DNA of 64,000 bases, from contig NZ_BONQ01000035.1 in the NCBI RefSeq assembly GCF_016862795.1, forward strand, positions 1 through 64,000. Reading direction: 5' to 3'. The first letter of the stretch is position 1, and the number at the start of each line of letters is the position of its first letter. The position numbers and the translations under genes are program-made. The notes beneath the pieces are model-generated. The model saw nothing but the letters and a program-made list of their open reading frames with translations. It was not told the origin of the DNA and searched no databases. This DNA comes from Dactylosporangium siamense (GTDB taxonomy: Bacteria > Actinomycetota > Actinomycetes > Mycobacteriales > Micromonosporaceae). Below are positions 1 to 64,000 of this stretch, one piece after another.

Positions 1-89
1 CCGCTGACGGTTCGGCCGCTGACGGTTCGGCCGCTGACGGTTCGGCCGCTGACGGTTCGGCCGCTGACGGTTCGGCCGCTGACGGTTCG
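1..89. repeat. 15-bp tandem repeat, six copies, in frame in lhr
   Basis: The unit ccgctgacggttcgg is repeated without a mismatch six times and may extend left of the window. In the lhr frame it reads ADGSA, so copy-number change by slippage would leave the reading frame intact. Confidence 0.95.
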
Positions 90-1274
90 GAAGTCGACGC
101 CGCAGGCGCGGGTGCCGCAAGCGCGGGCAGGGACAGTGCGGGCAGGGACAGCGCGGGCAGGGACAGCGCGGGCAGGGGCGGGGATCGGCGCGGTGGGGTG
201 CGGCCGGGTGAGGTGGGGAGCGGTGTTGTTCCGGCTGCGGCGGGGCGTGTGGAGGCGGGCGAGGTCGTGTCGCCGCCGATTCCGCTCGCCAGGCTGCGCA
301 GGGCCAAGGCAGCGCCGGGTGAGGGCTCGATCAGCGACACCCTGCGAGGGGTTGAGGCGTCGTTGCACGCCGGTGCGCCGGGCGGCGGGCGGCCGGTCTT
401 CGTCGGCGAGGCGGAGCTCCTCGACGCCGTGTGGGACCTGGTCTGGGCCGGGCTGTTGTCGAACGACACGCTCGGGCCGCTGCGGGCGAAGCTCGGCGGC
501 GGCGGCGGCGCACACCGGGCGAAGCCGGCCGCCCCGCGGTCGCGGTACCGGCGCACCGGCGTCGCGGCGGCACGAGCGTCGCTCGCGGTGGCCAGGTCCG
601 GGCCGCCGACCGGAGCGGGCCGGTGGCATCGGCTGCCCGACCGGGACCTCGACCCGACCCGCCGGGCGACTGCTAACGCCGAGCTGCTCCTGGAACGGCA
701 CGGGGTCGTCACGCGCGGAGCGGTGATGGCCGAGGACCTGCCGGGGGCGTTCGCCGGGGTGTATCCGGTGCTCGCCGCGATGGAGGAGCGCGGGGCCGCC
801 CGGCGCGGGTACTTCGTCGAAGGGCTGGGCGCCGCACAGTTCGCGCTGCCGGGTGCGGTCGACCGGCTGCGGGGCGGCACCGACACCCGCGACGCGCTGG
901 TGCTCGCGGCCACCGACCCCGCCAACCCGTACGGCGCGGCGCTGCCCTGGCCCGACAGGGTCGTCGACGCCGGTGACGGCGAGCGTTCCGGGCACCGGCC
1001 GGGCCGCAAGGCGGGCGCACTCGTCGTCACGGTCGGCGGCGACCTCGTCATCTACGTGGAGCGCGGCGGCCGGACCCTGCTGTCCTACGTCGAGGACACC
1101 GACCTGCTCGCCCTCGCCGCGAAGGCGCTCGCCGACGCGGTCCACGCCGGCGCCCTCGGCGCGATGTCGGTCGAGCGCGCCGACGGTGAGTCCATCCACG
1201 CCTCGGCCCTCGGCGACGCACTGTCCGCTGCCGGCTTCCGGACCACACCGAAAGGCCTCCGCCTGCGGAACTGA
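1..1274 (+). CDS. lhr: ATP-dependent helicase Lhr, C-terminal part (5' end outside window)
   Basis: The frame is open from base 3 and runs off the left edge, so this is the end of a larger gene and the GTG at 198 is not a genuine start. From the WHRLPD stretch near base 625 to the stop it matches the C-terminus of Lhr-type superfamily 2 DNA-repair helicases (ANAELLLERHGVVTRGAV, EGLGAAQFALPGAVDRLR), which are usually about 1,500 residues; the helicase motifs themselves lie upstream. Between the domains sits a low-complexity linker with six ADGSA repeats (bases 1-89) followed by three AGRDS repeats (123-167). Assignment rests on family pattern recognition; the linker expansion is directly visible. 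Confidence 0.85.
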   Translation, partial: ADGSAADGSAADGSAADGSAADGSAADGSEVDAAGAGAASAGRDSAGRDSAGRDSAGRGGDRRGGVRPGEVGSGVVPAAAGRVEAGEVVSPPIPLARLRRAKAAPGEGSISDTLRGVEASLHAGAPGGGRPVFVGEAELLDAVWDLVWAGLLSNDTLGPLRAKLGGGGGAHRAKPAAPRSRYRRTGVAAARASLAVARSGPPTGAGRWHRLPDRDLDPTRRATANAELLLERHGVVTRGAVMAEDLPGAFAGVYPVLAAMEERGAARRGYFVEGLGAAQFALPGAVDRLRGGTDTRDALVLAATDPANPYGAALPWPDRVVDAGDGERSGHRPGRKAGALVVTVGGDLVIYVERGGRTLLSYVEDTDLLALAAKALADAVHAGALGAMSVERADGESIHASALGDALSAAGFRTTPKGLRLRN

Positions 1275-1389
1275 ACCACACCACCTGCGGCCCCGGCCAC
1301 ACTCCGCGAAGACCTGGGCCACGGCGCGCTCCCGCAGTGGAGCCGCAGATACGGCAACGACCACAAGGACAGAGCAAGGAGGCGGCACG

Positions 1390-1860
1390 GTGACCGGGTC
1401 GACAGGCGAGGGACGGACGTCGGTGTTCGAGTACGCCGGTGGCACGCCGGCGTTCCAGGCGTTGGCGGCGGCACTGCATGAGCGGTGTCTCGCCGATCCG
1501 GTGCTCAACCATCCGTTCTCGCACGAAGGGCAGCACCCTGAGCATGTCCAGCGGCTCGGGACGTACCTGGCCGAGGTGTTCGGGGGGCCACCGGCGTACA
1601 CGCAGACGTGCGGCACCCACTTCGGGATGCTCGACCTGCACGCCCGGATGGGCGCCGACGATGACCTCGGCGAGAGGTTCGTGCGTTGCTTCGTGCTCGC
1701 CTGCGACGACGCCGGCCTACCTGCCGACCCGGAGTTCCGGAAGGCGTTACGCGACTACATGACCTGGGCCGCGGGCGATGTCATGCAGTACTCACCGCAG
1801 GACTCCCAGGTGCCCATCGACGTCCGGATGCCGCACTGGACCTGGGAGGGACCCCGCTGA
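1390..1860 (+). CDS. Truncated-haemoglobin-like globin
   Basis: Small haem protein of 156 residues in the truncated-globin superfamily, expected in the cytoplasm; whether it handles O2, NO or another ligand cannot be read from sequence. The family pattern is visible (FEYAGG, DPVLNHPFSH, HPEHVQRLGTYLAEVFGGP), followed by H77 and H84, one of which should be the proximal haem ligand. The GTG start was chosen because AGGAGG lies at 1377-1382, seven bases upstream. It stands alone between lhr and a converging acetyltransferase gene, with a long hairpin downstream that can end its transcript. Confidence 0.8.
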   Translation: MTGSTGEGRTSVFEYAGGTPAFQALAAALHERCLADPVLNHPFSHEGQHPEHVQRLGTYLAEVFGGPPAYTQTCGTHFGMLDLHARMGADDDLGERFVRCFVLACDDAGLPADPEFRKALRDYMTWAAGDVMQYSPQDSQVPIDVRMPHWTWEGPR

Positions 1861-2382
1861 CGACCTCCGGCCCGGGGGCTCGGGTGGCACCGCGACCCCG
1901 GTGGATCGAGGCTGTCGGCGGCGCGTAACCCCGGCGTGGGCGCCAGCACCTCGACCATGTCGTGGCCAGTGAGCTGTAACGCGGCAAGGACAGTTTTCGC
2001 CAACCGGGAACAGGCGGCGCGGGCCGGCAGCGGCGATCCGCGACAACCCGAAGGATGTTCGGTGTCAGGGCCCTGGGGGATCCTTCGGGTTGTCGCGAGC
2101 GGCTCCACGTGCACCGCCAGAGACGCGCGGTGCGACTCAGTGCCCGGCCACCATGGACTCCGGCGAGGCGCCCTGGGCGAAGACTGCCCCGCGAGCGCGA
2201 CCCCGAGTGAAGGCACTCCTGCGTCTGGGCGCGGCCCGGGCGAAGGCACCCTAGGCGAACGCGGCCCGAGCGGACGCACCGCGGGCCAGGCGGCCCCGAG
2301 CGGACGCACCCCGGGCCAGGACGCCCCGGGCGAAGCTAGACCGGTCAATCCGGCGGGCGACGAACGGCGGGCGGCGGGCGGG
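1861..2382. other. 522-base convergent gap: hairpin plus degenerate GC-rich repeats
   Basis: No convincing gene is seen. The middle holds a perfect 18-bp inverted repeat (2039-2097). From about 2190 to 2340 there are imperfect GC-rich repeats built on agcggacgcacc and ccgggc units, similar in style to the repeats inside the neighbouring acetyltransferase gene. The rest shows nothing I can name. Confidence 0.7.
2039..2097. terminator. 18-bp perfect inverted repeat, probable bidirectional terminator
   Basis: The arms cgcgacaacccgaaggat (2039-2056) and its exact complement (2080-2097) flank a 23-base loop that itself contains the palindrome cagggccctg. It lies between two convergent genes (globin and acetyltransferase), the place expected for a shared terminator; there is no T-tract, which is common in high-GC actinobacteria. 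Confidence 0.6.
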
Positions 2383-3237
2383 TCAGGCCGGCGATGCTCC
2401 GGTGAGGTGTTCGAGCTGGATGATCGCGTCACCGTCGTGGAGGTGGGCGACGCGGCCGGTCGGCGTGTACCCGGCGGCGGCGTAGAGCCGCTGGGCACGG
2501 CTGTTGGACTGCCGGGTCCACAACGTCGTGCGGGTCCAGCCGAGGGCGTTGACCGCTCGGAGGAGTTGCTGGCCGTAGCCGTTCGACCAGTAGGAGGGAT
2601 GCACGAACACCATCGACACGTGCCCGTAGCCAGGAACCGGTTCGCCGGTGCCGTCGTCGGCGCGGCCTGGCTCGACCAGTGCCATGCCGACCACCACCTC
2701 AGGTCCGACAACCTCGTCCCCGAAGCCGTCCGACGCCGCGGCAAGGTCAGCGGGGGCAAGGTCAGCGGGGGCAAGGCTGGCGGAGGCAAGGGCATCGGAG
2801 CCAACAACGGCGGGAGCAACGGCATCGGAGGCGACGGCATCCGGGGCAACAACGGCGGAGGCAACGGCGGCCGGGCGAACCATGGCGGCCGGCACGCCAG
2901 CGGACACACCCGCAGCGGCGGACACGCCAGCGGACGCACCCGCCGCAGCATCCGCAGCGGCGGACGCACCAGAAGCGGTAGACGCACCCGCGGCGGCAGA
3001 CGCACCGGAAGCGGTGGACGCACCCGTGGCGGGGGTCAGCGTGGCGGGAGACGGGGTGGCCCGGGGCAGGGTGGCTACCAGGACGGTTGCGTCGGGGGCG
3101 GTGAGCTTCTCGCGGACGCGGGTCAGTCGGGACGCAGTCGGGGGCAGGCCGCGGGCGGCGTTCGCCGCGTGCCAGACCTCCACGGCGGCGGGCAGGTCGC
3201 CGGGCAGCGCGGCGCGCACATCGCTCATCGTCACCAT
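2383..3237 (-). CDS. GNAT-family acetyltransferase with long Ala-rich insert
   Basis: Acyl-CoA-dependent N-acetyltransferase of the GNAT fold, substrate unknown. The C-terminal half has the acetyl-CoA binding segment (VSMVFVHPSYWSNGYGQQLL) and the closing strand region (NSRAQRLYAAAGYTPTG); the N-terminal beta1-alpha2 part is residues 1-57. Between them about 110 residues are almost only Ala, Ser, Gly, Val and Pro in repeating GAS/ASGASA and AVAS/DAVA blocks, far more than the family needs (284 residues against about 150-170). ATG 3237 overlaps the stop of the glycosidase by seven bases, implying coupled translation; ATG 3228 is an alternative. Confidence 0.75.
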   Translation of the reverse strand: MVTMSDVRAALPGDLPAAVEVWHAANAARGLPPTASRLTRVREKLTAPDATVLVATLPRATPSPATLTPATGASTASGASAAAGASTASGASAAADAAAGASAGVSAAAGVSAGVPAAMVRPAAVASAVVAPDAVASDAVAPAVVGSDALASASLAPADLAPADLAAASDGFGDEVVGPEVVVGMALVEPGRADDGTGEPVPGYGHVSMVFVHPSYWSNGYGQQLLRAVNALGWTRTTLWTRQSNSRAQRLYAAAGYTPTGRVAHLHDGDAIIQLEHLTGASPA

Positions 3238-4427
3238 TGAAGCACCTGGCGGGTCACCGGGGTCACTTGCTGGCAGAGGGCGGGGCGGGGCCAGGTGACG
3301 TCGCGCAGTTCGTCGGCGTACGTGCGCCAGTAGTGGCCGCTGCCGTCGTAGTCGAAGTAGGCGTGCGACTCGTAGGCGACGCGGTGCAGCGGATCCCGGA
3401 TCCAGGCTCGCGGGTGCATGAGGCCCCAGGACGGCGGGCCCATCGGGATGTAGCCGCTGACGAGCAGGGCACGGCGGTCGCCGGTGGCGCGGATCGCGTC
3501 GACGGACTGCTGGGCGGCGCGTTCCCAGAGCAGGGCGCCGGCCCGGCCGTCGGCGGCGAGGCGGGTCGGCTCGTTGAGCAGGCCGAGGCCGATGACGGAG
3601 GGGTTGTCGGCCTCGACGGCCATGCGGCGCCAGAAGTCGGCCAGTGCGGTGGTGGGGAGGCCGGGGCCGCCGAGGCGCAGCAGGGTCTGCTGGTGGGGGC
3701 CGCCGCCGAGGGCGAAGTCGCCGTACCCGTGCAGGTCCAGCACGACCAGGAGACCGGCGTCGCGGGCGTGGTCGAGGGCGGCGCGGACCCGGGCGACCTC
3801 GGTGGCGGAGAGGGGGCCGAAGGGGGTCGGCTGGAGGCGTTCCCAGTTGACCGCGAGGCGGACCAGCCGGACGCCGCGGCCGGCGAGGAACTCGTAGCTC
3901 TGCGGGGTCTCGTACGTGTAGTCGTGGCCGTACCGGCCGGGGTTGGCGCTGCCGAAGCCGCCGTTCACCTCGGAGGTGGCGAAGGAGCCGGCGGCCAGGT
4001 TGACGCCGCGGAGGTAGCCGGCGGCGGTGCCGTGGCGTTCGACGACGCGCGCCTGCGGGCCGGGGACGTCGACGTCCATGCCGTGTGCGACGGGGCGGTA
4101 GACGGCCATCGGGTAGTTGGCCGGCCAGGTGCCGGCCGCCCAGGCCGTGACGGGCAGGCCGATCGCGTCGGCGGCCGAATACCAGGCCTCGGCGACCCCG
4201 GTCCACTGCTGCGCGTCGCGGTCGGCGGGCCAGCCGATCTCGCCGATGAAACCGGTCGCGTCGTTGCGGCGCAGCCACGCCGAGAAGTTGGCCAGGCCGG
4301 CGACGGCCCTGGCCTGGACCAGGTCCGTCGTGCACACCGTCTGTTCGGGACGAGGCCAGGTCACTGGTACGAGCAGCGCCGTCACGAGCAACAGCACCAT
4401 CGCCAGCGCCGGAGCTTTGCGCACCAC
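3231..4427 (-). CDS. Exported GH5-like glycoside hydrolase, circularly permuted
   Basis: Retaining beta-glycanase-like (cellulase-type, GH5) TIM-barrel of 398 residues behind a hydrophobic N-terminal export signal or anchor (residues about 8-20). Unusually, the segment that normally ends a GH5 domain comes first: WLRRND, the nucleophile motif GEIGWP (E63) and VTAWAAGTWPANYP. Only then comes the normal beginning of the domain (GVNLAAG, residue 141), the WERLQP and LDLHGYGD strands, the acid/base motif NEP (E286) and the YESHAYFDYDGSG strand at the end. The peptide VTWPRP occurs at both termini (residues 22-27 and 377-382). Start GTG 4427 (or 4424) was chosen for the signal sequence. Substrate is not predictable. 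Confidence 0.8.
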   Translation of the reverse strand: MVRKAPALAMVLLLVTALLVPVTWPRPEQTVCTTDLVQARAVAGLANFSAWLRRNDATGFIGEIGWPADRDAQQWTGVAEAWYSAADAIGLPVTAWAAGTWPANYPMAVYRPVAHGMDVDVPGPQARVVERHGTAAGYLRGVNLAAGSFATSEVNGGFGSANPGRYGHDYTYETPQSYEFLAGRGVRLVRLAVNWERLQPTPFGPLSATEVARVRAALDHARDAGLLVVLDLHGYGDFALGGGPHQQTLLRLGGPGLPTTALADFWRRMAVEADNPSVIGLGLLNEPTRLAADGRAGALLWERAAQQSVDAIRATGDRRALLVSGYIPMGPPSWGLMHPRAWIRDPLHRVAYESHAYFDYDGSGHYWRTYADELRDVTWPRPALCQQVTPVTRQVLQW

Positions 4428-4471
4428 CGCGTGGCACTGCCCGGGTGGGCTCCGGTCATGCGCGGCGAGGG

Positions 4472-5314
4472 TCAGGCCTTCTTGGCGACGCCTCCGTAGA
4501 CGGAGACCTGGGTGTCGGTGATGTCGGGCGACACGTGCTCGTCGGGGCGCCACTTCGTGACGAGGGGCAGGCCGGGCTCGACGAGCTCCAGGCCGGTGAA
4601 GAACCGGGCGATGTCGTCGTGCGGGCGGACCTGCATCGTCACGCCCTGGCGGGCGTAGATCGCGGCGACGTGCTCCCAGGCGACCGGGTCGAAGTCGCCG
4701 GTCAGGTGGGACAGCGCCAGGTAGCTGCCGGGCGGCAGGGCGTCGAGCAGATCCTGGACGATCGCATAGGGCTCGTCGGCGTCACCCACGAAGTGCAGGA
4801 TCGCGATCAGCAGCAGTGCCACCGGCTGGTCGAAGTCGATGACGTCGCGCAGCTGCGGCGAGTCGAGGATGCGGCGCACGTCGCGCAGGTCGGCGTCGAT
4901 GTACTCGGTGCGGCCCTCGGGCTTGCTGGTGAGCAGGGCGCGGGCGTGGGCCAGGACGATCGGGTCGTTGTCGACGTAGACGACCCGGGAGTCGGCGGCG
5001 ATCGCCTGGGCGACCTCGTGCACGTTGGGTGACGTCGGGATGCCGGTGCCGATGTCGAGGAACTGGCGGATGCCTGCCTCGCCGGCCAGATACTCCACGG
5101 CGCGGCGGAGGAAGGCCCGGTTCTCCCGCGGGGGGATGCGGCTGTTGGGGTTGGCGCGCAGGCCCGCCTCGGCGGCGCCCCGGTCGGCGGGGAAGTTGTC
5201 CTTGCCGCCCAGCAGGAAGTCATAGACCCGGGCCGGGTGCGGACGGTCGGTCTGCAGGTCGACCGGCTCGCGGGTCTCCTCCGGCTTGGGCTTCATCCAG
5301 TCGGCGCCTGACAT
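4472..5314 (-). CDS. SAM-dependent methyltransferase, PF04672 (DUF574) type
   Basis: S-adenosylmethionine-dependent methyltransferase family abundant in actinobacteria and mostly uncharacterised. The N-terminal family signature (RPHPARVYDFLLGGKDNF) and the SAM-binding strand (FLDIGTGIPTSPNVHEVA) are plain, with VVYVDNDPIVLAHARALL as the acidic second strand. ATG 5314 is preferred over GTG 5320 because GGAG lies about ten bases before the former but too close to the latter. It follows the SAM hydroxide adenosyltransferase gene on the same strand with a gap of about 100 bases, so shared transcription is possible but unproven. Confidence 0.85.
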   Translation of the reverse strand: MSGADWMKPKPEETREPVDLQTDRPHPARVYDFLLGGKDNFPADRGAAEAGLRANPNSRIPPRENRAFLRRAVEYLAGEAGIRQFLDIGTGIPTSPNVHEVAQAIAADSRVVYVDNDPIVLAHARALLTSKPEGRTEYIDADLRDVRRILDSPQLRDVIDFDQPVALLLIAILHFVGDADEPYAIVQDLLDALPPGSYLALSHLTGDFDPVAWEHVAAIYARQGVTMQVRPHDDIARFFTGLELVEPGLPLVTKWRPDEHVSPDITDTQVSVYGGVAKKA

Positions 5315-5414
5315 GTCCACACTCCGCCACTTGTGATCCGCTTGGGCGTCCCCGGCCCGCCTGGATCATATGCCCGATCATCACCCTCGGTCACTATCGA
5401 ACACTGTCAGTGCA

Positions 5415-6194
5415 TCAACGAACACGCAAGGTCACATGGCTGCCGGCGGAGACGCCGAGCAGCGCGGCGGCGCTGCCGCCGTTGACGGCGACGGCGAGGT
5501 AGCCCGCGGAGTCGGTGAACACCACCAGGCCGCCGGGCGCGGCGTCGCCGAACGTGCCACCGGCCACCGCCGGCCGGCCGTCGACGGTCACGTCGGACCA
5601 CGCCACTCCAACAGCGACGGGAGCGGCGGAGGCCGCGACCGCGAGCTGCACATTGCCGAACCGGTCGACGGTGAGCACCTCTGCCGTGAAACCGTCCGGG
5701 AGGGTAAGCAGGAGCGGCGGCGGTAGTCGTACCAAATCCGCGGTCGCACTTCCAAGGGACGCCGGATCAGCGCCTTCGGCGAGGCGGGCGGCCGCCGGGG
5801 CGAAGATGTCGCGGCCGTGGAACGTGCGTGACGCGTCGGGGGCGGACCTGAGGTGCACGGCGCGGCGGATCCCGCCGAGGGCCTCCGCCGCGGGGATCAG
5901 CAGGCCGTTGTCGGGGCCGACGAGGAAGCCGCCGTCGGCCGCCTCGATCGCGATCGGCCGGCGCGCGGTGCCGACGCCCGGGTCGACGACGGCGAGGTGC
6001 ACGCCGCGCGGCAGCGACGGGACGGTCTGCGCGAGCACGTGCGCGCCACGGGTGACGTCGCCCGGCGGCACGAGGTGCGTCACGTCGATCACGCGCGCGT
6101 CGGGGGCCAGGCGGGCGATCACGCCGTGGCAGGCGGCGACGAACCCGTCCTCGAGCCCGTAGTCGGTGATGAAGGAGATCCAGCTGCGGCCCAT
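5415..6194 (-). CDS. SAM hydroxide adenosyltransferase (DUF62, chlorinase/fluorinase superfamily)
   Basis: Family members of the chlorinase/fluorinase fold without halogenating activity hydrolyse S-adenosylmethionine to adenosine and methionine. Visible motifs are FITDYG at the N-terminus, VVDPGVGT, VGPDNGLL, TFHGRDIFAP and DRFGNVQL; this set, with HGRD, is typical of the hydrolase branch rather than true halogenases. 259 residues is normal length. Its ATG lies only 18 bases from the ATG of the divergent LLM oxidoreductase, leaving room for leaderless transcription only. Confidence 0.85.
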   Translation of the reverse strand: MGRSWISFITDYGLEDGFVAACHGVIARLAPDARVIDVTHLVPPGDVTRGAHVLAQTVPSLPRGVHLAVVDPGVGTARRPIAIEAADGGFLVGPDNGLLIPAAEALGGIRRAVHLRSAPDASRTFHGRDIFAPAAARLAEGADPASLGSATADLVRLPPPLLLTLPDGFTAEVLTVDRFGNVQLAVAASAAPVAVGVAWSDVTVDGRPAVAGGTFGDAAPGGLVVFTDSAGYLAVAVNGGSAAALLGVSAGSHVTLRVR

Positions 6195-6199
6195 CAGGA

Positions 6200-6205
6200 T
6201 AGTGT
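6200..6205 (+). promoter_or_regulatory. -10 box TAGTGT, leaderless start of LLM oxidoreductase gene
   Basis: TAGTGT ends seven bases before ATG 6213 and no Shine-Dalgarno sequence fits in the 18-base divergent gap, so transcription probably starts at the A of the start codon. Confidence 0.5.
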
Positions 6206-6212
6206 CGGCTGC

Positions 6213-7148
6213 ATGCGGCTAGCAGTGTTCATCGAGCCCCAGCTCGGCGCCACGTACGAGGAGCAGCTCGCCTTCGCGCAACGGGCCGAGCGGCTCGGCT
6301 TCGAGGGGTTCTTCCGCTCGGACCACTACCTGGCGACGCGCGGCGGAGCGCCCGGGCCGACCGACTCGTGGGTGACGCTCGGCGCGCTCGCCCGCGAGAC
6401 CTCCACGATCCGGCTCGGCACGCTCGTGTCGTCGGCGACGTTCCGCTACCCGGGGCCGCTGGCCGTCGCGGTCGCGCAGGTCGACGCGATGAGTGGCGGC
6501 CGGGTGGAGCTGGGGCTGGGCACCGGCTGGTTCGAGCGGGAGCACGCGGCGTACGGGATCCCGTTCCCGCCCGTCGGCGAGCGGTTCGACCGGCTCGAGG
6601 AGCAGCTGGAGATCCTGACCGGGCTGTGGTCGACGCCGGAGGGTGACACGTTCAGCTTCGAGGGCCGCCACTACGACCTGGTCGACTCGCCCGCCCTGCC
6701 GAAGCCGGTGCAGCGGCCCGGGCCGCCGATCATCATCGGCGGCAAGGGGCTCAAGCGGACACCCCGGCTGGCGGCGCGGTTCGCCGACGAGTTCAACGTG
6801 CCGTTCTCCTCGCTCGCCGAGACCACCACGTCCTACGACCGGGTCGTCGCCGCGATCGAGGCCGAGGGGCGCGACGGGCGGGCGCCGATCGTGTTCTCGT
6901 TCGCGCAGACGATCGTGTGCGGCGCGACCGACGCCGAGGTCCGCCGCCGGGCCGAGTCGGCCGGGCTCGACCCGAACGGGCCATCGGCCTCCGGCGGGCA
7001 GCTGTACGGCACGCCGGCCCGCGTGGCGGAACAACTCGCCGACTTCGTGAAGGCCGGCGCATCGAGGGCGTTCCTTCAGATCCTCGACCTCCGGGACCTG
7101 GAGCAGCTGGATCTGATCGCGGCGGAGGTAGCGCCACTGCTGCCGTGA
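6213..7148 (+). CDS. LLM-class, probably F420-dependent oxidoreductase
   Basis: Luciferase-like monooxygenase fold of 311 residues; actinobacterial members with this profile use coenzyme F420 for hydride transfer, substrate unknown. Motifs seen: FFRSDHYLA near the N-terminus, TSTIRLGTLVSSATFRYPG, QVDAMSGGRVELGLGTGW, and PGPPIIIGG. The ATG start coincides with a leaderless promoter. It is read away from the SAM hydrolase gene and towards nei, which starts 18 bases after its stop, so the two may be co-transcribed. Confidence 0.85.
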   Translation: MRLAVFIEPQLGATYEEQLAFAQRAERLGFEGFFRSDHYLATRGGAPGPTDSWVTLGALARETSTIRLGTLVSSATFRYPGPLAVAVAQVDAMSGGRVELGLGTGWFEREHAAYGIPFPPVGERFDRLEEQLEILTGLWSTPEGDTFSFEGRHYDLVDSPALPKPVQRPGPPIIIGGKGLKRTPRLAARFADEFNVPFSSLAETTTSYDRVVAAIEAEGRDGRAPIVFSFAQTIVCGATDAEVRRRAESAGLDPNGPSASGGQLYGTPARVAEQLADFVKAGASRAFLQILDLRDLEQLDLIAAEVAPLLP

Positions 7149-7166
7149 CGGGGGCAAGATGGTGGC

Positions 7167-7976
7167 GTGCCCGAAGGCGACACCGTCTGGAACACCGCCC
7201 GCGTGCTCGCCGAGGCGATCGAAGGCCAGGTCCTCACCCGTAGCGACTTCCGCGTGCCCAAACTCGCGACCGTCGATCTGACCGGCTGGCTGGTGAAGGA
7301 GTCCGCCAGCTACGGCAAGCATCTGTTGCTGCGCCTGACCCGGGCGGACAGGGCGATGACGCTCCACTCTCATCTGCGGATGGACGGGGCGTGGCGGGTG
7401 TACCAGCCGGGCGAGCGCTGGACCGGGCGCCCCGCGCATCTCATCCGGGTGGCCCTGCACGCCCCCTTGGCCGTCGCCGTCGGCTTCCACCTGCACGAGC
7501 TCGCGATCGTGCCGACCGCCGAGGAGCACCGGCTCATCGGGCACCTCGGGCCGGACCTGATGGGCGACGGCTGGGACCCCGCGCTCGCCGTCGCGCGGCT
7601 GGCCGAACGGCCCGACCGGCCCATCGCCGACGCCCTGCTCGACCAGCGCAACCTCGCCGGGATCGGCAACCTGTACAAGGCGGAGGTGCTGTTCCTGCGC
7701 GGGGTCAACCCGTTCACCGAGACCGGCGCGGTGCCGGACCTGCCGGCGCTGGTGGACCTCGCGAACCGGCTGCTGAACTCCAACCGGGGCCGCTGGACCC
7801 AGACGACCACCGGGTCGCTGCGCCGGGGCGAGACGAACTGGGTGTTCGAGCGGGCCGGCCGGCAGTGCCGCCGGTGCGGGACCACGATCGAACGCTGGAC
7901 CGGCGGCGATCATGACCGGATCACCTACTGGTGTCCGCACTGCCAGCCGGTTGTCGCCGCGCCACCTGGCCCGTAG
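7167..7976 (+). CDS. nei: Fpg/Nei-family DNA glycosylase/AP lyase
   Basis: Base-excision repair enzyme removing oxidised bases and cutting the abasic site. The start (GTG 7167) gives the essential MPEGDT N-terminus, with Pro2 as the catalytic nucleophile and Glu3. The helix-two-turn-helix region reads DQRNLAGIGNLYKAE, and a four-cysteine zinc finger closes the protein (CRRCG and CPHCQ). 269 residues is normal for the Nei2 group. It follows the LLM gene closely. Confidence 0.9.
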   Translation: MPEGDTVWNTARVLAEAIEGQVLTRSDFRVPKLATVDLTGWLVKESASYGKHLLLRLTRADRAMTLHSHLRMDGAWRVYQPGERWTGRPAHLIRVALHAPLAVAVGFHLHELAIVPTAEEHRLIGHLGPDLMGDGWDPALAVARLAERPDRPIADALLDQRNLAGIGNLYKAEVLFLRGVNPFTETGAVPDLPALVDLANRLLNSNRGRWTQTTTGSLRRGETNWVFERAGRQCRRCGTTIERWTGGDHDRITYWCPHCQPVVAAPPGP

Positions 7977-7984
7977 GCTGCGAA

Positions 7985-8078
7985 CCCGCTGGTCAAAGCG
8001 CGATTCGCGCCGTGCGCGAAGCGCAGAGCGATTCGCGCGGAGCGCGAGGCACAGAGCGCGGAGCGCGAAGTACGAAGG
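7985..8078. repeat. Degenerate gcgcgaagcgcagagcg-type repeats upstream of the chitin-binding-like gene
   Basis: Short imperfect copies of agcgcgattcgcgc and gagcgcgaag are packed into about 95 bases between nei and the next start. gcgcgattcgcgc is itself nearly palindromic. The style resembles the agcg-rich start cassettes found near 37.1 and 45.9 kb. Confidence 0.6.
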
Positions 8079-8095
8079 CGTTGGGGAGAGCGGAC

Positions 8096-8602
8096 GTGCA
8101 GGGAGTTCACCGGTTGGGCCGCACCGATCGGACGCTGCTGTGGGGCACGGCGGCGCTGATCACGTTCACGCTCGGTGCCGTCGCGGTCGCACGGACGGAC
8201 GGCGGGCCCGTCCAGGCCACCGACGACAGCCGGCTCTGCTACAACTCGGCGGGCGTCGGCGCCGCCTGCCTGCCGCCTCCGGCCGACGTCGACCCACCCA
8301 GCGCCCCACCGTCACCCGTCGTGTCCGGACCGACACAAACAAGCCCGACACCAGCAAGCCCGACACCAGCAAGCCCAACACCGATGACCCCGGCGCCGAC
8401 GAGCGCCGCGCCGACCAGGCCCGCTTCGAAGCCACCCGCTTCGAAGCAGGCCACGATCCCCGCCTGGACGGTCGGCGTCGCCTATCGAACGGGAGCACAG
8501 GTGACGTATCAGGGCGTCGGCTATGCCTGCCTGCAGGCGCACACGTCGCAGGTGGACTGGTCACCGGTCGCCGCACCCGTGCTCTGGCGCCGGGTGTCGT
8601 GA
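8096..8602 (+). CDS. Membrane-anchored or secreted protein with C-terminal CBM5/12-like domain
   Basis: 168-residue surface protein. A single hydrophobic segment near the N-terminus (LLWGTAALITFTLGAVAVA) is followed by a Pro/Thr/Ser-rich linker with repeated SPTPA units, then a compact domain (PAWTVGVAYRTGAQVTYQG, YACLQAHTS, LWRRV) typical of family 5/12 carbohydrate-binding modules that bind chitin or cellulose. GTG 8096 was chosen because GGGGAG stands about eight bases before it. No catalytic domain is present, so a role in adhesion or substrate capture is inference. Confidence 0.75.
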   Translation: MQGVHRLGRTDRTLLWGTAALITFTLGAVAVARTDGGPVQATDDSRLCYNSAGVGAACLPPPADVDPPSAPPSPVVSGPTQTSPTPASPTPASPTPMTPAPTSAAPTRPASKPPASKQATIPAWTVGVAYRTGAQVTYQGVGYACLQAHTSQVDWSPVAAPVLWRRVS

Positions 8603-8639
8603 GGTTTACGCCCGCGCACTGATCATTGCGGGCACGCGG

Positions 8640-8645
8640 TAGGGT
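8640..8645 (+). promoter_or_regulatory. -10 box TAGGGT before a leaderless mini-ORF
   Basis: TAGGGT ends seven bases before GTG 8653, the spacing seen at other leaderless starts in this window. Confidence 0.45.
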
Positions 8646-8652
8646 CTGGGGC

Positions 8653-8694
8653 GTGACGCTGGGTGTGGTGTTGTTCCGGTGGATCACCGGCTGA
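8653..8694 (+). CDS. Candidate leaderless 13-residue upstream ORF (MTLGVVLFRWITG)
   Basis: A GTG seven bases after a TAGGGT box opens a 13-codon frame that ends at TGA 8692-8694, overlapping the start of the lipoprotein gene at 8679 in another frame. The lipoprotein gene has no Shine-Dalgarno of its own, so translation of this short frame could bring ribosomes to its start. Inference only. Confidence 0.35.
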   Translation: MTLGVVLFRWITG

Positions 8695-9467
8695 GCCGGC
8701 GGGGCCTGGTCGTCGGCTCGGCGGCGGCGCTCCTCGCATCCGCGCTCGGCGGCTGCGACGGGACCCCGCTCACCACACCGACCGAGGCCCCGACGATGCG
8801 ACCGCCCGACGGCACGCCGCTGGCCGTCTGGGAGCTGACCAGCGAGCTCGTCGGCACGGCGATGCTCGCCCTGCGCGCGCCGCGCCTGGTCGTCTTCGGT
8901 GACGGCGACGCGATCGCCGACGCGGCGTACCGGTCCCGCCTGGACGCCGACGAGCTGCAGAGCCTCAACACCGGCCTCCTCGCCGACCTGCGCTCCAGCG
9001 ACGCGCAGAAGCAGCGCACCGCCGCCCCGCCCATCCCCGGCGCCCCGGTGACGAAGGTGTCGACATGGACGCCGTCGGGGGTGCTGACGTTCACCGCCGA
9101 GGGACTCGACGAGCTCAAGACCGAGCGCGTCTACGCCGACGTGCTCTACGACGCCAGGGACCGCCTCGCCGCGATCCACAAGACGGTGTCGGCGACCGCC
9201 CAGCCCTACCTGGCGGACCGGATCCGGCTGGTCGCGATGCCGGTCGACGGCGAGCCGGCCACCGTGAACACGTGGCCCCCGGACGTGGCGCTGCCGGCAC
9301 CGGACGCGGGTGCCCTGCGCAAGGCGGACCTGTCGGGTGACGCCGCCCGGGCGGTCGTGCGGACCTTGACCCGGGACCTGGACCAGCGCGGCGCGTGGCC
9401 CGCCTACGCGACCGCCGGCGGCGACATCGTCCGGGCCAGCTGGCGATACCTGCTGCCCAACGAGTGA
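8679..9467 (+). CDS. Predicted Tat-type lipoprotein, function unknown
   Basis: 262-residue exported protein. The N-terminus reads SRRGLVVGSAAALLASALGG followed by Cys, i.e. a twin-arginine-like signal with a lipobox; the mature part is soluble. I do not recognise the domain; it is helical in character and resembles in layout the ferritin-like lipoprotein at 45.4 kb. GTG 8679 is the only start that preserves the signal. It converges on pspM with a 15-base gap. Confidence 0.7.
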   Translation: MDHRLSRRGLVVGSAAALLASALGGCDGTPLTTPTEAPTMRPPDGTPLAVWELTSELVGTAMLALRAPRLVVFGDGDAIADAAYRSRLDADELQSLNTGLLADLRSSDAQKQRTAAPPIPGAPVTKVSTWTPSGVLTFTAEGLDELKTERVYADVLYDARDRLAAIHKTVSATAQPYLADRIRLVAMPVDGEPATVNTWPPDVALPAPDAGALRKADLSGDAARAVVRTLTRDLDQRGAWPAYATAGGDIVRASWRYLLPNE

Positions 9468-9488
9468 CTTCAGGCAGTGACTTCAGGC
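9463..9488. repeat. 13-bp tandem duplication spanning two convergent stop codons
   Basis: agtgacttcaggc occurs twice head to tail. The first copy carries the TGA of the lipoprotein gene, the second the TGA (tca on the plus strand) of pspM. Confidence 0.9.
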
Positions 9489-10226
9489 GGGGCTGGGGCG
9501 CGGGCTGGTGGCGCGCAGGTCCGACAGTCCCTCGGCGACGCCGCGCAGGAACGCGGTGGCGTCGGCCAGGTTGCCGATCGTGGCGCTGTCCTCCGCGACA
9601 CAGCCGGCCGCCGCCGTGACGAACTGCTCATACGCCGCCACGCCCTGCTCGAGCTGCCCGGCCAGGACGGCGTGCGCGGGCCGCAGCGACTCGCCGGCCG
9701 GCCCGATCCCCATCGCCCGCTCGACCGAGGCGGTGCGCTGCGCGAGGTCGCGCAGCGACTGTTCGGCGACGGTGGCGTCGAGCACCGCCGCCTCCGCGTG
9801 CGGTCCGAGCCGCCCGACCAGGCCGCTGAGCATGGCCGAGGCCCGGTCGAGGCGCCGCCACGGCTCGGCGACGGTGAGGCCGCGCAGCTTGAACGAGTCG
9901 CGGTGCCGGCCGAACTCGGCGAGCGCGGTGCGCCCGGCGGGCATGCGCGCGACGATGCCGACCAGCTTCTCGCCGAGGACCGCCGGGTCGGCCTCCGGCG
10001 GGACGGGCAGGGCCCGGAAGGCCCGCAGGTCGATCCACCGCCAGATCGCGACGGCGACGGAGCCGCCGGCGGCCGCCGCCCAGAACGCGTCGGGCAGTCC
10101 GAGGCCGCTGTACGGCACGAGCACGGCCGTGGCGCCGGTCAGCAGGCCGGCTCGCACCGACCAGGCCCGCGCGGAGCGGTGCAGCCGCCGCAGTCGCTTC
10201 AGGTGCTTCGTCCGCTCCGACGCCAT
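9483..10226 (-). CDS. pspM: PspA-associated membrane protein, PspM-like
   Basis: 247-residue protein directly downstream of pspA. After a basic N-terminus (KHLKRLRRLHRSARAW) two hydrophobic segments (about residues 27-62) form a membrane hairpin, followed by a long helical cytoplasmic part. In actinobacteria the gene after pspA encodes the phage-shock envelope-stress partner PspM, and position, length and topology fit; the call rests mainly on context. The ATG has GGGGAG upstream. Confidence 0.65.
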   Translation of the reverse strand: MASERTKHLKRLRRLHRSARAWSVRAGLLTGATAVLVPYSGLGLPDAFWAAAAGGSVAVAIWRWIDLRAFRALPVPPEADPAVLGEKLVGIVARMPAGRTALAEFGRHRDSFKLRGLTVAEPWRRLDRASAMLSGLVGRLGPHAEAAVLDATVAEQSLRDLAQRTASVERAMGIGPAGESLRPAHAVLAGQLEQGVAAYEQFVTAAAGCVAEDSATIGNLADATAFLRGVAEGLSDLRATSPRPSPA

Positions 10227-10257
10227 GACCCGCTCTCCCCCTTGCCGATGTGGAACG

Positions 10258-11121
10258 TCAGCTCGCGCTGGCGGCGTCTCCCGCTTGCTTGTCCTTGTTC
10301 AGCAGCCCGGCCCTGATCTCGTCGAGGCGGGCCACGCTGGCGTCCTTCGGCCCGGTGGACGTCGCCGCGGAAGGCGTGCCCGGCGCGGCGGTCAGCTGGT
10401 CGCCGGCCATGCTGGCGCGGATCTGGTCGAGGCGGGAGCTGCCGGCCATGTCGAGGGTGGTGCGCTGGACCTCCAGCATCCGGCCCTCGACGGAGTTGGA
10501 GGCGAGCTCGGCGCGGCCCATCGCGTTGGCGTAGCGGCGCTCGATCTTCTCGCGCACCTCGTCCAGCGACGGCGTGTTGCCGGGGGCGGCGAGGCCGCTC
10601 ATCGACTCCAGCGACTTGGCGACGGTCTCCTGCATCTTGGCCTGCTCGAGCTGGCTGAGCAGCTTGGTGCGCTCGGCGAGGCGCTGCTGCAGCAGCATCG
10701 CGTTGTTCTCGACCGCCCGGCGGGCCTGCGCGGCCGCGTTGAGCGACTGGTCGTGCAGCGTCTTCATGTCTTCCATGCCCTGCTCCGCCGCGACCAGCTG
10801 GGTCGCGAAGATCTGGGCGGTCTGCTCGTATTCGGCGGCCTTCGCCTCGTTGCCCTCGGCCCGGGCCTTGTCGGCGAGCAGCAGCGCCTGCCGGGCCGAG
10901 CCCTGCAGCTTCTCGACCTCGCCCATCTGCCGGGACAGCCGCATCTCGAGCTGACGCTGGTTGCCGATCACGGCCGCGGCCTGCTGCACCAGGGCCTGGT
11001 GCTGACGCTGCGCGTCCTCGATCGCCTGCTGGATCTGCACCTTGGGATCGGCATGCTCGTCGATCTTGGCGCCGAAGAGCGCCATCAGGTACTTCCAGCC
11101 CTTAACGGCGGGATTCGCCAT
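10258..11121 (-). CDS. pspA: Phage shock protein A homologue (PspA/IM30)
   Basis: Peripheral inner-membrane protein of the PspA/IM30/ESCRT-III superfamily that stabilises stressed membranes. 287 residues, nearly all coiled coil ([20 protein letters not shown] at the start of the helical hairpin; long Gln/Ala/Glu-rich helices). The gene lies downstream of the clgR-type regulator and upstream of pspM, as in other actinobacteria where ClgR activates pspA. The ATG follows gaggac. A 215-base leader separates it from clgR. Confidence 0.9.
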
Positions 11122-11179
11122 CTCGCGGTCCTCTCTGCGCCAGCACTACCAACGTGCGGCTTCCATCGTGTCAGGCGAG

Positions 11180-11189
11180 CGCTAGAGCG
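11180..11189. promoter_or_regulatory. Possible ClgR-like site upstream of pspA
   Basis: cgctagagcg, nearly symmetrical (CGCT-N2-AGCG on the minus strand), lies about 60 bases before the pspA start. It resembles but does not exactly match published ClgR boxes, which have one more central base. Confidence 0.25.
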
Positions 11190-11286
11190 TCACGCCCGGC
11201 TTCGAGGCAAACGGTAGAAGAAACCGGCCGAACCGGGACGAACCGTGCACGACTCAGGGTGATCTCAGGGATACCCCCAAGACGCG

Positions 11287-11322
11287 GAAGACCTTGCGCG
11301 CCGGGGGGCACACAAGGTCTTC
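11287..11322 (-). terminator. Hairpin between clgR and pspA
   Basis: The 10-bp perfect arms gaagaccttg (11287-11296) and caaggtcttc (11313-11322) enclose a 16-base C-rich loop just after the clgR stop. No T-tract; it may terminate or attenuate clgR transcripts before pspA. Confidence 0.5.
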
Positions 11323-11336
11323 ATGATCATGACCAA

Positions 11337-11798
11337 TCAGGCGGCGTAGACGACTTCGCGAGGGTTGCGAGTCGCACGCAGCGTGGTGCGGAGCGGGCCG
11401 TCGTGGCGCACCGCGACCGACAGTTTGGCGTCCGCGCTCACCTTCGCCTTCGGCGCGCCACGGCTGAGGCGGGCCTCCGGAGCGGACGGACCGGCCGGCT
11501 CTGGCCCGGCCTCGGAGGTGGACCCGGACTCCGGCGCACCCACCGGGACGAGCACGCGTGGCAGGTCCTCGGACGTGGCGAGCGTGTCGCTCACATCGCG
11601 CAGCACCTCGGACAACGCGGCTCCGAGCGCCTCGCAGATGGCCGCCAGCAGCTCGCTGGAAGCCTCCTTCTGCCCACGCTCGATCTCGGACAGGTAGCCG
11701 AGACTGACGTTGGCGGCGGTCGACACCTCGCGCAGGGTCCGGTGCTGGGCCTGCCGCCGCGCACGCAGCGCGTCACCGATCACTCGACGAAGCAGCAC
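11337..11798 (-). CDS. clgR: ClgR-type HTH transcriptional regulator
   Basis: XRE-family DNA-binding protein; ClgR activates clp protease and psp genes in actinobacteria. The helix-turn-helix is clear ([20 protein letters not shown], then [17 protein letters not shown]), followed by a short Pro/Glu-rich C-terminal region, 153 residues from GTG 11798. That start gives the conserved (M)[15 protein letters not shown]-terminus. The order pgsA-cinA-clgR-pspA is the usual actinobacterial one, which strengthens the call. Confidence 0.85.
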
Positions 11799-11897
11799 CT
11801 TGGCACCCCCTCTGAGGCAGTCCGCGAATGGCTGGCCGCGAAAACTGGTACCCGCCACGGTACCTGGTGCGGCGCCGATCGACACCCTGCCCCGCCG

Positions 11898-12389
11898 TTA
11901 TCGGGAGGTGATGGTGATCGCGAGCCGCTCCGCGAGGAGGGCGACGGCCGCGTCGACGGCGCCGGAGCGCACCGCGGGGCGGTCACCCTGAAGGGTGAGT
12001 TCGCGCACGGCGGCATGTCCGGGCAGCGGGCCGGCGACCGCGACGTAGACCCGGCCGACGGGCTGGCCACCCTGCGGATCAGGGCCCGCGACACCGGTGG
12101 TGGCGGCGGCCCAGTCGGCGCCGCAGCGTTCCCTGGCACCGGCCGCCATCGCGGCCGCGACGGACGGATCGACGGGCCCGTGCGAATGCAGCAGCGGCGG
12201 CGGTACGCCCAGCAGGCTGGCCTTCAGATCGGTCGCATATGCGACGACGCCACCGCGGAAGACGGCGCTCGCCCCGGGGACGGTGATGAACTCGGCGGCG
12301 AGAAGGCCGCCGGTGAGCGACTCGGCGACGGCGAGCGTCTCGCCCCGGTCCTGGAGCAGCGCGAGGATGTCGGCGGCGGTCATGCTCAC
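11898..12389 (-). CDS. cinA: CinA C-terminal domain protein (PncC-type nicotinamide-nucleotide amidase)
   Basis: 163-residue stand-alone CinA/PncC domain, which deamidates nicotinamide mononucleotide to nicotinate mononucleotide in pyridine nucleotide recycling. Motifs: [58 protein letters not shown] 12389 overlaps the pgsA stop as GTGA, indicating translational coupling; ATG 12383 is the alternative. Confidence 0.9.
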
Positions 12390-13111
12390 GCCACCGGCTC
12401 GTCGGCCGTGGGGGCCACGGCGGGCGCCGCCGCGGGGGCGCTGAGCAGGGGACCCTGCAGTCCCGCCGACTCGGTGGCCGATCGGGCGGCGTCGCCGAAC
12501 TCATCGGAGCCGCCGGCCGTCCCGCTCGGGCCGCCAGCACGGCGGCGCAGGGAGTCGCGGCGGACGCGATACGCACGCAGCACGTAGTCCAGGCCCGTGA
12601 CGACCGTGACGATGAGGGCACCGGCCATCAGCCACGGGCCGACCGCGGCGAGCCAGTCGGGCAGCGGCGTCAGGTACCAGCCGATCGCCAGGATCTGCAG
12701 CGCCGTCTTCACCTTGCCGCCCCGGCTGGCGGGGATGACCCCGTGCCGGATCACCCAGAACCGCAGGAGGGTGACGCCCCACTCGCGCACGAGGATGAGC
12801 ACCGTCACCCACCACGGCAACCGGTCATACAGCGACAGCAGGACCAGCGCGGCCCCGGTGAGCGCCTTGTCGGCGATCGGGTCGACGACCTTGCCGAACG
12901 AGGTGACGAGGTTGTACGTGCGGGCGATCCAACCGTCGACGTAGTCGGTGGCGGACGCGACGACGAAGGTGATGCCCGCCGCGAGCTGCCAGCCGGTGTC
13001 GGTCATCCGGCCCGCGACGACGAAGACGACGAAGACGGGGACGAGCACCATCCGCACGACGGTCAGGACGTTGGCCGCGTTGAGCAGTGGGACGGGCTTG
13101 ACCACCGTCAT
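12386..13111 (-). CDS. pgsA: CDP-diacylglycerol-glycerol-3-phosphate 3-phosphatidyltransferase
   Basis: Integral membrane enzyme making phosphatidylglycerophosphate. The CDP-alcohol phosphotransferase signature D-x2-DG-x2-AR-x8-G-x3-D-x3-D is complete (DYVDGWIAR, then [12 protein letters not shown]). Several hydrophobic helices flank it. The last 50 or so residues form an Ala/Pro-rich tail longer than in most homologues. ATG 13111 overlaps the rimO stop as ATGA. Note that related actinobacterial PgsA2/Pis enzymes share the motif, so exact substrate is by neighbourhood. Confidence 0.9.
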
Positions 13112-14538
13112 GAGTCCGCCGGACTGATCATCTCGATCGGCACGGCGACCAGGTCGACGCCGACGCTGTCGACGACCCTGGCCCGGACGAAGTCGCCGGG
13201 GCGCAGCGAGGACAGCTCGATCCCGCCCCCTTCGACGAGGGTGGTGGAGCCGTCGACCTCGGGCGCCTGGTGCCCGGCGCGGCCCTCGACGGCGTCGTCG
13301 TCCAGGGAGTCGACCATGACCTCGACATGGGAGCCGATCCGGTCCGCGGCCCGCTGCGCGCACAGCTCCTCGGCGAGGGCGCTCATCCAGTCGTACCGCT
13401 TCTTGATGTCGCTCTCGGACACCTTGTCGGGCAGGTCCGCGGCCTCGGTGCCGTCCTCGTCGCTGTAGTCGAACACGCCGACGGCGTCGAGGCGGGCCTC
13501 GGTGAGGAAGCGGGCGAGCTCGTCGACGTCCTCGCGGGTCTCGCCGGGGAAGCCGACGATCACGTTGCTGCGGGCGCCGGCGTCCGGGTCGAGCTTGCGG
13601 ACCGAGTCGAGCAGCTCCAGGAACCGCTCCGTCGAGCCGAAGCGCCGCATGCGCCGCAGGACGGGCTCGCTGGAGTGCTGGAACGACAGGTCGAAGTACG
13701 GCGCGACGCCGGGCGTGGTGGCGATCGCCTCCACCAGGCCGGGGCGGGTCTCGGCGGGCTGCAGGTAGGACACCCGGACCCGGACGATGCCGCTGACCGC
13801 GGCGAGCTGCGGCAGGAGCCGCTCCAGCAGGCGCGGGTCGCCGAGGTCCTTGCCGTACGACGTCGAGTTCTCACTCACCAGCACCAGCTCGCGGACGCCG
13901 GTCGACGCGAGCCACTCCGCCTCGGCGAGGACCTCGTCGGGCGTCCTGGACACGAACGCGCCACGGAACGACGGGATCGCGCAGAACGTGCACCGCCGGT
14001 CGCAGCCACTGGCCAGCTTCAGCGGCGCGACCGGGCCCTTCTCCAGCCGCTGGCGCATCACGCCGCGCAGGTGCGCCGGGAGGTGACCGGGCACGACCAC
14101 CTCGACGGCCTCGCGCCGGGCGACCGGGGTGAGCGGGAGCAGCGTGCGCCGGTCCCGGGGCACGTGCGAGGCGATCTTCTCACCGGCGAGGATCGCGTCG
14201 AGGCGGGCCGCCATGTCCGGGTAGTGGTCGAAGCCGAGCACCGCGTCCGCCTCGGGCAGCTCACCGGCGAGCTGCTCGCCGTAGCGCTCGGCGAGGCAGC
14301 CGGTCGCGACCACCTTGGCGCCGGTGTCCGCCGCGGCGAGCAGCGTGTCGATCGAGTCCTGCTTGGCCTTGGCCACGAAGCCGCAGGTGTTGACCACCAC
14401 CACGTCCGCGTCGGTGCCGTCGGTCGTAACCGCCCAGCCACCGGCCGCGAGGCGGGCCGCGAGCTCCTCGGAGTCCACCTCGTTACGGGCGCAGCCGAGG
14501 GTGAGCAGGGCGACGCGACGGTCAGCGTTGGTGGGCAT
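13108..14538 (-). CDS. rimO: Ribosomal protein S12 methylthiotransferase RimO
   Basis: Radical-SAM enzyme adding a methylthio group to an aspartate of S12. N-terminal UPF0004 domain with [18 protein letters not shown], radical-SAM cluster motif CDRRCTFC with ASG before it, and a C-terminal TRAM domain ([18 protein letters not shown]). 476 residues from ATG 14538, preferred because the longer frame upstream is Pro/Arg-rich and without family match. Head of the rimO-pgsA-cinA operon. Confidence 0.92.
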
Positions 14539-14567
14539 GCTGTCGAGGGTACCGGGCGGACCCGGAC

Positions 14568-15011
14568 TCAGGCTGCGGGGAACGGGTCGCGGAACGTGAA
14601 GGCCTCGGGTGACGATCCGTTGCGACGCAGCAGGTCCAGCCGCTTGCCCGCCTCGTCGACCGTCGGGGTGTGGCCGGCAGGGATCCACCAGTTGACGGCG
14701 TACACGTCACCGAGTGGGACGAACCACTCACGACGCCGTCGCAGCACGTCGAGATGGCCGCTACGGAACGTGAATTCCCGCAGTGATTCGAGGTCTTCCC
14801 ACACGGTCAGGTTGACGATCACGTCGCCGCCGAAGGGCCGCAGCGACGTCGCGTCCGCGCCGGTCTCGTCGACCAGCCGCCAGACGAAGCCCGGCCACCC
14901 GTCGGCGAGCGCGTTGATCCGGTCGAGGTCGCCGTAGAAGCCCGCCATGCGGGGGTCGTCCTTGGGCCCGACGGTCCGGCCGATGTTGAGCTGCGCGAGA
15001 TGGAAGGTCAT
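14568..15011 (-). CDS. DUF3291 domain protein
   Basis: 147-residue protein of the DUF3291 family, ferredoxin-like fold related to antibiotic-biosynthesis monooxygenases; no reaction is established. Typical features: [10 protein letters not shown] at the start, [31 protein letters not shown] and [18 protein letters not shown]. It starts nine bases after the stop of the HTH regulator, so it is the last gene of an AEC-HTH-DUF3291 operon. Confidence 0.85.
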
Positions 15012-15020
15012 TTCCAGATT

Positions 15021-15656
15021 CTAAAACCTATCTTCATTGTTTATGGTACCGGGGACGCTCCGCCGAACGGTCACACAACACCCCACCGGCCGGGGGTCGA
15101 TCCGGACGCCGTCCAGCGCCCCCTCCAGCAATGCGAGGTTCGCGCCGCAAACCAGGGCCGCGTGGGTACGCGCCACCCCGTCGAACGGGCAGTTGCGCAG
15201 CCGCCAGACGTCGCCGTCCTCGTACGGCTCGTAGCCCAGCCGCCGCAGCAGCTCCTCGGGCGGCAGGTCGTCCTTCCGGTGGCGTTCGCCCTGCCGGCGG
15301 GCCGCCTCGAACAGCGCCGGCTCCACGCCCGCCTCCTCGATCGCGTCGGCGAAGACCGTGGCCAGGGTCCGGTAGTCCCGCGGCGGCAGGCTCAGCCCGT
15401 GCTCGGCGGCGGTGCGCCGGTACAGCTTCGACGGCCGGCCCGAGCCCGGCCCGCTGCGCCCGTTGACCCGCGCGAACGACACCTCCAGCAGCCCGGCCTC
15501 GGCCAGCCGGTCCAGGTGGTGCGCGGCGAGGGTGCGCCCGATCTCCAGGGCGTCGGCGACCGCGTTACGGCTGACCGGCGCCCCGGCGGCGGCAACGTGC
15601 TCGTAGACGGCCCGGCGTTGCGGCTCGGCGAGGGCGGCGATCGCTGCGGCATCCAC
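15021..15656 (-). CDS. HTH regulator with SufR-like C-terminal cysteine cluster
   Basis: 211-residue winged-helix regulator (ArsR/SufR-like). The recognition region is ISR-type: PVSRNAVADALEIGRTLAAH, followed by the wing GRPSKLYR. The C-terminal domain has C156 (NCPFD), C170 (VCGAN) and C193/C194 (GCCV), the spacing seen in iron-sulfur-binding SufR-like regulators, so cluster binding is likely but inferred. The start GTG 15656 lies eight bases after the AEC stop; no other in-frame start precedes it before the fold begins. Confidence 0.8.
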   Translation of the reverse strand: MDAAAIAALAEPQRRAVYEHVAAAGAPVSRNAVADALEIGRTLAAHHLDRLAEAGLLEVSFARVNGRSGPGSGRPSKLYRRTAAEHGLSLPPRDYRTLATVFADAIEEAGVEPALFEAARRQGERHRKDDLPPEELLRRLGYEPYEDGDVWRLRNCPFDGVARTHAALVCGANLALLEGALDGVRIDPRPVGCCVTVRRSVPGTINNEDRF

Positions 15657-15664
15657 CCGACCAA

Positions 15665-16618
15665 CTATCCCAGCAGTGCCGCCACCGCCGTCAGCGTCAC
15701 CATCGACACCGCCGTGGACGCGACCACGGCATCCCGCGGGAAGCGGCCGTCCACCCCGTACGCCCTCGCGAACACGAACGTGTTCTGCGCCGTCGGCAGC
15801 GCCGAGCACAGCACCGCCGCGAACAGCGCGGCGCCGTGCAGGTCGAGGGCGAACCTGGCGAGCACGAAGCACACGACCGGCTGCACGCACGACTTGAGCA
15901 GCACCGACAGCGCGACCTCCACCGGCCGGGCGGGCACCGGGTCTGCGACGTCGGTGCGCACCAGCGACAACCCCAGCGCCACCAGCGCCGAAGGCACGGC
16001 CGCGGCGCCCAGCAGCGTGACCACACCGGCCAGCAGCGCCGGCAGCCGCACCCCGGCGGCACCGAGCGTCACCCCCGCGAGACAGGCCAGCATGACCGGG
16101 CTGCGCAGCGGCACCGTCACCAGCCGCCGCCAGCGCCCGCCGGCGTCCTCCTGCCGCGCCAGGTCGAGCGTGCCGAGGATCAGCGGCGTGAGGATCGAGG
16201 TCTGGATGAGCAGCACCACCGCGATGAACGACGCGTCCCCGAGCACCTGCACCGCCACCGGGATGCCGAGGTTACCGGCGTTGACGTAGCCGGCCGCCAT
16301 GCCGGCGATGGCCTGCTCCCCCAGCGACCGCCGGAACCCCCAGCGCGCGACGCCGACCCCGACCGCCCCCACGGCGACGGTGGCCCCCACGAACGCGGCG
16401 ACGCCCTCACCGGCGAGCCCGGTGATCGGCTGGCGGATCAGCGTGTCGAGCAGCGCGGCCGGCATCGCCACGTAGAACACGAACCGTCCGAGCACGTCGA
16501 CGGCCCCGAGCCCCAGCACCCCGGTGCGCCCGGCGACGTATCCGACGACGGTGAGCGCCCAGATCGGCACGAACGCCGCCAACACCGCCGCACCGCTCCG
16601 CTTCTCCTCGATCGCCAC
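15665..16618 (-). CDS. AEC-family (auxin efflux carrier) transporter
   Basis: 317-residue integral membrane permease of the AEC/BART superfamily with about ten hydrophobic helices; bacterial members move malonate, malate or other organic anions, and the substrate here is unknown. Family features include GYVNAGNLGIPVAVQVLGD and the C-terminal LPTAQNTFVFARAYGVD. It heads an operon with an HTH regulator and DUF3291 gene. GTG 16618 has no strong ribosome site. Confidence 0.85.
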   Translation of the reverse strand: MAIEEKRSGAAVLAAFVPIWALTVVGYVAGRTGVLGLGAVDVLGRFVFYVAMPAALLDTLIRQPITGLAGEGVAAFVGATVAVGAVGVGVARWGFRRSLGEQAIAGMAAGYVNAGNLGIPVAVQVLGDASFIAVVLLIQTSILTPLILGTLDLARQEDAGGRWRRLVTVPLRSPVMLACLAGVTLGAAGVRLPALLAGVVTLLGAAAVPSALVALGLSLVRTDVADPVPARPVEVALSVLLKSCVQPVVCFVLARFALDLHGAALFAAVLCSALPTAQNTFVFARAYGVDGRFPRDAVVASTAVSMVTLTAVAALLG

Positions 16619-16906
16619 CGCTCAGGCCACCCTGCCGACCCACTCCCCCAACGTCAACACCGACCCGGCCCGGCCGTCCCCGGGAGTCGAGGGCGTCGGT
16701 CGCTGCCGGCACGCCCGACAGTCACCGCCGCGACATGAGTGGGTTCTCCGGGCACGACTCACCGGAAATCCTTCGACTTGTGGCGAAACGGCTGGCACCG
16801 ACGACTGGACCCGGGAAGCGCCACGACGCAGGCGACATTGCTCGACCCCGGCGAGCGCTGGTGCACGTGCGCAACCCGCACCACCATTCGACGGCCCGCC
16901 GGCGAC

Positions 16907-16940
16907 TTCGATCTGCCGAGCAACCGCTCGGCAGATCGAA
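16907..16940 (-). terminator. Strong 15-bp hairpin with 4-base loop
   Basis: ttcgatctgccgagc (16907-16921) pairs perfectly with 16926-16940 across the loop aacc. On the minus strand it lies 360 bases past the ftsK stop and 290 before the AEC start, so it may end read-through ftsK transcripts; no T-tract. Confidence 0.5.
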
Positions 16941-17029
16941 CACCGCTGCCGGCACGGCGCCCGGTGCACCAAGGACGCAGGCCAGGTATCACGCCCCGCA
17001 TGCCAAAAGGCAAAACAGCAGGTCAGGCA

Positions 17030-17190
17030 CGACGAACGACACGCCAAGCACCACGCCCAGCACGACGAATGCCGCACCAGGCATCAGGGGGCCCGGCACG
17101 CCGAGCACCACGCCCACCACGCAACGCGCTAAGCCCGGCACCACGCCCGCCACGCCAGGCGCGACGCCCGCCACGCCAAGCAAACGCCCA
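17030..17190. repeat. Degenerate ~21-bp direct repeats
   Basis: Several imperfect units of the form (a/c)ggcaccacgcccgccacgcc follow each other. Read on the minus strand they give a hydrophobic GVAGVVPG-type repeat, but no ribosome site is seen. Confidence 0.5.
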
Positions 17191-17298
17191 CCGCGCCCGG
17201 CTCCAGCCCGGCGCCCTGCCCACCACGCACGGCGCTACGGGCCCGCATGTCGAAGGGGCAAGTGCCACGGGACCGAGGGACGGCGGGCCGGGGCGGTG

Positions 17299-19968
17299 TC
17301 AGTCGTCGTCTTCGGTGGCTCTCAGGGCGCCGAGCACCTCGGGCAGCTCGTCCGGCTTGATCAGCACGTCGCGGGCCTTGGAGCCCTCGGACGGGCCGAC
17401 GATCCCGCGGGTCTCCATGAGGTCCATCAGCCGGCCGGCCTTGGCGAACCCGACCCGCAGCTTGCGCTGCAGCATGCTGGTCGAGCCGAACTGGCTGGTG
17501 ACGACCAGCTCGATCGCCTGCAGCAGCAGCTCGAGGTCGTCGCCGATCTCCTCGTCGACCTTCTTCTTGACGTCTTCGGGCTTGGTGGTGACGCCGTCGC
17601 GGAACTCCGGCTCGCGCTGGTCCTTGCAGAACTTGACGATGTCGCTGATCTCGGTCTCGCTGACCCAGGCGCCCTGGATGCGGATCGGCTTCGACGCGCC
17701 CATGGGCAGGAACAGCGCGTCGCCGCGGCCGATCAGCTTCTCCGCGCCCGGCTGGTCGAGGATGACCCGCGAGTCGGCGAGGCTGGACGTGGCGAAGGCC
17801 AGCCGCGACGGCACGTTGGCCTTGATCAGACCGGTGACCACGTCGACCGACGGGCGCTGGGTGGCCAGCACCAGGTGGATGCCGGCGGCGCGGGCGAGCT
17901 GCGTGATGCGCACCACCGAGTCCTCGACGTCGCGCGGGGCGACCATCATCAGGTCGGCCAGCTCGTCGACGACGACCAGCAGATACGGGTAGGGCCGGAT
18001 GACCCGCTCGCTGCCCGGCGGCGCGGTGATCTGCCCGGCGCGGACCTTGCGGTTGTAGTCGTCGATGTGCCGGACGCCGGCGGCGGCCAGGTCGTCGTAG
18101 CGCATGTCCATCTCGCGCACGACCCAGTCGAGGGCGTCGGCGGCCTTCTTCGGGTTGGTGACGATCGGCGTGACCAGGTGCGGGATGCCCTCATAGCTGG
18201 TCAGCTCGACCCGCTTCGGGTCGACCAGCAGCAGCCGGACCTCGTCGGGCGTGGCCCGGGTCAGCAGCGACACGAGCAGCGTGTTGAGGCAGCTCGACTT
18301 GCCCGCGCCGGTCGCGCCGGCGATCAGGATGTGCGGCATCTTCGCCAGGTTGGCCACCACGTAGCCACCCTCGATGTCCTTGCCGAGCGCCACGATGAGC
18401 GGGTGGTGGTCGGCGGTCGCGACCCGCGAGCGCAGGACGTCGCCGAGCGCGACGTTCTCCCGGTCGGGGTTGGGGATCTCGACGCCGACCGCGCTCTTGC
18501 CGGGGATCGGGCTCTGGATCCGCACGTCGGGTGACTTCACCGCATAGGCGATGTTGCGCGACAGCGCCGTGATCCGTTCGACCTTGACGCCGTGGCCGAC
18601 CTCGACCTCATAGCGGGTCACGGTCGGACCGCGGGTGAAGCCGGTGACGAGCGCGTCGACGCCGAACTGCTCGAACACGCCCTGCAGCGCGGCGGTCACC
18701 TCGTCGTTGGCGCGGGTGCGTCCGCGCGGCGCGTCGCCGGTGCCGAGCAGGTCGGGCGGCGGCAGCTTGTAGTCGGCGTCGGTGAGCGCCAGCTGCTCCG
18801 CGCGGGTCGGCAGCGGCGAGTGCTCCGGTGGGTCCTTCTCCCGCTCCTTCGCCTTCTTCCGCGACCCGGCGGCGGGCGGGCGCGGCAGCACGACCGTGTC
18901 GTGGACGATCAGGTCGTCGTCGAGACCGGCGCCGAGGTCCGGTGCCGAGGCGTCATACCCGTCGAGCGGCCCTTCCGGGTCGTCGAGCGGGTGGGGCAGC
19001 GCGGTCGCCTGCCGGCGGCGGGCCGGGGTCCGCCGGGCCGGGCGCGGCTCCGGCTCGTCATAGAGCTCCTCGAACTCCTCGTCGACGTCGAGGGTCGGGT
19101 CCTCGACCCGGCCGAGGGCCAGGTCACGCAGCTGCCGCCAGCGGTGCGGGATGCGGCTGATCGGGGTGGCGGTGACGACGAGCAGGCCGAAACCGCCGAG
19201 CAGGAGCAGCAGCGGCACCGCGACCCAGGCGGTGACGGCCTTCTCCAGCAGGCCGCCCGCGGCCCGGCCGAGCAGGCCGCCGGCCTTGTCCATGAGGTCG
19301 GGCTTGTCGGGGCTGCCGGCCGCCAGGTGCATGAGGCCGGTGCCGCCGAGGAACAGCGCGGTCCAGCCGACGAGCCCGCGGCCCCGGTGGTCCTCCTCGG
19401 GGTCGGAGCGCATGATGCGGATGCCGCCGACGAGCAGCAGCACCGGCAGCACCGAGGCGGCGCCACCGATGAACGTGTGGCAGATCCCGGCGACCCAGTG
19501 CCCGACCGGCCCGGCGGACTGGAACCACACCGCGGCGGTGACCAGCACGGCGAGGCCGATGAGGCCCAGGCCGGCGCCGTCGCGGCGGTGTGCGGGGTCC
19601 AGGTCGCGGGCGCTGGCCGCCTGGCGGCCCACGGCCCGGGCGGCCCAGCCGACGCCGTGCGCCACGCCCATCCAGAGCGCGATCATGCCCCGGCCGAGCA
19701 GCCCCAGCGGCGTGGCGACCGCCGCGCCACCACGCCGACGCCGCGCCACCGCGGTGCGGCGGACCGGCGCCGCGCGCTTGGCGGCAGCGGAACGCGAAGC
19801 AGCGGTGGAACGCGTTGCGGAAGCGGCGCGCTTGGCAGGAACGGCGCGCTCAACGGGCGCGGCGCGCTTGGCGGGAACAGCACGCTTGGACGGCGTGCTC
19901 GAACCGCCGCGGGAGCCGGACGCGCCGGAGCCGCGGCCGGCCTGAGAGGTGCGGCCCGCCATGGTCAC
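17299..19968 (-). CDS. ftsK: DNA translocase FtsK
   Basis: Septum-anchored ATP-driven DNA pump for chromosome segregation at division; 889 residues. The N-terminus is a basic Ala/Lys/Arg-rich tract with PAKRA repeats, followed by four hydrophobic helices (about residues 130-290), an acidic linker, then the motor with Walker A GATGAGKSS (about residue 550), Walker B LLVVVDELADLMM, and a C-terminal gamma winged helix (SMLQRKLRVGFAKAGRLMD). GTG 19968 overlaps the DUF2784 stop as GTGA. Alternatively ATG 19962 is the start, because TACGGT (19969-19974) ends six bases before it. Confidence 0.95.
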   Translation of the reverse strand: MTMAGRTSQAGRGSGASGSRGGSSTPSKRAVPAKRAAPVERAVPAKRAASATRSTAASRSAAAKRAAPVRRTAVARRRRGGAAVATPLGLLGRGMIALWMGVAHGVGWAARAVGRQAASARDLDPAHRRDGAGLGLIGLAVLVTAAVWFQSAGPVGHWVAGICHTFIGGAASVLPVLLLVGGIRIMRSDPEEDHRGRGLVGWTALFLGGTGLMHLAAGSPDKPDLMDKAGGLLGRAAGGLLEKAVTAWVAVPLLLLLGGFGLLVVTATPISRIPHRWRQLRDLALGRVEDPTLDVDEEFEELYDEPEPRPARRTPARRRQATALPHPLDDPEGPLDGYDASAPDLGAGLDDDLIVHDTVVLPRPPAAGSRKKAKEREKDPPEHSPLPTRAEQLALTDADYKLPPPDLLGTGDAPRGRTRANDEVTAALQGVFEQFGVDALVTGFTRGPTVTRYEVEVGHGVKVERITALSRNIAYAVKSPDVRIQSPIPGKSAVGVEIPNPDRENVALGDVLRSRVATADHHPLIVALGKDIEGGYVVANLAKMPHILIAGATGAGKSSCLNTLLVSLLTRATPDEVRLLLVDPKRVELTSYEGIPHLVTPIVTNPKKAADALDWVVREMDMRYDDLAAAGVRHIDDYNRKVRAGQITAPPGSERVIRPYPYLLVVVDELADLMMVAPRDVEDSVVRITQLARAAGIHLVLATQRPSVDVVTGLIKANVPSRLAFATSSLADSRVILDQPGAEKLIGRGDALFLPMGASKPIRIQGAWVSETEISDIVKFCKDQREPEFRDGVTTKPEDVKKKVDEEIGDDLELLLQAIELVVTSQFGSTSMLQRKLRVGFAKAGRLMDLMETRGIVGPSEGSKARDVLIKPDELPEVLGALRATEDDD

Positions 19969-20378
19969 ACCGTAGCGGTAGGTTCCGACATTTCTTCGGA
20001 CCCCGAGGAGCTATTCGTGGTCGTGTTCCGGTGCTTTCTGCGGCGCACGTAGATCCCCACGTACGACACCACGACCAGGACCCCCACCAACACCTGCAAG
20101 AGGTGGGTGTACCGCTCCGGATAGAGCACGCCTTCGATGTACTGGTCGATGAAGCCCCGCCCGACACCGGACTCGCCGGCCTTGCGGCGGGCCCAGTGCT
20201 CGATCAGCGTCAACGGGCAGGTGAGCGGGATGCTCACCACGGCGAGACCCCAGGCGGCGGCCGCGAGATGCGGCCACAACGCCCTGGGCCACCGCCAGGC
20301 GAAGAACCCGCCCAGCACCACGTAGGCGAGGAAGCAGAAGTGCAGGACCAGCACGGTGGACGCCAACACCTCATACAT
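19965..20378 (-). CDS. DUF2784 membrane protein
   Basis: 137-residue protein with about four hydrophobic helices (VLASTVLVLHFCFLAYVVLGG; ending with LLQVLVGVLVVVSYVGIYV) and the family motif CPLTLIEHWARRKAGE. Function unknown. It lies between rnj and ftsK; its TGA overlaps the ftsK GTG. A leaderless promoter made partly from the rnj stop codon precedes its ATG. Confidence 0.85.
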   Translation of the reverse strand: MYEVLASTVLVLHFCFLAYVVLGGFFAWRWPRALWPHLAAAAWGLAVVSIPLTCPLTLIEHWARRKAGESGVGRGFIDQYIEGVLYPERYTHLLQVLVGVLVVVSYVGIYVRRRKHRNTTTNSSSGSEEMSEPTATV

Positions 20379-20384
20379 ACCTCT

Positions 20385-20390
20385 AGATTA
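20385..20390 (-). promoter_or_regulatory. -10 box TAATCT built on the rnj stop codon
   Basis: The TAA stop of rnj (20388-20390) supplies the first three bases of TAATCT, which ends six bases before ATG 20378. Confidence 0.5.
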
Positions 20391-22076
20391 GACCTCCACC
20401 ACCGTCGGGACGATCATCGGACGGCGCCGGTAGGCCTCGTTGACCCAGCGCCCGACCGTGCGCCGCACGATCTGCTGCAGCTGGTGCGGGTCGGTGATGC
20501 CCTCGGTCGCGGCCTTGTTGAGCGCGTCCGTGACCAGCGGCAGCACCGCGGCGAACACCGCCGGGTCGTCGGAGAAGCCCTTCGCCGACACCGTCGGACC
20601 GGCGACGACCTTGCCGGTCACCGAGTCGATGACCACCGTCGCGGCGATGAACCCGCCGTCGCCCAGGATGCGGCGCTCGGTGAGCAGCGACTCACCCACG
20701 TCGCCGATGGCGAGACCGTCGACGTAGACGTACCGCGAGCGGATGTGCCCGACCAGCGACGCCTTGCCGTCCACGAGGTCCACGACGTCGCCGTCCTCGC
20801 AGAGCACGACCCGGTCGCCGGGGACCCCGGCGTCGCGGGCCAGCTGCGCGTGCGCCCGCAGGTGCCGCCACTCGCCGTGCACCGGCATGAAGTTGCGCGG
20901 CTTGACCACGTTGAGCAGGTAGAGCAGCTCACCGGCGGGGGCGTGCCCGGACACGTGGACCTTGGCGACGTCCTTGTGCACGACGAGCGCGCCGGCCCGG
21001 GACAGCTGGTTGATCACGCGGTACACCGCGGTCTCGTTGCCCGGCACCAGCGACGACGCGAGCACGATGGTGTCGCCCTCGCCGATCTGGACGTGCCGGT
21101 GGTCGCCGTTGGCCATCCGGCCGAGGGCGCTCATCGGCTCGCCCTGGGAGCCGGTCGACATCAGCACGACCCGGTCCTCGGGCAGCCCCATCGCCTCGTC
21201 GATCGGCACGAGCAGGCCGGCCGGTATCCGCAGCAGCCCCAGGTCGCGGGCGATGCCCATGTTGCGCACCATCGAACGGCCGATCAGCGCGACCTTCCGC
21301 CCGTGCACGTGGGCGGCGTCGAACACCTGCTGGACCCGGTGCACGTGGGACGCGAACGACGCAACGATGATCCGCCCGGTCGCCCGGCCGAAGGTCCGCT
21401 CCAGGACCGGACCGATCTCCCGCTCAGGGGTGACGAAGCCGGGGATCTCCGCGTTGGTCGAGTCCGACAGCAGCAGGTCGACGCCCTTGGCGCCGATCCG
21501 GGCGAACCCGGCGAGGTCGGTGATGCGCCCGTCCAGCGGCAGCTGGTCCATCTTGAAGTCGCCGGTGTGCAGCACGGTGCCGGCCGACGTCGTGACCGCC
21601 ACGGCGAGCGCGTCGGGGATCGAGTGGTTCACGGCGAAGAACTCGCACTCGAAGGGGCCGAGCCGCTCGACCTGTCCCTCGCGCACGGTCAGCGTGTAGG
21701 GCTCGATGCGCCGCTCGGCGAGCTTGGCCTCGACCAGTGCCAGCGTGAACTTGGACCCGACGAGCGGGATGTCGGGTTTGTGGGCGAGCAGATACGGCAC
21801 GGCACCGATGTGGTCCTCGTGGCCGTGGGTGAGCACGATCGCCTGAACTCGGTCGAGCCGGTCGAGGATCGACGAGAAGTCGGGCAGGATCAGGTCGACG
21901 CCGGGCTGCTCGACGTCGGGGAAGAGCACCCCGCAGTCGATGATGAGCAGCTTGCCGTCGTGCTCGAACACCGTCATGTTGCGCCCGATGGCGCCCAGAC
22001 CGCCCAGCGGGGTGACCCGCAGGGCGCCTGGAGTGAGTGGCGGCGGTGGTTCGAGCTCGATGTGTGCCACCGTCAT
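20388..22076 (-). CDS. rnj: Ribonuclease J
   Basis: Metallo-beta-lactamase/beta-CASP ribonuclease for rRNA maturation and mRNA decay, 562 residues. N-terminal LGGLGAIGRNM, zinc motif THGHEDHIG, LHTGDFKMD, beta-CASP signature (STGSQGEPMSALGRMA) and the late HVSGHA motif are all present. ATG 22076 overlaps the dapA stop as ATGA, the same dapA-rnj arrangement found in other actinobacteria. Confidence 0.95.
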   Translation of the reverse strand: MTVAHIELEPPPPLTPGALRVTPLGGLGAIGRNMTVFEHDGKLLIIDCGVLFPDVEQPGVDLILPDFSSILDRLDRVQAIVLTHGHEDHIGAVPYLLAHKPDIPLVGSKFTLALVEAKLAERRIEPYTLTVREGQVERLGPFECEFFAVNHSIPDALAVAVTTSAGTVLHTGDFKMDQLPLDGRITDLAGFARIGAKGVDLLLSDSTNAEIPGFVTPEREIGPVLERTFGRATGRIIVASFASHVHRVQQVFDAAHVHGRKVALIGRSMVRNMGIARDLGLLRIPAGLLVPIDEAMGLPEDRVVLMSTGSQGEPMSALGRMANGDHRHVQIGEGDTIVLASSLVPGNETAVYRVINQLSRAGALVVHKDVAKVHVSGHAPAGELLYLLNVVKPRNFMPVHGEWRHLRAHAQLARDAGVPGDRVVLCEDGDVVDLVDGKASLVGHIRSRYVYVDGLAIGDVGESLLTERRILGDGGFIAATVVIDSVTGKVVAGPTVSAKGFSDDPAVFAAVLPLVTDALNKAATEGITDPHQLQQIVRRTVGRWVNEAYRRRPMIVPTVVEV

Positions 22077-23026
22077 AGGGCCACTCCGAGGTCGTTGTGA
22101 TGAGCCATCTGGTCCGCGGTGCCGATCGTGCGGCCCGCCTCAGCGCAATCCTCCCGCAGCCGGCCGAGCTCCGCTGCGTTGGCCGACACCAGCGGCGGGC
22201 GCACCGGCCCGGCGGGAAGGTCCAGCAGGGTCAGGGCAGCCTTGGTGAGGATGACCCCCTGCGTGCGGAAGAATCCGCAGAACGCGGGGAGCAGTTGCAG
22301 GTGGAGGGCACGGGCACGGGCGACGTCGCCCTCCTCGTGCGCCAGAATCATCCGCTTGGTCTGCGGGCCGAAGATGTGCGTCGGCACCCCGACCACCCCG
22401 ACGGCCCCGATCGACAGCAACGGCAGGGTCAGCTTGTCTTCACCCGAGTAATACGCCAGGTCGGACCGCTTGATCACCCAGGCGCTCTCGCCGAGGTCGC
22501 CCTTGGCGTCCTTGACCGCGACGATCCGCTCGTGCTCGCCGATCCGGCACAGGGTCTCGGTCTCGATCGCGACGCCGGTCCGGCCGGGGATGTCGTAGAC
22601 CATCACCGGCAGGCCGGAGGAGTCCGCGATCGACCGGAAGTGCTGCAGGATGCCGGCCTGCGGGGGCTTGTTGTAGTACGGCGTGACGACGAGCAGCCCG
22701 TCGGCTCCCGCCTTCTCCGCGGCGTGGGACAGCTCGATGGTGTGGCGCGTGTCGTTGGTGCCGACGCCGGCGATCACGGTGGCCCGGTCGCCGACCGCCT
22801 CGATGACCGCCCGCAGCACCTGGTCCTTCTCGGCGTCGCTGGTCGTCGCCGACTCCCCGGTGGTCCCGTTGACCACCAGGCCGTCGTGCTCCTGGTCGTC
22901 GACCAGGTGAGCGGCCAGCCGCGCCGCACCGTCGACGTCGAGCGAACCGTCAGCGCGGAACGGCGTCACCATCGCGCTGAGCAGCCGGCCGAACGGCCGG
23001 CCGGGGACGGAACCGGTGCGTGTCAT
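22073..23026 (-). CDS. dapA: 4-hydroxy-tetrahydrodipicolinate synthase
   Basis: First committed step of the lysine/meso-diaminopimelate pathway: condenses pyruvate with aspartate semialdehyde. TIM-barrel motifs: GTTGESATTSDAEK, VVTPYYNKPPQ with the catalytic Tyr, YDIPGRTG, and the Schiff-base lysine in VAVKDAKGD. ATG 23026 is preferred to GTG 23032 because TAGGTT (23033-23038) ends six bases before it. dapB is at 28.0 kb, so two steps of the pathway sit in this window. Confidence 0.95.
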   Translation of the reverse strand: MTRTGSVPGRPFGRLLSAMVTPFRADGSLDVDGAARLAAHLVDDQEHDGLVVNGTTGESATTSDAEKDQVLRAVIEAVGDRATVIAGVGTNDTRHTIELSHAAEKAGADGLLVVTPYYNKPPQAGILQHFRSIADSSGLPVMVYDIPGRTGVAIETETLCRIGEHERIVAVKDAKGDLGESAWVIKRSDLAYYSGEDKLTLPLLSIGAVGVVGVPTHIFGPQTKRMILAHEEGDVARARALHLQLLPAFCGFFRTQGVILTKAALTLLDLPAGPVRPPLVSANAAELGRLREDCAEAGRTIGTADQMAHHNDLGVAL

Positions 23027-23032
23027 ACGCAC

Positions 23033-23038
23033 AACCTA
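23033..23038 (-). promoter_or_regulatory. -10 box TAGGTT of dapA-rnj
   Basis: Ends six bases before ATG 23026 with no Shine-Dalgarno sequence; leaderless start likely. Confidence 0.5.
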
Positions 23039-23062
23039 GCGGACGTCTTCTGGTCGCTCAGC

Positions 23063-23800
23063 TCAAGATTCCCAGCTGTACTGACCAGCGGCGACCTCGG
23101 TGCCGTCCGGCAGCGCGCTGATGGTGAAATCGGCGAATACGTTGGGCGCCACCCGTTGCAGCTCCTTGAGGCAGGCGACCGCCACCTCACGGATCTCCAC
23201 GTCGGCCGCCTCGGTCGCCCGCATGGTCACGAAGTGCCGCCACGCCCGGTAGTTGCCGGTGACCACGATCTTGGTCTCGGCCGCGTTGGGCAGCACGGCC
23301 CGGGCCGCCTGCCGGGCCTGCTTGCGCCGGCTGGTGCCGTTCTCGACCTCGCTGAACTTGGCCTCCAGGCCCTCCAGGAGCTCGTTGTAGGCCCGCAGCG
23401 CCGACTCCGACGCCTCGACGAACACCTTGTGCAGCTCAGGGTCCTCGGCGATCACGTCCGGCTCGACCATCTGCGCCTCGCGCCCCGGCACGTAGCGCTG
23501 CGACAGCTGCGAATACGAGAAGTGCCGGTGCCGGACCAGCTCGTGCGTGAACGACCGGGACACGCCGGTGAGGTAGAACGTCACGGTCCCGTGCTCCAGC
23601 ACCGACAGGTGCCCGACCTCCAGGATGTGGCGCAGGTAGCCCTCGTTGGTGGCGGTCGCCGGGTTGGGCTTCTTCCACGACTGGTAGCACGCCCGGCCGG
23701 CGAACTCCGCGAGCGCCTGACCGCCGTCCGCGTCCGTCTCCCACGGGACATCGGCGGGAGGTTCGAAGTGCGTCCAGGCGATCGCTTTGGCGGAGAGCAT
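23063..23800 (-). CDS. thyX: FAD-dependent thymidylate synthase
   Basis: Flavin-dependent methylation of dUMP to dTMP, independent of ThyA. The diagnostic ThyX motif [14 protein letters not shown] is present, preceded by [19 protein letters not shown] and followed by [12 protein letters not shown]. 245 residues is normal length. The ATG at 23800 lies six bases after TAGGCT, so the transcript is probably leaderless. Confidence 0.95.
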
Positions 23801-23806
23801 GGAAAA

Positions 23807-23812
23807 AGCCTA
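23807..23812 (-). promoter_or_regulatory. -10 box TAGGCT of thyX, built on the upstream stop codon
   Basis: The TAG stop of the DUF2752 gene (23810-23812) is the start of TAGGCT; spacer ttttcc, then ATG 23800. Confidence 0.55.
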
Positions 23813-24367
23813 GACGAACAGCCAATCGAACGGCGCCCAGGGCAAGTTGCGTGCGACCGAGAACACCAGCCAGGCCACCAGGAATCCGATCAGCACGCCG
23901 CTGGACAGTCGCAGCATCGGCAGCACCTGCCGGTTGGCGAGCCGGTTGAGCGTCCAGCTCACGTACATGTACGCCAGGAACGGCGCGGCGAAGACCAGCA
24001 TCGCGTGGTGGTGCGCGGCCGCGGGGATGTCACCGTGCAGCAGATACCAGGCCGCCCGCGTGCCACCGCACCCAGGGCAGTCGAAGCCCGTGAAGAGCTT
24101 CATCACGCACGTCGGCACGTCGGTGGCGCCGGCCGAGGTCGGCCGCATCAGCAACGCATACGCCACGCCCCCGGACACCAGCGCCGTCAGCCCGAGCGGC
24201 GACGCCCACCTCGGGATCCTGTCCACCAGCTTGGCGATCCGCCCCTTCGGCGGTGCCACATAGGTGTAGTGATAACCGCCTGGCGCGGGTTGCTCCGCAG
24301 CAGCCAGCAGATGCGCCGCCAGCCCGTCACTGCTGGGCGCGGCCTGAAGGGGTGACGTCACCCTCAT
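23810..24367 (-). CDS. DUF2752 membrane protein
   Basis: Integral membrane protein of unknown function, 185 residues, with the family signature GFDCPGCGGTRAAWYLLHGD and three to four hydrophobic helices. ATG 24367 gives the full frame; GTG 24361 is a serious alternative because TAGCGT (24369-24374) ends seven bases before it, as at leaderless starts nearby. Its stop codon doubles as part of the thyX promoter. Confidence 0.85.
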   Translation of the reverse strand: MRVTSPLQAAPSSDGLAAHLLAAAEQPAPGGYHYTYVAPPKGRIAKLVDRIPRWASPLGLTALVSGGVAYALLMRPTSAGATDVPTCVMKLFTGFDCPGCGGTRAAWYLLHGDIPAAAHHHAMLVFAAPFLAYMYVSWTLNRLANRQVLPMLRLSSGVLIGFLVAWLVFSVARNLPWAPFDWLFV

Positions 24368-24415
24368 AACGCTACACCCAGCCTGCTACGACGCTCTCCG
24401 CCGAAGATCCGACAC

Positions 24416-25630
24416 TCAACCGGCCATCGCCTTGGCCAGGTCGACGGCGAAGTCCCCCGCCACCGGCAGGTCGAGCCGCTCCAGCCCCAGCCACCCGGCG
24501 AACCTGCGCAGCTCCACCGACAGCGCCTCGGCCACCTCCCCGCGGGACGGCGCCCCGCGTCCCGTCAGCGGCTCGACCCACGCGGCCGGCACCAGCAGCG
24601 TCCCGGAGCGCCGGTCGGCCTTCAGGTCGACCCGGGCGACGAGCCGGTCGCCGAGCAGGAACGGCAGGACGTAGTAGCCATAGAGGCGCTGCAGCGGCGG
24701 CACGTAGATCTCGATGCGGTAGGTGAAGCCGAACAGCCGCGCCACCCTGGCCCGCTCCCACATCAGCGGGTCGAACGGGCTCACGAGGGTCGCGGCCCCG
24801 ATGCGGCGCGGGGTGGGCGCCTCGTGGTGCAGGTAGGCGCGGGGCTGCCAGCCCTCGACCTCGGTCGGGATGAGCTCACCGGCCTCGACCAGCTCGGCGA
24901 TCGCGGTGCGGGCACCGGCGAGCGGCAGGCGGAAGTAGTCCCGCAGCTCCGGCTCGGCGGCGACACCGAGTGACCTGGCCGCCACGCGGACCAGGTCACG
25001 GTAGGCGTCGGCGGGCTCCGGGGTGGGCGCGGCGAGGACGGCCGCGGGAAAGATGCGCTCCGGCACGTCATAGACCCGGGCGAAGGAGGAGTTGCGGCTG
25101 GCGACGCTGACCTCGCCGGTGTAGAAGAGCCACTCGATCGCGGTCTTCGTGTCCGACCAGTTCCACCCCCAGTGGTCCTTGCTGCGGGGGCGGGCGAGGT
25201 CACCCTCGACCTCGTTGGCCGTGATCGGGCCCTTGGCGCGGATCTCGTCGAGCACCCAGCGGATGAGGTCGGGCTGCTCGCGGGCCATGCGGACCATCCG
25301 GCCCCAGGCCGAACCGGACTGCATCCGCCAGCGCAGCGCCGGGTGCAGGTGGACCGGGACGAGGGACGCCTCATGGGCCCAGTATTCGAACAGCTCCCGG
25401 GGGCGCCGATAGGCCATCCGGTCGAGCAGCTCGGTCGGATAGGGGCCCAGGCGGCTGTAGGCCGGCAGGTAGTGCGCGCGCTGGACGACGTTGACCGAGT
25501 CGATCTGCAGCAGACCTGTGCGGCCGAGGACCCGCTTCAGGTGACGCCGCTCCGGCACGCCGCCCGGGACCCGGTCGGCGAAGCCCTGAGCGGCGAGAGC
25601 GATCCTCCGAGCCTGGGTGAGTGTCAGCAC
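24416..25630 (-). CDS. YcaQ-like winged-helix DNA glycosylase
   Basis: 404-residue member of the AlkX/YcaQ family (HTH_42), which unhooks interstrand crosslinks and removes bulky alkylated bases. Visible: the N-terminal (M)LTLTQARRIALAAQGF, LLQIDSVNVVQRAHYLPAYS, the catalytic-type QxD motif within it, and the C-terminal RIEIYVPPLQRLYGYYVLPF. GTG 25630 follows TAGCCT by six bases. It lies after a terminator for the glycosyltransferase gene and is transcribed on its own. Confidence 0.85.
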   Translation of the reverse strand: MLTLTQARRIALAAQGFADRVPGGVPERRHLKRVLGRTGLLQIDSVNVVQRAHYLPAYSRLGPYPTELLDRMAYRRPRELFEYWAHEASLVPVHLHPALRWRMQSGSAWGRMVRMAREQPDLIRWVLDEIRAKGPITANEVEGDLARPRSKDHWGWNWSDTKTAIEWLFYTGEVSVASRNSSFARVYDVPERIFPAAVLAAPTPEPADAYRDLVRVAARSLGVAAEPELRDYFRLPLAGARTAIAELVEAGELIPTEVEGWQPRAYLHHEAPTPRRIGAATLVSPFDPLMWERARVARLFGFTYRIEIYVPPLQRLYGYYVLPFLLGDRLVARVDLKADRRSGTLLVPAAWVEPLTGRGAPSRGEVAEALSVELRRFAGWLGLERLDLPVAGDFAVDLAKAMAG

Positions 25631-25636
25631 CCCGCG

Positions 25637-25642
25637 AGGCTA
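25637..25642 (-). promoter_or_regulatory. -10 box TAGCCT of the ycaQ-like gene
   Basis: Ends six bases before GTG 25630; lies between the upstream terminator and the start. Confidence 0.5.
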
Positions 25643-25662
25643 ACCCGGGGGTACGACAAAAA

Positions 25663-25690
25663 AGGGCGGCCCCCGGTCGGGGGCCGCCCT
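25663..25690 (-). terminator. Intrinsic terminator of the GT87 gene
   Basis: Perfect 13-bp GC stem (25663-25675 with 25678-25690) followed on the minus strand by a T-tract (six A on the plus strand, 25658-25663). This is one of two classical Rho-independent terminators in the window. Confidence 0.9.
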
Positions 25691-25702
25691 CAGAACATCG
25701 CG

Positions 25703-27058
25703 TTATGCGCCGACGAGCGGGCGGGCCGGTTCGCCGGCGTCCTTCGCGTCGAACGCGGCACTGACCCGCCGGTCGATCTCGACCAGGTCGGGCACGTCCT
25801 CGACGACCGGACCGGTCGACGTGGCCGGGTTGGTCAGGCGCGCCGGCCCGGAGCTCTCCGAAGCGGGCTCCCGGATCGGCAGGGTGATCAGCAGGGCGAC
25901 CATCAGCAGCACGTAGGCGTTGCCGCCGATCAGGCCGAGACCGTCGAACTTCTGGTGGAACGCCCACGGCGTGCGACTGCACAGCAGCAGGAACGAGAAC
26001 ACCCCGAAGATCATGAGGTAGCGCCTGCGTCGAGCGTCGTAGCCGCGGTCGGTCGCGTGGTCCAGCAGCACCGCCATCGACGGGAGCACCCACACCAGGT
26101 GGTGGATCCAGCTGATCGGGCTGACCAGGCAGCCGACGAGACCGGTCAGCGCCAGCCCGGCGAGGTCGTCGCGGACCTTGACCGACTTGCGGACCCGCCA
26201 CACCCAGACCGCGAGCGCGCCGAGCACGAGCAGCATCCACACCGGCTTGCCCGGGTCGGGGCTGTACAGGCGGGCGGCAAGACCGCTGAGTGCCTGGTTG
26301 GACACGAACGAGGCCGAGCCGACGCGGTCGGTGTTCCACATCGCGTCGGTCCAGAAGACCCGCGAGGCGTCCGGCGCGAAGGTCGCCGCCGCCCAGGTCG
26401 CGGCGGCCGCGGTGGCCGTGGAGACCGCGGCGGCGCGCCAGCGGCGGGTCACCAGCAGATACACGATGAACACGCCCGGCGTGAGCTTGATCGCGGTGGC
26501 CAGGCCGATGCCGATGCCGCCGAGGCGTGAGCCGCCGCGGACCAGGAGCAGCAGGTCGCCGACGACCATGAACAGCAGCAGGATGTTGACCTGGCCGAAG
26601 TTGACGGTCTCGCGCACCGGCTCGAAGGCCGCGACGAGGGCGAACGCGATGGCGAGGGAGAACCAGAACTGCCAGCCCTGGCGCCTGATGACGGGGCCGA
26701 TGAGCCAGGTGATGATGAAGCCCAGCGCGACGACGTTCATCGTCACGCTGATCGCGATCGCGGTGTGCCAGCCGATGAGCGCCATGGGCGACATCAGCGC
26801 GGCGGCGAACGGTGGATAGGTGAAGCCGTACGGCGTGCCGGGAACCAGGTAGTCATAGATGTCGCCACCCTTGTTCACCCAGTAGTCCATGGCGCCGTAG
26901 TAGACCTTGAGGTCGAAATACCCGTTTCGCGCGGCGGCCACCGCCAAGAAGGCCCACACGGCGGCCCAGACGGCCGCCACGATGAGCACCTGCTTGACCC
27001 GGGGCCGAAGCTTGGGCCGGACGGCCGTCAACACGGCGACTCGTCCTCGCTCCGCCAC
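25703..27058 (-). CDS. GT87-family polyprenol-phosphate-mannose-type glycosyltransferase
   Basis: Polytopic membrane protein of 451 residues (DUF2029/GT-C fold), about ten hydrophobic helices; actinobacterial members transfer mannose to lipomannan-type glycans from a lipid donor. The extracytoplasmic acidic motif region FDLKVYYGAMDYW and TYPPFAAALMSPMALI are typical. GTG 27058 was chosen over the longer frame because GGAGGG stands eight bases upstream. Followed by a strong terminator, so monocistronic. Exact glycan unknown. Confidence 0.8.
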   Translation of the reverse strand: MAERGRVAVLTAVRPKLRPRVKQVLIVAAVWAAVWAFLAVAAARNGYFDLKVYYGAMDYWVNKGGDIYDYLVPGTPYGFTYPPFAAALMSPMALIGWHTAIAISVTMNVVALGFIITWLIGPVIRRQGWQFWFSLAIAFALVAAFEPVRETVNFGQVNILLLFMVVGDLLLLVRGGSRLGGIGIGLATAIKLTPGVFIVYLLVTRRWRAAAVSTATAAAATWAAATFAPDASRVFWTDAMWNTDRVGSASFVSNQALSGLAARLYSPDPGKPVWMLLVLGALAVWVWRVRKSVKVRDDLAGLALTGLVGCLVSPISWIHHLVWVLPSMAVLLDHATDRGYDARRRRYLMIFGVFSFLLLCSRTPWAFHQKFDGLGLIGGNAYVLLMVALLITLPIREPASESSGPARLTNPATSTGPVVEDVPDLVEIDRRVSAAFDAKDAGEPARPLVGA

Positions 27059-27176
27059 TTGTGCTGCCCTCCACTCGCTCGCTGCTGGCTGACCTTCTGC
27101 CTGTCTCAACGGTTGCTCGGGTCGAACTGTGACGAGCCGGCGCTACCCCGCCACGTGGCCCTTCACACAAAATCCG

Positions 27177-27182
27177 TAGGCT
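27177..27182 (+). promoter_or_regulatory. -10 box TAGGCT of the GNAT gene
   Basis: Ends eight bases before ATG 27191; no ribosome site. Confidence 0.4.
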
Positions 27183-27190
27183 GCTGCGTC

Positions 27191-27796
27191 ATGACGCTCG
27201 GCTTCGTCCGACCTGCGCGACCCGACGACGTCGTCGAGATCACGCGAATCCAACTCACGACCTGGCGGGTCGCCTATCGGCGACTACTGCCCCAACACAT
27301 CCTCGACCAACTGGATGAGGACTGGATTACCCGCAGGTGGCGGGACGCAATCACGGAGCCCCCGACTCCCGCGCACCGGGTCCTGGTAGCTGTTGAGCAA
27401 CAGGAAACGCCCGGTGGGCCGACCTCAGCATACGTCGTGGGGTTTGCCGCGTCAGGTCCGGCAGACGACACCGCCCTCGCCCCGGACGAAGATCACACCG
27501 TCCTGGCGAAGGCCGCGGCGATCACCGATGTCCTGGTCGAACCCCGCTGGGGGCGTCGCGGCCACGGAAGCCGATTGCTGGCGGCTAGTGTCGATTTATG
27601 GCGTACTGACGGATTCACGACAGCTCTTGCGTGGACGTTCGCTGACGACCGTGTTACGCGTCGATTTCTGGAGAGCTCCGGCTGGGCCCCGGACGGGGTC
27701 AGCCGGTCACTCGACGTCGATGATCTGCTCGTCCCACAGGTCCGGTGGCATGCGTCACTCGAGACCGACGAAGCCCCTTCCGTTACCGCGATGTGA
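27191..27796 (+). CDS. GNAT-family N-acetyltransferase
   Basis: 201-residue acetyltransferase, substrate unknown. FVRPARPDDVVEITRIQLTT is the first strand-helix of the fold, ITDVLVEPRWGRRGHGSRLL the acetyl-CoA loop, and RFLESSGWAPDG the last helix/strand. The only plus-strand gene between 9.5 and 45.3 kb, and lower in GC and more varied in codon use than its neighbours, which hints at a separate history. Confidence 0.85.
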   Translation: MTLGFVRPARPDDVVEITRIQLTTWRVAYRRLLPQHILDQLDEDWITRRWRDAITEPPTPAHRVLVAVEQQETPGGPTSAYVVGFAASGPADDTALAPDEDHTVLAKAAAITDVLVEPRWGRRGHGSRLLAASVDLWRTDGFTTALAWTFADDRVTRRFLESSGWAPDGVSRSLDVDDLLVPQVRWHASLETDEAPSVTAM

Positions 27797-27806
27797 CCCT
27801 GTTGCG

Positions 27807-27840
27807 CCCGAATTGGGGCCTCCGTATCCCACAGTTCGGG
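27807..27840. terminator. Weak hairpin between convergent GNAT and dapB genes
   Basis: cccgaa (27807-27812) pairs with ttcggg (27835-27840) around a 22-base loop in the 84-base convergent gap. Short stem, low confidence. Confidence 0.25.
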
Positions 27841-27880
27841 AATCTCCTACTGAATGCGAATCAGTTACACAACGTAACCA

Positions 27881-29951
<2,071 letters not shown>

Positions 29952-29954
29952 GTC

Positions 29955-32414
29955 TCAGCTGTGCCGGTTCCGCCGGCGACGGAACTCGCCGCCGTCCTCG
30001 CCGCCTTCGCCGCCCTCGCCGCCCTCGTCAGACGAAGCGGACGACGGAGCCGAGGGCGACGACGGCGCGGTGTCCCCGGACGCCTGGCGCGGCCCACGGT
30101 CACCACGGTCGCCCCGGTCGCGCGAACGCGGCCCACGGTCGCCCCGGTCACCCCGGTCACCACGACCCGACGGCCGGTCCGCGGCAGGAGCGCCGCCACC
30201 CGCCGCCGCGGCCTCCGCCGCCGCTGCGGCCTCGGCCTCGGTCAGCACCTTGTCGAGGTAGATCTTGCCGCGGTTGTCGATGTCCGCGATCTGCACCTCG
30301 ACCTTGTCGCCGACGTTGAGGAAGTCCTCGACCCGGTCGACGCGCTTGCCGTTGCCCACCTTGGAGATGTGCAGCAGGCCGTCGCGGCCGGGCAGCAGCG
30401 AGATGAAGGCGCCGAACGCGGCCGTCTTCACCACGGTGCCGAGGAACTTGTCGCCGACCTTCGGCATGGTCGGGTTGGCGATCGCGTTGATCCGCTCCAC
30501 CGCGGCCTCGGCCGACGGGCCGTTGGTCGCGCCGACGTAGATCGTGCCGTCGTCCTCGATGCTGATCTCGGCGCCGGTCTCGTCCTGGATCGCGTTGATG
30601 GTCTGGCCCTTGGGCCCGATCACCATGCCGATCTTGTCGACGGGGATACGGACCGTGGTCACGCGAGGCGCGTACTGGCTCATGCCGGCCGGCGACTCGA
30701 TCGCCTCGGCCATCACGTCGAGGATGACGTGCCGCGCGTCGTGGGCCTGCTGCAGGGCGCCCGCGAGGACGTCCGACGGGATGCCGTCGAGCTTGGTGTC
30801 CAGCTGCAGGGCCGTCACGAAGTCACGGGTGCCGGCGACCTTGAAGTCCATGTCGCCGAACGCGTCCTCGGCACCGAGGATGTCGGTGAGCGTGACGTAT
30901 TCGGTCTTGCCGTCGACCTCGTCGGAGATGAGGCCCATGGCGATGCCCGCGACCGGCGCCTTCAGCGGCACACCGGCGGACAGCAGCGCCATGCTCGACG
31001 CGCAGACCGAACCCATCGACGTGGAGCCGTTGGAGCCGAGGGCCTCGGAAACCTGACGGATCGCGTAGGGGAACTCCTCGCGGGCCGGCAGCACCGGGAT
31101 CAGGGCCCGCTCGGCGAGCGCGCCGTGGCCGATCTCGCGCCGCTTGGGCGAGCCCACCCGGCCGGTCTCACCGGTCGAGTACGGCGGGAAGTTGTAGTTG
31201 TGCATGTAGCGCTTGGACTTCTCCGGCGCCAGGGTGTCCAGCGTCTGCTCCATGCGCAGCATGTTCAGCGTGGTGACGCCCAGGATCTGGGTCTCGCCGC
31301 GCTCGAACAGCGCCGAGCCGTGGACCCGCGGGAGGACCTGGACCTCGGCGGTCAGCGGACGGATGTCCCGCGGGCCGCGGCCGTCGATGCGGACCTGCTC
31401 GCGCAGGACGCGGGCGCGGACCTCGTTCTTGGTCAGCGACCGCAGCGCGGCGCCGACCTCCTTCTCGCGGCCGTCGAAGGCACCGGCGAGGCGCTGGAAG
31501 GCGGCCTCCTTGATGCGGTCGAGGGCCTCCTCGCGCTCCGCCTTGGAGGAGATGCGCAGGGCCTCGACGACCTCGTCCTTCACCGCGCCGGCGACGGCCT
31601 CGTAGGCGTCGGGCTGGTAGTCGAGGAAGACGGGGAACTCCTGGACCGGCTTCGCGGCAACCGCCGCGAGCTCGGACTGGGCCCGGCACAGCTCGCGGAT
31701 GGCCGGCTTGGAGGCCTCGAGGCCACTGGCCACGACCTCCTCGGTCGGCGCGGGGGCGCCACCGGCGATCAGGGCCACGGTGTGCTCGGTCGCCTCGGCC
31801 TCGACCATCATGATCGCGACGTCACCGTCGGCGAGGGTCCGGCCGGCGACGACCATGTCGAACGTCGCCCGGCCGAGCTCCTCGAGCGTCGGGAACGCGA
31901 TCCACTGGCCGTCGACGTGCGCCATGCGGGTGGCGCCGATCGGGCCGGAGAACGGCAGGCCGGACAGCTTGGTCGACAGCGAGGCGGCGTTGATCGCCAC
32001 GACGTCGTAGGGGTGCGCCGGGTCGAGGGCGAGGATCGTCTCGACGACCTGGACCTCGTTGCGCAGGCCCTTGACGAAGCTGGGGCGCAGCGGCCGGTCG
32101 ATCAGGCGGCAGGTGAGGATCGCGTCCTCGCTGGGCCGGCCCTCACGGCGGAAGAACGAGCCGGGAATGCGGCCCGCGGCATACATCCGCTCCTCGACGT
32201 CGACCGTCAAGGGGAAGAAGTCGAACTGGTCCTTCGGCGTCTTGCCGGCGGTGGTCGCCGACAGCACGACGGTCTCGCCGAGCTGCGCGAGGCAGGACCC
32301 GGCGGCCTGGCGCGCCAGGCGACCCGTGGAGAACGTGATCTCCCGGGTGCCGAACGCGCCGTTGTCGATGACCGCGGTGCTGAAGTGCGTACCGAGAGTG
32401 CTCTGCTCGGTCAT
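29955..32414 (-). CDS. pnp: Polyribonucleotide nucleotidyltransferase (PNPase)
   Basis: Phosphorolytic 3'-5' exoribonuclease and, in actinobacteria, source of RNA tails. 819 residues: two RNase PH domains (first about 20-230, second about 330-560 with [11 protein letters not shown]-type motif [16 protein letters not shown]), a KH domain ([20 protein letters not shown]) and an S1 domain ([12 protein letters not shown]). The C-terminus is a disordered Gly/Asp/Arg tail with repeated RGDRGD units. ATG 32414 has AGGAG upstream. Confidence 0.96.
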
Positions 32415-32590
32415 GTGGTGTGGTGCTCCTTTGGGTTGTGGTGCGCCCAGGGCGGAGCGTCTGCGGCCGGTCTTCGATCGAAGCTCACGGGGCTTGTGCT
32501 GCCCGGGAGCCACTACCGAGGACCGGTGCGCCGACGCGCTCGGCGGGGGGCGCTGTTACAAGAGTTGCTACCAGTGTGTCACTACACGAA

Positions 32591-32618
32591 GGGGAGCGAC
32601 GCATGGACGCCGCTCCCC
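32591..32618 (-). terminator. Hairpin after rpsO, terminator or RNase processing site
   Basis: ggggagcg (32591-32598) pairs with cgctcccc (32611-32618) about 14 bases past the rpsO stop. A stem-loop between rpsO and pnp is a known place for RNase III-type control of pnp in other bacteria; no T-tract here. Confidence 0.55.
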
Positions 32619-32631
32619 ACCGTGTGCGTCG

Positions 32632-32901
32632 TTATCGCCGCAGGCCGAGCCGCTCGATCAACGAACGGTAGCGGGCGATGTCGCTGCGCTGCAGGTAGTT
32701 GAGCAGGCGGCGGCGACGGCCGACCAGCAGCAGCAGGCCACGCCGGCTGTGGTGGTCGTGCTTGTGCAGCTTGAGGTGTTCGGTGAGGTCCGCGATCCGC
32801 TTGGTCAGCATCGCGACCTGGACCTCCGGCGAGCCGGTGTCCCCTTCAACGGTCGCGTACTTGCCCATGATCTCGGTCTTCTGCGCAGAGTCGAGCGCCA
32901 T
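32632..32901 (-). CDS. rpsO: 30S ribosomal protein S15
   Basis: 89-residue small-subunit protein binding 16S rRNA. Characteristic [17 protein letters not shown] and [23 protein letters not shown] 32901 follows agggag. The order ribF-rpsO-pnp is conserved across actinobacteria. Confidence 0.97.
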
Positions 32902-32968
32902 GATCTCCCTATCGAGGTTACGTGCAGAAAAGGTCAGCCCCGCGGCGTCGTGCAGGCAGCCTGACCCC

Positions 32969-32984
32969 CGCCGGTCACCCGGCG
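32969..32984 (-). terminator. Small hairpin between ribF and rpsO
   Basis: cgccgg-tcac-ccggcg, directly after the ribF stop; compact GC stem without T-tract. Confidence 0.35.
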
Positions 32985-32995
32985 TCGATCCAAGG

Positions 32996-33937
32996 CTAAC
33001 AGACGGGCCGTTCCAGCACGCGTCTGGTCTGTGCGACATCGTCCCGGATCTGCTCGATCAGCGGCTCGATCCCGGTATAGGTCCGCTGCTCACGGAGCCT
33101 TTCGACGAAGTCGACGGAGATCCGCTCGCCGTAGATGTCACCGGTGAAGTCGAGGATGTAGGACTCGACCCGCCGCTCCTTGCCGGAGAACGTCGGGTTG
33201 GTGCCGATGGAGACCGCCGCCGGGTGCGACACCCGGTCCCGGTCCCGGGTGACCCAGGCCGCGTAGATCCCGTCGGCCGGGATCGCCGCGTTCGCCGAGG
33301 TCAGCAGGTTGGCCGTGGGGAAGCCCAGCTCACGGCCGCGCTGGTCGCCGCGCACGACGACGCCCTCGACCCGGTGCGGCCGGCCGAGCGCGCGGGTCGC
33401 GGCGACGACGTCACCGGCGTCGACGCAGGCCCGGATGTAGGTCGAGGAGAACACGGTGCCCTCCTCGGCGACCAGCGGCGCGCCCTCGACCCCGAAGCCG
33501 AACGTGCGGCCGAGCCGGTGCAGCAGCTGCAGGTCGCCGGCGGCCTTGTGACCGAACCGGAAGTTCTCCCCCACCACGACCAGCGACGTGTGCAGGTGCT
33601 CGACCAGCGCGTCGTGGACGAACGCCTCGGGTGAGAGGTGGGAGTACTCGACCGTGAACGGGATGACGCACAGCACGTCGACCCCGAGCGCCTCGATCAG
33701 CTCCGCCTTGCGGGACGGCTCGCTCAGCACGGCCGGGTGCGACCCCGGCCGCACCACCTCCGACGGGTGCGGGTCGAACGTCAGCACGACCGACTGCACG
33801 CCCAGCTCACCGGCTCGCTTCACGACGTGCCCGATCACCTGCTGGTGCCCCCGGTGCACGCCGTCGAAGACGCCGATCGTGGTGACCGCACGCCCCCAGC
33901 CACCCGGCGCCGCCTGTGTTCCCCGCCACCGCTGCAT
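32996..33937 (-). CDS. ribF: Bifunctional riboflavin kinase/FAD synthetase
   Basis: Makes FMN and then FAD. N-terminal adenylyltransferase with [15 protein letters not shown] and [15 protein letters not shown]-terminal kinase with [11 protein letters not shown] and SIGTNPTF. 313 residues. ATG 33937 lies seven bases after TAGGCT (33945-33950). Confidence 0.95.
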
Positions 33938-33944
33938 GGCTTCG

Positions 33945-33950
33945 AGCCTA
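33945..33950 (-). promoter_or_regulatory. -10 box TAGGCT of ribF
   Basis: Seven-base spacer to ATG 33937; no ribosome site, leaderless start likely. Confidence 0.55.
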
Positions 33951-34009
33951 GCCGAGGGTGCTGTCGCAACATTTGCGGCAGGTGTACGGCACGTGCCCGG
34001 CCGCCCGGT

Positions 34010-34900
34010 TCACGGCACCAGCACGATCTCGGGCCGGGCCCGGCCGTCCTTCTCCCGGACGATCGCCAGGACGGTGCCGTCGGGCGCGAACACCGCGTAC
34101 GGCTCGGCGATCCCGACCGGTGCCAGGGAGCCGCCGTGCGACAGCGTCTTCGCCTCGACCTCGTCGGCGTCGCGGCGCGGGAAGCACCGGTCGGCGGCGG
34201 CCGGCAGCGGCATCGTGACCGGGTCCTCCCGGTCGGCGAGCTGCTCCAGGGTCGCCGCCTCGGCGAGGGTGAACGCGCCGACGGCGGTGCGGCGCAGCGC
34301 GGTCAGGTGCCCGCCCACCCCGAGCGTCGCGCCGAGGTCCCGGGCGAGCGCGCGGATGTAGGTGCCGGACGAGCAGGCGACGTCCACGTCGACGTCGACC
34401 CAGCCGGGTTCGCGCCGGATCCCCAGGACGTCGAGACGGGCCACGGTGACGGGCCGGGCCTGCAGCGCGACCTCCTCGCCGGAGCGGACGCGATGATACG
34501 AGCGCACCCCGTTCACCTTGATCGCCGACACCGCGCTCGGCACCTGCAGGATCTCCCCGCGCAGCGGTTCCAGCCCGGTGTGCACGTCCCCGTCGGTGAC
34601 GCCGCTCGCGTCCACTGTGGACACGACCTCGCCCTCGGCGTCGTCGGTCACGGTCGCCTGCCCGAGCCGGATCGTGGCGCGGTACTCCTTGGTGCTGCCG
34701 ATCACGTACGTGAGCAGGCGGGTCGCCTTCTCCACACCGATGATGAGCACCCCGGTCGCCATCGGGTCGAGGGTCCCGCCGTGCCCGACCCGGCGCGTCT
34801 TCGCCAGCCGCCGCATCCGCGACACCACGTCGTGCGAGGTCATCCCGCCGGACTTGTCGACGACGACCAGTCCGCCCTGCGTTGCTGCCTTCTGCGCCAC
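34010..34900 (-). CDS. truB: tRNA pseudouridine-55 synthase
   Basis: Modifies U55 in the T-loop of tRNAs. GLVVVDKSGGMTSHDVV, the catalytic Asp motif GHGGTLDPMATGVL, STKEYRATIRLG and GTYIRALARDLG are all seen. GTG 34900 chosen because the family begins just before GLVVVDK and TAGGCT (34909-34914) precedes it by eight bases. C-terminus about 300 residues in, normal. Confidence 0.95.
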   Translation of the reverse strand: MAQKAATQGGLVVVDKSGGMTSHDVVSRMRRLAKTRRVGHGGTLDPMATGVLIIGVEKATRLLTYVIGSTKEYRATIRLGQATVTDDAEGEVVSTVDASGVTDGDVHTGLEPLRGEILQVPSAVSAIKVNGVRSYHRVRSGEEVALQARPVTVARLDVLGIRREPGWVDVDVDVACSSGTYIRALARDLGATLGVGGHLTALRRTAVGAFTLAEAATLEQLADREDPVTMPLPAAADRCFPRRDADEVEAKTLSHGGSLAPVGIAEPYAVFAPDGTVLAIVREKDGRARPEIVLVP

Positions 34901-34908
34901 GACGGGAG

Positions 34909-34914
34909 AGCCTA
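34909..34914 (-). promoter_or_regulatory. -10 box TAGGCT of truB
   Basis: Eight-base spacer to GTG 34900, just past the end of the MATE gene. Confidence 0.45.
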
Positions 34915-34923
34915 GTGGAGGGG

Positions 34924-36216
34924 TTACCTGACCGCGCCGGTGACGGCCCAACGGTCACCGGCGAGGCGCCACAGCAGCCCGGCCAGGCGCAGCGCGATGA
35001 ACAGGCAGAGGGCGACCCACACGCCGCCCAGGCCGGCGTCGAGCCAGTACGCCAGCCAGATGCCGGGCAGGAACCCACCGAGGGCCGACACCAGGGTCAG
35101 GTTGCGCAGGTATCTGATGTCGCCGGCGCCGAGGAAGACACCGTCGAGGGCGAAGACGACGCCCGCCGCGGGCATCATGGCGACGAACCACCACCAGGCG
35201 CTCTTGGCTTGGGCGTACACCTGCGGATCGGCGCCGAACCAGGGCCGGACGGTCGCCAGAGCGGCCGCGACGAGGAACGCGAACGCGATCCCGGAGACGA
35301 GGCCGGCGGTGGTGATCCGGCGGGCGAGCAGCTTCGCCTCGTCGGCACGGTCGCCGCCGAGGGCCGCGCCGACGAGGGACTGCGCGGCGATCGCGACCGC
35401 GTCCAGGGCCAGGGCGGTGAAGAAGAACAGCTGGATGGCGATGAGGTGCGCGGCGAGGCTGGCGGTGCCGAAGCGGGCCGCGACCGCCGAGGCGGACAGG
35501 AAGCACGCCTGGAACGCGGCGCCGCGCAGCAGCAGGTCACGCCCGAGCGTCAGCTGGCGGCGGATCACGTCGAGGTGCGGGCGCAGCGGGACGCGCTCGG
35601 TCAGCAGCGCCCGCACGAACAGCAGCCCGACGGCCGTCTGCGCGATGACGTTGGCGACGGCGGAGCCTTCCAGGCCGAGCCCGAACGGGTAGACCAGCAG
35701 CGGGCAGAGCACCGCGGACAGCGCGTTGGCGCCGAGCACGTAGTACAGCGGCCGGCGGGTGTCCTGGACGCCACGCATCCAGCCGTTGCCGGCGGTGCCC
35801 AGCAGCAGTCCGGGCGCACCGAGCGCGGCGATGCGCAGCCAGTCGGCCGCACCGTCGGCGACCGGGCCCGCGGCGCCGGCGATGGCACGGGTCAGCGGTC
35901 CGGCGGCGACCTCCAGGGTCACCATGATGGCGACGCCCGCGGCGAAGGCCAGCCAGGAGGCCTGGACGCCCTCCTCGACCGCGGCCCCGCGCTGACCGGC
36001 GCCGAAGCGGCGCGCGGCGCGGCCGGTGGTGCCGTAGGCCAGCACGTTGCCGAGCCACACGGCGAGCGCCATGACTTGCCCGCCGATCGCCAGGGAGCCG
36101 AGCTCCGCGCGGCCGAGGTGCCCGACGACCGCCGTGTCCACCAGGACATACAGCGGCTCGGCGGCCAGCACGACGAGCGCCGGCAGGGCGAGGGCGGCGA
36201 CACGACGCATGGTCAC
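34924..36216 (-). CDS. MATE-family efflux transporter (DinF-like)
   Basis: 430-residue polytopic protein with twelve hydrophobic helices, cation-coupled multidrug/metabolite exporter family. EPLYVLVDTAVVGHLGRAEL in helix 1 and GNGWMRGVQDTRRPL between helices 4 and 5 are typical of the DinF branch. GTG 36216 lies six bases after TACGCT (36223-36228); ATG 36210 is the alternative. Substrate unknown. Confidence 0.88.
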   Translation of the reverse strand: MTMRRVAALALPALVVLAAEPLYVLVDTAVVGHLGRAELGSLAIGGQVMALAVWLGNVLAYGTTGRAARRFGAGQRGAAVEEGVQASWLAFAAGVAIMVTLEVAAGPLTRAIAGAAGPVADGAADWLRIAALGAPGLLLGTAGNGWMRGVQDTRRPLYYVLGANALSAVLCPLLVYPFGLGLEGSAVANVIAQTAVGLLFVRALLTERVPLRPHLDVIRRQLTLGRDLLLRGAAFQACFLSASAVAARFGTASLAAHLIAIQLFFFTALALDAVAIAAQSLVGAALGGDRADEAKLLARRITTAGLVSGIAFAFLVAAALATVRPWFGADPQVYAQAKSAWWWFVAMMPAAGVVFALDGVFLGAGDIRYLRNLTLVSALGGFLPGIWLAYWLDAGLGGVWVALCLFIALRLAGLLWRLAGDRWAVTGAVR

Positions 36217-36222
36217 CGCGAC

Positions 36223-36228
36223 AGCGTA
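36223..36228 (-). promoter_or_regulatory. -10 box TACGCT of the MATE gene
   Basis: Six-base spacer gtcgcg to GTG 36216. Confidence 0.45.
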
Positions 36229-36265
36229 AGGAGTTCCCTCCCGACGCGCTACTTACAACAGTGGA

Positions 36266-36370
36266 TCAGCCCCGCCGGTCCATCGACATCTGCAGGGCGG
36301 CGCGGGCGCGCTCGCGCGTGTCGGGGGTGGACTCCTGCGGCTTGGGCTGGGGCTTCGGCTGCTCAGGCAT
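36266..36370 (-). CDS. Small 34-residue protein
   Basis: An ATG with AGGAG nine to ten bases upstream opens a 34-codon frame: a Pro/Lys/Gln-rich start (MPEQPKPQPKPQ) and a basic helix ending DTRERARAALQMSMDRRG. Good ribosome site, sensible amino-acid order and position just upstream of the MATE gene on the same strand support a real small gene. Family and function unknown to me. Confidence 0.55.
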   Translation of the reverse strand: MPEQPKPQPKPQESTPDTRERARAALQMSMDRRG

Positions 36371-36765
36371 GAGACTGGTCTCCTGACTGGTGACGCTTGC
36401 CGGCAGGACGGCCGGCGGCGCGGTTGGTGTGTTGACGGTCCGATCGCAGGGGCGCCGGGGTCACCGGCGGCCACGCCAACGCACGACCAGGAGACCGACG
36501 GTGGGTGATGTCGGTCTGAAACGTGGATCGGTGGGTCCGGCGCATCTGGATTCCTCGCATTCGGCGGCTGTGGTGTGACCTGGGCCGTGTGACGCCCGCC
36601 GCCGGGTTCCGCAGAAGCGGTCAGCCCCGGGACGGGCTGCGAAGAATTCGTACGATGCGCATGGTGACTAAGTTATCGTTCAGTTCCAGCATGTGCGACG
36701 TCATCCCGCGATTTGGACGTTGTTACCCGCGGGTTCACATGTCGGAAAGCGGTCAGGGGCGCAGC
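36371..36765. other. 395-base mainly non-coding stretch
   Basis: Holds the leader of the 34-residue gene, a possible leaderless 13-codon frame (36621-36662) and a short inverted repeat cccgcg/cgcggg (36706-36711 with 36729-36734) shortly after the DUF6186 stop. The part around 36660-36730 is clearly less GC-rich than the surroundings, as expected for a promoter region. Confidence 0.5.
36621..36662 (-). CDS. Candidate leaderless 13-residue ORF (MRIVRILRSPSRG)
   Basis: ATG 36662 lies seven bases after TAACTT (36670-36675) and opens a basic 13-codon frame ending in TGA. It precedes the 34-residue gene by 250 bases on the same strand. Could equally be a chance frame at a promoter. Confidence 0.3.
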   Translation of the reverse strand: MRIVRILRSPSRG

Positions 36766-36984
36766 TCAGCGGGCCAGGAAGTGCCAGCCCAGCCACCACC
36801 AGAAGCCGAACATCGCGATCCGCCCGACCGGCAGCGGGCCCACCCGGTAGCGCATGACGACCCCGCAGACCTCGCCGAGGGTCGGCACCCGCGAGCCCTC
36901 ACGGCGGGCCGCGATCTCCACCGCCGCGAACAGTCCGAGGGCCACCGCGAACGCGGCCGCGATGCCCACCTGAGCCAGGGTCAT
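36766..36984 (-). CDS. DUF6186-like small membrane protein
   Basis: 72 residues with an N-terminal hydrophobic helix (VGIAAAFAVALGLFAAVEIA) and a second one near the end (IAMFGFWWWLGWHFL) separated by a basic loop (MRYRVGPLPVG). Similar small proteins occur next to the same membrane gene in related actinobacteria; function unknown. GGAGG stands seven bases before the ATG, which overlaps the stop of an upstream mini-ORF. Confidence 0.75.
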   Translation of the reverse strand: MTLAQVGIAAAFAVALGLFAAVEIAARREGSRVPTLGEVCGVVMRYRVGPLPVGRIAMFGFWWWLGWHFLAR

Positions 36985-37019
36985 GCCACCGCCTCCGCCG
37001 CGCTCCGCTGGCCGCTCAT
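36981..37019 (-). CDS. Mini-ORF MSGQRSAAEAVA in an ATGA chain
   Basis: 12 codons whose ATG overlaps the stop of the preceding mini-ORF (37016-37019) and whose TGA overlaps the DUF6186 start (36981-36984). It carries a ribosome site (GGAGG) for the next gene near its end. Probably a translation-coupling element rather than a functional peptide. Confidence 0.45.
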   Translation of the reverse strand: MSGQRSAAEAVA

Positions 37020-37135
37020 GCCACCGCCTCCGCTACGCTCCAGCGTCGGCCCGAGCCAAACCCGCCACATGACGAGCGGCCCGAGCCAAACCCGCCACAC
37101 GATGAGCGGCCCGAGCCGCTCCGCTGGCCGCTCAT
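37016..37135 (-). CDS. Mini-ORF of 39 codons beginning MSGQRSGSGRSS, in an ATGA chain
   Basis: ATG 37135 overlaps the stop of the membrane gene (37132-37134), and its own TGA overlaps the next mini-ORF start. The body is a repeat of SSCGGFGSGR (twice), and the end SVAEAVA matches the end of the next mini-ORF, so the two share a duplicated 3' cassette. The first 34 bases form a hairpin homologous to one near 45.9 kb. Confidence 0.45.
   Translation of the reverse strand: MSGQRSGSGRSSCGGFGSGRSSCGGFGSGRRWSVAEAVA
37102..37135. repeat. Imperfect palindrome, copy of a dispersed start-cassette repeat
   Basis: tgagcggcc (37103-37111) pairs with ggccgctca (37126-37134) around a 14-base loop. On the minus strand it begins ATGAGCGGCCAGCG and is homologous to the two repeats at 45.88-46.0 kb. 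Confidence 0.7.
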
Positions 37136-37533
37136 CGCCGCACCATCGCCCAGAACACCCACAGCCAGCCGAAGTACGCGGCGGCGCGGGCCGGGTAGTG
37201 CTCCAGCAGCGGGTCCGCGAGCCGGGACAGCGTCGGATACTCCCGCGAGCCGATCAGGAACGTGACGCCCTCGACGACCGCGAAGATCCCGATCGGCAGC
37301 AGCCACCACGCCGAGGCCCTGGGCAGCCGCGCGGGCGCGGGGCGCTTCGGCAGCGTGGCGGACATCCCGAGCCACAGCAGCGCACCGCCGGCGCCGAGCA
37401 CGAGAAGGTTGGCCCGCAGGGAGAACGACGGCAACGCCCCGCCCACGAGGGCGGCCAGGGCGAAGACCGGTGCCAGCACGACCGGGCGGGCCCAGACCCG
37501 ATCGACCCCCGCAACCAGCTCAGGTCGGTCCAT
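37132..37533 (-). CDS. Small integral membrane protein
   Basis: 133 residues with three to four hydrophobic helices (VVLAPVFALAALVGGALP, LLVLGAGGALLWLGM, WWLLPIGIFAVVEGVTFLIG) and the ending HYPARAAAYFGWLWVFWAMVRR. No known family recognised. It is linked to the DUF6186 gene downstream by two mini-ORFs, so the two membrane proteins are probably made together. Confidence 0.75.
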   Translation of the reverse strand: MDRPELVAGVDRVWARPVVLAPVFALAALVGGALPSFSLRANLLVLGAGGALLWLGMSATLPKRPAPARLPRASAWWLLPIGIFAVVEGVTFLIGSREYPTLSRLADPLLEHYPARAAAYFGWLWVFWAMVRR

Positions 37534-37596
37534 ACATCGATTGTCACCGCAAAACCACCTGGCGGGCCAGCGCTGGCAGCCCCCGATAACCCCTGA

Positions 37597-38628
37597 TTAA
37601 CCCTGATCCACGAGGACGACCCGGTCCGCGAGTGCGGCGCGGATCGACGCCATGACCGACTCGACGGTGCCGCCGGCACTGAACCCGGCCGCGAAGCGGT
37701 GCCCGCCGCCGCCGAGGCCGACCGCGACGCGGCTGACGTCGACGGCGCCCTTGCTGCGCATCGAGACGGACCACTCGCCCGGCCCGACGGGCTTCACCAC
37801 GCACGCGAGGTCGGCCTCCGCGACGCAACGCACCGAGTCGATCAGTGCCTCGACCGCCCCCGCCGGCTGGCCGAACTCGGCGAGGTCCTCCAGCGTCACA
37901 TATGTCCACGCGAGGCCGAGCCCGCCCGCGGGCTCGAGCACCGTGCGGGCCAGCGCGGCGCCGAAGAGCCGGACCGCGCCGTAGGGCCGGGTGTCGAACA
38001 GGCGGCGGGAGATGTCACCGACCGGGATGCCGGTGGCGATGAGCCGGGCCGCGAGCTCGTGCACGGCCGGGGTGGTCGAGCCGTGCTTGAACGAGCCGGT
38101 GTCGGTCGCGAGGGCCACGTAGAGACACTCGGCGATCTCGGGGTCCAGCGCGACGCCGAGCCGGCTGAGCAGGCCCTCGGCCACGACCGACGTCGCGGCG
38201 GCGGTCGGGTCGATGAGGTTGATCGCGCCGAAGCCGGCGTTGGACGCGTGGTGGTCCAGCACGATGCCGACCGGGGTGGAGGTCAGCGTCGCGGCGAGCG
38301 CACCGAGCCGCTCGATGCTGGCCGCGTCGAACACCAGCATCGCGTCGGGCAGGCTCACCGCGCTCTCGGGCACCAGCATCGACGCGCCCGGCAGCCGGTC
38401 GAAGGGCGCCGGGACGACCATCGGGCCGGGGAAGGTCGCCTCGATCACGAACGACGGGGCGAAGCGGCGCAGACCGAGCGCGAAGCCGAGCATGCTGCCC
38501 AGGGCGTCACCGTCGGGGTTGACGTGACACGCGAGGAGCACGCGGGCGCCCGGGGGCAGGCCGCGCAGCGCTGACACCGCTGCGTCCCACTCCCCGGGCG
38601 TCGGTCGCACGGCCTGCCCGAGGGTCAC
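37597..38628 (-). CDS. DHH-family phosphoesterase, NrnA-like oligoribonuclease/pAp phosphatase
   Basis: 343 residues, DHH and DHHA1 domains. Metal-binding motifs: CHVNPDGDALGS, LVFDAAS, VLDHHASN, and the C-terminal GGGGHRFAAG. Family members degrade short oligonucleotides and 3'-phosphoadenosine 5'-phosphate. GTG 38628 overlaps the rbfA stop as GTGA, the rbfA-nrnA pairing seen in many Gram-positives. Confidence 0.9.
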   Translation of the reverse strand: MTLGQAVRPTPGEWDAAVSALRGLPPGARVLLACHVNPDGDALGSMLGFALGLRRFAPSFVIEATFPGPMVVPAPFDRLPGASMLVPESAVSLPDAMLVFDAASIERLGALAATLTSTPVGIVLDHHASNAGFGAINLIDPTAAATSVVAEGLLSRLGVALDPEIAECLYVALATDTGSFKHGSTTPAVHELAARLIATGIPVGDISRRLFDTRPYGAVRLFGAALARTVLEPAGGLGLAWTYVTLEDLAEFGQPAGAVEALIDSVRCVAEADLACVVKPVGPGEWSVSMRSKGAVDVSRVAVGLGGGGHRFAAGFSAGGTVESVMASIRAALADRVVLVDQG

Positions 38629-39122
38629 CGCCGGTCCTGGCCGACGACGACCTCGTCGTCGGCGCCTTCGGCCCCCGCCAGGTCGTCGCTTCCGGTCTCC
38701 AGCTCGTCCTCGAGCTTGTAGGGCTGGGCGTCGCCCGCGTAGTGCGCGCCCGCGGCCCGGCGCTGGACCTCAGCGTCGGCGCTGCGCGCGGTCGCCAGCA
38801 GGTCGTCGATGTGCTTCACGTGCTCGGTCACGTCGTCGTGCACGAACGCGAGACTCGGCGAGTGGCGCAGCCCGAGGGCCTTGCCGACGGTGGACCGCAG
38901 GAGCCCCTTGGCGCTCTCCAGCGCCGCTGCCGTGCCCGACTGTGCCGTCGCGTCACCGAGGACCGTGTAGAACACGGTCGCCTCACGCAGATCGGCGGTG
39001 ATCCGCGCGTCGGTGATCGTGATCATGCCCAGCCGAGGGTCCTTGACCTGTGTCCGCACCACCGAAGCGACCAGCTCTTTCACGCGCTCCGCGTGCCGGC
39101 GCACCTTTGCCGGATCCGTCAT
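38625..39122 (-). CDS. rbfA: Ribosome-binding factor A
   Basis: 30S maturation factor with a KH-like fold. (M)TDPAKVRRHAERVKELVASV and KDPRLGMITITDARITADLREATVFYTVLGD (family core, shown in parts) identify it; the last 40 residues are an acidic tail. ATG 39122 has GGAGG eight bases upstream, so it is preferred to 39143. Confidence 0.93.
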   Translation of the reverse strand: MTDPAKVRRHAERVKELVASVVRTQVKDPRLGMITITDARITADLREATVFYTVLGDATAQSGTAAALESAKGLLRSTVGKALGLRHSPSLAFVHDDVTEHVKHIDDLLATARSADAEVQRRAAGAHYAGDAQPYKLEDELETGSDDLAGAEGADDEVVVGQDRR

Positions 39123-39209
39123 CTCGAACACCTCCGCAGCCAAAACGATCTGACCAACGCTCTGACATTACCCGCGGCACGACCCGGAGGCCGCGCACGG
39201 AACTCAGGA

Positions 39210-39506
39210 TTACTCGTCATCGTCACCGTGCAGCCGGCGGCGCACGGAGAGCAACTCGATCTCGGGTCGGCCGGCGACCGCCCGCTCGATGGTGTCCAGG
39301 ACCTCACGCACGTGCGCGGCCTCGGAGGCGACCACCGCGACGCCGATCTCGGCGCGTCCGTGCAGGTCGAGGGCGCCGACCTCGGCGACGGACACCTCGA
39401 ACTTGCGCAGATACGCCACGAGCGGCCGCACGTAGGCGCGCTTGGCCTTCAGCGAGCGGGAGTCACCGGGAAGGAGCATGTCGAAGACCGCGGTTCCGGT
39501 ATACAC
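39210..39506 (-). CDS. DUF503 (YlxP-like) protein
   Basis: 98-residue protein of the DUF503 family found between infB and rbfA in Gram-positives; role in ribosome maturation suspected only from context. SRSLKAKRAYVRPLVAYLRKF and LDLHGRAEIGVAVVASE are typical. GTG 39506 lies eight bases after TAGGAT (39515-39520). Confidence 0.85.
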   Translation of the reverse strand: MYTGTAVFDMLLPGDSRSLKAKRAYVRPLVAYLRKFEVSVAEVGALDLHGRAEIGVAVVASEAAHVREVLDTIERAVAGRPEIELLSVRRRLHGDDDE

Positions 39507-39514
39507 GGCCCAAG

Positions 39515-39520
39515 ATCCTA
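39515..39520 (-). promoter_or_regulatory. -10 box TAGGAT of the DUF503 gene
   Basis: Eight-base spacer to GTG 39506. Confidence 0.4.
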
Positions 39521-39526
39521 ACGAGT

Positions 39527-39907
39527 CTAGGTCGCCCTGGCCAGCAATAATGGGGCTGGGGTCACGGGCAGGGGCGCGGCGTCCTCCACGATCGGGCGGG
39601 GGGTGCGCCGCGGCAGCCCGGCGCCGGCGCTGCCGCCACGGCCCGGGTAGACATAGAGCGTGCGCGGGTCGACCGCGTCGAGGGCGGCCACCACCGCCGG
39701 CAGCTGCCGGAACCGGTCCCAGGCGCCGGTCTCGTGCTCGGCGAAGCCGAGCTCCAGCACCACCCCGAACGGCTCGGCCTGCCAGATGAAGTCGTGGGCG
39801 CCGTGGGTGACGGCGGCCTCGAGCAACGAGCTGGACCAGGAGTCACGCCACTGCCGCGCCGGGGTCTCCCCGTCGCGCACCTCGATGGACCACCAGGTGA
39901 GGTTCAT
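39527..39907 (-). CDS. Conserved-looking hypothetical protein
   Basis: 126 residues, soluble, with a Trp-rich first half (LTWWSIEVRD, ARQWRDSWSSSLLEAAV, HDFIWQAEPFGVVLELGF) and a Pro-rich tail. No family recognised. It sits between infB and DUF503, where related genomes carry a similar gene; expression signals are weak, so the start ATG 39907 is a best guess. Confidence 0.6.
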   Translation of the reverse strand: MNLTWWSIEVRDGETPARQWRDSWSSSLLEAAVTHGAHDFIWQAEPFGVVLELGFAEHETGAWDRFRQLPAVVAALDAVDPRTLYVYPGRGGSAGAGLPRRTPRPIVEDAAPLPVTPAPLLLARAT

Positions 39908-39947
39908 GACGGATTCGACGGTACGCCCGAATCCAACATCAAAGAAA

Positions 39948-39974
39948 GGGCCGCCACGGATTCCGTGGCGGCCC
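39948..39974 (-). terminator. Intrinsic terminator of infB
   Basis: gggccgccacgga (39948-39960) pairs perfectly with 39962-39974, and on the minus strand is followed by CTTTCTTT. A canonical end for the rimP-nusA-ylxR-infB operon. Confidence 0.88.
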
Positions 39975-39994
39975 CTCTCAGCTCTGCGGCATCA

Positions 39995-43069
<3,075 letters not shown>

Positions 43070-43229
43070 TGAACTCCTCACCTCGAGGCCGGGCGGCATA
43101 GGTCCGCGCCGACCTCACTCGTGCACTTGAAGCCTGGTCATCTCAGGGACTTCATCGTGTGCTCATGTCCGTCGTCCTACCTTGCGTGTCCGGGTGGGGC
43201 GATCACGCGCCCACCATCGGCGGTTCCGA

Positions 43230-43529
43230 TCACTGCGATTGCTCCAATGCCGCCGCCTGGGCGACGGCTTCGGCCAGCGGACCGGTGTCCAGGACTCCGG
43301 CGAGGCGTAAGGCCCGCCCGAAGGCGCGCCGACGCTCCGCTAGCGCCAGGCAAGCCGGATCGGGATGCAGGTGCGCTCCCCGGCCCGGCCGTCTGCGGGC
43401 CGGATCAGGAACGGCCAGGAACGTGTCATGGCCGGACTCAATCGCGACAAACCGCAGTAATTCGGAGGATGACGCACGCTTCCGGCAACCAACACAGGTG
43501 CGGACCGGGGGCGTGCGACGTACCGACAA
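43230..43529 (-). CDS. ylxR: YlxR (DUF448) RNA-binding protein
   Basis: About 99 residues with the DUF448 motif PVRTCVGCRKRASSSELLRF and the GRGAHLHPDPACLALAERR helix region. In the nusA-infB operon of Gram-positives. The start is uncertain: no ATG or GTG stands close before the domain. TTG 43529 is the nearest candidate; ATG 43628 would overlap nusA by 94 bases. Confidence 0.8.
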   Translation of the reverse strand: MSVRRTPPVRTCVGCRKRASSSELLRFVAIESGHDTFLAVPDPARRRPGRGAHLHPDPACLALAERRRAFGRALRLAGVLDTGPLAEAVAQAAALEQSQ

Positions 43530-43534
43530 GAAGT

Positions 43535-44569
43535 CTACCCTGCGCTTTCGGCTTGTGCCGCGCCCGGGCCCGTGACGTGATCGACGCCGGCCTCCGGAGC
43601 GTTGTCGGGGCGGATGTCGATACGCCACCCGGTGAGCCGCGCGGCGAGCCGTGCGTTCTGGCCCTCACGCCCGATGGCCAGGGAAAGCTGGAAGTCCGGG
43701 ACGGTCACCCGGGCGGCCCGGTTGCCCGCGTCGACGACCTCGACGTTGAGCGCCTTCGCCGGAGAAAGTGCGTTTCCGACGAACTGGGCCGGGTCCTCCG
43801 ACCAGTCGATGATGTCGATCTTCTCACCGTGCAGCTCGCTCATGACGGCCCGGACCCGCTGCCCCATCGGGCCGATGCAGGCACCCTTTGCGTTCACCCC
43901 GGAGACCGTCGTGCGCACCGCGATCTTGGTGCGGTGGCCGGCCTCGCGCGCGATCGCGGCGATCTCGACGGTCCCGTCGGCGATCTCCGGCACCTCGAGG
44001 GCGAACAGCCGCTTCACCAGGTTCGGGTGGGACCGCGACAGCGTCACCTGCGGCCCGCGGAAGCCCTTCACCACGTGCACCACGATGCACTTGATGCGCT
44101 GGCCGTGCTCGTAGCGCTCGCCGGGGACCTGCTCGGCGGCGGGCAGCAGGCCTTCGATCTTGCCGAGGTCGATCGAGACGATGCCCTTCTCGGTCCTCGC
44201 GTCGTGCGCCTGGATGACGCCGGTGACCAGGTCGCCGTCGCGCCCGACGTATTCGCCGAAGTGCGCCTCGTCGGTCGCCTCGCGCAGCCGCTGCAGGATG
44301 ACCTGCTTGGCGGTCATCGCCGCGATCCGGCCGAAGTCGTGCGGGGTGTCCTCGTACTCACGCACGATCGTGCCGTCGTCGTCGAGGTCCTGCGCGAGCA
44401 CGGAGGCCGCACCGGTCTTGCGGTCGATCTCGACCCGGGCGTGCGAGTTGGCCCCCTCGGTGTGCCGGTAGGCGGTCAGCAACGCGGTCTCGATCGCCGC
44501 GAGGATGGTCTCGAACGGGATCTCCCGCTCACGCTCCAGCGCGCGGAGCGCCGCCAGGTCGATGTTCAC
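43535..44569 (-). CDS. nusA: Transcription termination/antitermination factor NusA
   Basis: 344-residue RNA polymerase-binding factor: NusA_N domain, S1 domain ([20 protein letters not shown]) and two KH domains ([40 protein letters not shown]). GTG 44569 overlaps the rimP stop as GTGA. Standard rimP-nusA-ylxR-infB order. Confidence 0.96.
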
Positions 44570-45174
44570 GCCTCGTCCTCCCCTTCCTCGTCGTCGTCAT
44601 CATCGAAGTCTTCGTCTTCGGGCAGGTCGTCGTCTTCGTCCTCGGGCAGCTCGGCGAGCCGCTTCATCTCCACCTGCACCCGGCCGGGGCCCAGGTCCTC
44701 GAACGCGACCGTCCGGGCGGTGCCCTCCACGTCCAGGGTCACCCCTGAGTCCGTCACCGCCGTCACCCGGCCCGTCACGGGCACGCCGGCGACGTCGACC
44801 AGCACCAGGCGGGTCCGGTTGCGCCGCCAGTGCCGCGGCTCGGTGAGCGGCCGGTCGACCCCACGGGAGCCGACCTCCAGCTCGTACTCCCCCGCGATGA
44901 GCTCGTCGCCGGCCGCCTCGGCCTCGTCCAGCGCGGCCGAGACCGCCCGCGACACCTCGGCGACCGCGTCCAGGTCGACGCCCTTGTCGCTGTCGACCGC
45001 GACCCGCAGCAGGTGGCGCCGCCCGACCCGGCTGACGTCGAGGTCCTCCAGGTCGTAGCCGGCCGCCACCACGACGGGCTCGACCACCTTCCGCAGTCGC
45101 TCGCGGTGCGCACCGGCGTCGCGGACCCCAGCATCCCGCGAACCGCCGGCGCGGCGATCCCGCTGCTGAGCCAT
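44566..45174 (-). CDS. rimP: Ribosome maturation factor RimP
   Basis: 30S assembly factor, 202 residues. [36 protein letters not shown] and [20 protein letters not shown] are diagnostic. An unusually long acidic tail of about 28 residues (Asp/Glu runs) closes the protein. ATG 45174 has gaggtg upstream. Heads the operon. Confidence 0.93.
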
Positions 45175-45256
45175 GATCGACACCTCTTTCTGCACCGCCC
45201 TACGGGCGCACGGCTGCACGCCGCCTGCGACCGAATGCGCGGGCGGCTCTCCGCAG

Positions 45257-45262
45257 AGCGTA
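45257..45262 (-). promoter_or_regulatory. Possible -10 box TACGCT of the rimP-nusA-infB operon
   Basis: TACGCT about 85 bases before the rimP start, leaving a GC-rich leader capable of folding. No clear -35; tentative. Confidence 0.3.
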
Positions 45263-45317
45263 ACGCGCGGTGACCTCAGGCGTTCCGGCGGCGCTCCCAC
45301 CGCACCGCGACGGTGCG

Positions 45318-45329
45318 CCCACCGGTGGG
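45318..45329. promoter_or_regulatory. 12-bp palindrome cccaccggtggg upstream of the lipoprotein gene
   Basis: Perfect palindrome about 25 bases before the TAGTGT box (45355-45360), in the divergent region between rimP and the lipoprotein gene. Operator candidate; no regulator is known. Confidence 0.35.
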
Positions 45330-45365
45330 TCGTGTGCACCGAAAAACGGCCGGATAGTGTTCACT

Positions 45366-45836
45366 GTGCGCGTGTCCTCCCGTAGAGCCGTCCTCGCCGG
45401 CGCCGCCGCGGCGTTGACGACCCTCACCGCCTGCGACATTCCGAAGCGCTCCGCGGCCACCTGGCATCCCGCGCCGGACGTGTTGCTGCCGCTGCTCACC
45501 CGCACCGTCGCGCTGCGGGACCGCTACGCCGAGATCCTCACCGCGTTCCCCGCGCTGCAGGACCGGCTCGGCCCGCTCAAGGACAACCACGCCGCGCACG
45601 TCGTCGCGCTCGCCCGGGAGGTGGGCCTCGACGAGAACGGCCCCATGCCGGCGGCGAGCGCGTCCGCCGGACCGGTCGTCCAGGACCAGGCGGCCGTGGT
45701 GAAGGAGCTCGCCGGCCTGGAGAAGGCCGGCCAGGAGGACGCGACCGGCGCCTGCCTGGCCGCCCCGTCCTACCGCGCGGCCCTGCTCGGCTCGATCGCC
45801 GCCTGCCGCGCCGCCCACGTAGAGGTGCTGACATGA
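45366..45836 (+). CDS. Ferritin-like predicted lipoprotein
   Basis: 156 residues. SSRRAVLAGAAAALTTLTA followed by Cys is a twin-arginine-type signal with lipobox. The mature protein is all-helical with His-rich helices (LKDNHAAHVVALAREVG, AACRAAHVEVL), in the manner of the ferritin-like DUF4439 protein encoded next. GTG 45366 stands five bases after TAGTGT; GTG 45372 is possible. Its stop overlaps the first of three mini-ORFs leading to the DUF4439 gene. Confidence 0.75.
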   Translation: MRVSSRRAVLAGAAAALTTLTACDIPKRSAATWHPAPDVLLPLLTRTVALRDRYAEILTAFPALQDRLGPLKDNHAAHVVALAREVGLDENGPMPAASASAGPVVQDQAAVVKELAGLEKAGQEDATGACLAAPSYRAALLGSIAACRAAHVEVLT

Positions 45837-45886
45837 CGATCCCCGCCAGCCGCCGCGGTGCCACCCACGCCGAGGTGCCGGCATGA
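45833..45886 (+). CDS. Mini-ORF of 17 codons (MTIPASRRGATHAEVPA) in an ATGA chain
   Basis: Its ATG overlaps the lipoprotein stop (ATGA 45833-45836) and its TGA overlaps the next mini-ORF (45883-45886). The end of the frame (cccacgccgaggtgccggc) is a degenerate copy of the end of the lipoprotein gene (cccacgtagaggtgctgac), so a piece carrying stop and start was duplicated. Confidence 0.45.
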   Translation: MTIPASRRGATHAEVPA

Positions 45887-46040
45887 CCGGCCAGCGCAGC
45901 GTCTCGGGCCGGTCATCGGAGGAACAGTGTTGGGTCAGGCGCCCGGAACGAAGTGAGGACGCATGACCGGCCAGCGAAGCGCCTCGGGCCGGTCATCAGC
46001 AGCCCAGTATCGGGTCAGGCGCCCGGAACGAAGTGAGGAC
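45881..46040. repeat. 80-bp tandem duplication of a start cassette
   Basis: 45881-45960 and 45961-46040 are about 89 percent identical by eye. Each copy begins gcATGACCGGCCAGCG, contains a 9-bp stem tgaccggcc/ggccggtca with 14-base loop, and ends with the ribosome site gaacgaagtgaggac that serves the following ATG. Confidence 0.9.
45883..45966 (+). CDS. Mini-ORF of 27 codons beginning MTGQRSVSGRSS
   Basis: First copy of the duplicated cassette; ATGA overlaps at both ends. The peptide begins like the mini-ORFs at 37.0-37.1 kb (MSGQRS) and ends VRRPERSEDA. Confidence 0.45.
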   Translation: MTGQRSVSGRSSEEQCWVRRPERSEDA

Positions 46041-46046
46041 GCATGA
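45963..46046 (+). CDS. Mini-ORF of 27 codons beginning MTGQRSASGRSS
   Basis: Second copy, nine or so base differences from the first, ending VRRPERSEDA and overlapping the DUF4439 start as ATGA (46043-46046). Same stem-loop at its start. Confidence 0.45.
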   Translation: MTGQRSASGRSSAAQYRVRRPERSEDA

Positions 46047-46474
46047 CCACCCCCGCGGACGAACGGCTGGTCGCCGCGTTGCAGGCCGAGCACGCCGCGA
46101 TCTACGCCTACGGTGTCGCCGGCGCCAAGCTCGACTCCGGGACCATCGGCCTGGCCCGCGCCGCCGACGCCGCCCACCGCACCCGCCGGGACGCCCTGGT
46201 GGTCCGGTTGTCCGGGGCCGGGGTGAACCCGCCGCCGGCGGCACCCGCCTACACGATGCCGTTCCCGGTCACCGACCGCGCCTCGGCCCTGAAGCTGCTC
46301 GCGCTGGTCGAGGACCGCACCGCCGCGCAGTGGCGCCTCGCGCTCGCGCCGACCGCCGGCGAGGTGCGCAAGCTCGCCCTCGACGCGCTCGTCGACTGCG
46401 CCACCCGCGGCGCCGGGCTCCGCCAGGTCGCCGGCACCACCCCGCTCACCAGCCCGTTCCCCGGGAAGGCCTAG
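46043..46474 (+). CDS. DUF4439 ferritin-like protein
   Basis: 143 residues, four-helix ferritin-like fold: ERLVAALQAEHAAIYAYGVAG at the start, AADAAHRTRRDALVVRLSGAG and the final ALDALVDCATRGAGLRQVAG. Metal binding and activity are not established for the family. ATG 46043 has gtgagga five bases upstream, inside the last repeat copy. Confidence 0.85.
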   Translation: MTTPADERLVAALQAEHAAIYAYGVAGAKLDSGTIGLARAADAAHRTRRDALVVRLSGAGVNPPPAAPAYTMPFPVTDRASALKLLALVEDRTAAQWRLALAPTAGEVRKLALDALVDCATRGAGLRQVAGTTPLTSPFPGKA

Positions 46475-46939
46475 ATGTTCGGCAGGATCCTCAAGCGGCT
46501 CGGGCACCGGCCGTGGTTCGCCGCCGCGGCCCGGCGCGTGGTGCGCCTCGACCGGTGGCTGCAGCACCGCTCGAAGGGCCGGATCGTGCCGATCAACGCG
46601 GCCGGCGTCAACACCCTGCTGCTGACCACCACCGGCCGCAGGTCCGGCCAGCCGCGCTCCCAGCCGCTGCTGTTCGTCCGCGACGGCGACGACTTCATCG
46701 TGATCGGCTCCAACTGGGGCCAGGCGCACCACCCGGCGTGGACCAGCAATCTCCTCGCCGACCCCCGCTGCGCGATCACCTGGAAAAAGCAAGAGCTACA
46801 AGCAACCGCGGCGTTGGTACGGGACGACGAACGCGCCCGGCTGCTCGACGTGCTGATCGCCAGCTGGCCCGCGTACAGCACGTACCAGGAACGGGCCGCG
46901 GGGCGAGAAATCCGGATATTTCGGCTGCGCGGGATCTGA
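46475..46939 (+). CDS. Deazaflavin (F420)-dependent nitroreductase-family protein
   Basis: 154-residue split-barrel protein of the Ddn/FDOR-B type that uses F420H2. Motifs: GVNTLLLTTTGRRSGQPRSQPL, IGSNWGQAHHPAWTSNLLADP, AWPAYSTYQERAAGREI-like end. Starts directly after the DUF4439 stop (TAG ATG), so it is the last gene of this small operon. Substrate unknown. Confidence 0.85.
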   Translation: MFGRILKRLGHRPWFAAAARRVVRLDRWLQHRSKGRIVPINAAGVNTLLLTTTGRRSGQPRSQPLLFVRDGDDFIVIGSNWGQAHHPAWTSNLLADPRCAITWKKQELQATAALVRDDERARLLDVLIASWPAYSTYQERAAGREIRIFRLRGI

Positions 46940-47054
46940 AACCTCCGGTACTCCCGAAAGCGTGCCATCGCAAGGGCGCAGGACCCCATGGACGTGTCCA
47001 CTCCGCGACGATCGTTGCATCACGCCACGAGCGTCCGAACGAGAGGAGACCGAC

Positions 47055-47102
47055 ATGCGCCGCACCGCTTGGGCCGGTCCGACGATGCAGCCGCGTCGTT
47101 AA
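47055..47102 (+). CDS. Candidate 15-residue small ORF (MRRTAWAGPTMQPRR)
   Basis: An ATG six bases after a strong GAGAGGAG opens a 15-codon frame ending in TAA, a stop that is rare in this GC-rich sequence, and a 12-bp hairpin follows 24 bases later. Ribosome site plus terminator around so short a frame suggest a real transcript. Function unknown. Confidence 0.4.
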   Translation: MRRTAWAGPTMQPRR

Positions 47103-47125
47103 CGACAACCGTCTCGTGAGCCCTG

Positions 47126-47157
47126 CCGTCCGGGAAGACCATCACCTTCCCGGACGG
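47126..47157. terminator. 12-bp hairpin, probable bidirectional terminator
   Basis: ccgtccgggaag (47126-47137) pairs perfectly with 47146-47157 across an 8-base loop, between convergent genes. Confidence 0.65.
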
Positions 47158-47197
47158 GCCAGGTCACTCACACCGCGACCCACTCACCGCGACTGAC

Positions 47198-47896
47198 TCA
47201 CACGCCGATCAGTCGACCGACCAGATATGTGGCCCCGGCCGCCGCCGCCCCGAGCAGCAGCTGCCGGATCCCCGAAGCCCACCAGCGCCGGCGGGTGTAC
47301 CGGGAGATCAGCGCCCCCGCGACGAACAGCCCCACCCCGCCCGCGGCCAGCGCCGGCCACAGGCTCGTGCCGCCCAGCAGGTAGGGCAGCAGGGGCACCA
47401 GCGCCCCGACCGAGAAGCACACGAACGACGACCCGGCCGCGACCCAGGGACTGGGCGCGTCGTCCGGGTCGACGCCGAGCTCCTCCTGCGCATGGACCCG
47501 GACCGCCTCGTCGATGTCCCGGCCCAGCGTGGAGGCGACCTGCAGGGCCAGCTCGGCCGGCAGCCCGCGCCGCTCCCAGATCCGGGCCAGTTCCTCCGCC
47601 TCCGCCTCCGGAAACTTCGTCAGCTCCCGCCGCTCCTTCGCGACCTCCGCGGCGATCTGCTCGTTCTGCGCCCGGACGCTGGTGAACTCCCCGAGCCCCA
47701 TCGAGATCGCCCCGGCGACCAGCCCGGCCGTGCCGGTGAGCACGATCGTGCGCGGCGCGATCCCGCCGCCGCCGACCCCGGCGATCAGCGCGATGTTGGT
47801 GACGAGCCCGTCCATCGCCCCGAACACCGCCGCCCGCAACCACCCACCGGACACGTCGGCATGATGATGCGCGTCCTCGGCCGCCGGATGCGTCAC
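47198..47896 (-). CDS. VIT1/CCC1-family iron/manganese transporter
   Basis: 232-residue membrane protein of the Ccc1/VIT1 family, exporting or sequestering Fe/Mn. His-rich N-terminus (EDAHHHADVSGG), first helix GAMDGLVTNIALIAGVGGGG, GAISMGLGEFTSVRAQNEQ with the metal-binding ExxR-type segment, and a Glu-rich cytoplasmic loop (RRELTKFPEAEAEELARIWE). GTG 47896 lies 28 bases after map. Divergent partner: ferritin-like genes lie nearby, hinting at metal handling in the area (inference). Confidence 0.88.
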   Translation of the reverse strand: MTHPAAEDAHHHADVSGGWLRAAVFGAMDGLVTNIALIAGVGGGGIAPRTIVLTGTAGLVAGAISMGLGEFTSVRAQNEQIAAEVAKERRELTKFPEAEAEELARIWERRGLPAELALQVASTLGRDIDEAVRVHAQEELGVDPDDAPSPWVAAGSSFVCFSVGALVPLLPYLLGGTSLWPALAAGGVGLFVAGALISRYTRRRWWASGIRQLLLGAAAAGATYLVGRLIGV

Positions 47897-47924
47897 GCGC
47901 TCACGGCCCGGATCAGAGTCCCGG

Positions 47925-48782
47925 TCACGGAAGCGTCAGGATCTCGAAGCCGTCCTCGGTCACCACGATCGTGTGCTCGAACTGGGCGGTCCACCGGCGG
48001 TCCTTGGTGACGACCGTCCAGCCGTCCTTCCAGATGTCGTAGTCGTGCGTGCCGTGCGTGATCATCGGCTCGATCGTGAACGTCATGCCGGGCTCCATGA
48101 CCGTGGTGAGCCGCGGGTTGTCGTAGTGCGGCACGTAGAGGCCGGTATGGAACACCTCGTTGATGCCGTGACCGGTGAAGTCGCGCACCACGCCGTAGTT
48201 GAAGCGTTTCGCGTAGGCCTCGATGACCCGGCCGATCGCGTTGAGCGGGCGCCCGGGCGCGACGGCGCGGATGCCGCGCATCATCGCCTCGCGGGTCCGC
48301 TCGACCAGCAGCCGGTCCTCCTCCGCGACGTTGCCGACGCAGAAGGTCTGGTTGGTGTCGCCGTGCACCCCGCCGATGAACGCGGTCACGTCGACGTTGA
48401 GGATGTCGCCGTCCTCGATCACGGTCGAGTCGGGGATGCCGTGGCAGATCACCTCGTTGAGCGACGTGCAGCACGACTTCGGGAACCCCTTGTAGCCCAG
48501 CGTCGACGGATACGCCCCGTGGTCGCAGAGGAACTCGTGCACGACCCGGTCGATCTCGTCGGTCGTCACCCCCGGCTTGGCGTGCTCACCCGCCAGCTCG
48601 GTCGCCTGCGCCGCGAGCCGGCTCGCGAGCCGCATCCGCTCGATGATCTCCGGGGTCTGCACGTCCGACCCACGGTGCTTGCTGGGCGCACGCTTCCCCA
48701 CATACTCGGGTCGCGCGATCGAGGCCGGAACCTGACGCCATGGTGTTTGCGTGCCGGGGACAAGCTGAGCGCGGACCGTCAT
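47925..48782 (-). CDS. map: Methionine aminopeptidase, type I
   Basis: Removes N-terminal Met from new proteins; dinuclear metal enzyme. 285 residues with an N-terminal extension of about 40 residues. Motifs: [29 protein letters not shown] (metal Asp residues), [16 protein letters not shown] and the final [13 protein letters not shown] 48782 lies seven bases after TAGGCT (48790-48795). Confidence 0.95.
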
Positions 48783-48789
48783 GCCGAAA

Positions 48790-48795
48790 AGCCTA
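48790..48795 (-). promoter_or_regulatory. -10 box TAGGCT of map
   Basis: Spacer of seven bases to ATG 48782; leaderless. Confidence 0.55.
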
Positions 48796-48834
48796 ACGCG
48801 CATCAACTCGCCGTGGTCTGGGTAACCCCGGTGC

Positions 48835-49032
48835 ATGATCGACGACGACCGTGTCAACAGCCGCGCCGGGGAGTTGCTGCCCGAGGAGCTGGCCGCCGGC
48901 AGCGACGACCCGAAGGCCCAGGCCGAGGCCATCCTGCGGGACTCCGACGACCGCGAGCACTACCGCGAGTCGGCCCCCGACCTGCGCATCGACCGCCGCA
49001 CCTCAGCCGAGTCCGCCACCACCGGCGAGTAG
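48835..49032 (+). CDS. Small acidic hypothetical protein
   Basis: 65 residues, strongly acidic, with [20 protein letters not shown] and [18 protein letters not shown]. Proteins with a 'DDPxxQAxAILxDSDxR' layout are widespread in actinobacteria without known role. Its last 30 bases overlap the end of the converging Uma2 gene. Confidence 0.7.
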
Positions 49033-49554
49033 CTCGTCCAGGGGAACCTCGCGGACCGTCGCATATTGGCCGTCTTGCAGATGGCCGATCACCACGACAT
49101 AGCCCGCCTGCCGTGGCTCGATCCGCCAATATTGCGGAATGCCCGCCTTGGCGTAGAGCTTGGCCTTCACGAGCTGGTCTTCCTCAACAGAGCTCGGCGA
49201 GACGACCTCGACCAAGATCTCGAAGATCTCCGGCGGATGGACGGAACGTTCCTCGTCAAGCTCGACGTCCTGCCTGAGCACCAAGACGTCCGGGATCCGG
49301 TAGTTGCGGCCGTCGAACCTGATGCCGTTCTCGTGGCACATCGCACGCCCTGCGTCATCAAAGAACCGCTCGATGCGGTACGCAGCCCGTTGGTGTTTCC
49401 ACGCCGGTGGCGGCGTCATTCGCAGCACTCCCTCATGCAGCTCGAAACGATATCCACGACGGGGAGGCATGCGCAGCACGTCGTTCACTGTGAGGAGACC
49501 GTCATCGAGCTCGTCACCGTCGGGAACTTCGACCAACATGTCCATCACCTTCAT
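49003..49554 (-). CDS. Uma2-family (PD-(D/E)xK-type) endonuclease domain protein
   Basis: 183 residues, restriction-endonuclease-like fold. YRFELHEGVLRMTPPPAWKH, RIPDVLVLRQDVE (catalytic Asp), EILVEVVSPSS and KAKLYAKAGIPQYWRIE follow the family order. Function of Uma2 proteins in actinobacteria is unknown; they are often numerous and near mobile regions. ATG 49554 stands eight bases after TAGGCT (49563-49568). Confidence 0.88.
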   Translation of the reverse strand: MKVMDMLVEVPDGDELDDGLLTVNDVLRMPPRRGYRFELHEGVLRMTPPPAWKHQRAAYRIERFFDDAGRAMCHENGIRFDGRNYRIPDVLVLRQDVELDEERSVHPPEIFEILVEVVSPSSVEEDQLVKAKLYAKAGIPQYWRIEPRQAGYVVVIGHLQDGQYATVREVPLDELLAGGGGLG

Positions 49555-49562
49555 GAAGAGGG

Positions 49563-49568
49563 AGCCTA
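49563..49568 (-). promoter_or_regulatory. -10 box TAGGCT of the Uma2 gene
   Basis: Eight-base spacer to ATG 49554. Confidence 0.45.
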
Positions 49569-49575
49569 GCAGAGG

Positions 49576-50295
49576 TTAGGGCCGTATGGCTATTGGGTCG
49601 CGGCGGGTGCGGGCGGCTTCGATGAAGGCGGCGAAGACCCTGAAGTCGGTGGTGTCCTCCGGGTGCCACTGGACGCCGAGGGCGAACGACTTCGACGGGT
49701 CCTCGACCACCTCGATGAGGTTGTCGTCGGGGCACCAGCCGGTCGGGACCAGGGAGCCCGGATCGGCGCACCCCTGGTGATGGAACGAGTTGACCATGAC
49801 CGCGTCGCCGAGGATCTTCGCGGCGAGGGTGCCACCGGTCAGGACGACCGGGTGCTCGCCGAACTTCGGGCCGCTGACCGGGCGGTGGTCGTTGTGGCCG
49901 AGGACGTCGGGCAGGTGCTGGTGGAGCCGGCCGCCGTAGGCGACGCACATCAGCTGCATCCCCCGGCAGATGCCCAGCAGCGGCAGGTCGAGGGCGAGGG
50001 CGGCGCGCATGAGCAGCAGCTCGGCCGTGTCGCGCTCGGGCTTGACCTTCGTGGTGGCGTGGGGCGGCTCGCCGTACAGGTCGGGGTTCACGTCGGAGCC
50101 GCCGGTGAACATGATCCCGTCGAGCCCGTCGAGGACGTCGATGTCGGGGTCATCGGGGGTCACCAGGACGGCCCGGCCGCCGGAGGCGTGCACCGCGTGC
50201 ACGTAGGACAGCGGGAGCACGGCCGAGAAGGTGTCGTTGAGCCCGAAGCGGGTCTCCTCGGCGTAGGTGGTCAGTCCGATCACCGGTCGCGACAT
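49576..50295 (-). CDS. Gamma-glutamyl-gamma-aminobutyrate hydrolase-family protein (class I GATase), copy 1
   Basis: 239 residues, PuuD-like peptidase C26 that cleaves gamma-glutamyl amides. GIMFTGGSDVNPDLYGE, catalytic Cys in LGICRGMQLM, and the His/Glu pair in GVQWHPED. Second copy at 51.2 kb. ATG 50295 lies six bases after TAGGTT (50302-50307), so it has its own leaderless promoter although the LLM gene ends only four bases upstream. Confidence 0.88.
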   Translation of the reverse strand: MSRPVIGLTTYAEETRFGLNDTFSAVLPLSYVHAVHASGGRAVLVTPDDPDIDVLDGLDGIMFTGGSDVNPDLYGEPPHATTKVKPERDTAELLLMRAALALDLPLLGICRGMQLMCVAYGGRLHQHLPDVLGHNDHRPVSGPKFGEHPVVLTGGTLAAKILGDAVMVNSFHHQGCADPGSLVPTGWCPDDNLIEVVEDPSKSFALGVQWHPEDTTDFRVFAAFIEAARTRRDPIAIRP

Positions 50296-50299
50296 GTCA

Positions 50300-51196
50300 T
50301 CAACCTAATCCCACGGGTGCGAGGTTGTGCAGGATCCTCAGGGCCCGATCCCGCGCGGCCGCCGGGTCGAGGGTGATCAAGGAATCCCAGTTGAGGTCGT
50401 GGAAGACCTCGGTGACGCCCTGCGTGCCGAGCCAGGCGGCACCTTCGCGGATCTGCTCGTAGGTGCCCGACAGTGGCGCCCGCCCGTCAGCGTCGAGCTC
50501 GAGGTCGGTGACCTTCAGCACACCACGGCAGACGATCCGGGGCGAAGCGCGACCAGAGGACACGGCGCCCTCCCGTACCAACGCGACATCCGACGAAATG
50601 TCGGACAGGTCGGTGGCAGAGCGGCTGATCCATCCGTCGCCGATCTCACCGGCCCGGCGGATCGCGGCCGGGACGGCCCCGCCGAGAAGGATCGGCACGC
50701 CGGGGCGCTGGACCGGGCGGGGTTCCATGCGGCTCGGCGGCACGGTGTAGAACTCGCCGTCGAAGGACGCCTCGCCGGACCACAGCGCCCGCAGCACGGC
50801 GACGTATTCGCGGATCCGGGCGCCCCGCCGCTCGGGCGAGGCGCCGGTGGCGGTGAACTCGTCCGGGGACCAGCCGGCGCCCAGGCCGAGGTCGACCCGG
50901 CCGCCACTGAGCACGTCGAGGGTCGCGACCTGCTTGGCGAGCACCACCGGCGACACGAACGGCGCGTTGATCACGGCGACGCCGAGGCGGATCTTGCTGG
51001 TGCGGGCGGCGGCGAACGTCAGCGCGACGATCGGGTCCAGGACGCTTTCGTAGACGGCGGCCGCGTCGCTGGCCAGGAGCCGCTGGAAGGTCCACAGCGA
51101 GTCGTAGCCGAGCCGCTCCGCCTCGACGGCCACCTCCGCGAGCAGCGAGGGGGTGGCCCATGATCCTGACACCGGCAATCCGAACCCGACGCGCAT
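50300..51196 (-). CDS. LLM-class F420-dependent oxidoreductase
   Basis: 298 residues of luciferase-like fold. (M)RVGFGLPVSGSWATPSLL, LGYDSLWTFQRLL, DVLSGGRVDLGLGAGW and RPGVPILLGG are typical of the F420-dependent TIGR03619-like group. Placed between two paralogous hydrolases of the amine cluster. ATG 51196 lies six bases after TACGTT (51203-51208). Substrate unknown. Confidence 0.85.
   Translation of the reverse strand: MRVGFGLPVSGSWATPSLLAEVAVEAERLGYDSLWTFQRLLASDAAAVYESVLDPIVALTFAAARTSKIRLGVAVINAPFVSPVVLAKQVATLDVLSGGRVDLGLGAGWSPDEFTATGASPERRGARIREYVAVLRALWSGEASFDGEFYTVPPSRMEPRPVQRPGVPILLGGAVPAAIRRAGEIGDGWISRSATDLSDISSDVALVREGAVSSGRASPRIVCRGVLKVTDLELDADGRAPLSGTYEQIREGAAWLGTQGVTEVFHDLNWDSLITLDPAAARDRALRILHNLAPVGLG
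50302..50307 (-). promoter_or_regulatory. -10 box TAGGTT of GATase copy 1
   Basis: Six-base spacer to ATG 50295, inside the end of the LLM gene. Confidence 0.45.
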
Positions 51197-51200
51197 GACT

Positions 51201-51884
51201 TCAACGTATCGCCTGGACGAGCGCCGCGAAGGGCCTGACGTCAAGCGCCTCCTCCGGATGCCACTGCACGCCGAGGACGAAGCGGCGGGCCGGGTCCTCG
51301 ACGGCCTCGATGACGTCGTCGTCGGCCCAGCCGGTGACGGTCAGCGAGCCGGGGTCGTCGACGGCCTGGTGGTGATACGAGTTGACCTCCGCCGTCGCCC
51401 CGAAGATCGCCTCGGCCCGGGAGCCGGGTGCGAAGCGGGCCGGGTGCGCGCCGTAGACGCCCGGGCTCGGCTGGTGCCGCTCGTTGCCCAGCAGGTCGGG
51501 CAGGTGCTGCACGAGCGTGCCGCCGCAGGCGACGGCGAGCAGTTCCATGCCCCGGCACACGCCGAGCACCGGCAGGTCGGCGTCGAGCGCGGCGGCGAGG
51601 ACGGACAGCTCGCCGCTGTCGCGGTCCGGCCGGGTCTTCGTCAACGGGTGCGCCGGCGCGCCGTAGTGCACCGGCTCGATGTCCGCGCCGCCGACCAGGA
51701 CGAGCCCGTCGAGGCGGCGGACGAGGTCGGCGCCGCCGTCGGGGAACGGCGGCAGGACGACCGGCCGGGCGCCGGCCTCCCGCACCATCCGCACGTATCC
51801 CTCGGGGACGAGCACCGCCCGCGTGTCCCACACGCCCCAGCGGGCGGGCTCCACGTAGGCGGTGATCCCTACCAGTGGGGTCAC
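51201..51884 (-). CDS. Gamma-glutamyl-gamma-aminobutyrate hydrolase-family protein (class I GATase), copy 2
   Basis: 227 residues, same fold as copy 1: GLVLVGGADIEPVHYG, catalytic Cys in LGVCRGMELL, NSYHHQAVDDPGSL, and GVQWHPEEALD. GTG 51884 overlaps the SDR stop as GTGA, so this copy is coupled to the SDR-ALDH-ligase operon and is the likelier pathway enzyme of the two. Confidence 0.88.
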   Translation of the reverse strand: MTPLVGITAYVEPARWGVWDTRAVLVPEGYVRMVREAGARPVVLPPFPDGGADLVRRLDGLVLVGGADIEPVHYGAPAHPLTKTRPDRDSGELSVLAAALDADLPVLGVCRGMELLAVACGGTLVQHLPDLLGNERHQPSPGVYGAHPARFAPGSRAEAIFGATAEVNSYHHQAVDDPGSLTVTGWADDDVIEAVEDPARRFVLGVQWHPEEALDVRPFAALVQAIR

Positions 51885-52648
51885 AGCGGCGTCACGTACG
51901 CGCCGGTGATGCCGCCGTCGACGAGGAACGTGGAGGCGGTGATGAAGGACGCGTCGTCGCTGGCGAGGAACGCGACCGCGCCGGCGATCTCCTCGGGCTC
52001 GCCGAAGCGGCCCATCGGCACGTGCACCAGCCGGCGCGCGGCCCGCTCGGGGTCCTTGGCGAAGAGCTCCATGAGCAGCGGGGTGGCGATCGGCCCGGGA
52101 CACAGGGCGTTGACCCGGATGCCCTCGCGGGCGAACTGCACGCCGAGCTCACGGGTCATGGACAGCACGGCGCCCTTGCTCGCCGTGTAGGCGATCTGCG
52201 AGGTGGCGGCGCCCAGCAGCGCGACGAAGCTGGCGGTGTTGATGATCGAGCCCTTGCCCCGGGCGCGCATGTGCGGGATGGCGTACTTGCAGCAGAAGTA
52301 CACGCTGGTCGTGTTGACCTTGAGGACCCGCTCCCAGGCTTCGAGCCCGGTGTCGAGGATCGAGTCGTCGTCGGGCGGGGAGATGCCGGCGTTGTTGAAG
52401 GCGATGTCGAGCCGGCCGTACCGCTCGGCGACGCCGTCGAAGAGCGCCTTGACGGCCTCCTCGTCGGACACGTCGGCGGCCACGAACTCGCCGCCCACCT
52501 CCTCGGCGGCGGCCTTGCCCGCGTCGGCGTTCAGGTCGACGACGACGACCTTCGCGCCCTCGGACGCGAACCTGCGCGCCGTGGCGAGTCCGATGCCGCT
52601 GCCGGCGCCGGTGATGACCGCGACCCGGTCCTGGAGACGAGCCTGCAC
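51881..52648 (-). CDS. Short-chain dehydrogenase/reductase
   Basis: 255-residue classical SDR (NAD(P)-dependent): TGAGSGIGLATARRF, NNAGIS, catalytic Ser, Tyr and Lys in the IAYTASKGAV region, and NALCPGPIATPL. In the same operon as the gamma-glutamyl ligase and aldehyde dehydrogenase; oxidation of an alcohol group on a gamma-glutamyl amide is a reasonable role but inferred. GTG 52648 directly follows the ALDH stop. Confidence 0.9.
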   Translation of the reverse strand: MQARLQDRVAVITGAGSGIGLATARRFASEGAKVVVVDLNADAGKAAAEEVGGEFVAADVSDEEAVKALFDGVAERYGRLDIAFNNAGISPPDDDSILDTGLEAWERVLKVNTTSVYFCCKYAIPHMRARGKGSIINTASFVALLGAATSQIAYTASKGAVLSMTRELGVQFAREGIRVNALCPGPIATPLLMELFAKDPERAARRLVHVPMGRFGEPEEIAGAVAFLASDDASFITASTFLVDGGITGAYVTPL

Positions 52649-53998
52649 TTAGACCTCCGTGCTGAAGAAGACGTTCTTGACTTCGCTGAACGCGGCGACC
52701 GCGTCCGGGCCGAGCTCACGGCCGAGGCCGGACTGCTTCACGCCGCCGAAGGGCGTCCAGTACCGCACCGAGGAGTGGGAGTTGACGCTGAGGTTGCCGG
52801 CCTCGACGCCCCGCGCGACGCGGATGCCGCGGCCGAGGTCGCCGGTCCAGATGGAGCCGGACAGGCCGTATTCGGTGTCGTTGGCGAGGCGGATCGCGTC
52901 GGCCTCGTCGTCGAAGCGCAGCACCGACAGCACGGGGCCGAAGATCTCCTCGCGCCAGTGCCGGTCCTGGGCGGACTCGGCGATCAGCACGGTCGGGGCC
53001 ATCCAGTAGCCGGGGCCGTCGGGGGCGGTGCCCTCGATCGCCACCTTGTCCACGTAGGACCTGACCGATGCCAGCTGGCCCGCGGAGATCAGCGGGCCCA
53101 TCTGCGCGGTCTCCAGCGCGGGGTCCTCACAGCGGAACGCCTGCACCGACTGCTCCAGCAGGCCCATGAACTCGTCGTAGACCGACGACTGGATCAGCAG
53201 CCGGGACCGGGCGCAGCAGTCCTGGCCGGCGTTGTCGAAGACCGCGCCCGGCGCGCCGGCGGCGGCCTTGGCCAGGTCGGCGTCGGCGAAGACGATGTTG
53301 GCGCTCTTGCCGCCGAGCTCGAGGGTCACCCGCTTCACCTGCTGGGCGCAGCCGGCCATGATGCGCTTGCCGACGTCGGTGGAGCCGGTGAAGCAGACCT
53401 TGCGCACGAGCGGGTGGGTGACGAACCGCTCGCCGACGACCGAGCCCTTGCCCGGCAGGACCGTGAACACGCCCTCGGGCAGTCCGGCCTCCAGCGCCAG
53501 CTCACCCAGCCGGATGGCGGTCAGCGGGGTCAGCTCGGCGGGCTTGAGGACCACGGTGTTGCCGGCCGCCAGGGCCGGGGCGAAGCCCCAGCCGGCGATC
53601 GGCATCGGGAAGTTCCAGGGCACGATGATGCCGACCACGCCGAGCGGTTCGTAGAACGTGACGTCCATGCCGCCGGCGACGGGGATCTGCCGCCCGCTGA
53701 GCCGTTCGGGCGCGCCGGCGTAGTAGTTGAGCACGTCGCGGACGTTGCCGGCCTCCCACCGGGCGTTGCCGATGGTGTGCCCGGAGTTGCGGACCTCCAG
53801 CTGGGCGAGCTCCTCGTTGTGCTCGTCGACGAGCGTCGCGAAGCGGCGCAGCAGCCGGGCCCGGTCGCCGGGTGACACGGTGCGCCACGCCTGGAACGCC
53901 TGGTGCGCCCGTGCGATCGCGGCGTCGGTCTCTTCCACGCTGGTGGAGGGCACCGTCGCGACGATCTCCTCGGTCACCGGCGAGATGACGTCATGCAT
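52649..53998 (-). CDS. NAD(P)-dependent aldehyde dehydrogenase
   Basis: 449 residues, slightly shorter than usual at the N-terminus. IIVPWNFPM, catalytic Glu227 in ELGGKS, catalytic Cys261 in AGQDC and the final PFGGVKQSGLGRE are present. In gamma-glutamylated amine pathways this step turns the aldehyde into the acid (PuuC-like). Starts five bases after the ligase stop. Confidence 0.9.
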   Translation of the reverse strand: MHDVISPVTEEIVATVPSTSVEETDAAIARAHQAFQAWRTVSPGDRARLLRRFATLVDEHNEELAQLEVRNSGHTIGNARWEAGNVRDVLNYYAGAPERLSGRQIPVAGGMDVTFYEPLGVVGIIVPWNFPMPIAGWGFAPALAAGNTVVLKPAELTPLTAIRLGELALEAGLPEGVFTVLPGKGSVVGERFVTHPLVRKVCFTGSTDVGKRIMAGCAQQVKRVTLELGGKSANIVFADADLAKAAAGAPGAVFDNAGQDCCARSRLLIQSSVYDEFMGLLEQSVQAFRCEDPALETAQMGPLISAGQLASVRSYVDKVAIEGTAPDGPGYWMAPTVLIAESAQDRHWREEIFGPVLSVLRFDDEADAIRLANDTEYGLSGSIWTGDLGRGIRVARGVEAGNLSVNSHSSVRYWTPFGGVKQSGLGRELGPDAVAAFSEVKNVFFSTEV

Positions 53999-54003
53999 AT
54001 GCG

Positions 54004-55335
54004 TTACAGCCTTTCGAAGCCGCGCTGGAGTTCCCAGTCGGTGACCGCCGCTTCGAAGGCTGCCAGCTCGACCCGGGCGTTGTTGGCGTAATGGGCGACG
54101 ACGTCCTCGCCGAACGCGGCGCGGGCCAGCTCGCTGGCCTCCCAGAGGGTGAGCGCCTCGCGCAGGGTCGACGGCACCCGCGGCGCGGTGTCGTCCTGAT
54201 ACGCGTTGCCGGTGTAGATGTCCTCGAGGGGCAGTTCGTTGCGGATGCCGTGCAGCGCGCCGGCGGTCATCGCGGCGATCGCCAGATACGGGTTGACGTC
54301 GGCGCCGGGGACCCGGTTCTCGACCCGCAGCGACGCGCCGTGGCCGACGACCCGCAGGGCGCAGGTGCGGTTGTCGTTGCCCCAGCGCACGGCGGTCGGC
54401 GCGAACGAGCCGGCCTGGTAGCGCTTGTACGAGTTGATGTTGGGCGCGTACATGAGGGTGAACTCGCGCATGGTGGCGAGCAGGCCGGCCATGGCGTGGT
54501 GGAAGATCTTCTCGTCGACGCGCGTCCCGCTCCCGGTGTCGCGGAGGGAGAAGTGGATGTGGCAGGAGTTGCCCTCACGCGCGTTGGGCTTGGCCATGAA
54601 CGTGATCGACACGCCCTCCAGGGACGCGATCTCCTTGGCGCCGTTCTTGTACAGCACGTGCCCGTCGGCGTTGCGCAGCGCCTCGTCGTAGCGGAACGCG
54701 ATCTCGTGCTGGCCGAGGTTGCACTCGCCCTTCGCGCTCTCCGGGACCAGGCCGGCGCCGGCCATGTCGTTGCGGATGCGGCGCAGCAGCGGCTCGATCC
54801 GGGCCGTCTGCAGCAGTGAGTAGTCGGCGTTGAAGACGTTGGCCGGGGTGAGGTCGCGGTACCCCTTGGCGTAGGCCTCCTCGTAGCTGTCGCGGTACGC
54901 CACGAACTCCAGCTCGGTGCCCGTGTAGGCGGTGTACCCGGCCTCGGCCAGCCCGGCCAGCTGCGCCTGCAGGATCTGCCGGGGTGAGGCGGCGACGGGT
55001 GACTCGCCGTCGAGCCAGCGCAGGTCCGCGAGGACGAGCGCGGTGCCGGGCTGCCACGGGATGCGGCGCAGGGTGCTGAAGTCGGGGATCATCGCGAAGT
55101 CGCCGTAGCCGGATGCCCAGGACGACATCGCGTAGCCGTCCACGGTGTTCATGTCGACGTCGACGGCGAGCAGGTAGTTGCAGCCCTCGGTGCCGTGCGC
55201 GACGACCTCGGCCAGGAAGTGCGGGGCGTAGAAGCGCTTGCCCTGCAGGCGGCCCTGCATGTCGGTGACCGCCACGACGACGGTGTCGATCTCGCCCTCG
55301 TCCACCGCGATGCGCAGCTGCTCGATCGTCAGCAT
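54004..55335 (-). CDS. Glutamine-synthetase-like gamma-glutamyl amine ligase
   Basis: 443 residues with the full GS fold but of the PuuA/GlnA3/GlnA4 kind, which joins glutamate to amines such as putrescine or ethanolamine instead of ammonia. ATP site NAREGNSCHIHFSL, GTELEFV, ECNLGQHEIAFRYD, VENRVPGADVNPYLAIAA. True GlnA adenylylation and ammonia features are not apparent. First gene of a four-gene unit (ligase, ALDH, SDR, GATase copy 2). Confidence 0.85.
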   Translation of the reverse strand: MLTIEQLRIAVDEGEIDTVVVAVTDMQGRLQGKRFYAPHFLAEVVAHGTEGCNYLLAVDVDMNTVDGYAMSSWASGYGDFAMIPDFSTLRRIPWQPGTALVLADLRWLDGESPVAASPRQILQAQLAGLAEAGYTAYTGTELEFVAYRDSYEEAYAKGYRDLTPANVFNADYSLLQTARIEPLLRRIRNDMAGAGLVPESAKGECNLGQHEIAFRYDEALRNADGHVLYKNGAKEIASLEGVSITFMAKPNAREGNSCHIHFSLRDTGSGTRVDEKIFHHAMAGLLATMREFTLMYAPNINSYKRYQAGSFAPTAVRWGNDNRTCALRVVGHGASLRVENRVPGADVNPYLAIAAMTAGALHGIRNELPLEDIYTGNAYQDDTAPRVPSTLREALTLWEASELARAAFGEDVVAHYANNARVELAAFEAAVTDWELQRGFERL

Positions 55336-55353
55336 CGTCCACCCCTGTCAACC

Positions 55354-55382
55354 ACTAAAGGTCTAGAAAGAAACCATAAACT
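55354..55382 (-). promoter_or_regulatory. Operator candidate GGT-N8-AGACCTTT before the ligase gene
   Basis: On the minus strand GGTTTCTTTCTAGACCTTTAG lies about 20-45 bases before the ligase start. A very similar 16-mer plus TTT stands before the divergent FAD gene at 58.8 kb, so a common regulator, perhaps the adjacent GntR, is plausible. Confidence 0.45.
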
Positions 55383-56125
55383 CAACCCAGCAGGCCGCGC
55401 AACAGGGCGGCGGTCGCATCGCAGTGCTCTTCCATCTCGGTGCGGGCCACCACCGGATCGCCGGCCAGGATCGCCTCGACGACCCGCTCGTGCTGGGCGT
55501 CGGAGTGGTCCAGGTTGCGGCGCAGCACCGGGATCGCCGCGAGCAGCCGGTCCAGGCGCAGCTGCACGTCGGCGATCGAGGCGGCCACCGAGGTGGAGCC
55601 GCTCGCCGAGGCGATCGCCAGGTGCAGCCGGGAGTCGTTGACCCGCCGGGTCCGCGGGTCCCGGGTGCGGGCCGCGGCCAGGCAGGCGACCAGGTGCGCC
55701 CGGTCGGCGGCGGACAGGGCCCGGGTCGCGGCGAGCGCGGCGGCGCCCGGCTCGAGGACCCGCCGGAAGTCCAGCGCGTCGTGCAGCGTGTCGCCCATCT
55801 CGCGGGCGAGGGCGGCGGCGTCCTGCTCGGCGGTGTCGGCGTGCGAGTCGCCCGTGGAGCGGACCACGAACGTGCCGCCCGAGCGGCCCCGCCGCGACTC
55901 GAGGAACCCGGCCTCCCGCAGCGCGGCGATGGCCTCGCGCAGCGTCACCCGGCTCACCTGGAGGCGCTCCGCCAGCTCCCGCTCCGGTGGCAAGCGCTCG
56001 CCGACCGGCACCAGGCCCAGCCGGATCGCCTGGGCCAGCCGTGCCACGGTGATCTCGAAGGCGTTGCCGCCCCGCACCGGTCGCCACATCGGCACGCCCG
56101 ACAGGGGCTCAGTGGCCACCGGCAT
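55382..56125 (-). CDS. GntR-family (FadR/FCD) transcriptional regulator
   Basis: 247 residues: winged helix (VPVGERLPPERELAERLQ, VSRVTLREAIAALREAGFLE, GGTFV) and an FCD ligand domain with HLAIASASGS and HERVVEAILAGD. Sits between the permease and the ligase gene on the same strand and is the obvious local regulator. ATG 56125 has GAGGAGG upstream. Confidence 0.9.
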   Translation of the reverse strand: MPVATEPLSGVPMWRPVRGGNAFEITVARLAQAIRLGLVPVGERLPPERELAERLQVSRVTLREAIAALREAGFLESRRGRSGGTFVVRSTGDSHADTAEQDAAALAREMGDTLHDALDFRRVLEPGAAALAATRALSAADRAHLVACLAAARTRDPRTRRVNDSRLHLAIASASGSTSVAASIADVQLRLDRLLAAIPVLRRNLDHSDAQHERVVEAILAGDPVVARTEMEEHCDATAALLRGLLG

Positions 56126-56181
56126 CCGCCCTCCTCGGTTCGCGGTCCGGGCGGCTCACGCCGCCCGGACCACATCATTCC

Positions 56182-57723
56182 CTACTCCTTGACCGCGGCA
56201 GTGTCCTCAGCGACCGCCTCGTCGATCGTGCGGATCGGGCCCTTGAACCAGTGCTTCGCCGACAGCGTCCACCACAGCGCGGCGCCGCCGATGACGATCA
56301 GGATCGCCAGCGGCGCGTAGTTCACCGACGTCCAGGCGAACTCCTTGTTGCCGGGGATGCCGCTCGGCACGAAGGGCAGGATGAAGTAGACCGAGATGAC
56401 CGCGATCTCGATGACCGCGATCCAGCCGAGCAGCTTGTACTTGCTGCCGAGCGTCCACGGTCCGGGCACGAACCGGTCGCCCAGCTTGAGGCGCAGGTAG
56501 ATCGGGATCAGGAAGGCCAGGTAGAGGCCGATGACCGCGACCGAGACCACCGCGTAGAAGGCGGTGGGCACGCCGGCCGAGCTCTTGTACAGCGCCGGCA
56601 GGGTGAGCACGAGCCCGGCCACCGAGGCGCCGAGGATCGCGTTGACCGGGGTGCCGTTGCGGTCCACCTTGGACCACAGCTGCCAGCCCGGCACGGCGCG
56701 GTCCCGGCTGAACGCGTAGGTCATCCGGGACATGCTCGTCACGCAGCTCATGCCGCAGAAGAACTGCCCGATGGTGGAGATGAGGATGACCGCCTTGAAG
56801 AACCCGGAGCTCAGCGACGTCTCGAAGACCGCGCCGGAGAACCCGTAGGCCGCGGTGATCGCCTCGACGTCGTTGGCCGCGAACAGGAACGACAGCAGCA
56901 GGATCCAGCCACCGATCGCCGAGTAGAAGATGGACTGCCAAAGGCCCTTCGCGGCGGCCGTGGAGGCGCCCATCGTCTCCTCCGACACGTGGGCGCACGC
57001 GTCGAAGCCGGTGATCGTGTACTGGGTGAGCAGGAAGCCGAACGGCAGCACCAGGAACCAGTACAGCGCGTCGGAGTAGCCGGAGTTGTTGAACCGCTCC
57101 GTGAAGACGAACTCCAGGCTCTGGTGCTTCTCCGGCACGAACACCAGGATCAGCACGACCGCCGCCGCGCCGAACACGTGCCACCACACCGAGACGTTCT
57201 GCAGCACGTCGATGACGTTGTGGCCGAAGATGTTGATCGCGGCGTGCAGCGCGAGGATCACCACGAAGAGCAGGAACGTCAGGTACAGGTTCGTGCTGTC
57301 CCACGAGGTGTACGCGTCGAGCACCAGGCTCAGGAACGTCGCGCAGCCGTAGTCGACCGACGCGGTGACCGCGATCAGGCCGACCAGGTTGAGCCAGCCG
57401 GTGAACCAGCCGTGGATCGGCTTGCCCATCTTCGCGGCCCACCAGTAGATGCCGCCGGCGGTCGGGTAGGCCGACACCAGCTCCGACATGCACAGGCCGA
57501 TGATCAGGATGAAGACCGAGATGATCGGCCAGCCCCAGGAGATGGCGACCGGGCCACCGTTCATCCACGCCTGGCCGAAGGTGGTGAAACAGCCGGCGAG
57601 GATGGAGATGATGGAGAACGAGATGGCGAAGTTGGAGAAGCCGCTCCACTTACGGCGCAGCTCCTGCTTGTAGCCCAGCTCGGCGAGCCGTTGTTCGTCG
57701 GCGTCGACGGTCGGTGATGCCAT
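56182..57723 (-). CDS. APC-family amino acid/amine permease
   Basis: 513-residue transporter with twelve hydrophobic helices, of the APC group that moves GABA, choline, ethanolamine or polyamines. NFAISFSIISILAGCFTTFG, AYPTAGGIYWWAAKMGKP and GFDACAHVSEET mark the family. ATG 57723 follows a perfect AAGGAGG. Probably supplies the amine for the cluster. Confidence 0.9.
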   Translation of the reverse strand: MASPTVDADEQRLAELGYKQELRRKWSGFSNFAISFSIISILAGCFTTFGQAWMNGGPVAISWGWPIISVFILIIGLCMSELVSAYPTAGGIYWWAAKMGKPIHGWFTGWLNLVGLIAVTASVDYGCATFLSLVLDAYTSWDSTNLYLTFLLFVVILALHAAINIFGHNVIDVLQNVSVWWHVFGAAAVVLILVFVPEKHQSLEFVFTERFNNSGYSDALYWFLVLPFGFLLTQYTITGFDACAHVSEETMGASTAAAKGLWQSIFYSAIGGWILLLSFLFAANDVEAITAAYGFSGAVFETSLSSGFFKAVILISTIGQFFCGMSCVTSMSRMTYAFSRDRAVPGWQLWSKVDRNGTPVNAILGASVAGLVLTLPALYKSSAGVPTAFYAVVSVAVIGLYLAFLIPIYLRLKLGDRFVPGPWTLGSKYKLLGWIAVIEIAVISVYFILPFVPSGIPGNKEFAWTSVNYAPLAILIVIGGAALWWTLSAKHWFKGPIRTIDEAVAEDTAAVKE

Positions 57724-57740
57724 GGGCACCTCCTTGCGAT

Positions 57741-58679
57741 TTAGGGGTGGTGGGGGTTCCTTCCGCTGACCGCCGCCAGGAGCCGACCGAGGCCGGGGTC
57801 GTCCAAGGATTCCTTGGCCTGGCCCCACTTTTCGGCCGCCTCGGCCGCGTAATCGAAGGCCTGGGCAGGCCCCGCGATCAGTCCATGGTGGACGGTGAAC
57901 CACAGCGTCCAGGTGACGTTGGACGCGACTTGATACAGCCGGACCCTCGAGCGGAGGGCCTCGTCGGTGTCGGCGAAGTACTCCGCCGCCAGCAGGCCGA
58001 CCAGATCCGGGTCGTAGTCGGCCTCCGCGGCGATGTCGCCGAGCTCGAATGCGGGGTCGTTGTTGCCGGACAGTTGGTAGTCGATGATCCGCACGCCGTC
58101 GCCGGTGGCGATGAAGTTCTCGGCGAGCAGGTCGTTGTGGCACGGCGCGCTCGGCAGGGGCTGTCCGGCCAGTGCTTCCCGCAGCGCGTCCACGGTGGAC
58201 GATCGCTCGAGATACCCGTCCGGCAGCGGCAGGTCGTGCCGCGCACAGACGTCGAGCAGTTCGGCGCGCTTGGCGAAGATGTCGAAGTCGTTGCCGAACG
58301 CCGGGCCGGCGTGCAGCCGGCGGCAGGCGGTCGCGATGGACGGGATGATCTCGGGCCGGCACACCTCGGCGGCGCTGAGGGTCCGTCCCGGGAGGAACTC
58401 GATGACGACCGCCGGCACGTCCGGCAGCACCTCGTAGACCTGCGCGCCGACGGTCCGGGCGGCGAGGACGGTGTTGGCGATCTCCTGCTCCGGCGGGATG
58501 CCGAGGCCCGCCGCGGACACCGCCGGCTCGAGGACCCGCAGGACGTAGGGCACGCGGTCGACGTCGACCCGGTAGATGTGATGGGACAGCCCGCCTTGCA
58601 GCCGCTGCCATTCGACCGCGCGGCCCACCCACGACGGGACCCGCTCGAGCAGGTCCGCGATGGACGGCACCGCAGTCAT
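57741..58679 (-). CDS. Choline/ethanolamine-kinase-like phosphotransferase
   Basis: 312 residues, aminoglycoside phosphotransferase (PF01636) fold. VPYVLRVLEP with the ATP-binding Lys-region, the Brenner motif CHNDLLAENFI, and the metal-binding IIDYQLSGNNDPAFELGDIA, which is closest to choline/ethanolamine kinases. ATG 58679 chosen; GTG 58709 is possible. It starts the operon with the permease. Confidence 0.82.
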   Translation of the reverse strand: MTAVPSIADLLERVPSWVGRAVEWQRLQGGLSHHIYRVDVDRVPYVLRVLEPAVSAAGLGIPPEQEIANTVLAARTVGAQVYEVLPDVPAVVIEFLPGRTLSAAEVCRPEIIPSIATACRRLHAGPAFGNDFDIFAKRAELLDVCARHDLPLPDGYLERSSTVDALREALAGQPLPSAPCHNDLLAENFIATGDGVRIIDYQLSGNNDPAFELGDIAAEADYDPDLVGLLAAEYFADTDEALRSRVRLYQVASNVTWTLWFTVHHGLIAGPAQAFDYAAEAAEKWGQAKESLDDPGLGRLLAAVSGRNPHHP

Positions 58680-58717
58680 GGCACCCGGCCCCTTCGCCGC
58701 GCGGTCCACGCCGGTTA

Positions 58718-58730
58718 CAGACCTTTTACA
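58718..58730 (+). promoter_or_regulatory. Direct repeat copy 1, cagaccttttaca
   Basis: Thirteen bases repeated exactly at 58828-58840 in the 169-base divergent region. Lies about 40 bases from the kinase-like start, in the position of an operator for the leftward operon. Confidence 0.5.
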
Positions 58731-58817
58731 CCCTCTGGCCTGTAGTGATCGACGTCATAGTGGGGCACAGTTAACGCCTGCCACAGCCGGTCGTCAAGAG
58801 GGATCTTCGCGTTTACC

Positions 58818-58840
58818 GGTATTGCTTCAGACCTTTTACA
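58818..58840 (+). promoter_or_regulatory. Direct repeat copy 2 with GGT-N8-AGACCTTT
   Basis: ggtattgcttcagacc followed by ttttaca, ending eight bases before ATG 58849. It matches the motif before the ligase gene at 55.36 kb. Confidence 0.5.
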
Positions 58841-58848
58841 GGACCGGC

Positions 58849-61287
58849 ATGTGGGATCACAATCATGCAATGTCCGACCTCCCCGAGGCCTCCCGCGCCG
58901 TCGTCATCGGCGGCGGCGTGGCCGGCTGCAGCGTCGCGTATCACCTGGCCCGGCTCGGCTGGACCGACGTCGTGCTGCTCGAGCAGCACGCGCTGACGGA
59001 GGGCACGACCTGGCACTCCGCGGGCTTCGTCGGGCAGCTGCGCTCCACCGTCAGCCAGACCCGGATGATCATGTACTCGTCCGGCCTGTACGCGGAGCTG
59101 CGCACCCTCACCGGCCTGGACCCGGGCTGGCGCGGCGTCGGCGGCCTGCGCCTGGCGACGACCCCGGAGCGGGTCGAGGAGCTGCGGCGGCAGGTCAGCT
59201 CCGCCACCACGTACGGCCTGGAGCTCGACCTGCTGAGCCCGGCCGAGACGAAGGACCGGCTGCCGCTGCTGAACGTCGAGGACGTCCTGGCCGCCGGCTG
59301 GCTGCCCGGCGACGGCTGGCTGGAGCCCGCGCAGCTGGCCGCCGCGCTCGCCGCCGGCGCCACCGCGCTCGGCGTCCGCATCGTCACCGGGGTCCGCGTC
59401 ACCGGGGTGGAGACGGTCGCCGGCCGGGTCACCGCCGTCGTCACCACGGCCGGGCGGATCGCCACCGAGGTCGTCGTCGACGCCGCCGGCGCGGCCGCGG
59501 GGCAGGTCGGGCGGCTCGCCGGCGTCGACATCCCGATCGTGCCGATCAAGCACCAGTACGTCATCACCTCCCCGATCCCGGGCGAGTCATCCACAGTGGA
59601 CATCCCCACCGTGCGCGACCCGGACCGGATCGTCTACTTCCGCGGTGCGCCCGACCCCGGAGGGTCGCTGCTGGTCGGCGGGTACGTCCGCGACCCCTCC
59701 CTGTGGGACGACCCCGACCCACTGTCGGTGCCGCGCACGGTGTTCGAGCCCGACCTGGACAAGTTCGCCGAGTCGTGGGGCAACGCCCGGCACCGCGTCC
59801 CGGCGCTGCGGGCGCTCGGCCTGGACCGGGTCGTGCACGGGCCGGAGGCGTTCACCCCCGACGGGGAGTTCCTGCTCGGCGAGACCACGGTCGCCGGCTT
59901 CTGGGTCGCCGCCGGGTTCTGCGTCCACGGGCTCGCCGCCGCGGGCGGCGTCGGCAAGGTGATCGCCGAGTGGATCGTCGACGGCAGCCCGGAGTGGGAC
60001 ATGTCCACGATGGACATCCGCCGCTTCGGCGCGCACGCCGCGAGCCGCCGCTGGGCCGCGACCAAGGCCCTGGACGGCTACTCCCGCTACTACGACATCG
60101 TGTATCCGGGGCAGGAGTGGACCGCCGGACGCCCGCTGCGACGCTCACCCGTCTGGCCGCGACTGTCCGAACTGGACGCAGCGCTCGGCGAGAAGGCCGG
60201 CTGGGAGCGGGCGAACTGGTTCGGCGTCAACGCCGCCGACGCCCCGGACGCCACGGCACCGCGCGGCTGGGCCGGGCGGCACTGGTCCCCCGCCATCGCC
60301 GCGGAGGTCGCCGCGACCACCACCGCCGCCGGGCTGTTCGACCAGTCCTCGTTCGCGAAGCTGGACGTGCGCGGCCCCGGCGCGGTGCGGCTGCTGCAAC
60401 GGCTGTGCGCCAACGACGTCGACCGGGCCACGGGCACCCTCACCTACACCTCCATGCTCAACGCCCGCGGCGGGGTCGAGGCGGACCTGACCGTGACCCG
60501 GCTCGGCGAGGCGCACTTCCGGATCGTCACCAGCACCGCCAGCGGCGTGCGGGACGCGGCCTGGATCCGCCGGCACGCCGGCTCCGACGTGACCGTCGAG
60601 GACGTCACCTCCGCGCACGGCTGCCTGTGCCTGTGGGGCCCGGCCGCCCGCGACATCCTCCAGCCGCTCACCGACACGTCACTGTCCAACGCGGACTTCC
60701 CGTTCATGCGGGCGCTCCGGCTGACGGTCGGGCCGGTGCCGGTGCTCGCCCAGCGGGTCACGTTCGTCGGCGAGCTCGGCTGGGAGCTGTACGCCCCGGC
60801 CGAGTACACGCTGACCCTGTGGGACCTGCTGATGGAGGCGGGCGCGCCGCTCGGGCTGCGACCCGGTGGCTACCGGGCGATCGACGCGATGCGGCTGGAG
60901 AAGGGGTACCGCGTCTGGGGCTCCGACCTCACCACCGACACCGACCCGATCTCGGCCGGCCTCGGCCCGTTCGTGGATCTGTCGAAGGACTTCATCGGTC
61001 GGGACGCCCTCGGGGCGCCGTCGCGAACGCTCCGCTGCCTGGTGCTGGACGACCCGGCCACCGTCTGCCTCGGCGGCGAACCCGTCCGCGTCGACGGCGT
61101 GCCGTGCGGCCGGGTCACGTCCGGCGGGTTCGGGTACCGGGTCGGCGCGTCCATCGCCTACGCGTACCTGCCGGCGTCGACCCCGATCGGCACCCCGGTC
61201 GAGGTGTCCGTCTTCGACCGCTGGTCCCCGGCCGTCGTGCGCGCCGAACCCCTCTACGACCCCAAGATGCTGCGGGTGCGAGCCTGA
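58849..61287 (+). CDS. FAD-dependent oxidoreductase with GcvT-type folate domain (dimethylglycine/sarcosine dehydrogenase family)
   Basis: 812 residues: N-terminal FAD fold (VVIGGGVAGCSVAYHLARLG), then TTWHSAG whose His56 corresponds to the covalent flavin His of dimethylglycine dehydrogenases, a middle FAO_M region, and a C-terminal GcvT aminomethyltransferase domain (about residues 440-800, VGELGWELYAPAEY, AMRLEKGYR). Such enzymes N-demethylate glycine derivatives and load the C1 unit onto tetrahydrofolate. ATG 58849 has AGGA upstream; ATG 58870 is an alternative. Divergent from the kinase-permease operon. Confidence 0.85.
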   Translation: MWDHNHAMSDLPEASRAVVIGGGVAGCSVAYHLARLGWTDVVLLEQHALTEGTTWHSAGFVGQLRSTVSQTRMIMYSSGLYAELRTLTGLDPGWRGVGGLRLATTPERVEELRRQVSSATTYGLELDLLSPAETKDRLPLLNVEDVLAAGWLPGDGWLEPAQLAAALAAGATALGVRIVTGVRVTGVETVAGRVTAVVTTAGRIATEVVVDAAGAAAGQVGRLAGVDIPIVPIKHQYVITSPIPGESSTVDIPTVRDPDRIVYFRGAPDPGGSLLVGGYVRDPSLWDDPDPLSVPRTVFEPDLDKFAESWGNARHRVPALRALGLDRVVHGPEAFTPDGEFLLGETTVAGFWVAAGFCVHGLAAAGGVGKVIAEWIVDGSPEWDMSTMDIRRFGAHAASRRWAATKALDGYSRYYDIVYPGQEWTAGRPLRRSPVWPRLSELDAALGEKAGWERANWFGVNAADAPDATAPRGWAGRHWSPAIAAEVAATTTAAGLFDQSSFAKLDVRGPGAVRLLQRLCANDVDRATGTLTYTSMLNARGGVEADLTVTRLGEAHFRIVTSTASGVRDAAWIRRHAGSDVTVEDVTSAHGCLCLWGPAARDILQPLTDTSLSNADFPFMRALRLTVGPVPVLAQRVTFVGELGWELYAPAEYTLTLWDLLMEAGAPLGLRPGGYRAIDAMRLEKGYRVWGSDLTTDTDPISAGLGPFVDLSKDFIGRDALGAPSRTLRCLVLDDPATVCLGGEPVRVDGVPCGRVTSGGFGYRVGASIAYAYLPASTPIGTPVEVSVFDRWSPAVVRAEPLYDPKMLRVRA

Positions 61288-61635
61288 TCAGTCCTGCTCG
61301 GGCCGGTCGATCACGCGCAGCCAGCCGCCGTCCGGCTGGCGGCGCACGACCTGGACCCGGCCGCCCTTCCCGTCGGCGGACCGGGTGCCGGTCAGTGCCA
61401 GGTCGCCGTTGACGATCGTCGGCGTGAGCGGCTCCAGCTCGAAGTGCGGCACGTGCTTGATCATCGCCGCGCAGACCGCCTGGATCGCGGCGCGGCCGAC
61501 GGTCGTCTCGCCCGGCGGGTAGGCCAGGACCGCGTCCCGCTCGTACAGCGCGGCGAGCCCCTCGGCGTCGCCGGCGTTGGCCCGCTCCACGAACAGGCGG
61601 GTCAGGTCCTCGGGGGTCTTCGCTGTCGTCGTCAT
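61288..61635 (-). CDS. NTF2-like (SnoaL/nuclear transport factor 2 fold) protein
   Basis: 115 residues of cone-shaped alpha+beta fold: LTRLFVERANAGDAEGLAALY, LAYPPGETTVGRAAIQ, ALTGTRSADGKGGRVQVV. A ligand-binding or small-molecule isomerase fold with no defined substrate. Its stop codon abuts the stop of the FAD gene (TGA-TCA). Divergent from the LysR gene. Confidence 0.8.
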   Translation of the reverse strand: MTTTAKTPEDLTRLFVERANAGDAEGLAALYERDAVLAYPPGETTVGRAAIQAVCAAMIKHVPHFELEPLTPTIVNGDLALTGTRSADGKGGRVQVVRRQPDGGWLRVIDRPEQD

Positions 61636-61691
61636 GGCTCCACCGTGCCTCCGCGGCTCGCATAACGCCAAGAGCGGTTCCTGCTGACTTC

Positions 61692-61697
61692 TAGAAT
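61692..61697 (+). promoter_or_regulatory. -10 box TAGAAT of the LysR gene
   Basis: Eight-base spacer to ATG 61706, no ribosome site; leaderless start likely. Confidence 0.45.
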
Positions 61698-61705
61698 CAA
61701 CGGTT

Positions 61706-62569
61706 ATGGAGCTGCATCAGCTGGCGTACCTGGTCGCCGTCGCCGAGGAGGCGAGCTTCACCCGAGCCGCGGCCCGGCTGCGGATCGCGCAGCCGGGCGT
61801 GAGCGCGCAGGTCAGGAAGCTGGAGCGGGAGCTGGGGCAGGACCTGCTGGACCGCTCCGGCCGGGAGGTCCGGCTGACCCCGGCCGGCGCGGCGGTGCTG
61901 CCCTACGCGCGGGCCGCGCTCGCCGCCGTCGAGGGTGCCCGGCGCACCGCCGACGAGCTGGCCGGGCTGGCCCGGGGCCGGGTCGCGATCGGGACCGTGA
62001 CCTCGCACGACGTCGACCTGGCCACGGTCCTCGCCGACTTCCACGCCGAGCACCCCGGCGTCGAGATCACCCTCGCCGAGGACACCAGCGACCGCCTCGT
62101 CGACGGCCTGCGCGAGGGGCGCCTGGACGCGGCGATCATCGCGTACGACACCCCACCGCCCGACCTCGACCTGCGCGTCCTGACCGACGAGGCGGTCGAC
62201 GCCGCCGTCGCCCCGGGTCACGCCTGGGCCCGTCGCTCGACCGTCCGGGTCGCCGACCTGCGCGACCGGCCGCTGATCTGCCTGCGCTCCGGCACCGGCA
62301 TCCGCGCCATCCTCGAGTCGGCGTGCGCGGCGGCCGGGTTCGCGCCCACGGTCGCGTTCGAGGCGGGCACGCCGCAGGTGGTGGCCCAGCTCGCGGCCCG
62401 CGGGCTGGGCGTGGCGATCCTGCCGGCGTCGATCGCGCGGGGCCACGCCGGCCTGCACCCCCTCCGGATCACGAAACCGGAGCTCAGCGGGCGGCTCGGC
62501 CTGGCCTGGCGCCGGGCCGGGCCCCGGTCCGCGGCCGCCACGGCGTTCCTGTCGCAGTTCGAAAAGTAG
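61706..62569 (+). CDS. LysR-family transcriptional regulator
   Basis: 287 residues: N-terminal helix-turn-helix (QLAYLVAVAEEASFTRAAAR, RLRIAQPGVSAQVRKLEREL) and a periplasmic-binding-like effector domain. Typically controls the divergent gene, here the NTF2-like gene 70 bases away. Effector unknown. Confidence 0.9.
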   Translation: MELHQLAYLVAVAEEASFTRAAARLRIAQPGVSAQVRKLERELGQDLLDRSGREVRLTPAGAAVLPYARAALAAVEGARRTADELAGLARGRVAIGTVTSHDVDLATVLADFHAEHPGVEITLAEDTSDRLVDGLREGRLDAAIIAYDTPPPDLDLRVLTDEAVDAAVAPGHAWARRSTVRVADLRDRPLICLRSGTGIRAILESACAAAGFAPTVAFEAGTPQVVAQLAARGLGVAILPASIARGHAGLHPLRITKPELSGRLGLAWRRAGPRSAAATAFLSQFEK

Positions 62570-62575
62570 GTCACG

Positions 62576-63283
62576 TCACCAGGGCACGGGGCCGTCCTCG
62601 TCGAAGAAGCCGCCGGTCGGGCCGTCGGCCGGCAGCGTGGCGAGGCGCACCGCCGCGGTCGCGCCCTGCACCGGGGTCCGCGGCCCGGCGTGCCCGTTCA
62701 TGTCGGTCGCGCAGTAGCCGGGATCGGCGGCGTTCACCTTGATCGCGGTGCCGCGCAGCTCGTTGGCGAAGGAGACCGTGACCGCGTTCAGCGCGCTCTT
62801 CGAGGCGTTGTAGGCCAGCAGCGGGTTCTGCGCGTACACGTGCGACGGCTCGGTGGTGAACGCCAGCGACCCCAGCCCGCTGCTGAGATTCACGATCCGG
62901 CCCGCATCGGACCGGCGCAGCACGGGAAGGGTCGCGTTCGTGACGGCGACGACCCCGTACACGTTGGTCTCGAACGTCTGCCGCAGCAGGTCGACGGGTG
63001 TCCCGCTCGGCGGCGCGCCCCGCTCCAGCAGCACGCCGGCGTTGTTGACCAGCACGTCGAGCCGCTCCAGCGCACCGAGCGCGGCGACGCTCTCCTCGTC
63101 GGTGACGTCCAGGACGACCGCCGTGGCGAAGTCGCCGAGCGCCGCCGCGGCCTCCTTGCCGCGCACCGCGTCCCGCGCACCGATCAGGACCTTCATGCCA
63201 TGTGCGGTGCCGAGCAGCTTCGCGATCTCGAAGCCGATGCCTTTGTTCGCGCCCGTGACGAGGGCCACCCGTGGTTCGCTCAT
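62576..63283 (-). CDS. Short-chain dehydrogenase/reductase
   Basis: 235 residues of the carbonyl-reductase-like SDR group: ALVTGANKGIGFEIAKLLG, VLVNNAGVLLE, IVNLSSGLGS, YNASKSALNAV and VNAADPGYCATDMNGH. Substrate unknown. Converges on LysR with a 6-base gap and is divergent from an XRE gene with a regulator of the kind often found next to SDR genes. Confidence 0.88.
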   Translation of the reverse strand: MSEPRVALVTGANKGIGFEIAKLLGTAHGMKVLIGARDAVRGKEAAAALGDFATAVVLDVTDEESVAALGALERLDVLVNNAGVLLERGAPPSGTPVDLLRQTFETNVYGVVAVTNATLPVLRRSDAGRIVNLSSGLGSLAFTTEPSHVYAQNPLLAYNASKSALNAVTVSFANELRGTAIKVNAADPGYCATDMNGHAGPRTPVQGATAAVRLATLPADGPTGGFFDEDGPVPW

Positions 63284-63377
63284 GCCGCCCACGCTGCCCG
63301 GCTTCCGCCGCGTGCGGCAGAGCCGTGCCGAACAGCGGATCGCCGGTCCCTGGTTACCGGCGGCGCGTTCCGGCAGC

Positions 63378-64000
63378 ATGGAGGCCATGGACCGGGAACA
63401 GCTCGCCGCCTTCCTGAAGAGCCGCCGGGCCGGGGTCTCCCCCGCCGACGCCGGCCTCGACGGCGGATCCCGGCGGCGCACGCCCGGCCTGCGCCGCGAG
63501 GAGGTCGCCCGGCTCGCCGGCATCTCGGTCGACTACTACGCGCGGCTCGAGCAGGCCCGCGGCCCGCGCCCGTCCCGGCAGGTCCTCGGGGCGCTGAGCC
63601 GGGCGCTGCGCCTGCACGACGACGAGCACACATATCTCTTCCAGCTCGCCGGCGAGCAGCCAAGCCTGCCCGCCGGTCCCTCCCCGCACGTGTCGCCCGG
63701 CATCCGGCACCTGCTGGACCGCCTCGACGACACCCCGGCGTACGTGATCGACGCGAAGTACGAGCTGCTCGCCTGGAACCCGATGGCGGTCGCCCTGATG
63801 GGTGACCCGGCGGTCGTCATGCCCGAGTCCCGCAACATGATCTGGAACCTGTTCACCGGCCCTGGGCCGATTGACGCCGCGGCGTCCACCTTCGCCGACG
63901 AGTGCGTCGCCGACCTGCGCGCCGCGTCGGTGCGGTACCCCGCCGACGAGGGCATCCGGTCGCTCATCGCCCGGCTGCGCGCCGCGAGCCCCGACTTCAC
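63378..64000 (+). CDS. XRE-family regulator with MmyB-like ligand domain (3' end outside window)
   Basis: The frame has no stop before the right edge. DREQLAAFLKSRRAGVSPAD and TPGLRREEVARLAGIS, VDYYARLEQARGPRPS form the helix-turn-helix; from about residue 115, AYVIDAKYELLAWNPMAVAL and NMIWNLFTGPG mark the MmyB-type ligand-binding domain. ATG 63378 or 63387. Likely represses the divergent SDR gene. Confidence 0.85.
   Translation, partial: MEAMDREQLAAFLKSRRAGVSPADAGLDGGSRRRTPGLRREEVARLAGISVDYYARLEQARGPRPSRQVLGALSRALRLHDDEHTYLFQLAGEQPSLPAGPSPHVSPGIRHLLDRLDDTPAYVIDAKYELLAWNPMAVALMGDPAVVMPESRNMIWNLFTGPGPIDAAASTFADECVADLRAASVRYPADEGIRSLIARLRAASPDF

Follow-up and report, generated by a model that had tools for sequence, protein, structure and literature searches.

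A GH5-type glycoside hydrolase of Dactylosporangium siamense with exchanged catalytic halves, very probably a natural circular permutant

A gene near the start of a Dactylosporangium siamense contig (NZ_BONQ01000035.1; we analysed its first 64,000 nucleotides, hereafter the window) appears to carry the parts of a GH5 catalytic domain in exchanged order, raising the question of whether it encodes a natural circular permutant and, if so, how this arose. The gene lies on the minus strand (3231..4427), as do all features below, and its translation runs without internal stop from a GTG start to a TGA stop (3231–3233), giving 398 aa. An N-terminal hydrophobic segment (residues 1–27, 4347..4427), modelled with a helix at 7–18, reads as a signal or anchor, and by its sequence the protein is probably secreted or membrane-anchored. 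It is followed by the part that normally closes a GH5 domain (block B, alpha6-beta7-alpha7-beta8-alpha8; residues 35–133, 4029..4325), with Glu63, the nucleophile by homology, in GEIGWP at the end of beta7 (4239..4241). Residues 134–138 (4014..4028), located just before LRGVN by comparison with normal-order relatives, form the junction between the old C-terminus and the old N-terminus. The part that normally opens the domain comes only then (block A, beta1 to beta6; residues 139–369, 3321..4013), with GVNLAAG at G141 and Glu286, the acid/base by homology, in LLNEP at the end of beta4 (3570..3572). The motif YESHAYFDYDGSG lies close to the end, and alignment and model assign residues 370–398 (3234..3320) to a C-terminal helix and tail past the new break point. 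The protein departs from the usual GH5 residue order, as E63 (nucleophile) stands ahead of E286 (acid/base).

This open reading frame, its motif positions and the swapped order had been proposed by a sequence-only reading, and the translation and a phmmer match to PDB sequences confirmed them. The window protein matched 5hnn (XacCel5A) with a whole-sequence E of 7.1e-35 in two exchanged blocks: query residues 160–364 aligned to chain positions 37–233 (i-Evalue 1.7e-29), and residues 30–133 to positions 236–332 (i-Evalue 0.0012). Judged from these alignments, the swapped block order is far beyond chance. The Pfam Cellulase family (PF00150) recognized the protein with 86.9 bits against a gathering cut-off of 23.5. 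In native order the Cellulase match covered profile positions 17–204 (87.2 bits); after in silico rotation a single continuous match covered 17–269 of 272 (90.2 bits), and two control rotations scored 76.2 and 83.0 bits. Rotation brought only a small gain in Pfam score (90.2 versus 87.2 bits) and none in the best phmmer score (123.9 native, 123.0 rotated), because the second block is short and divergent; it was still a separate phmmer stretch after rotation. Of 17 Cellulase matches in the same genome, only that of the window protein ended at profile position 205, the other 16 reaching 252–272. Among plasmid records, the window protein attained at least 80% self-coverage in one place in none of seven (best 65%), and a normal-order native control (L011; L numbers denote loci) attained 80% in two of eight and 79–80% in five more.

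The PDB blocks and the rotated Pfam match thus indicate that both halves are homologous to one parent, with their order exchanged and the middle complete. An AlphaFold2 model of the window protein (pTM 0.82; mean pLDDT 77.5, below 50 at residues 1–5, 16–24, 98–106 and 146–172) contained all eight strands of the barrel, with their helices, in the permuted order alpha6-beta7-alpha7-beta8-alpha8-beta1...beta6. The earlier assignment of residues 46–110 to the beta7–beta8 position fits this predicted element order, with modelled strands at 58–65 and 93–96 flanked by helices. Sequential Foldseek gave TMq values of 0.35–0.46 over 193–297 columns in the 50 rows shown, a method that cannot score a permuted superposition. 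The model of a normal-order pair (L011/L012), built from a two-row alignment, had a mean pLDDT of 44.1 and gave no usable control for fold comparison.

The permuted order was found in loci L001–L010, and the permuted proteins read numbered 30 in all, including some that do not belong to the window's class. The permuted form was present in seven of seven genomes of the genus sample and in six of 397 of the order sample (the window's own included); the class sample added one other genome with two copies, and the phylum sample eight other genomes, all outside the class. These counts leave out truncated copies (L073/L081 in G1137, L082 in G957) and treat L011 and L012 as duplicates of L052 and L061; L043–L048, from the genus search, were not counted as separately read proteins. 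A simple gene caller had missed the GH5 gene in regions L009, L056 and L060. Eight active-site residues are conserved in GH5 (Arg, His, Asn, Glu, His, Tyr, Glu, Trp), and all of them (R190, H233, N285, E286, H355, Y357, E63 and W96) were unchanged across 11 permuted proteins. Among the full 30, a few deviated, for example with Gln replacing His in L054 and L070 or REP replacing NEP in L074. Together, these data show that the rotated form has been inherited widely as a branch of GH5 and is not a one-genome accident.

Both junctions could be seen by comparison with seven relatives of normal order, which belong to a single family (f16, inferred to be Geodermatophilaceae; L011/L052, L012/L061, L062–L064 and L053). 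Their chains run from beta1 to past alpha8 with a continuous beta6-alpha6 connection, unlike the permuted proteins, which are cut in this loop. Most of them share GFIGE(I/M)GWP with the permuted proteins; an SY..TE.DAV.RGW-type loop is also shared, and the two L052 proteins carry a C-terminal VIE.HPS, as found in permuted linkers. The join is visible from the normal-order C-terminus VIESHPSQLLAD and the N-terminus ..DYRYLRGVN. This alignment shows the old termini joined and the new termini within a parent loop, which we infer to lie at the surface. With the PDB blocks, the rotated Pfam match and the model's element order, the two junctions bear out the circular permutation first suggested from sequence: the protein is very probably a natural circular permutant of the GH5 domain, conserved together with its active-site residues.

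A Cys near each new terminus accompanies the permutation in part of the group: 15 of the 30 permuted proteins had both, 15 had neither and none had a single one. This even split does not represent fifteen independent events, because the tree shows only two changes of state, corresponding to one or two independent pairs; both Cys traits were coded in a single state list, as they coincide in 30 of 30 rows. In the window protein, Cys32 (4332..4334), beside the new N-terminus, aligns with the Cys of VCTSD in XacCel5A, and Cys385 (3273..3275) in the C-terminal tail is its proposed partner. The window's group lacks the alpha7 Cys of XacCel5A and has a tail Cys. From this pattern it appears rather likely that a Cys32–Cys385 disulfide staple clamps the new ends in the window's sub-lineage, where it would have replaced the ancestral GH5_5 pair.

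We then asked how often the permutation took place, using a 41-row tree that included a distant normal-order row on a very long branch (L094) and a 47-row tree without it. The free trees recovered the 30 permuted rows as one clade in 0% and 2% of 200 bootstrap trees, because the normal-order L053 falls among them. This position would fit a repeated or reversed permutation, in which L053 would have regained the normal order from a permuted ancestor. L053 also has GVRRAIGS and FSN..PG stretches in common with some permuted proteins and, at the break, GY..DAL like some of them, a position at which the remaining six normal-order proteins show GW or different residues. Grouping L053 with the three permuted proteins of its own family was not rejected (AU p 0.367), and holding the eight normal-order locus rows together came near rejection in the first tree (p 0.0543). 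Against a reversal, however, a single clade of all 30 permuted rows was not rejected either (p 0.15 in the first tree) and with more outgroups was 2.58 log units likelier (p 0.602). One clade of all seven f16 normal-order rows was likewise not rejected (p 0.323), and L053 sits on a long branch (1.55) and has altered active-site motifs. We therefore regard a repeated or reversed permutation as unlikely. The same doubt attaches to the fuller scenario of a GH5 barrel rotated twice, in an ancestral actinobacterium and back in the Geodermatophilaceae lineage of L053, with an ancestral disulfide of which one Cys was kept and the partner changed, so as to clamp the new ends; it has an outside chance. 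Were it true, evolution could undo a circular permutation in a functioning enzyme. Our preferred reading is that a single permutation event, or at most very few, occurred in an ancient Actinomycetota lineage, starting from a normal-order relative like the extant Geodermatophilaceae ones.

As to the route, the sequence-only reading had invoked tandem duplication with loss of both outer halves and had taken a repeated VTWPRP (residues 22–27 and 377–382) as its scar. The repeat is unusual: the two 18-nt stretches (4347–4364 and 3282–3299) are identical at 15 of 18 positions, a common 6-mer between the two ends arose in 0.0009 of 20,000 end shuffles, and any exact 6-mer repeat in 0.012 of 5,000 whole-protein shuffles. 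We rejected it as a duplication scar, since only two of the 30 permuted proteins have it (the window's and that of D. aurantiacum, L001); L002–L006 have VPLQLPRP or VPLQPxxx in the N-terminal region and keep VTWP.P at the C-terminus, and the remaining proteins lack both. That the proposed scar is not ancestral, and that inspection by eye of the proteins read revealed no tandem-fused intermediate (A-B-A-B or B-A-B), would suit a fission and fusion of two half-genes instead of duplication, fusion and outer-half loss. Half-genes were not noticed among the proteins read either, tandem normal-order pairs do exist (Modestobacter L052 has two such GH5 genes on the same strand), and duplication with subsequent loss of the outer halves is, according to PMC3320104, one of two usual models of circular permutation. 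We consider the half-gene route improbable; the duplication part of the earlier proposal stands as a usual model, and its scar does not.

Could residues 30–135 instead be an unrelated accessory domain, leaving a GH5 remainder cut off after beta6, without its nucleophile strand and dead or binding-only? Scanned alone, the N-terminal half did match Pfam Cellulase only at E 0.04. It nevertheless aligned to exactly the missing part of the profile (216–269 of 272) and to XacCel5A 236–332; its GFIGE.GW and WAAG motifs are common to the normal-order relatives, where they lie past beta6; neither catalytic Glu varies across 11 proteins; and the element order of the model disfavours a separate domain, so that we rejected this explanation as very unlikely. 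An assembly artefact such as a collapsed tandem GH5 pair, for which the Modestobacter genes (L052) offer a precedent in the wider group, can be dismissed almost entirely, as one continuous frame crosses the junction in 30 proteins of many separate assemblies, including three (L002, L003, L004) whose titles describe complete genomes.

What might such a natural permutant do? It would be a GH5-type retaining glycosidase nearest to the subfamily 5 cellulases, its chain starting at helix alpha6 and ending just past strand beta6, with a few residues joining the old termini. The barrel would be expected to close to an ordinary (beta/alpha)8 fold that brings together Glu286 (beta4) and Glu63 (beta7), so normal double-displacement hydrolysis of beta-glucan would be expected. 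Among the top sequence and Foldseek matches were XacCel5A (4w7u/5hnn), P. stutzeri Cel5A (4lx4), RBcel1 (4ee9) and Thermoascus aurantiacus EGI (1h1n), which we take to be GH5 subfamily 5-type cellulases; they have the same motifs, Glu pair and barrel elements, whereas the element order is rotated in the window protein. NCBIfam gave only weak endoglycoceramidase matches, normal-order L011 included (E 0.0002 to 0.005). Glucanase activity of the window protein is likely. In relatives, the permuted gene often adjoins glycan-synthesis genes, several times a GT2 glycan synthase. This recalls the cellulose-synthase-linked endoglucanases, although those belong to other GH families (BcsZ to GH8, CslZ of Streptomyces to GH6) and the window copy has no such neighbours. 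Trimming of beta-glycan from the neighbouring synthase is a plausible role for these relatives, if somewhat short of probable. Around the window copy, glycan genes were not found among the scanned neighbours, namely an upstream co-directional S-adenosyl methyltransferase (PF04672; 4472..5320, near the gene in five of the ten loci L001–L010) and a downstream GNAT acetyltransferase whose start overlaps the GH5 gene end (2383..3237, matched in part in two of the ten).

Few glycosidase families are as large or as well studied as GH5, and to our knowledge no natural circular permutant has been known in it; none was found in the literature searched. A natural permuted glucanase has reportedly been described, going by a title cited in PMC4176579. 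That glucanase is not known to have a GH5 barrel. GH70 and GH13 belong to another enzyme clan. Relative to GH13, GH70 glucansucrases share natural circular permutation within a catalytic (beta/alpha)8 barrel (PMC11046441), but their chain starts at alpha3 and their chemistry is that of alpha-glucans. Collinear GH5 annotation tends to call proteins of the kind described here partial, as the native Pfam match ends at profile position 204 of 272. With normal-order relatives still extant beside a widespread permuted branch, how a permuted TIM barrel came about can be put to a direct test: the two chain orders allow folding, stability and activity to be compared, and one can ask whether the terminal pair of Cys makes up for the altered chain ends.

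The window protein is encoded by an open reading frame at 3231-4427 on the minus strand (398 aa, GTG start), and translation placed E63, G141, E286 and both VTWPRP copies exactly where the sequence-only reading had put them. The central proposal of that reading, exchanged catalytic halves, was borne out. In phmmer searches of PDB sequences the matches were GH5 cellulases, and the best of them, 5hnn (XacCel5A; E 7.1e-35), aligned as two blocks whose order is exchanged: residues 160-364 of the query fall on chain 37-233, and residues 30-133 on chain 236-332. The protein also passed the Pfam Cellulase profile (PF00150; 86.9 bits, cut-off 23.5) with a best stretch at profile 17-204, and its N-terminal part scanned alone matched profile 216-269 (E 0.04). 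Rotation about the proposed joint turned the Cellulase match of the mature protein into one unbroken stretch (profile 17-269 of 272, 90.2 bits), where the native order gives 17-204 (87.2 bits). This is a small rise in score; the two control rotations scanned, of three, gave 76.2 and 83.0 bits. Against PDB sequences, the best phmmer score did not rise on rotation (123.9 native, 123.0 rotated) and the blocks remained two stretches, but their chain order was now normal. Of 17 Cellulase matches in the window's genome, the 16 others reach profile 252-272, and that of the window protein stops at 205.

An AlphaFold2 model built from an alignment of 11 permuted sequences (mean pLDDT 77.5, pTM 0.82) contains, in chain order, helix 36-54, strand 58-65, helix 72-89, strand 93-96, helix 124-131 and strand 138-144, and towards the other end strand 350-357 and helix 370-377. 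This order can be read as alpha6-beta7-alpha7-beta8-alpha8-beta1...beta6, and closure of the barrel is predicted. The top-ranked Foldseek PDB matches were XacCel5A, Xac0029 and P. stutzeri Cel5A; over the first 30 matches, the sequential alignment spanned 193-252 columns with TM 0.41-0.46 by query length, low values such as a barrel with one third in a different chain order would be expected to give. R190, H233, N285, E286, H355, Y357, E63 and W96 are invariant in 11 aligned permuted proteins, and these eight residue types make up the textbook GH5 active-site list. Among the 30 permuted proteins examined at full length deviants are few, with Gln replacing His in L054 and L070 and REP replacing NEP in L074. 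The permuted branch of GH5 is real and conserved, a natural circular permutation.

A contig scan of genomes returned 12 loci, ten permuted (L001-L010; from seven Dactylosporangium, Planosporangium, Peterkaempfera and one Microbacteriaceae isolate) and two in normal order, L011 from Modestobacter and L012 from a record labelled 'Bacillus sp. AZ43' UNVERIFIED. The duplicate of the latter (L061) on contig C38 of G761, a genome of the window's order in family f16 (Geodermatophilaceae by our assignment), suggests that this label is wrong. Whole genomes were then searched with an alignment spanning the new junction (E <= 1e-12). It matched all seven genomes of the genus, 9 of 397 in the order sample (six across the junction, including the window's own, and three by half only), 2 of 394 in the class sample (the window's own and one two-copy genome), and 10 of 396 in the phylum sample, whose genomes other than the window's own are from outside its class (nine across the junction, including the window's own, and one fragment). 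Within f16, 8 of 112 genomes matched, three across the junction and five by half only, and the families of four other finds gave 1/3, 1/1, 1/24 and 1/24. The half-only matches were normal-order proteins. An alignment of the normal-order form (E <= 1e-18) matched 7 of 396 genomes in the phylum sample, as halves or fragments and never over the whole model, and 8 of 229 in an order sample, where G191 held one distant normal-order protein. Whole-model matches were limited to G140 and to the two genes of G048, which confines the close normal-order relatives found to f16.

Comparing the loop following beta6 in normal-order L061, SYADTEADAVERGW-PDLSSRIEEELENFTGWL, with the termini of L067, one of the simplest permuted proteins (C-terminal end SYAEEVADAQNRGY before the stop; start past the leader DALHSRVRAELGRFTGWL), places the break after GY/W and ahead of the point where alpha6 begins. 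The join is just as well defined: normal-order L011 has the C-terminus VIESHPSQLLAD and the N-terminus DYRYLRGVN, to which permuted linkers such as that of L008, VLERHPSTGRYLRGV, correspond. As a native-order control we took self-coverage in one place in plasmid records: the window protein reached at most 65% (0/7 at 80%), and L011 reached 80% in two of eight, with five more at 79-80%.

The sequence-only reading had further taken the VTWPRP repeat as the scar of a tandem duplication, and this failed on comparison. Both copies occur in only 2 of the 30 permuted proteins, those of the window and D. aurantiacum; L002-L006 keep VTWP.P at the C-terminus and begin with VPLQLPRP or VPLQPxxx, and L007-L010 and the remaining permuted proteins have neither VTWP-type end. 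Shuffled ends give such likeness in 0.0009 of shuffles. With so narrow an occurrence, the match is recent or due to chance and not an ancestral scar. Duplication as the route to permutation is nevertheless plausible, since tandem normal-order genes exist in Modestobacter sp. VKM Ac-2982 (L052:4279-5727 and 5924-7087, same strand, G048 contig C8). This pair lies near a gene resembling UDP-glucose dehydrogenase. No fused tandem intermediate was seen by eye among the proteins examined.

For phylogeny, the permuted sequences were first rotated and then aligned with those of normal order, in a 41-row and a 47-row version. In the 47-row tree, ten GH5_5-type outgroup rows formed a single clade (100/99), and six normal-order f16 proteins grouped at 100/100 beside the permuted proteins (split 72/90). 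The seventh, L053 (782 aa, minus strand, G140 contig C1; GEP replaces NEP), was placed with low support inside the set of permuted rows in the free trees, where these rows therefore need two changes; they were monophyletic in 0% of 200 bootstrap trees with 41 rows and in 2% with 47. Constraining them to one clade was not rejected with 41 rows (p 0.15) and scored 2.58 log units better with 47 (p 0.602). Holding the eight normal-order locus rows together came near rejection (41 rows, p 0.0543); neither the seven normal-order f16 rows together (p 0.323) nor L053 with three permuted f16 rows (p 0.367) was rejected with 47. The simplest reading is a single origin with L053 outside the permuted clade. 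It is possible that L053 was instead permuted back to normal order, and GVRRAIGS and FSN..PG stretches are common to it and some permuted proteins, the window's not among them.

Two short extra strands in the model, 29-32 and 385-388, contain both Cys of the mature window protein. Such a pair, with one member just ahead of the first helix and the other in the C-terminal tail, occurs in 15 of the 30 permuted proteins as the only Cys of the mature protein; the other 15 have neither (nine Cys-free, six with 2-4 elsewhere), and none of the 30 has one alone. Mapped on the tree, this trait switches state no more than twice, which points to one or two events, not fifteen. The N-terminal Cys aligns with VCTSD of XacCel5A (phmmer), whose second Cys lies 37 residues beyond, counted on the alignment. 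Fungal EGLII is reported to contain a native C221-C258 bond, of the same spacing (PMC6479618). Its C221 probably occupies the VCTSD site. Unlike XacCel5A, the window's group lacks the second Cys and has the tail Cys instead; the ancestral bond has probably swapped partner and now ties the new chain ends.

Gene calls for 21 regions surrounding permuted genes came from a simple GC3 script and not from a trained caller, and selected neighbours were Pfam-scanned in 12. A glycosyltransferase, flippase or nucleotide-sugar gene was present in 9 of these 12 (L009, L054, L056, L059, L060, L105, L107, L109, L111), which is not a frequency because neighbours were picked for apparent relevance; none was among those scanned at the window, L055 and L106. 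A PMT-type membrane protein adjoins or lies near the permuted gene in four regions; in L009 it matches Pfam PMT_2, and in L054, L055 and L056 it resembles the L009 protein. By eye, GT2 proteins carry a QxxRW motif in L009 and L054; in L105 and L109 the GT2 proteins gave Pfam Cellulose_synt hits, accompanied by PilZ in one of the two. In two families the permuted gene has, on its far side, a gene for a CBM96 and metallophosphatase protein (Pfam; L009:6625-8787, L055:2637-5366). Genome G466 has two divergent permuted genes ~14 kb apart on opposite strands (L054:3697-4947 and 17775-19103), each near GT2 genes. A normal-order GH5 of the same subgroup, L063 (minus strand, 1035 aa), carries an extended N-terminal region, and its C-terminal part resembles, by eye, an SGNH hydrolase followed or preceded by another domain. 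The window gene has an S-adenosyl methyltransferase gene (PF04672) on one side and one for a GNAT acetyltransferase (Pfam) on the other; among L001-L010, the former type recurs in five loci (L001, L002, L003, L005, L006) and a partial GNAT match in two (L001, L004). Within 2700-3060, the window's downstream GNAT gene has, by eye, a low-complexity Ala/Ser/Val-rich insert ahead of the acetyltransferase domain. That the relatives' enzymes trim or release a self-made beta-glycan is a real possibility, if just short of probable; for the window copy the same role is more doubtful.

No natural GH5 permutant appeared in the titles and abstract openings searched; with subscription journals mostly outside coverage, that does not prove absence. 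Published passages on related subjects treat GH70 versus GH13 (PMC11046441), glutathione synthetase and cellulase folds (PMC2876114) and models of how permutations arise (PMC3320104); others cite a title on TOS1 (PMC4176579) or contain a carbohydrate-binding-module reference (PMC4725902).
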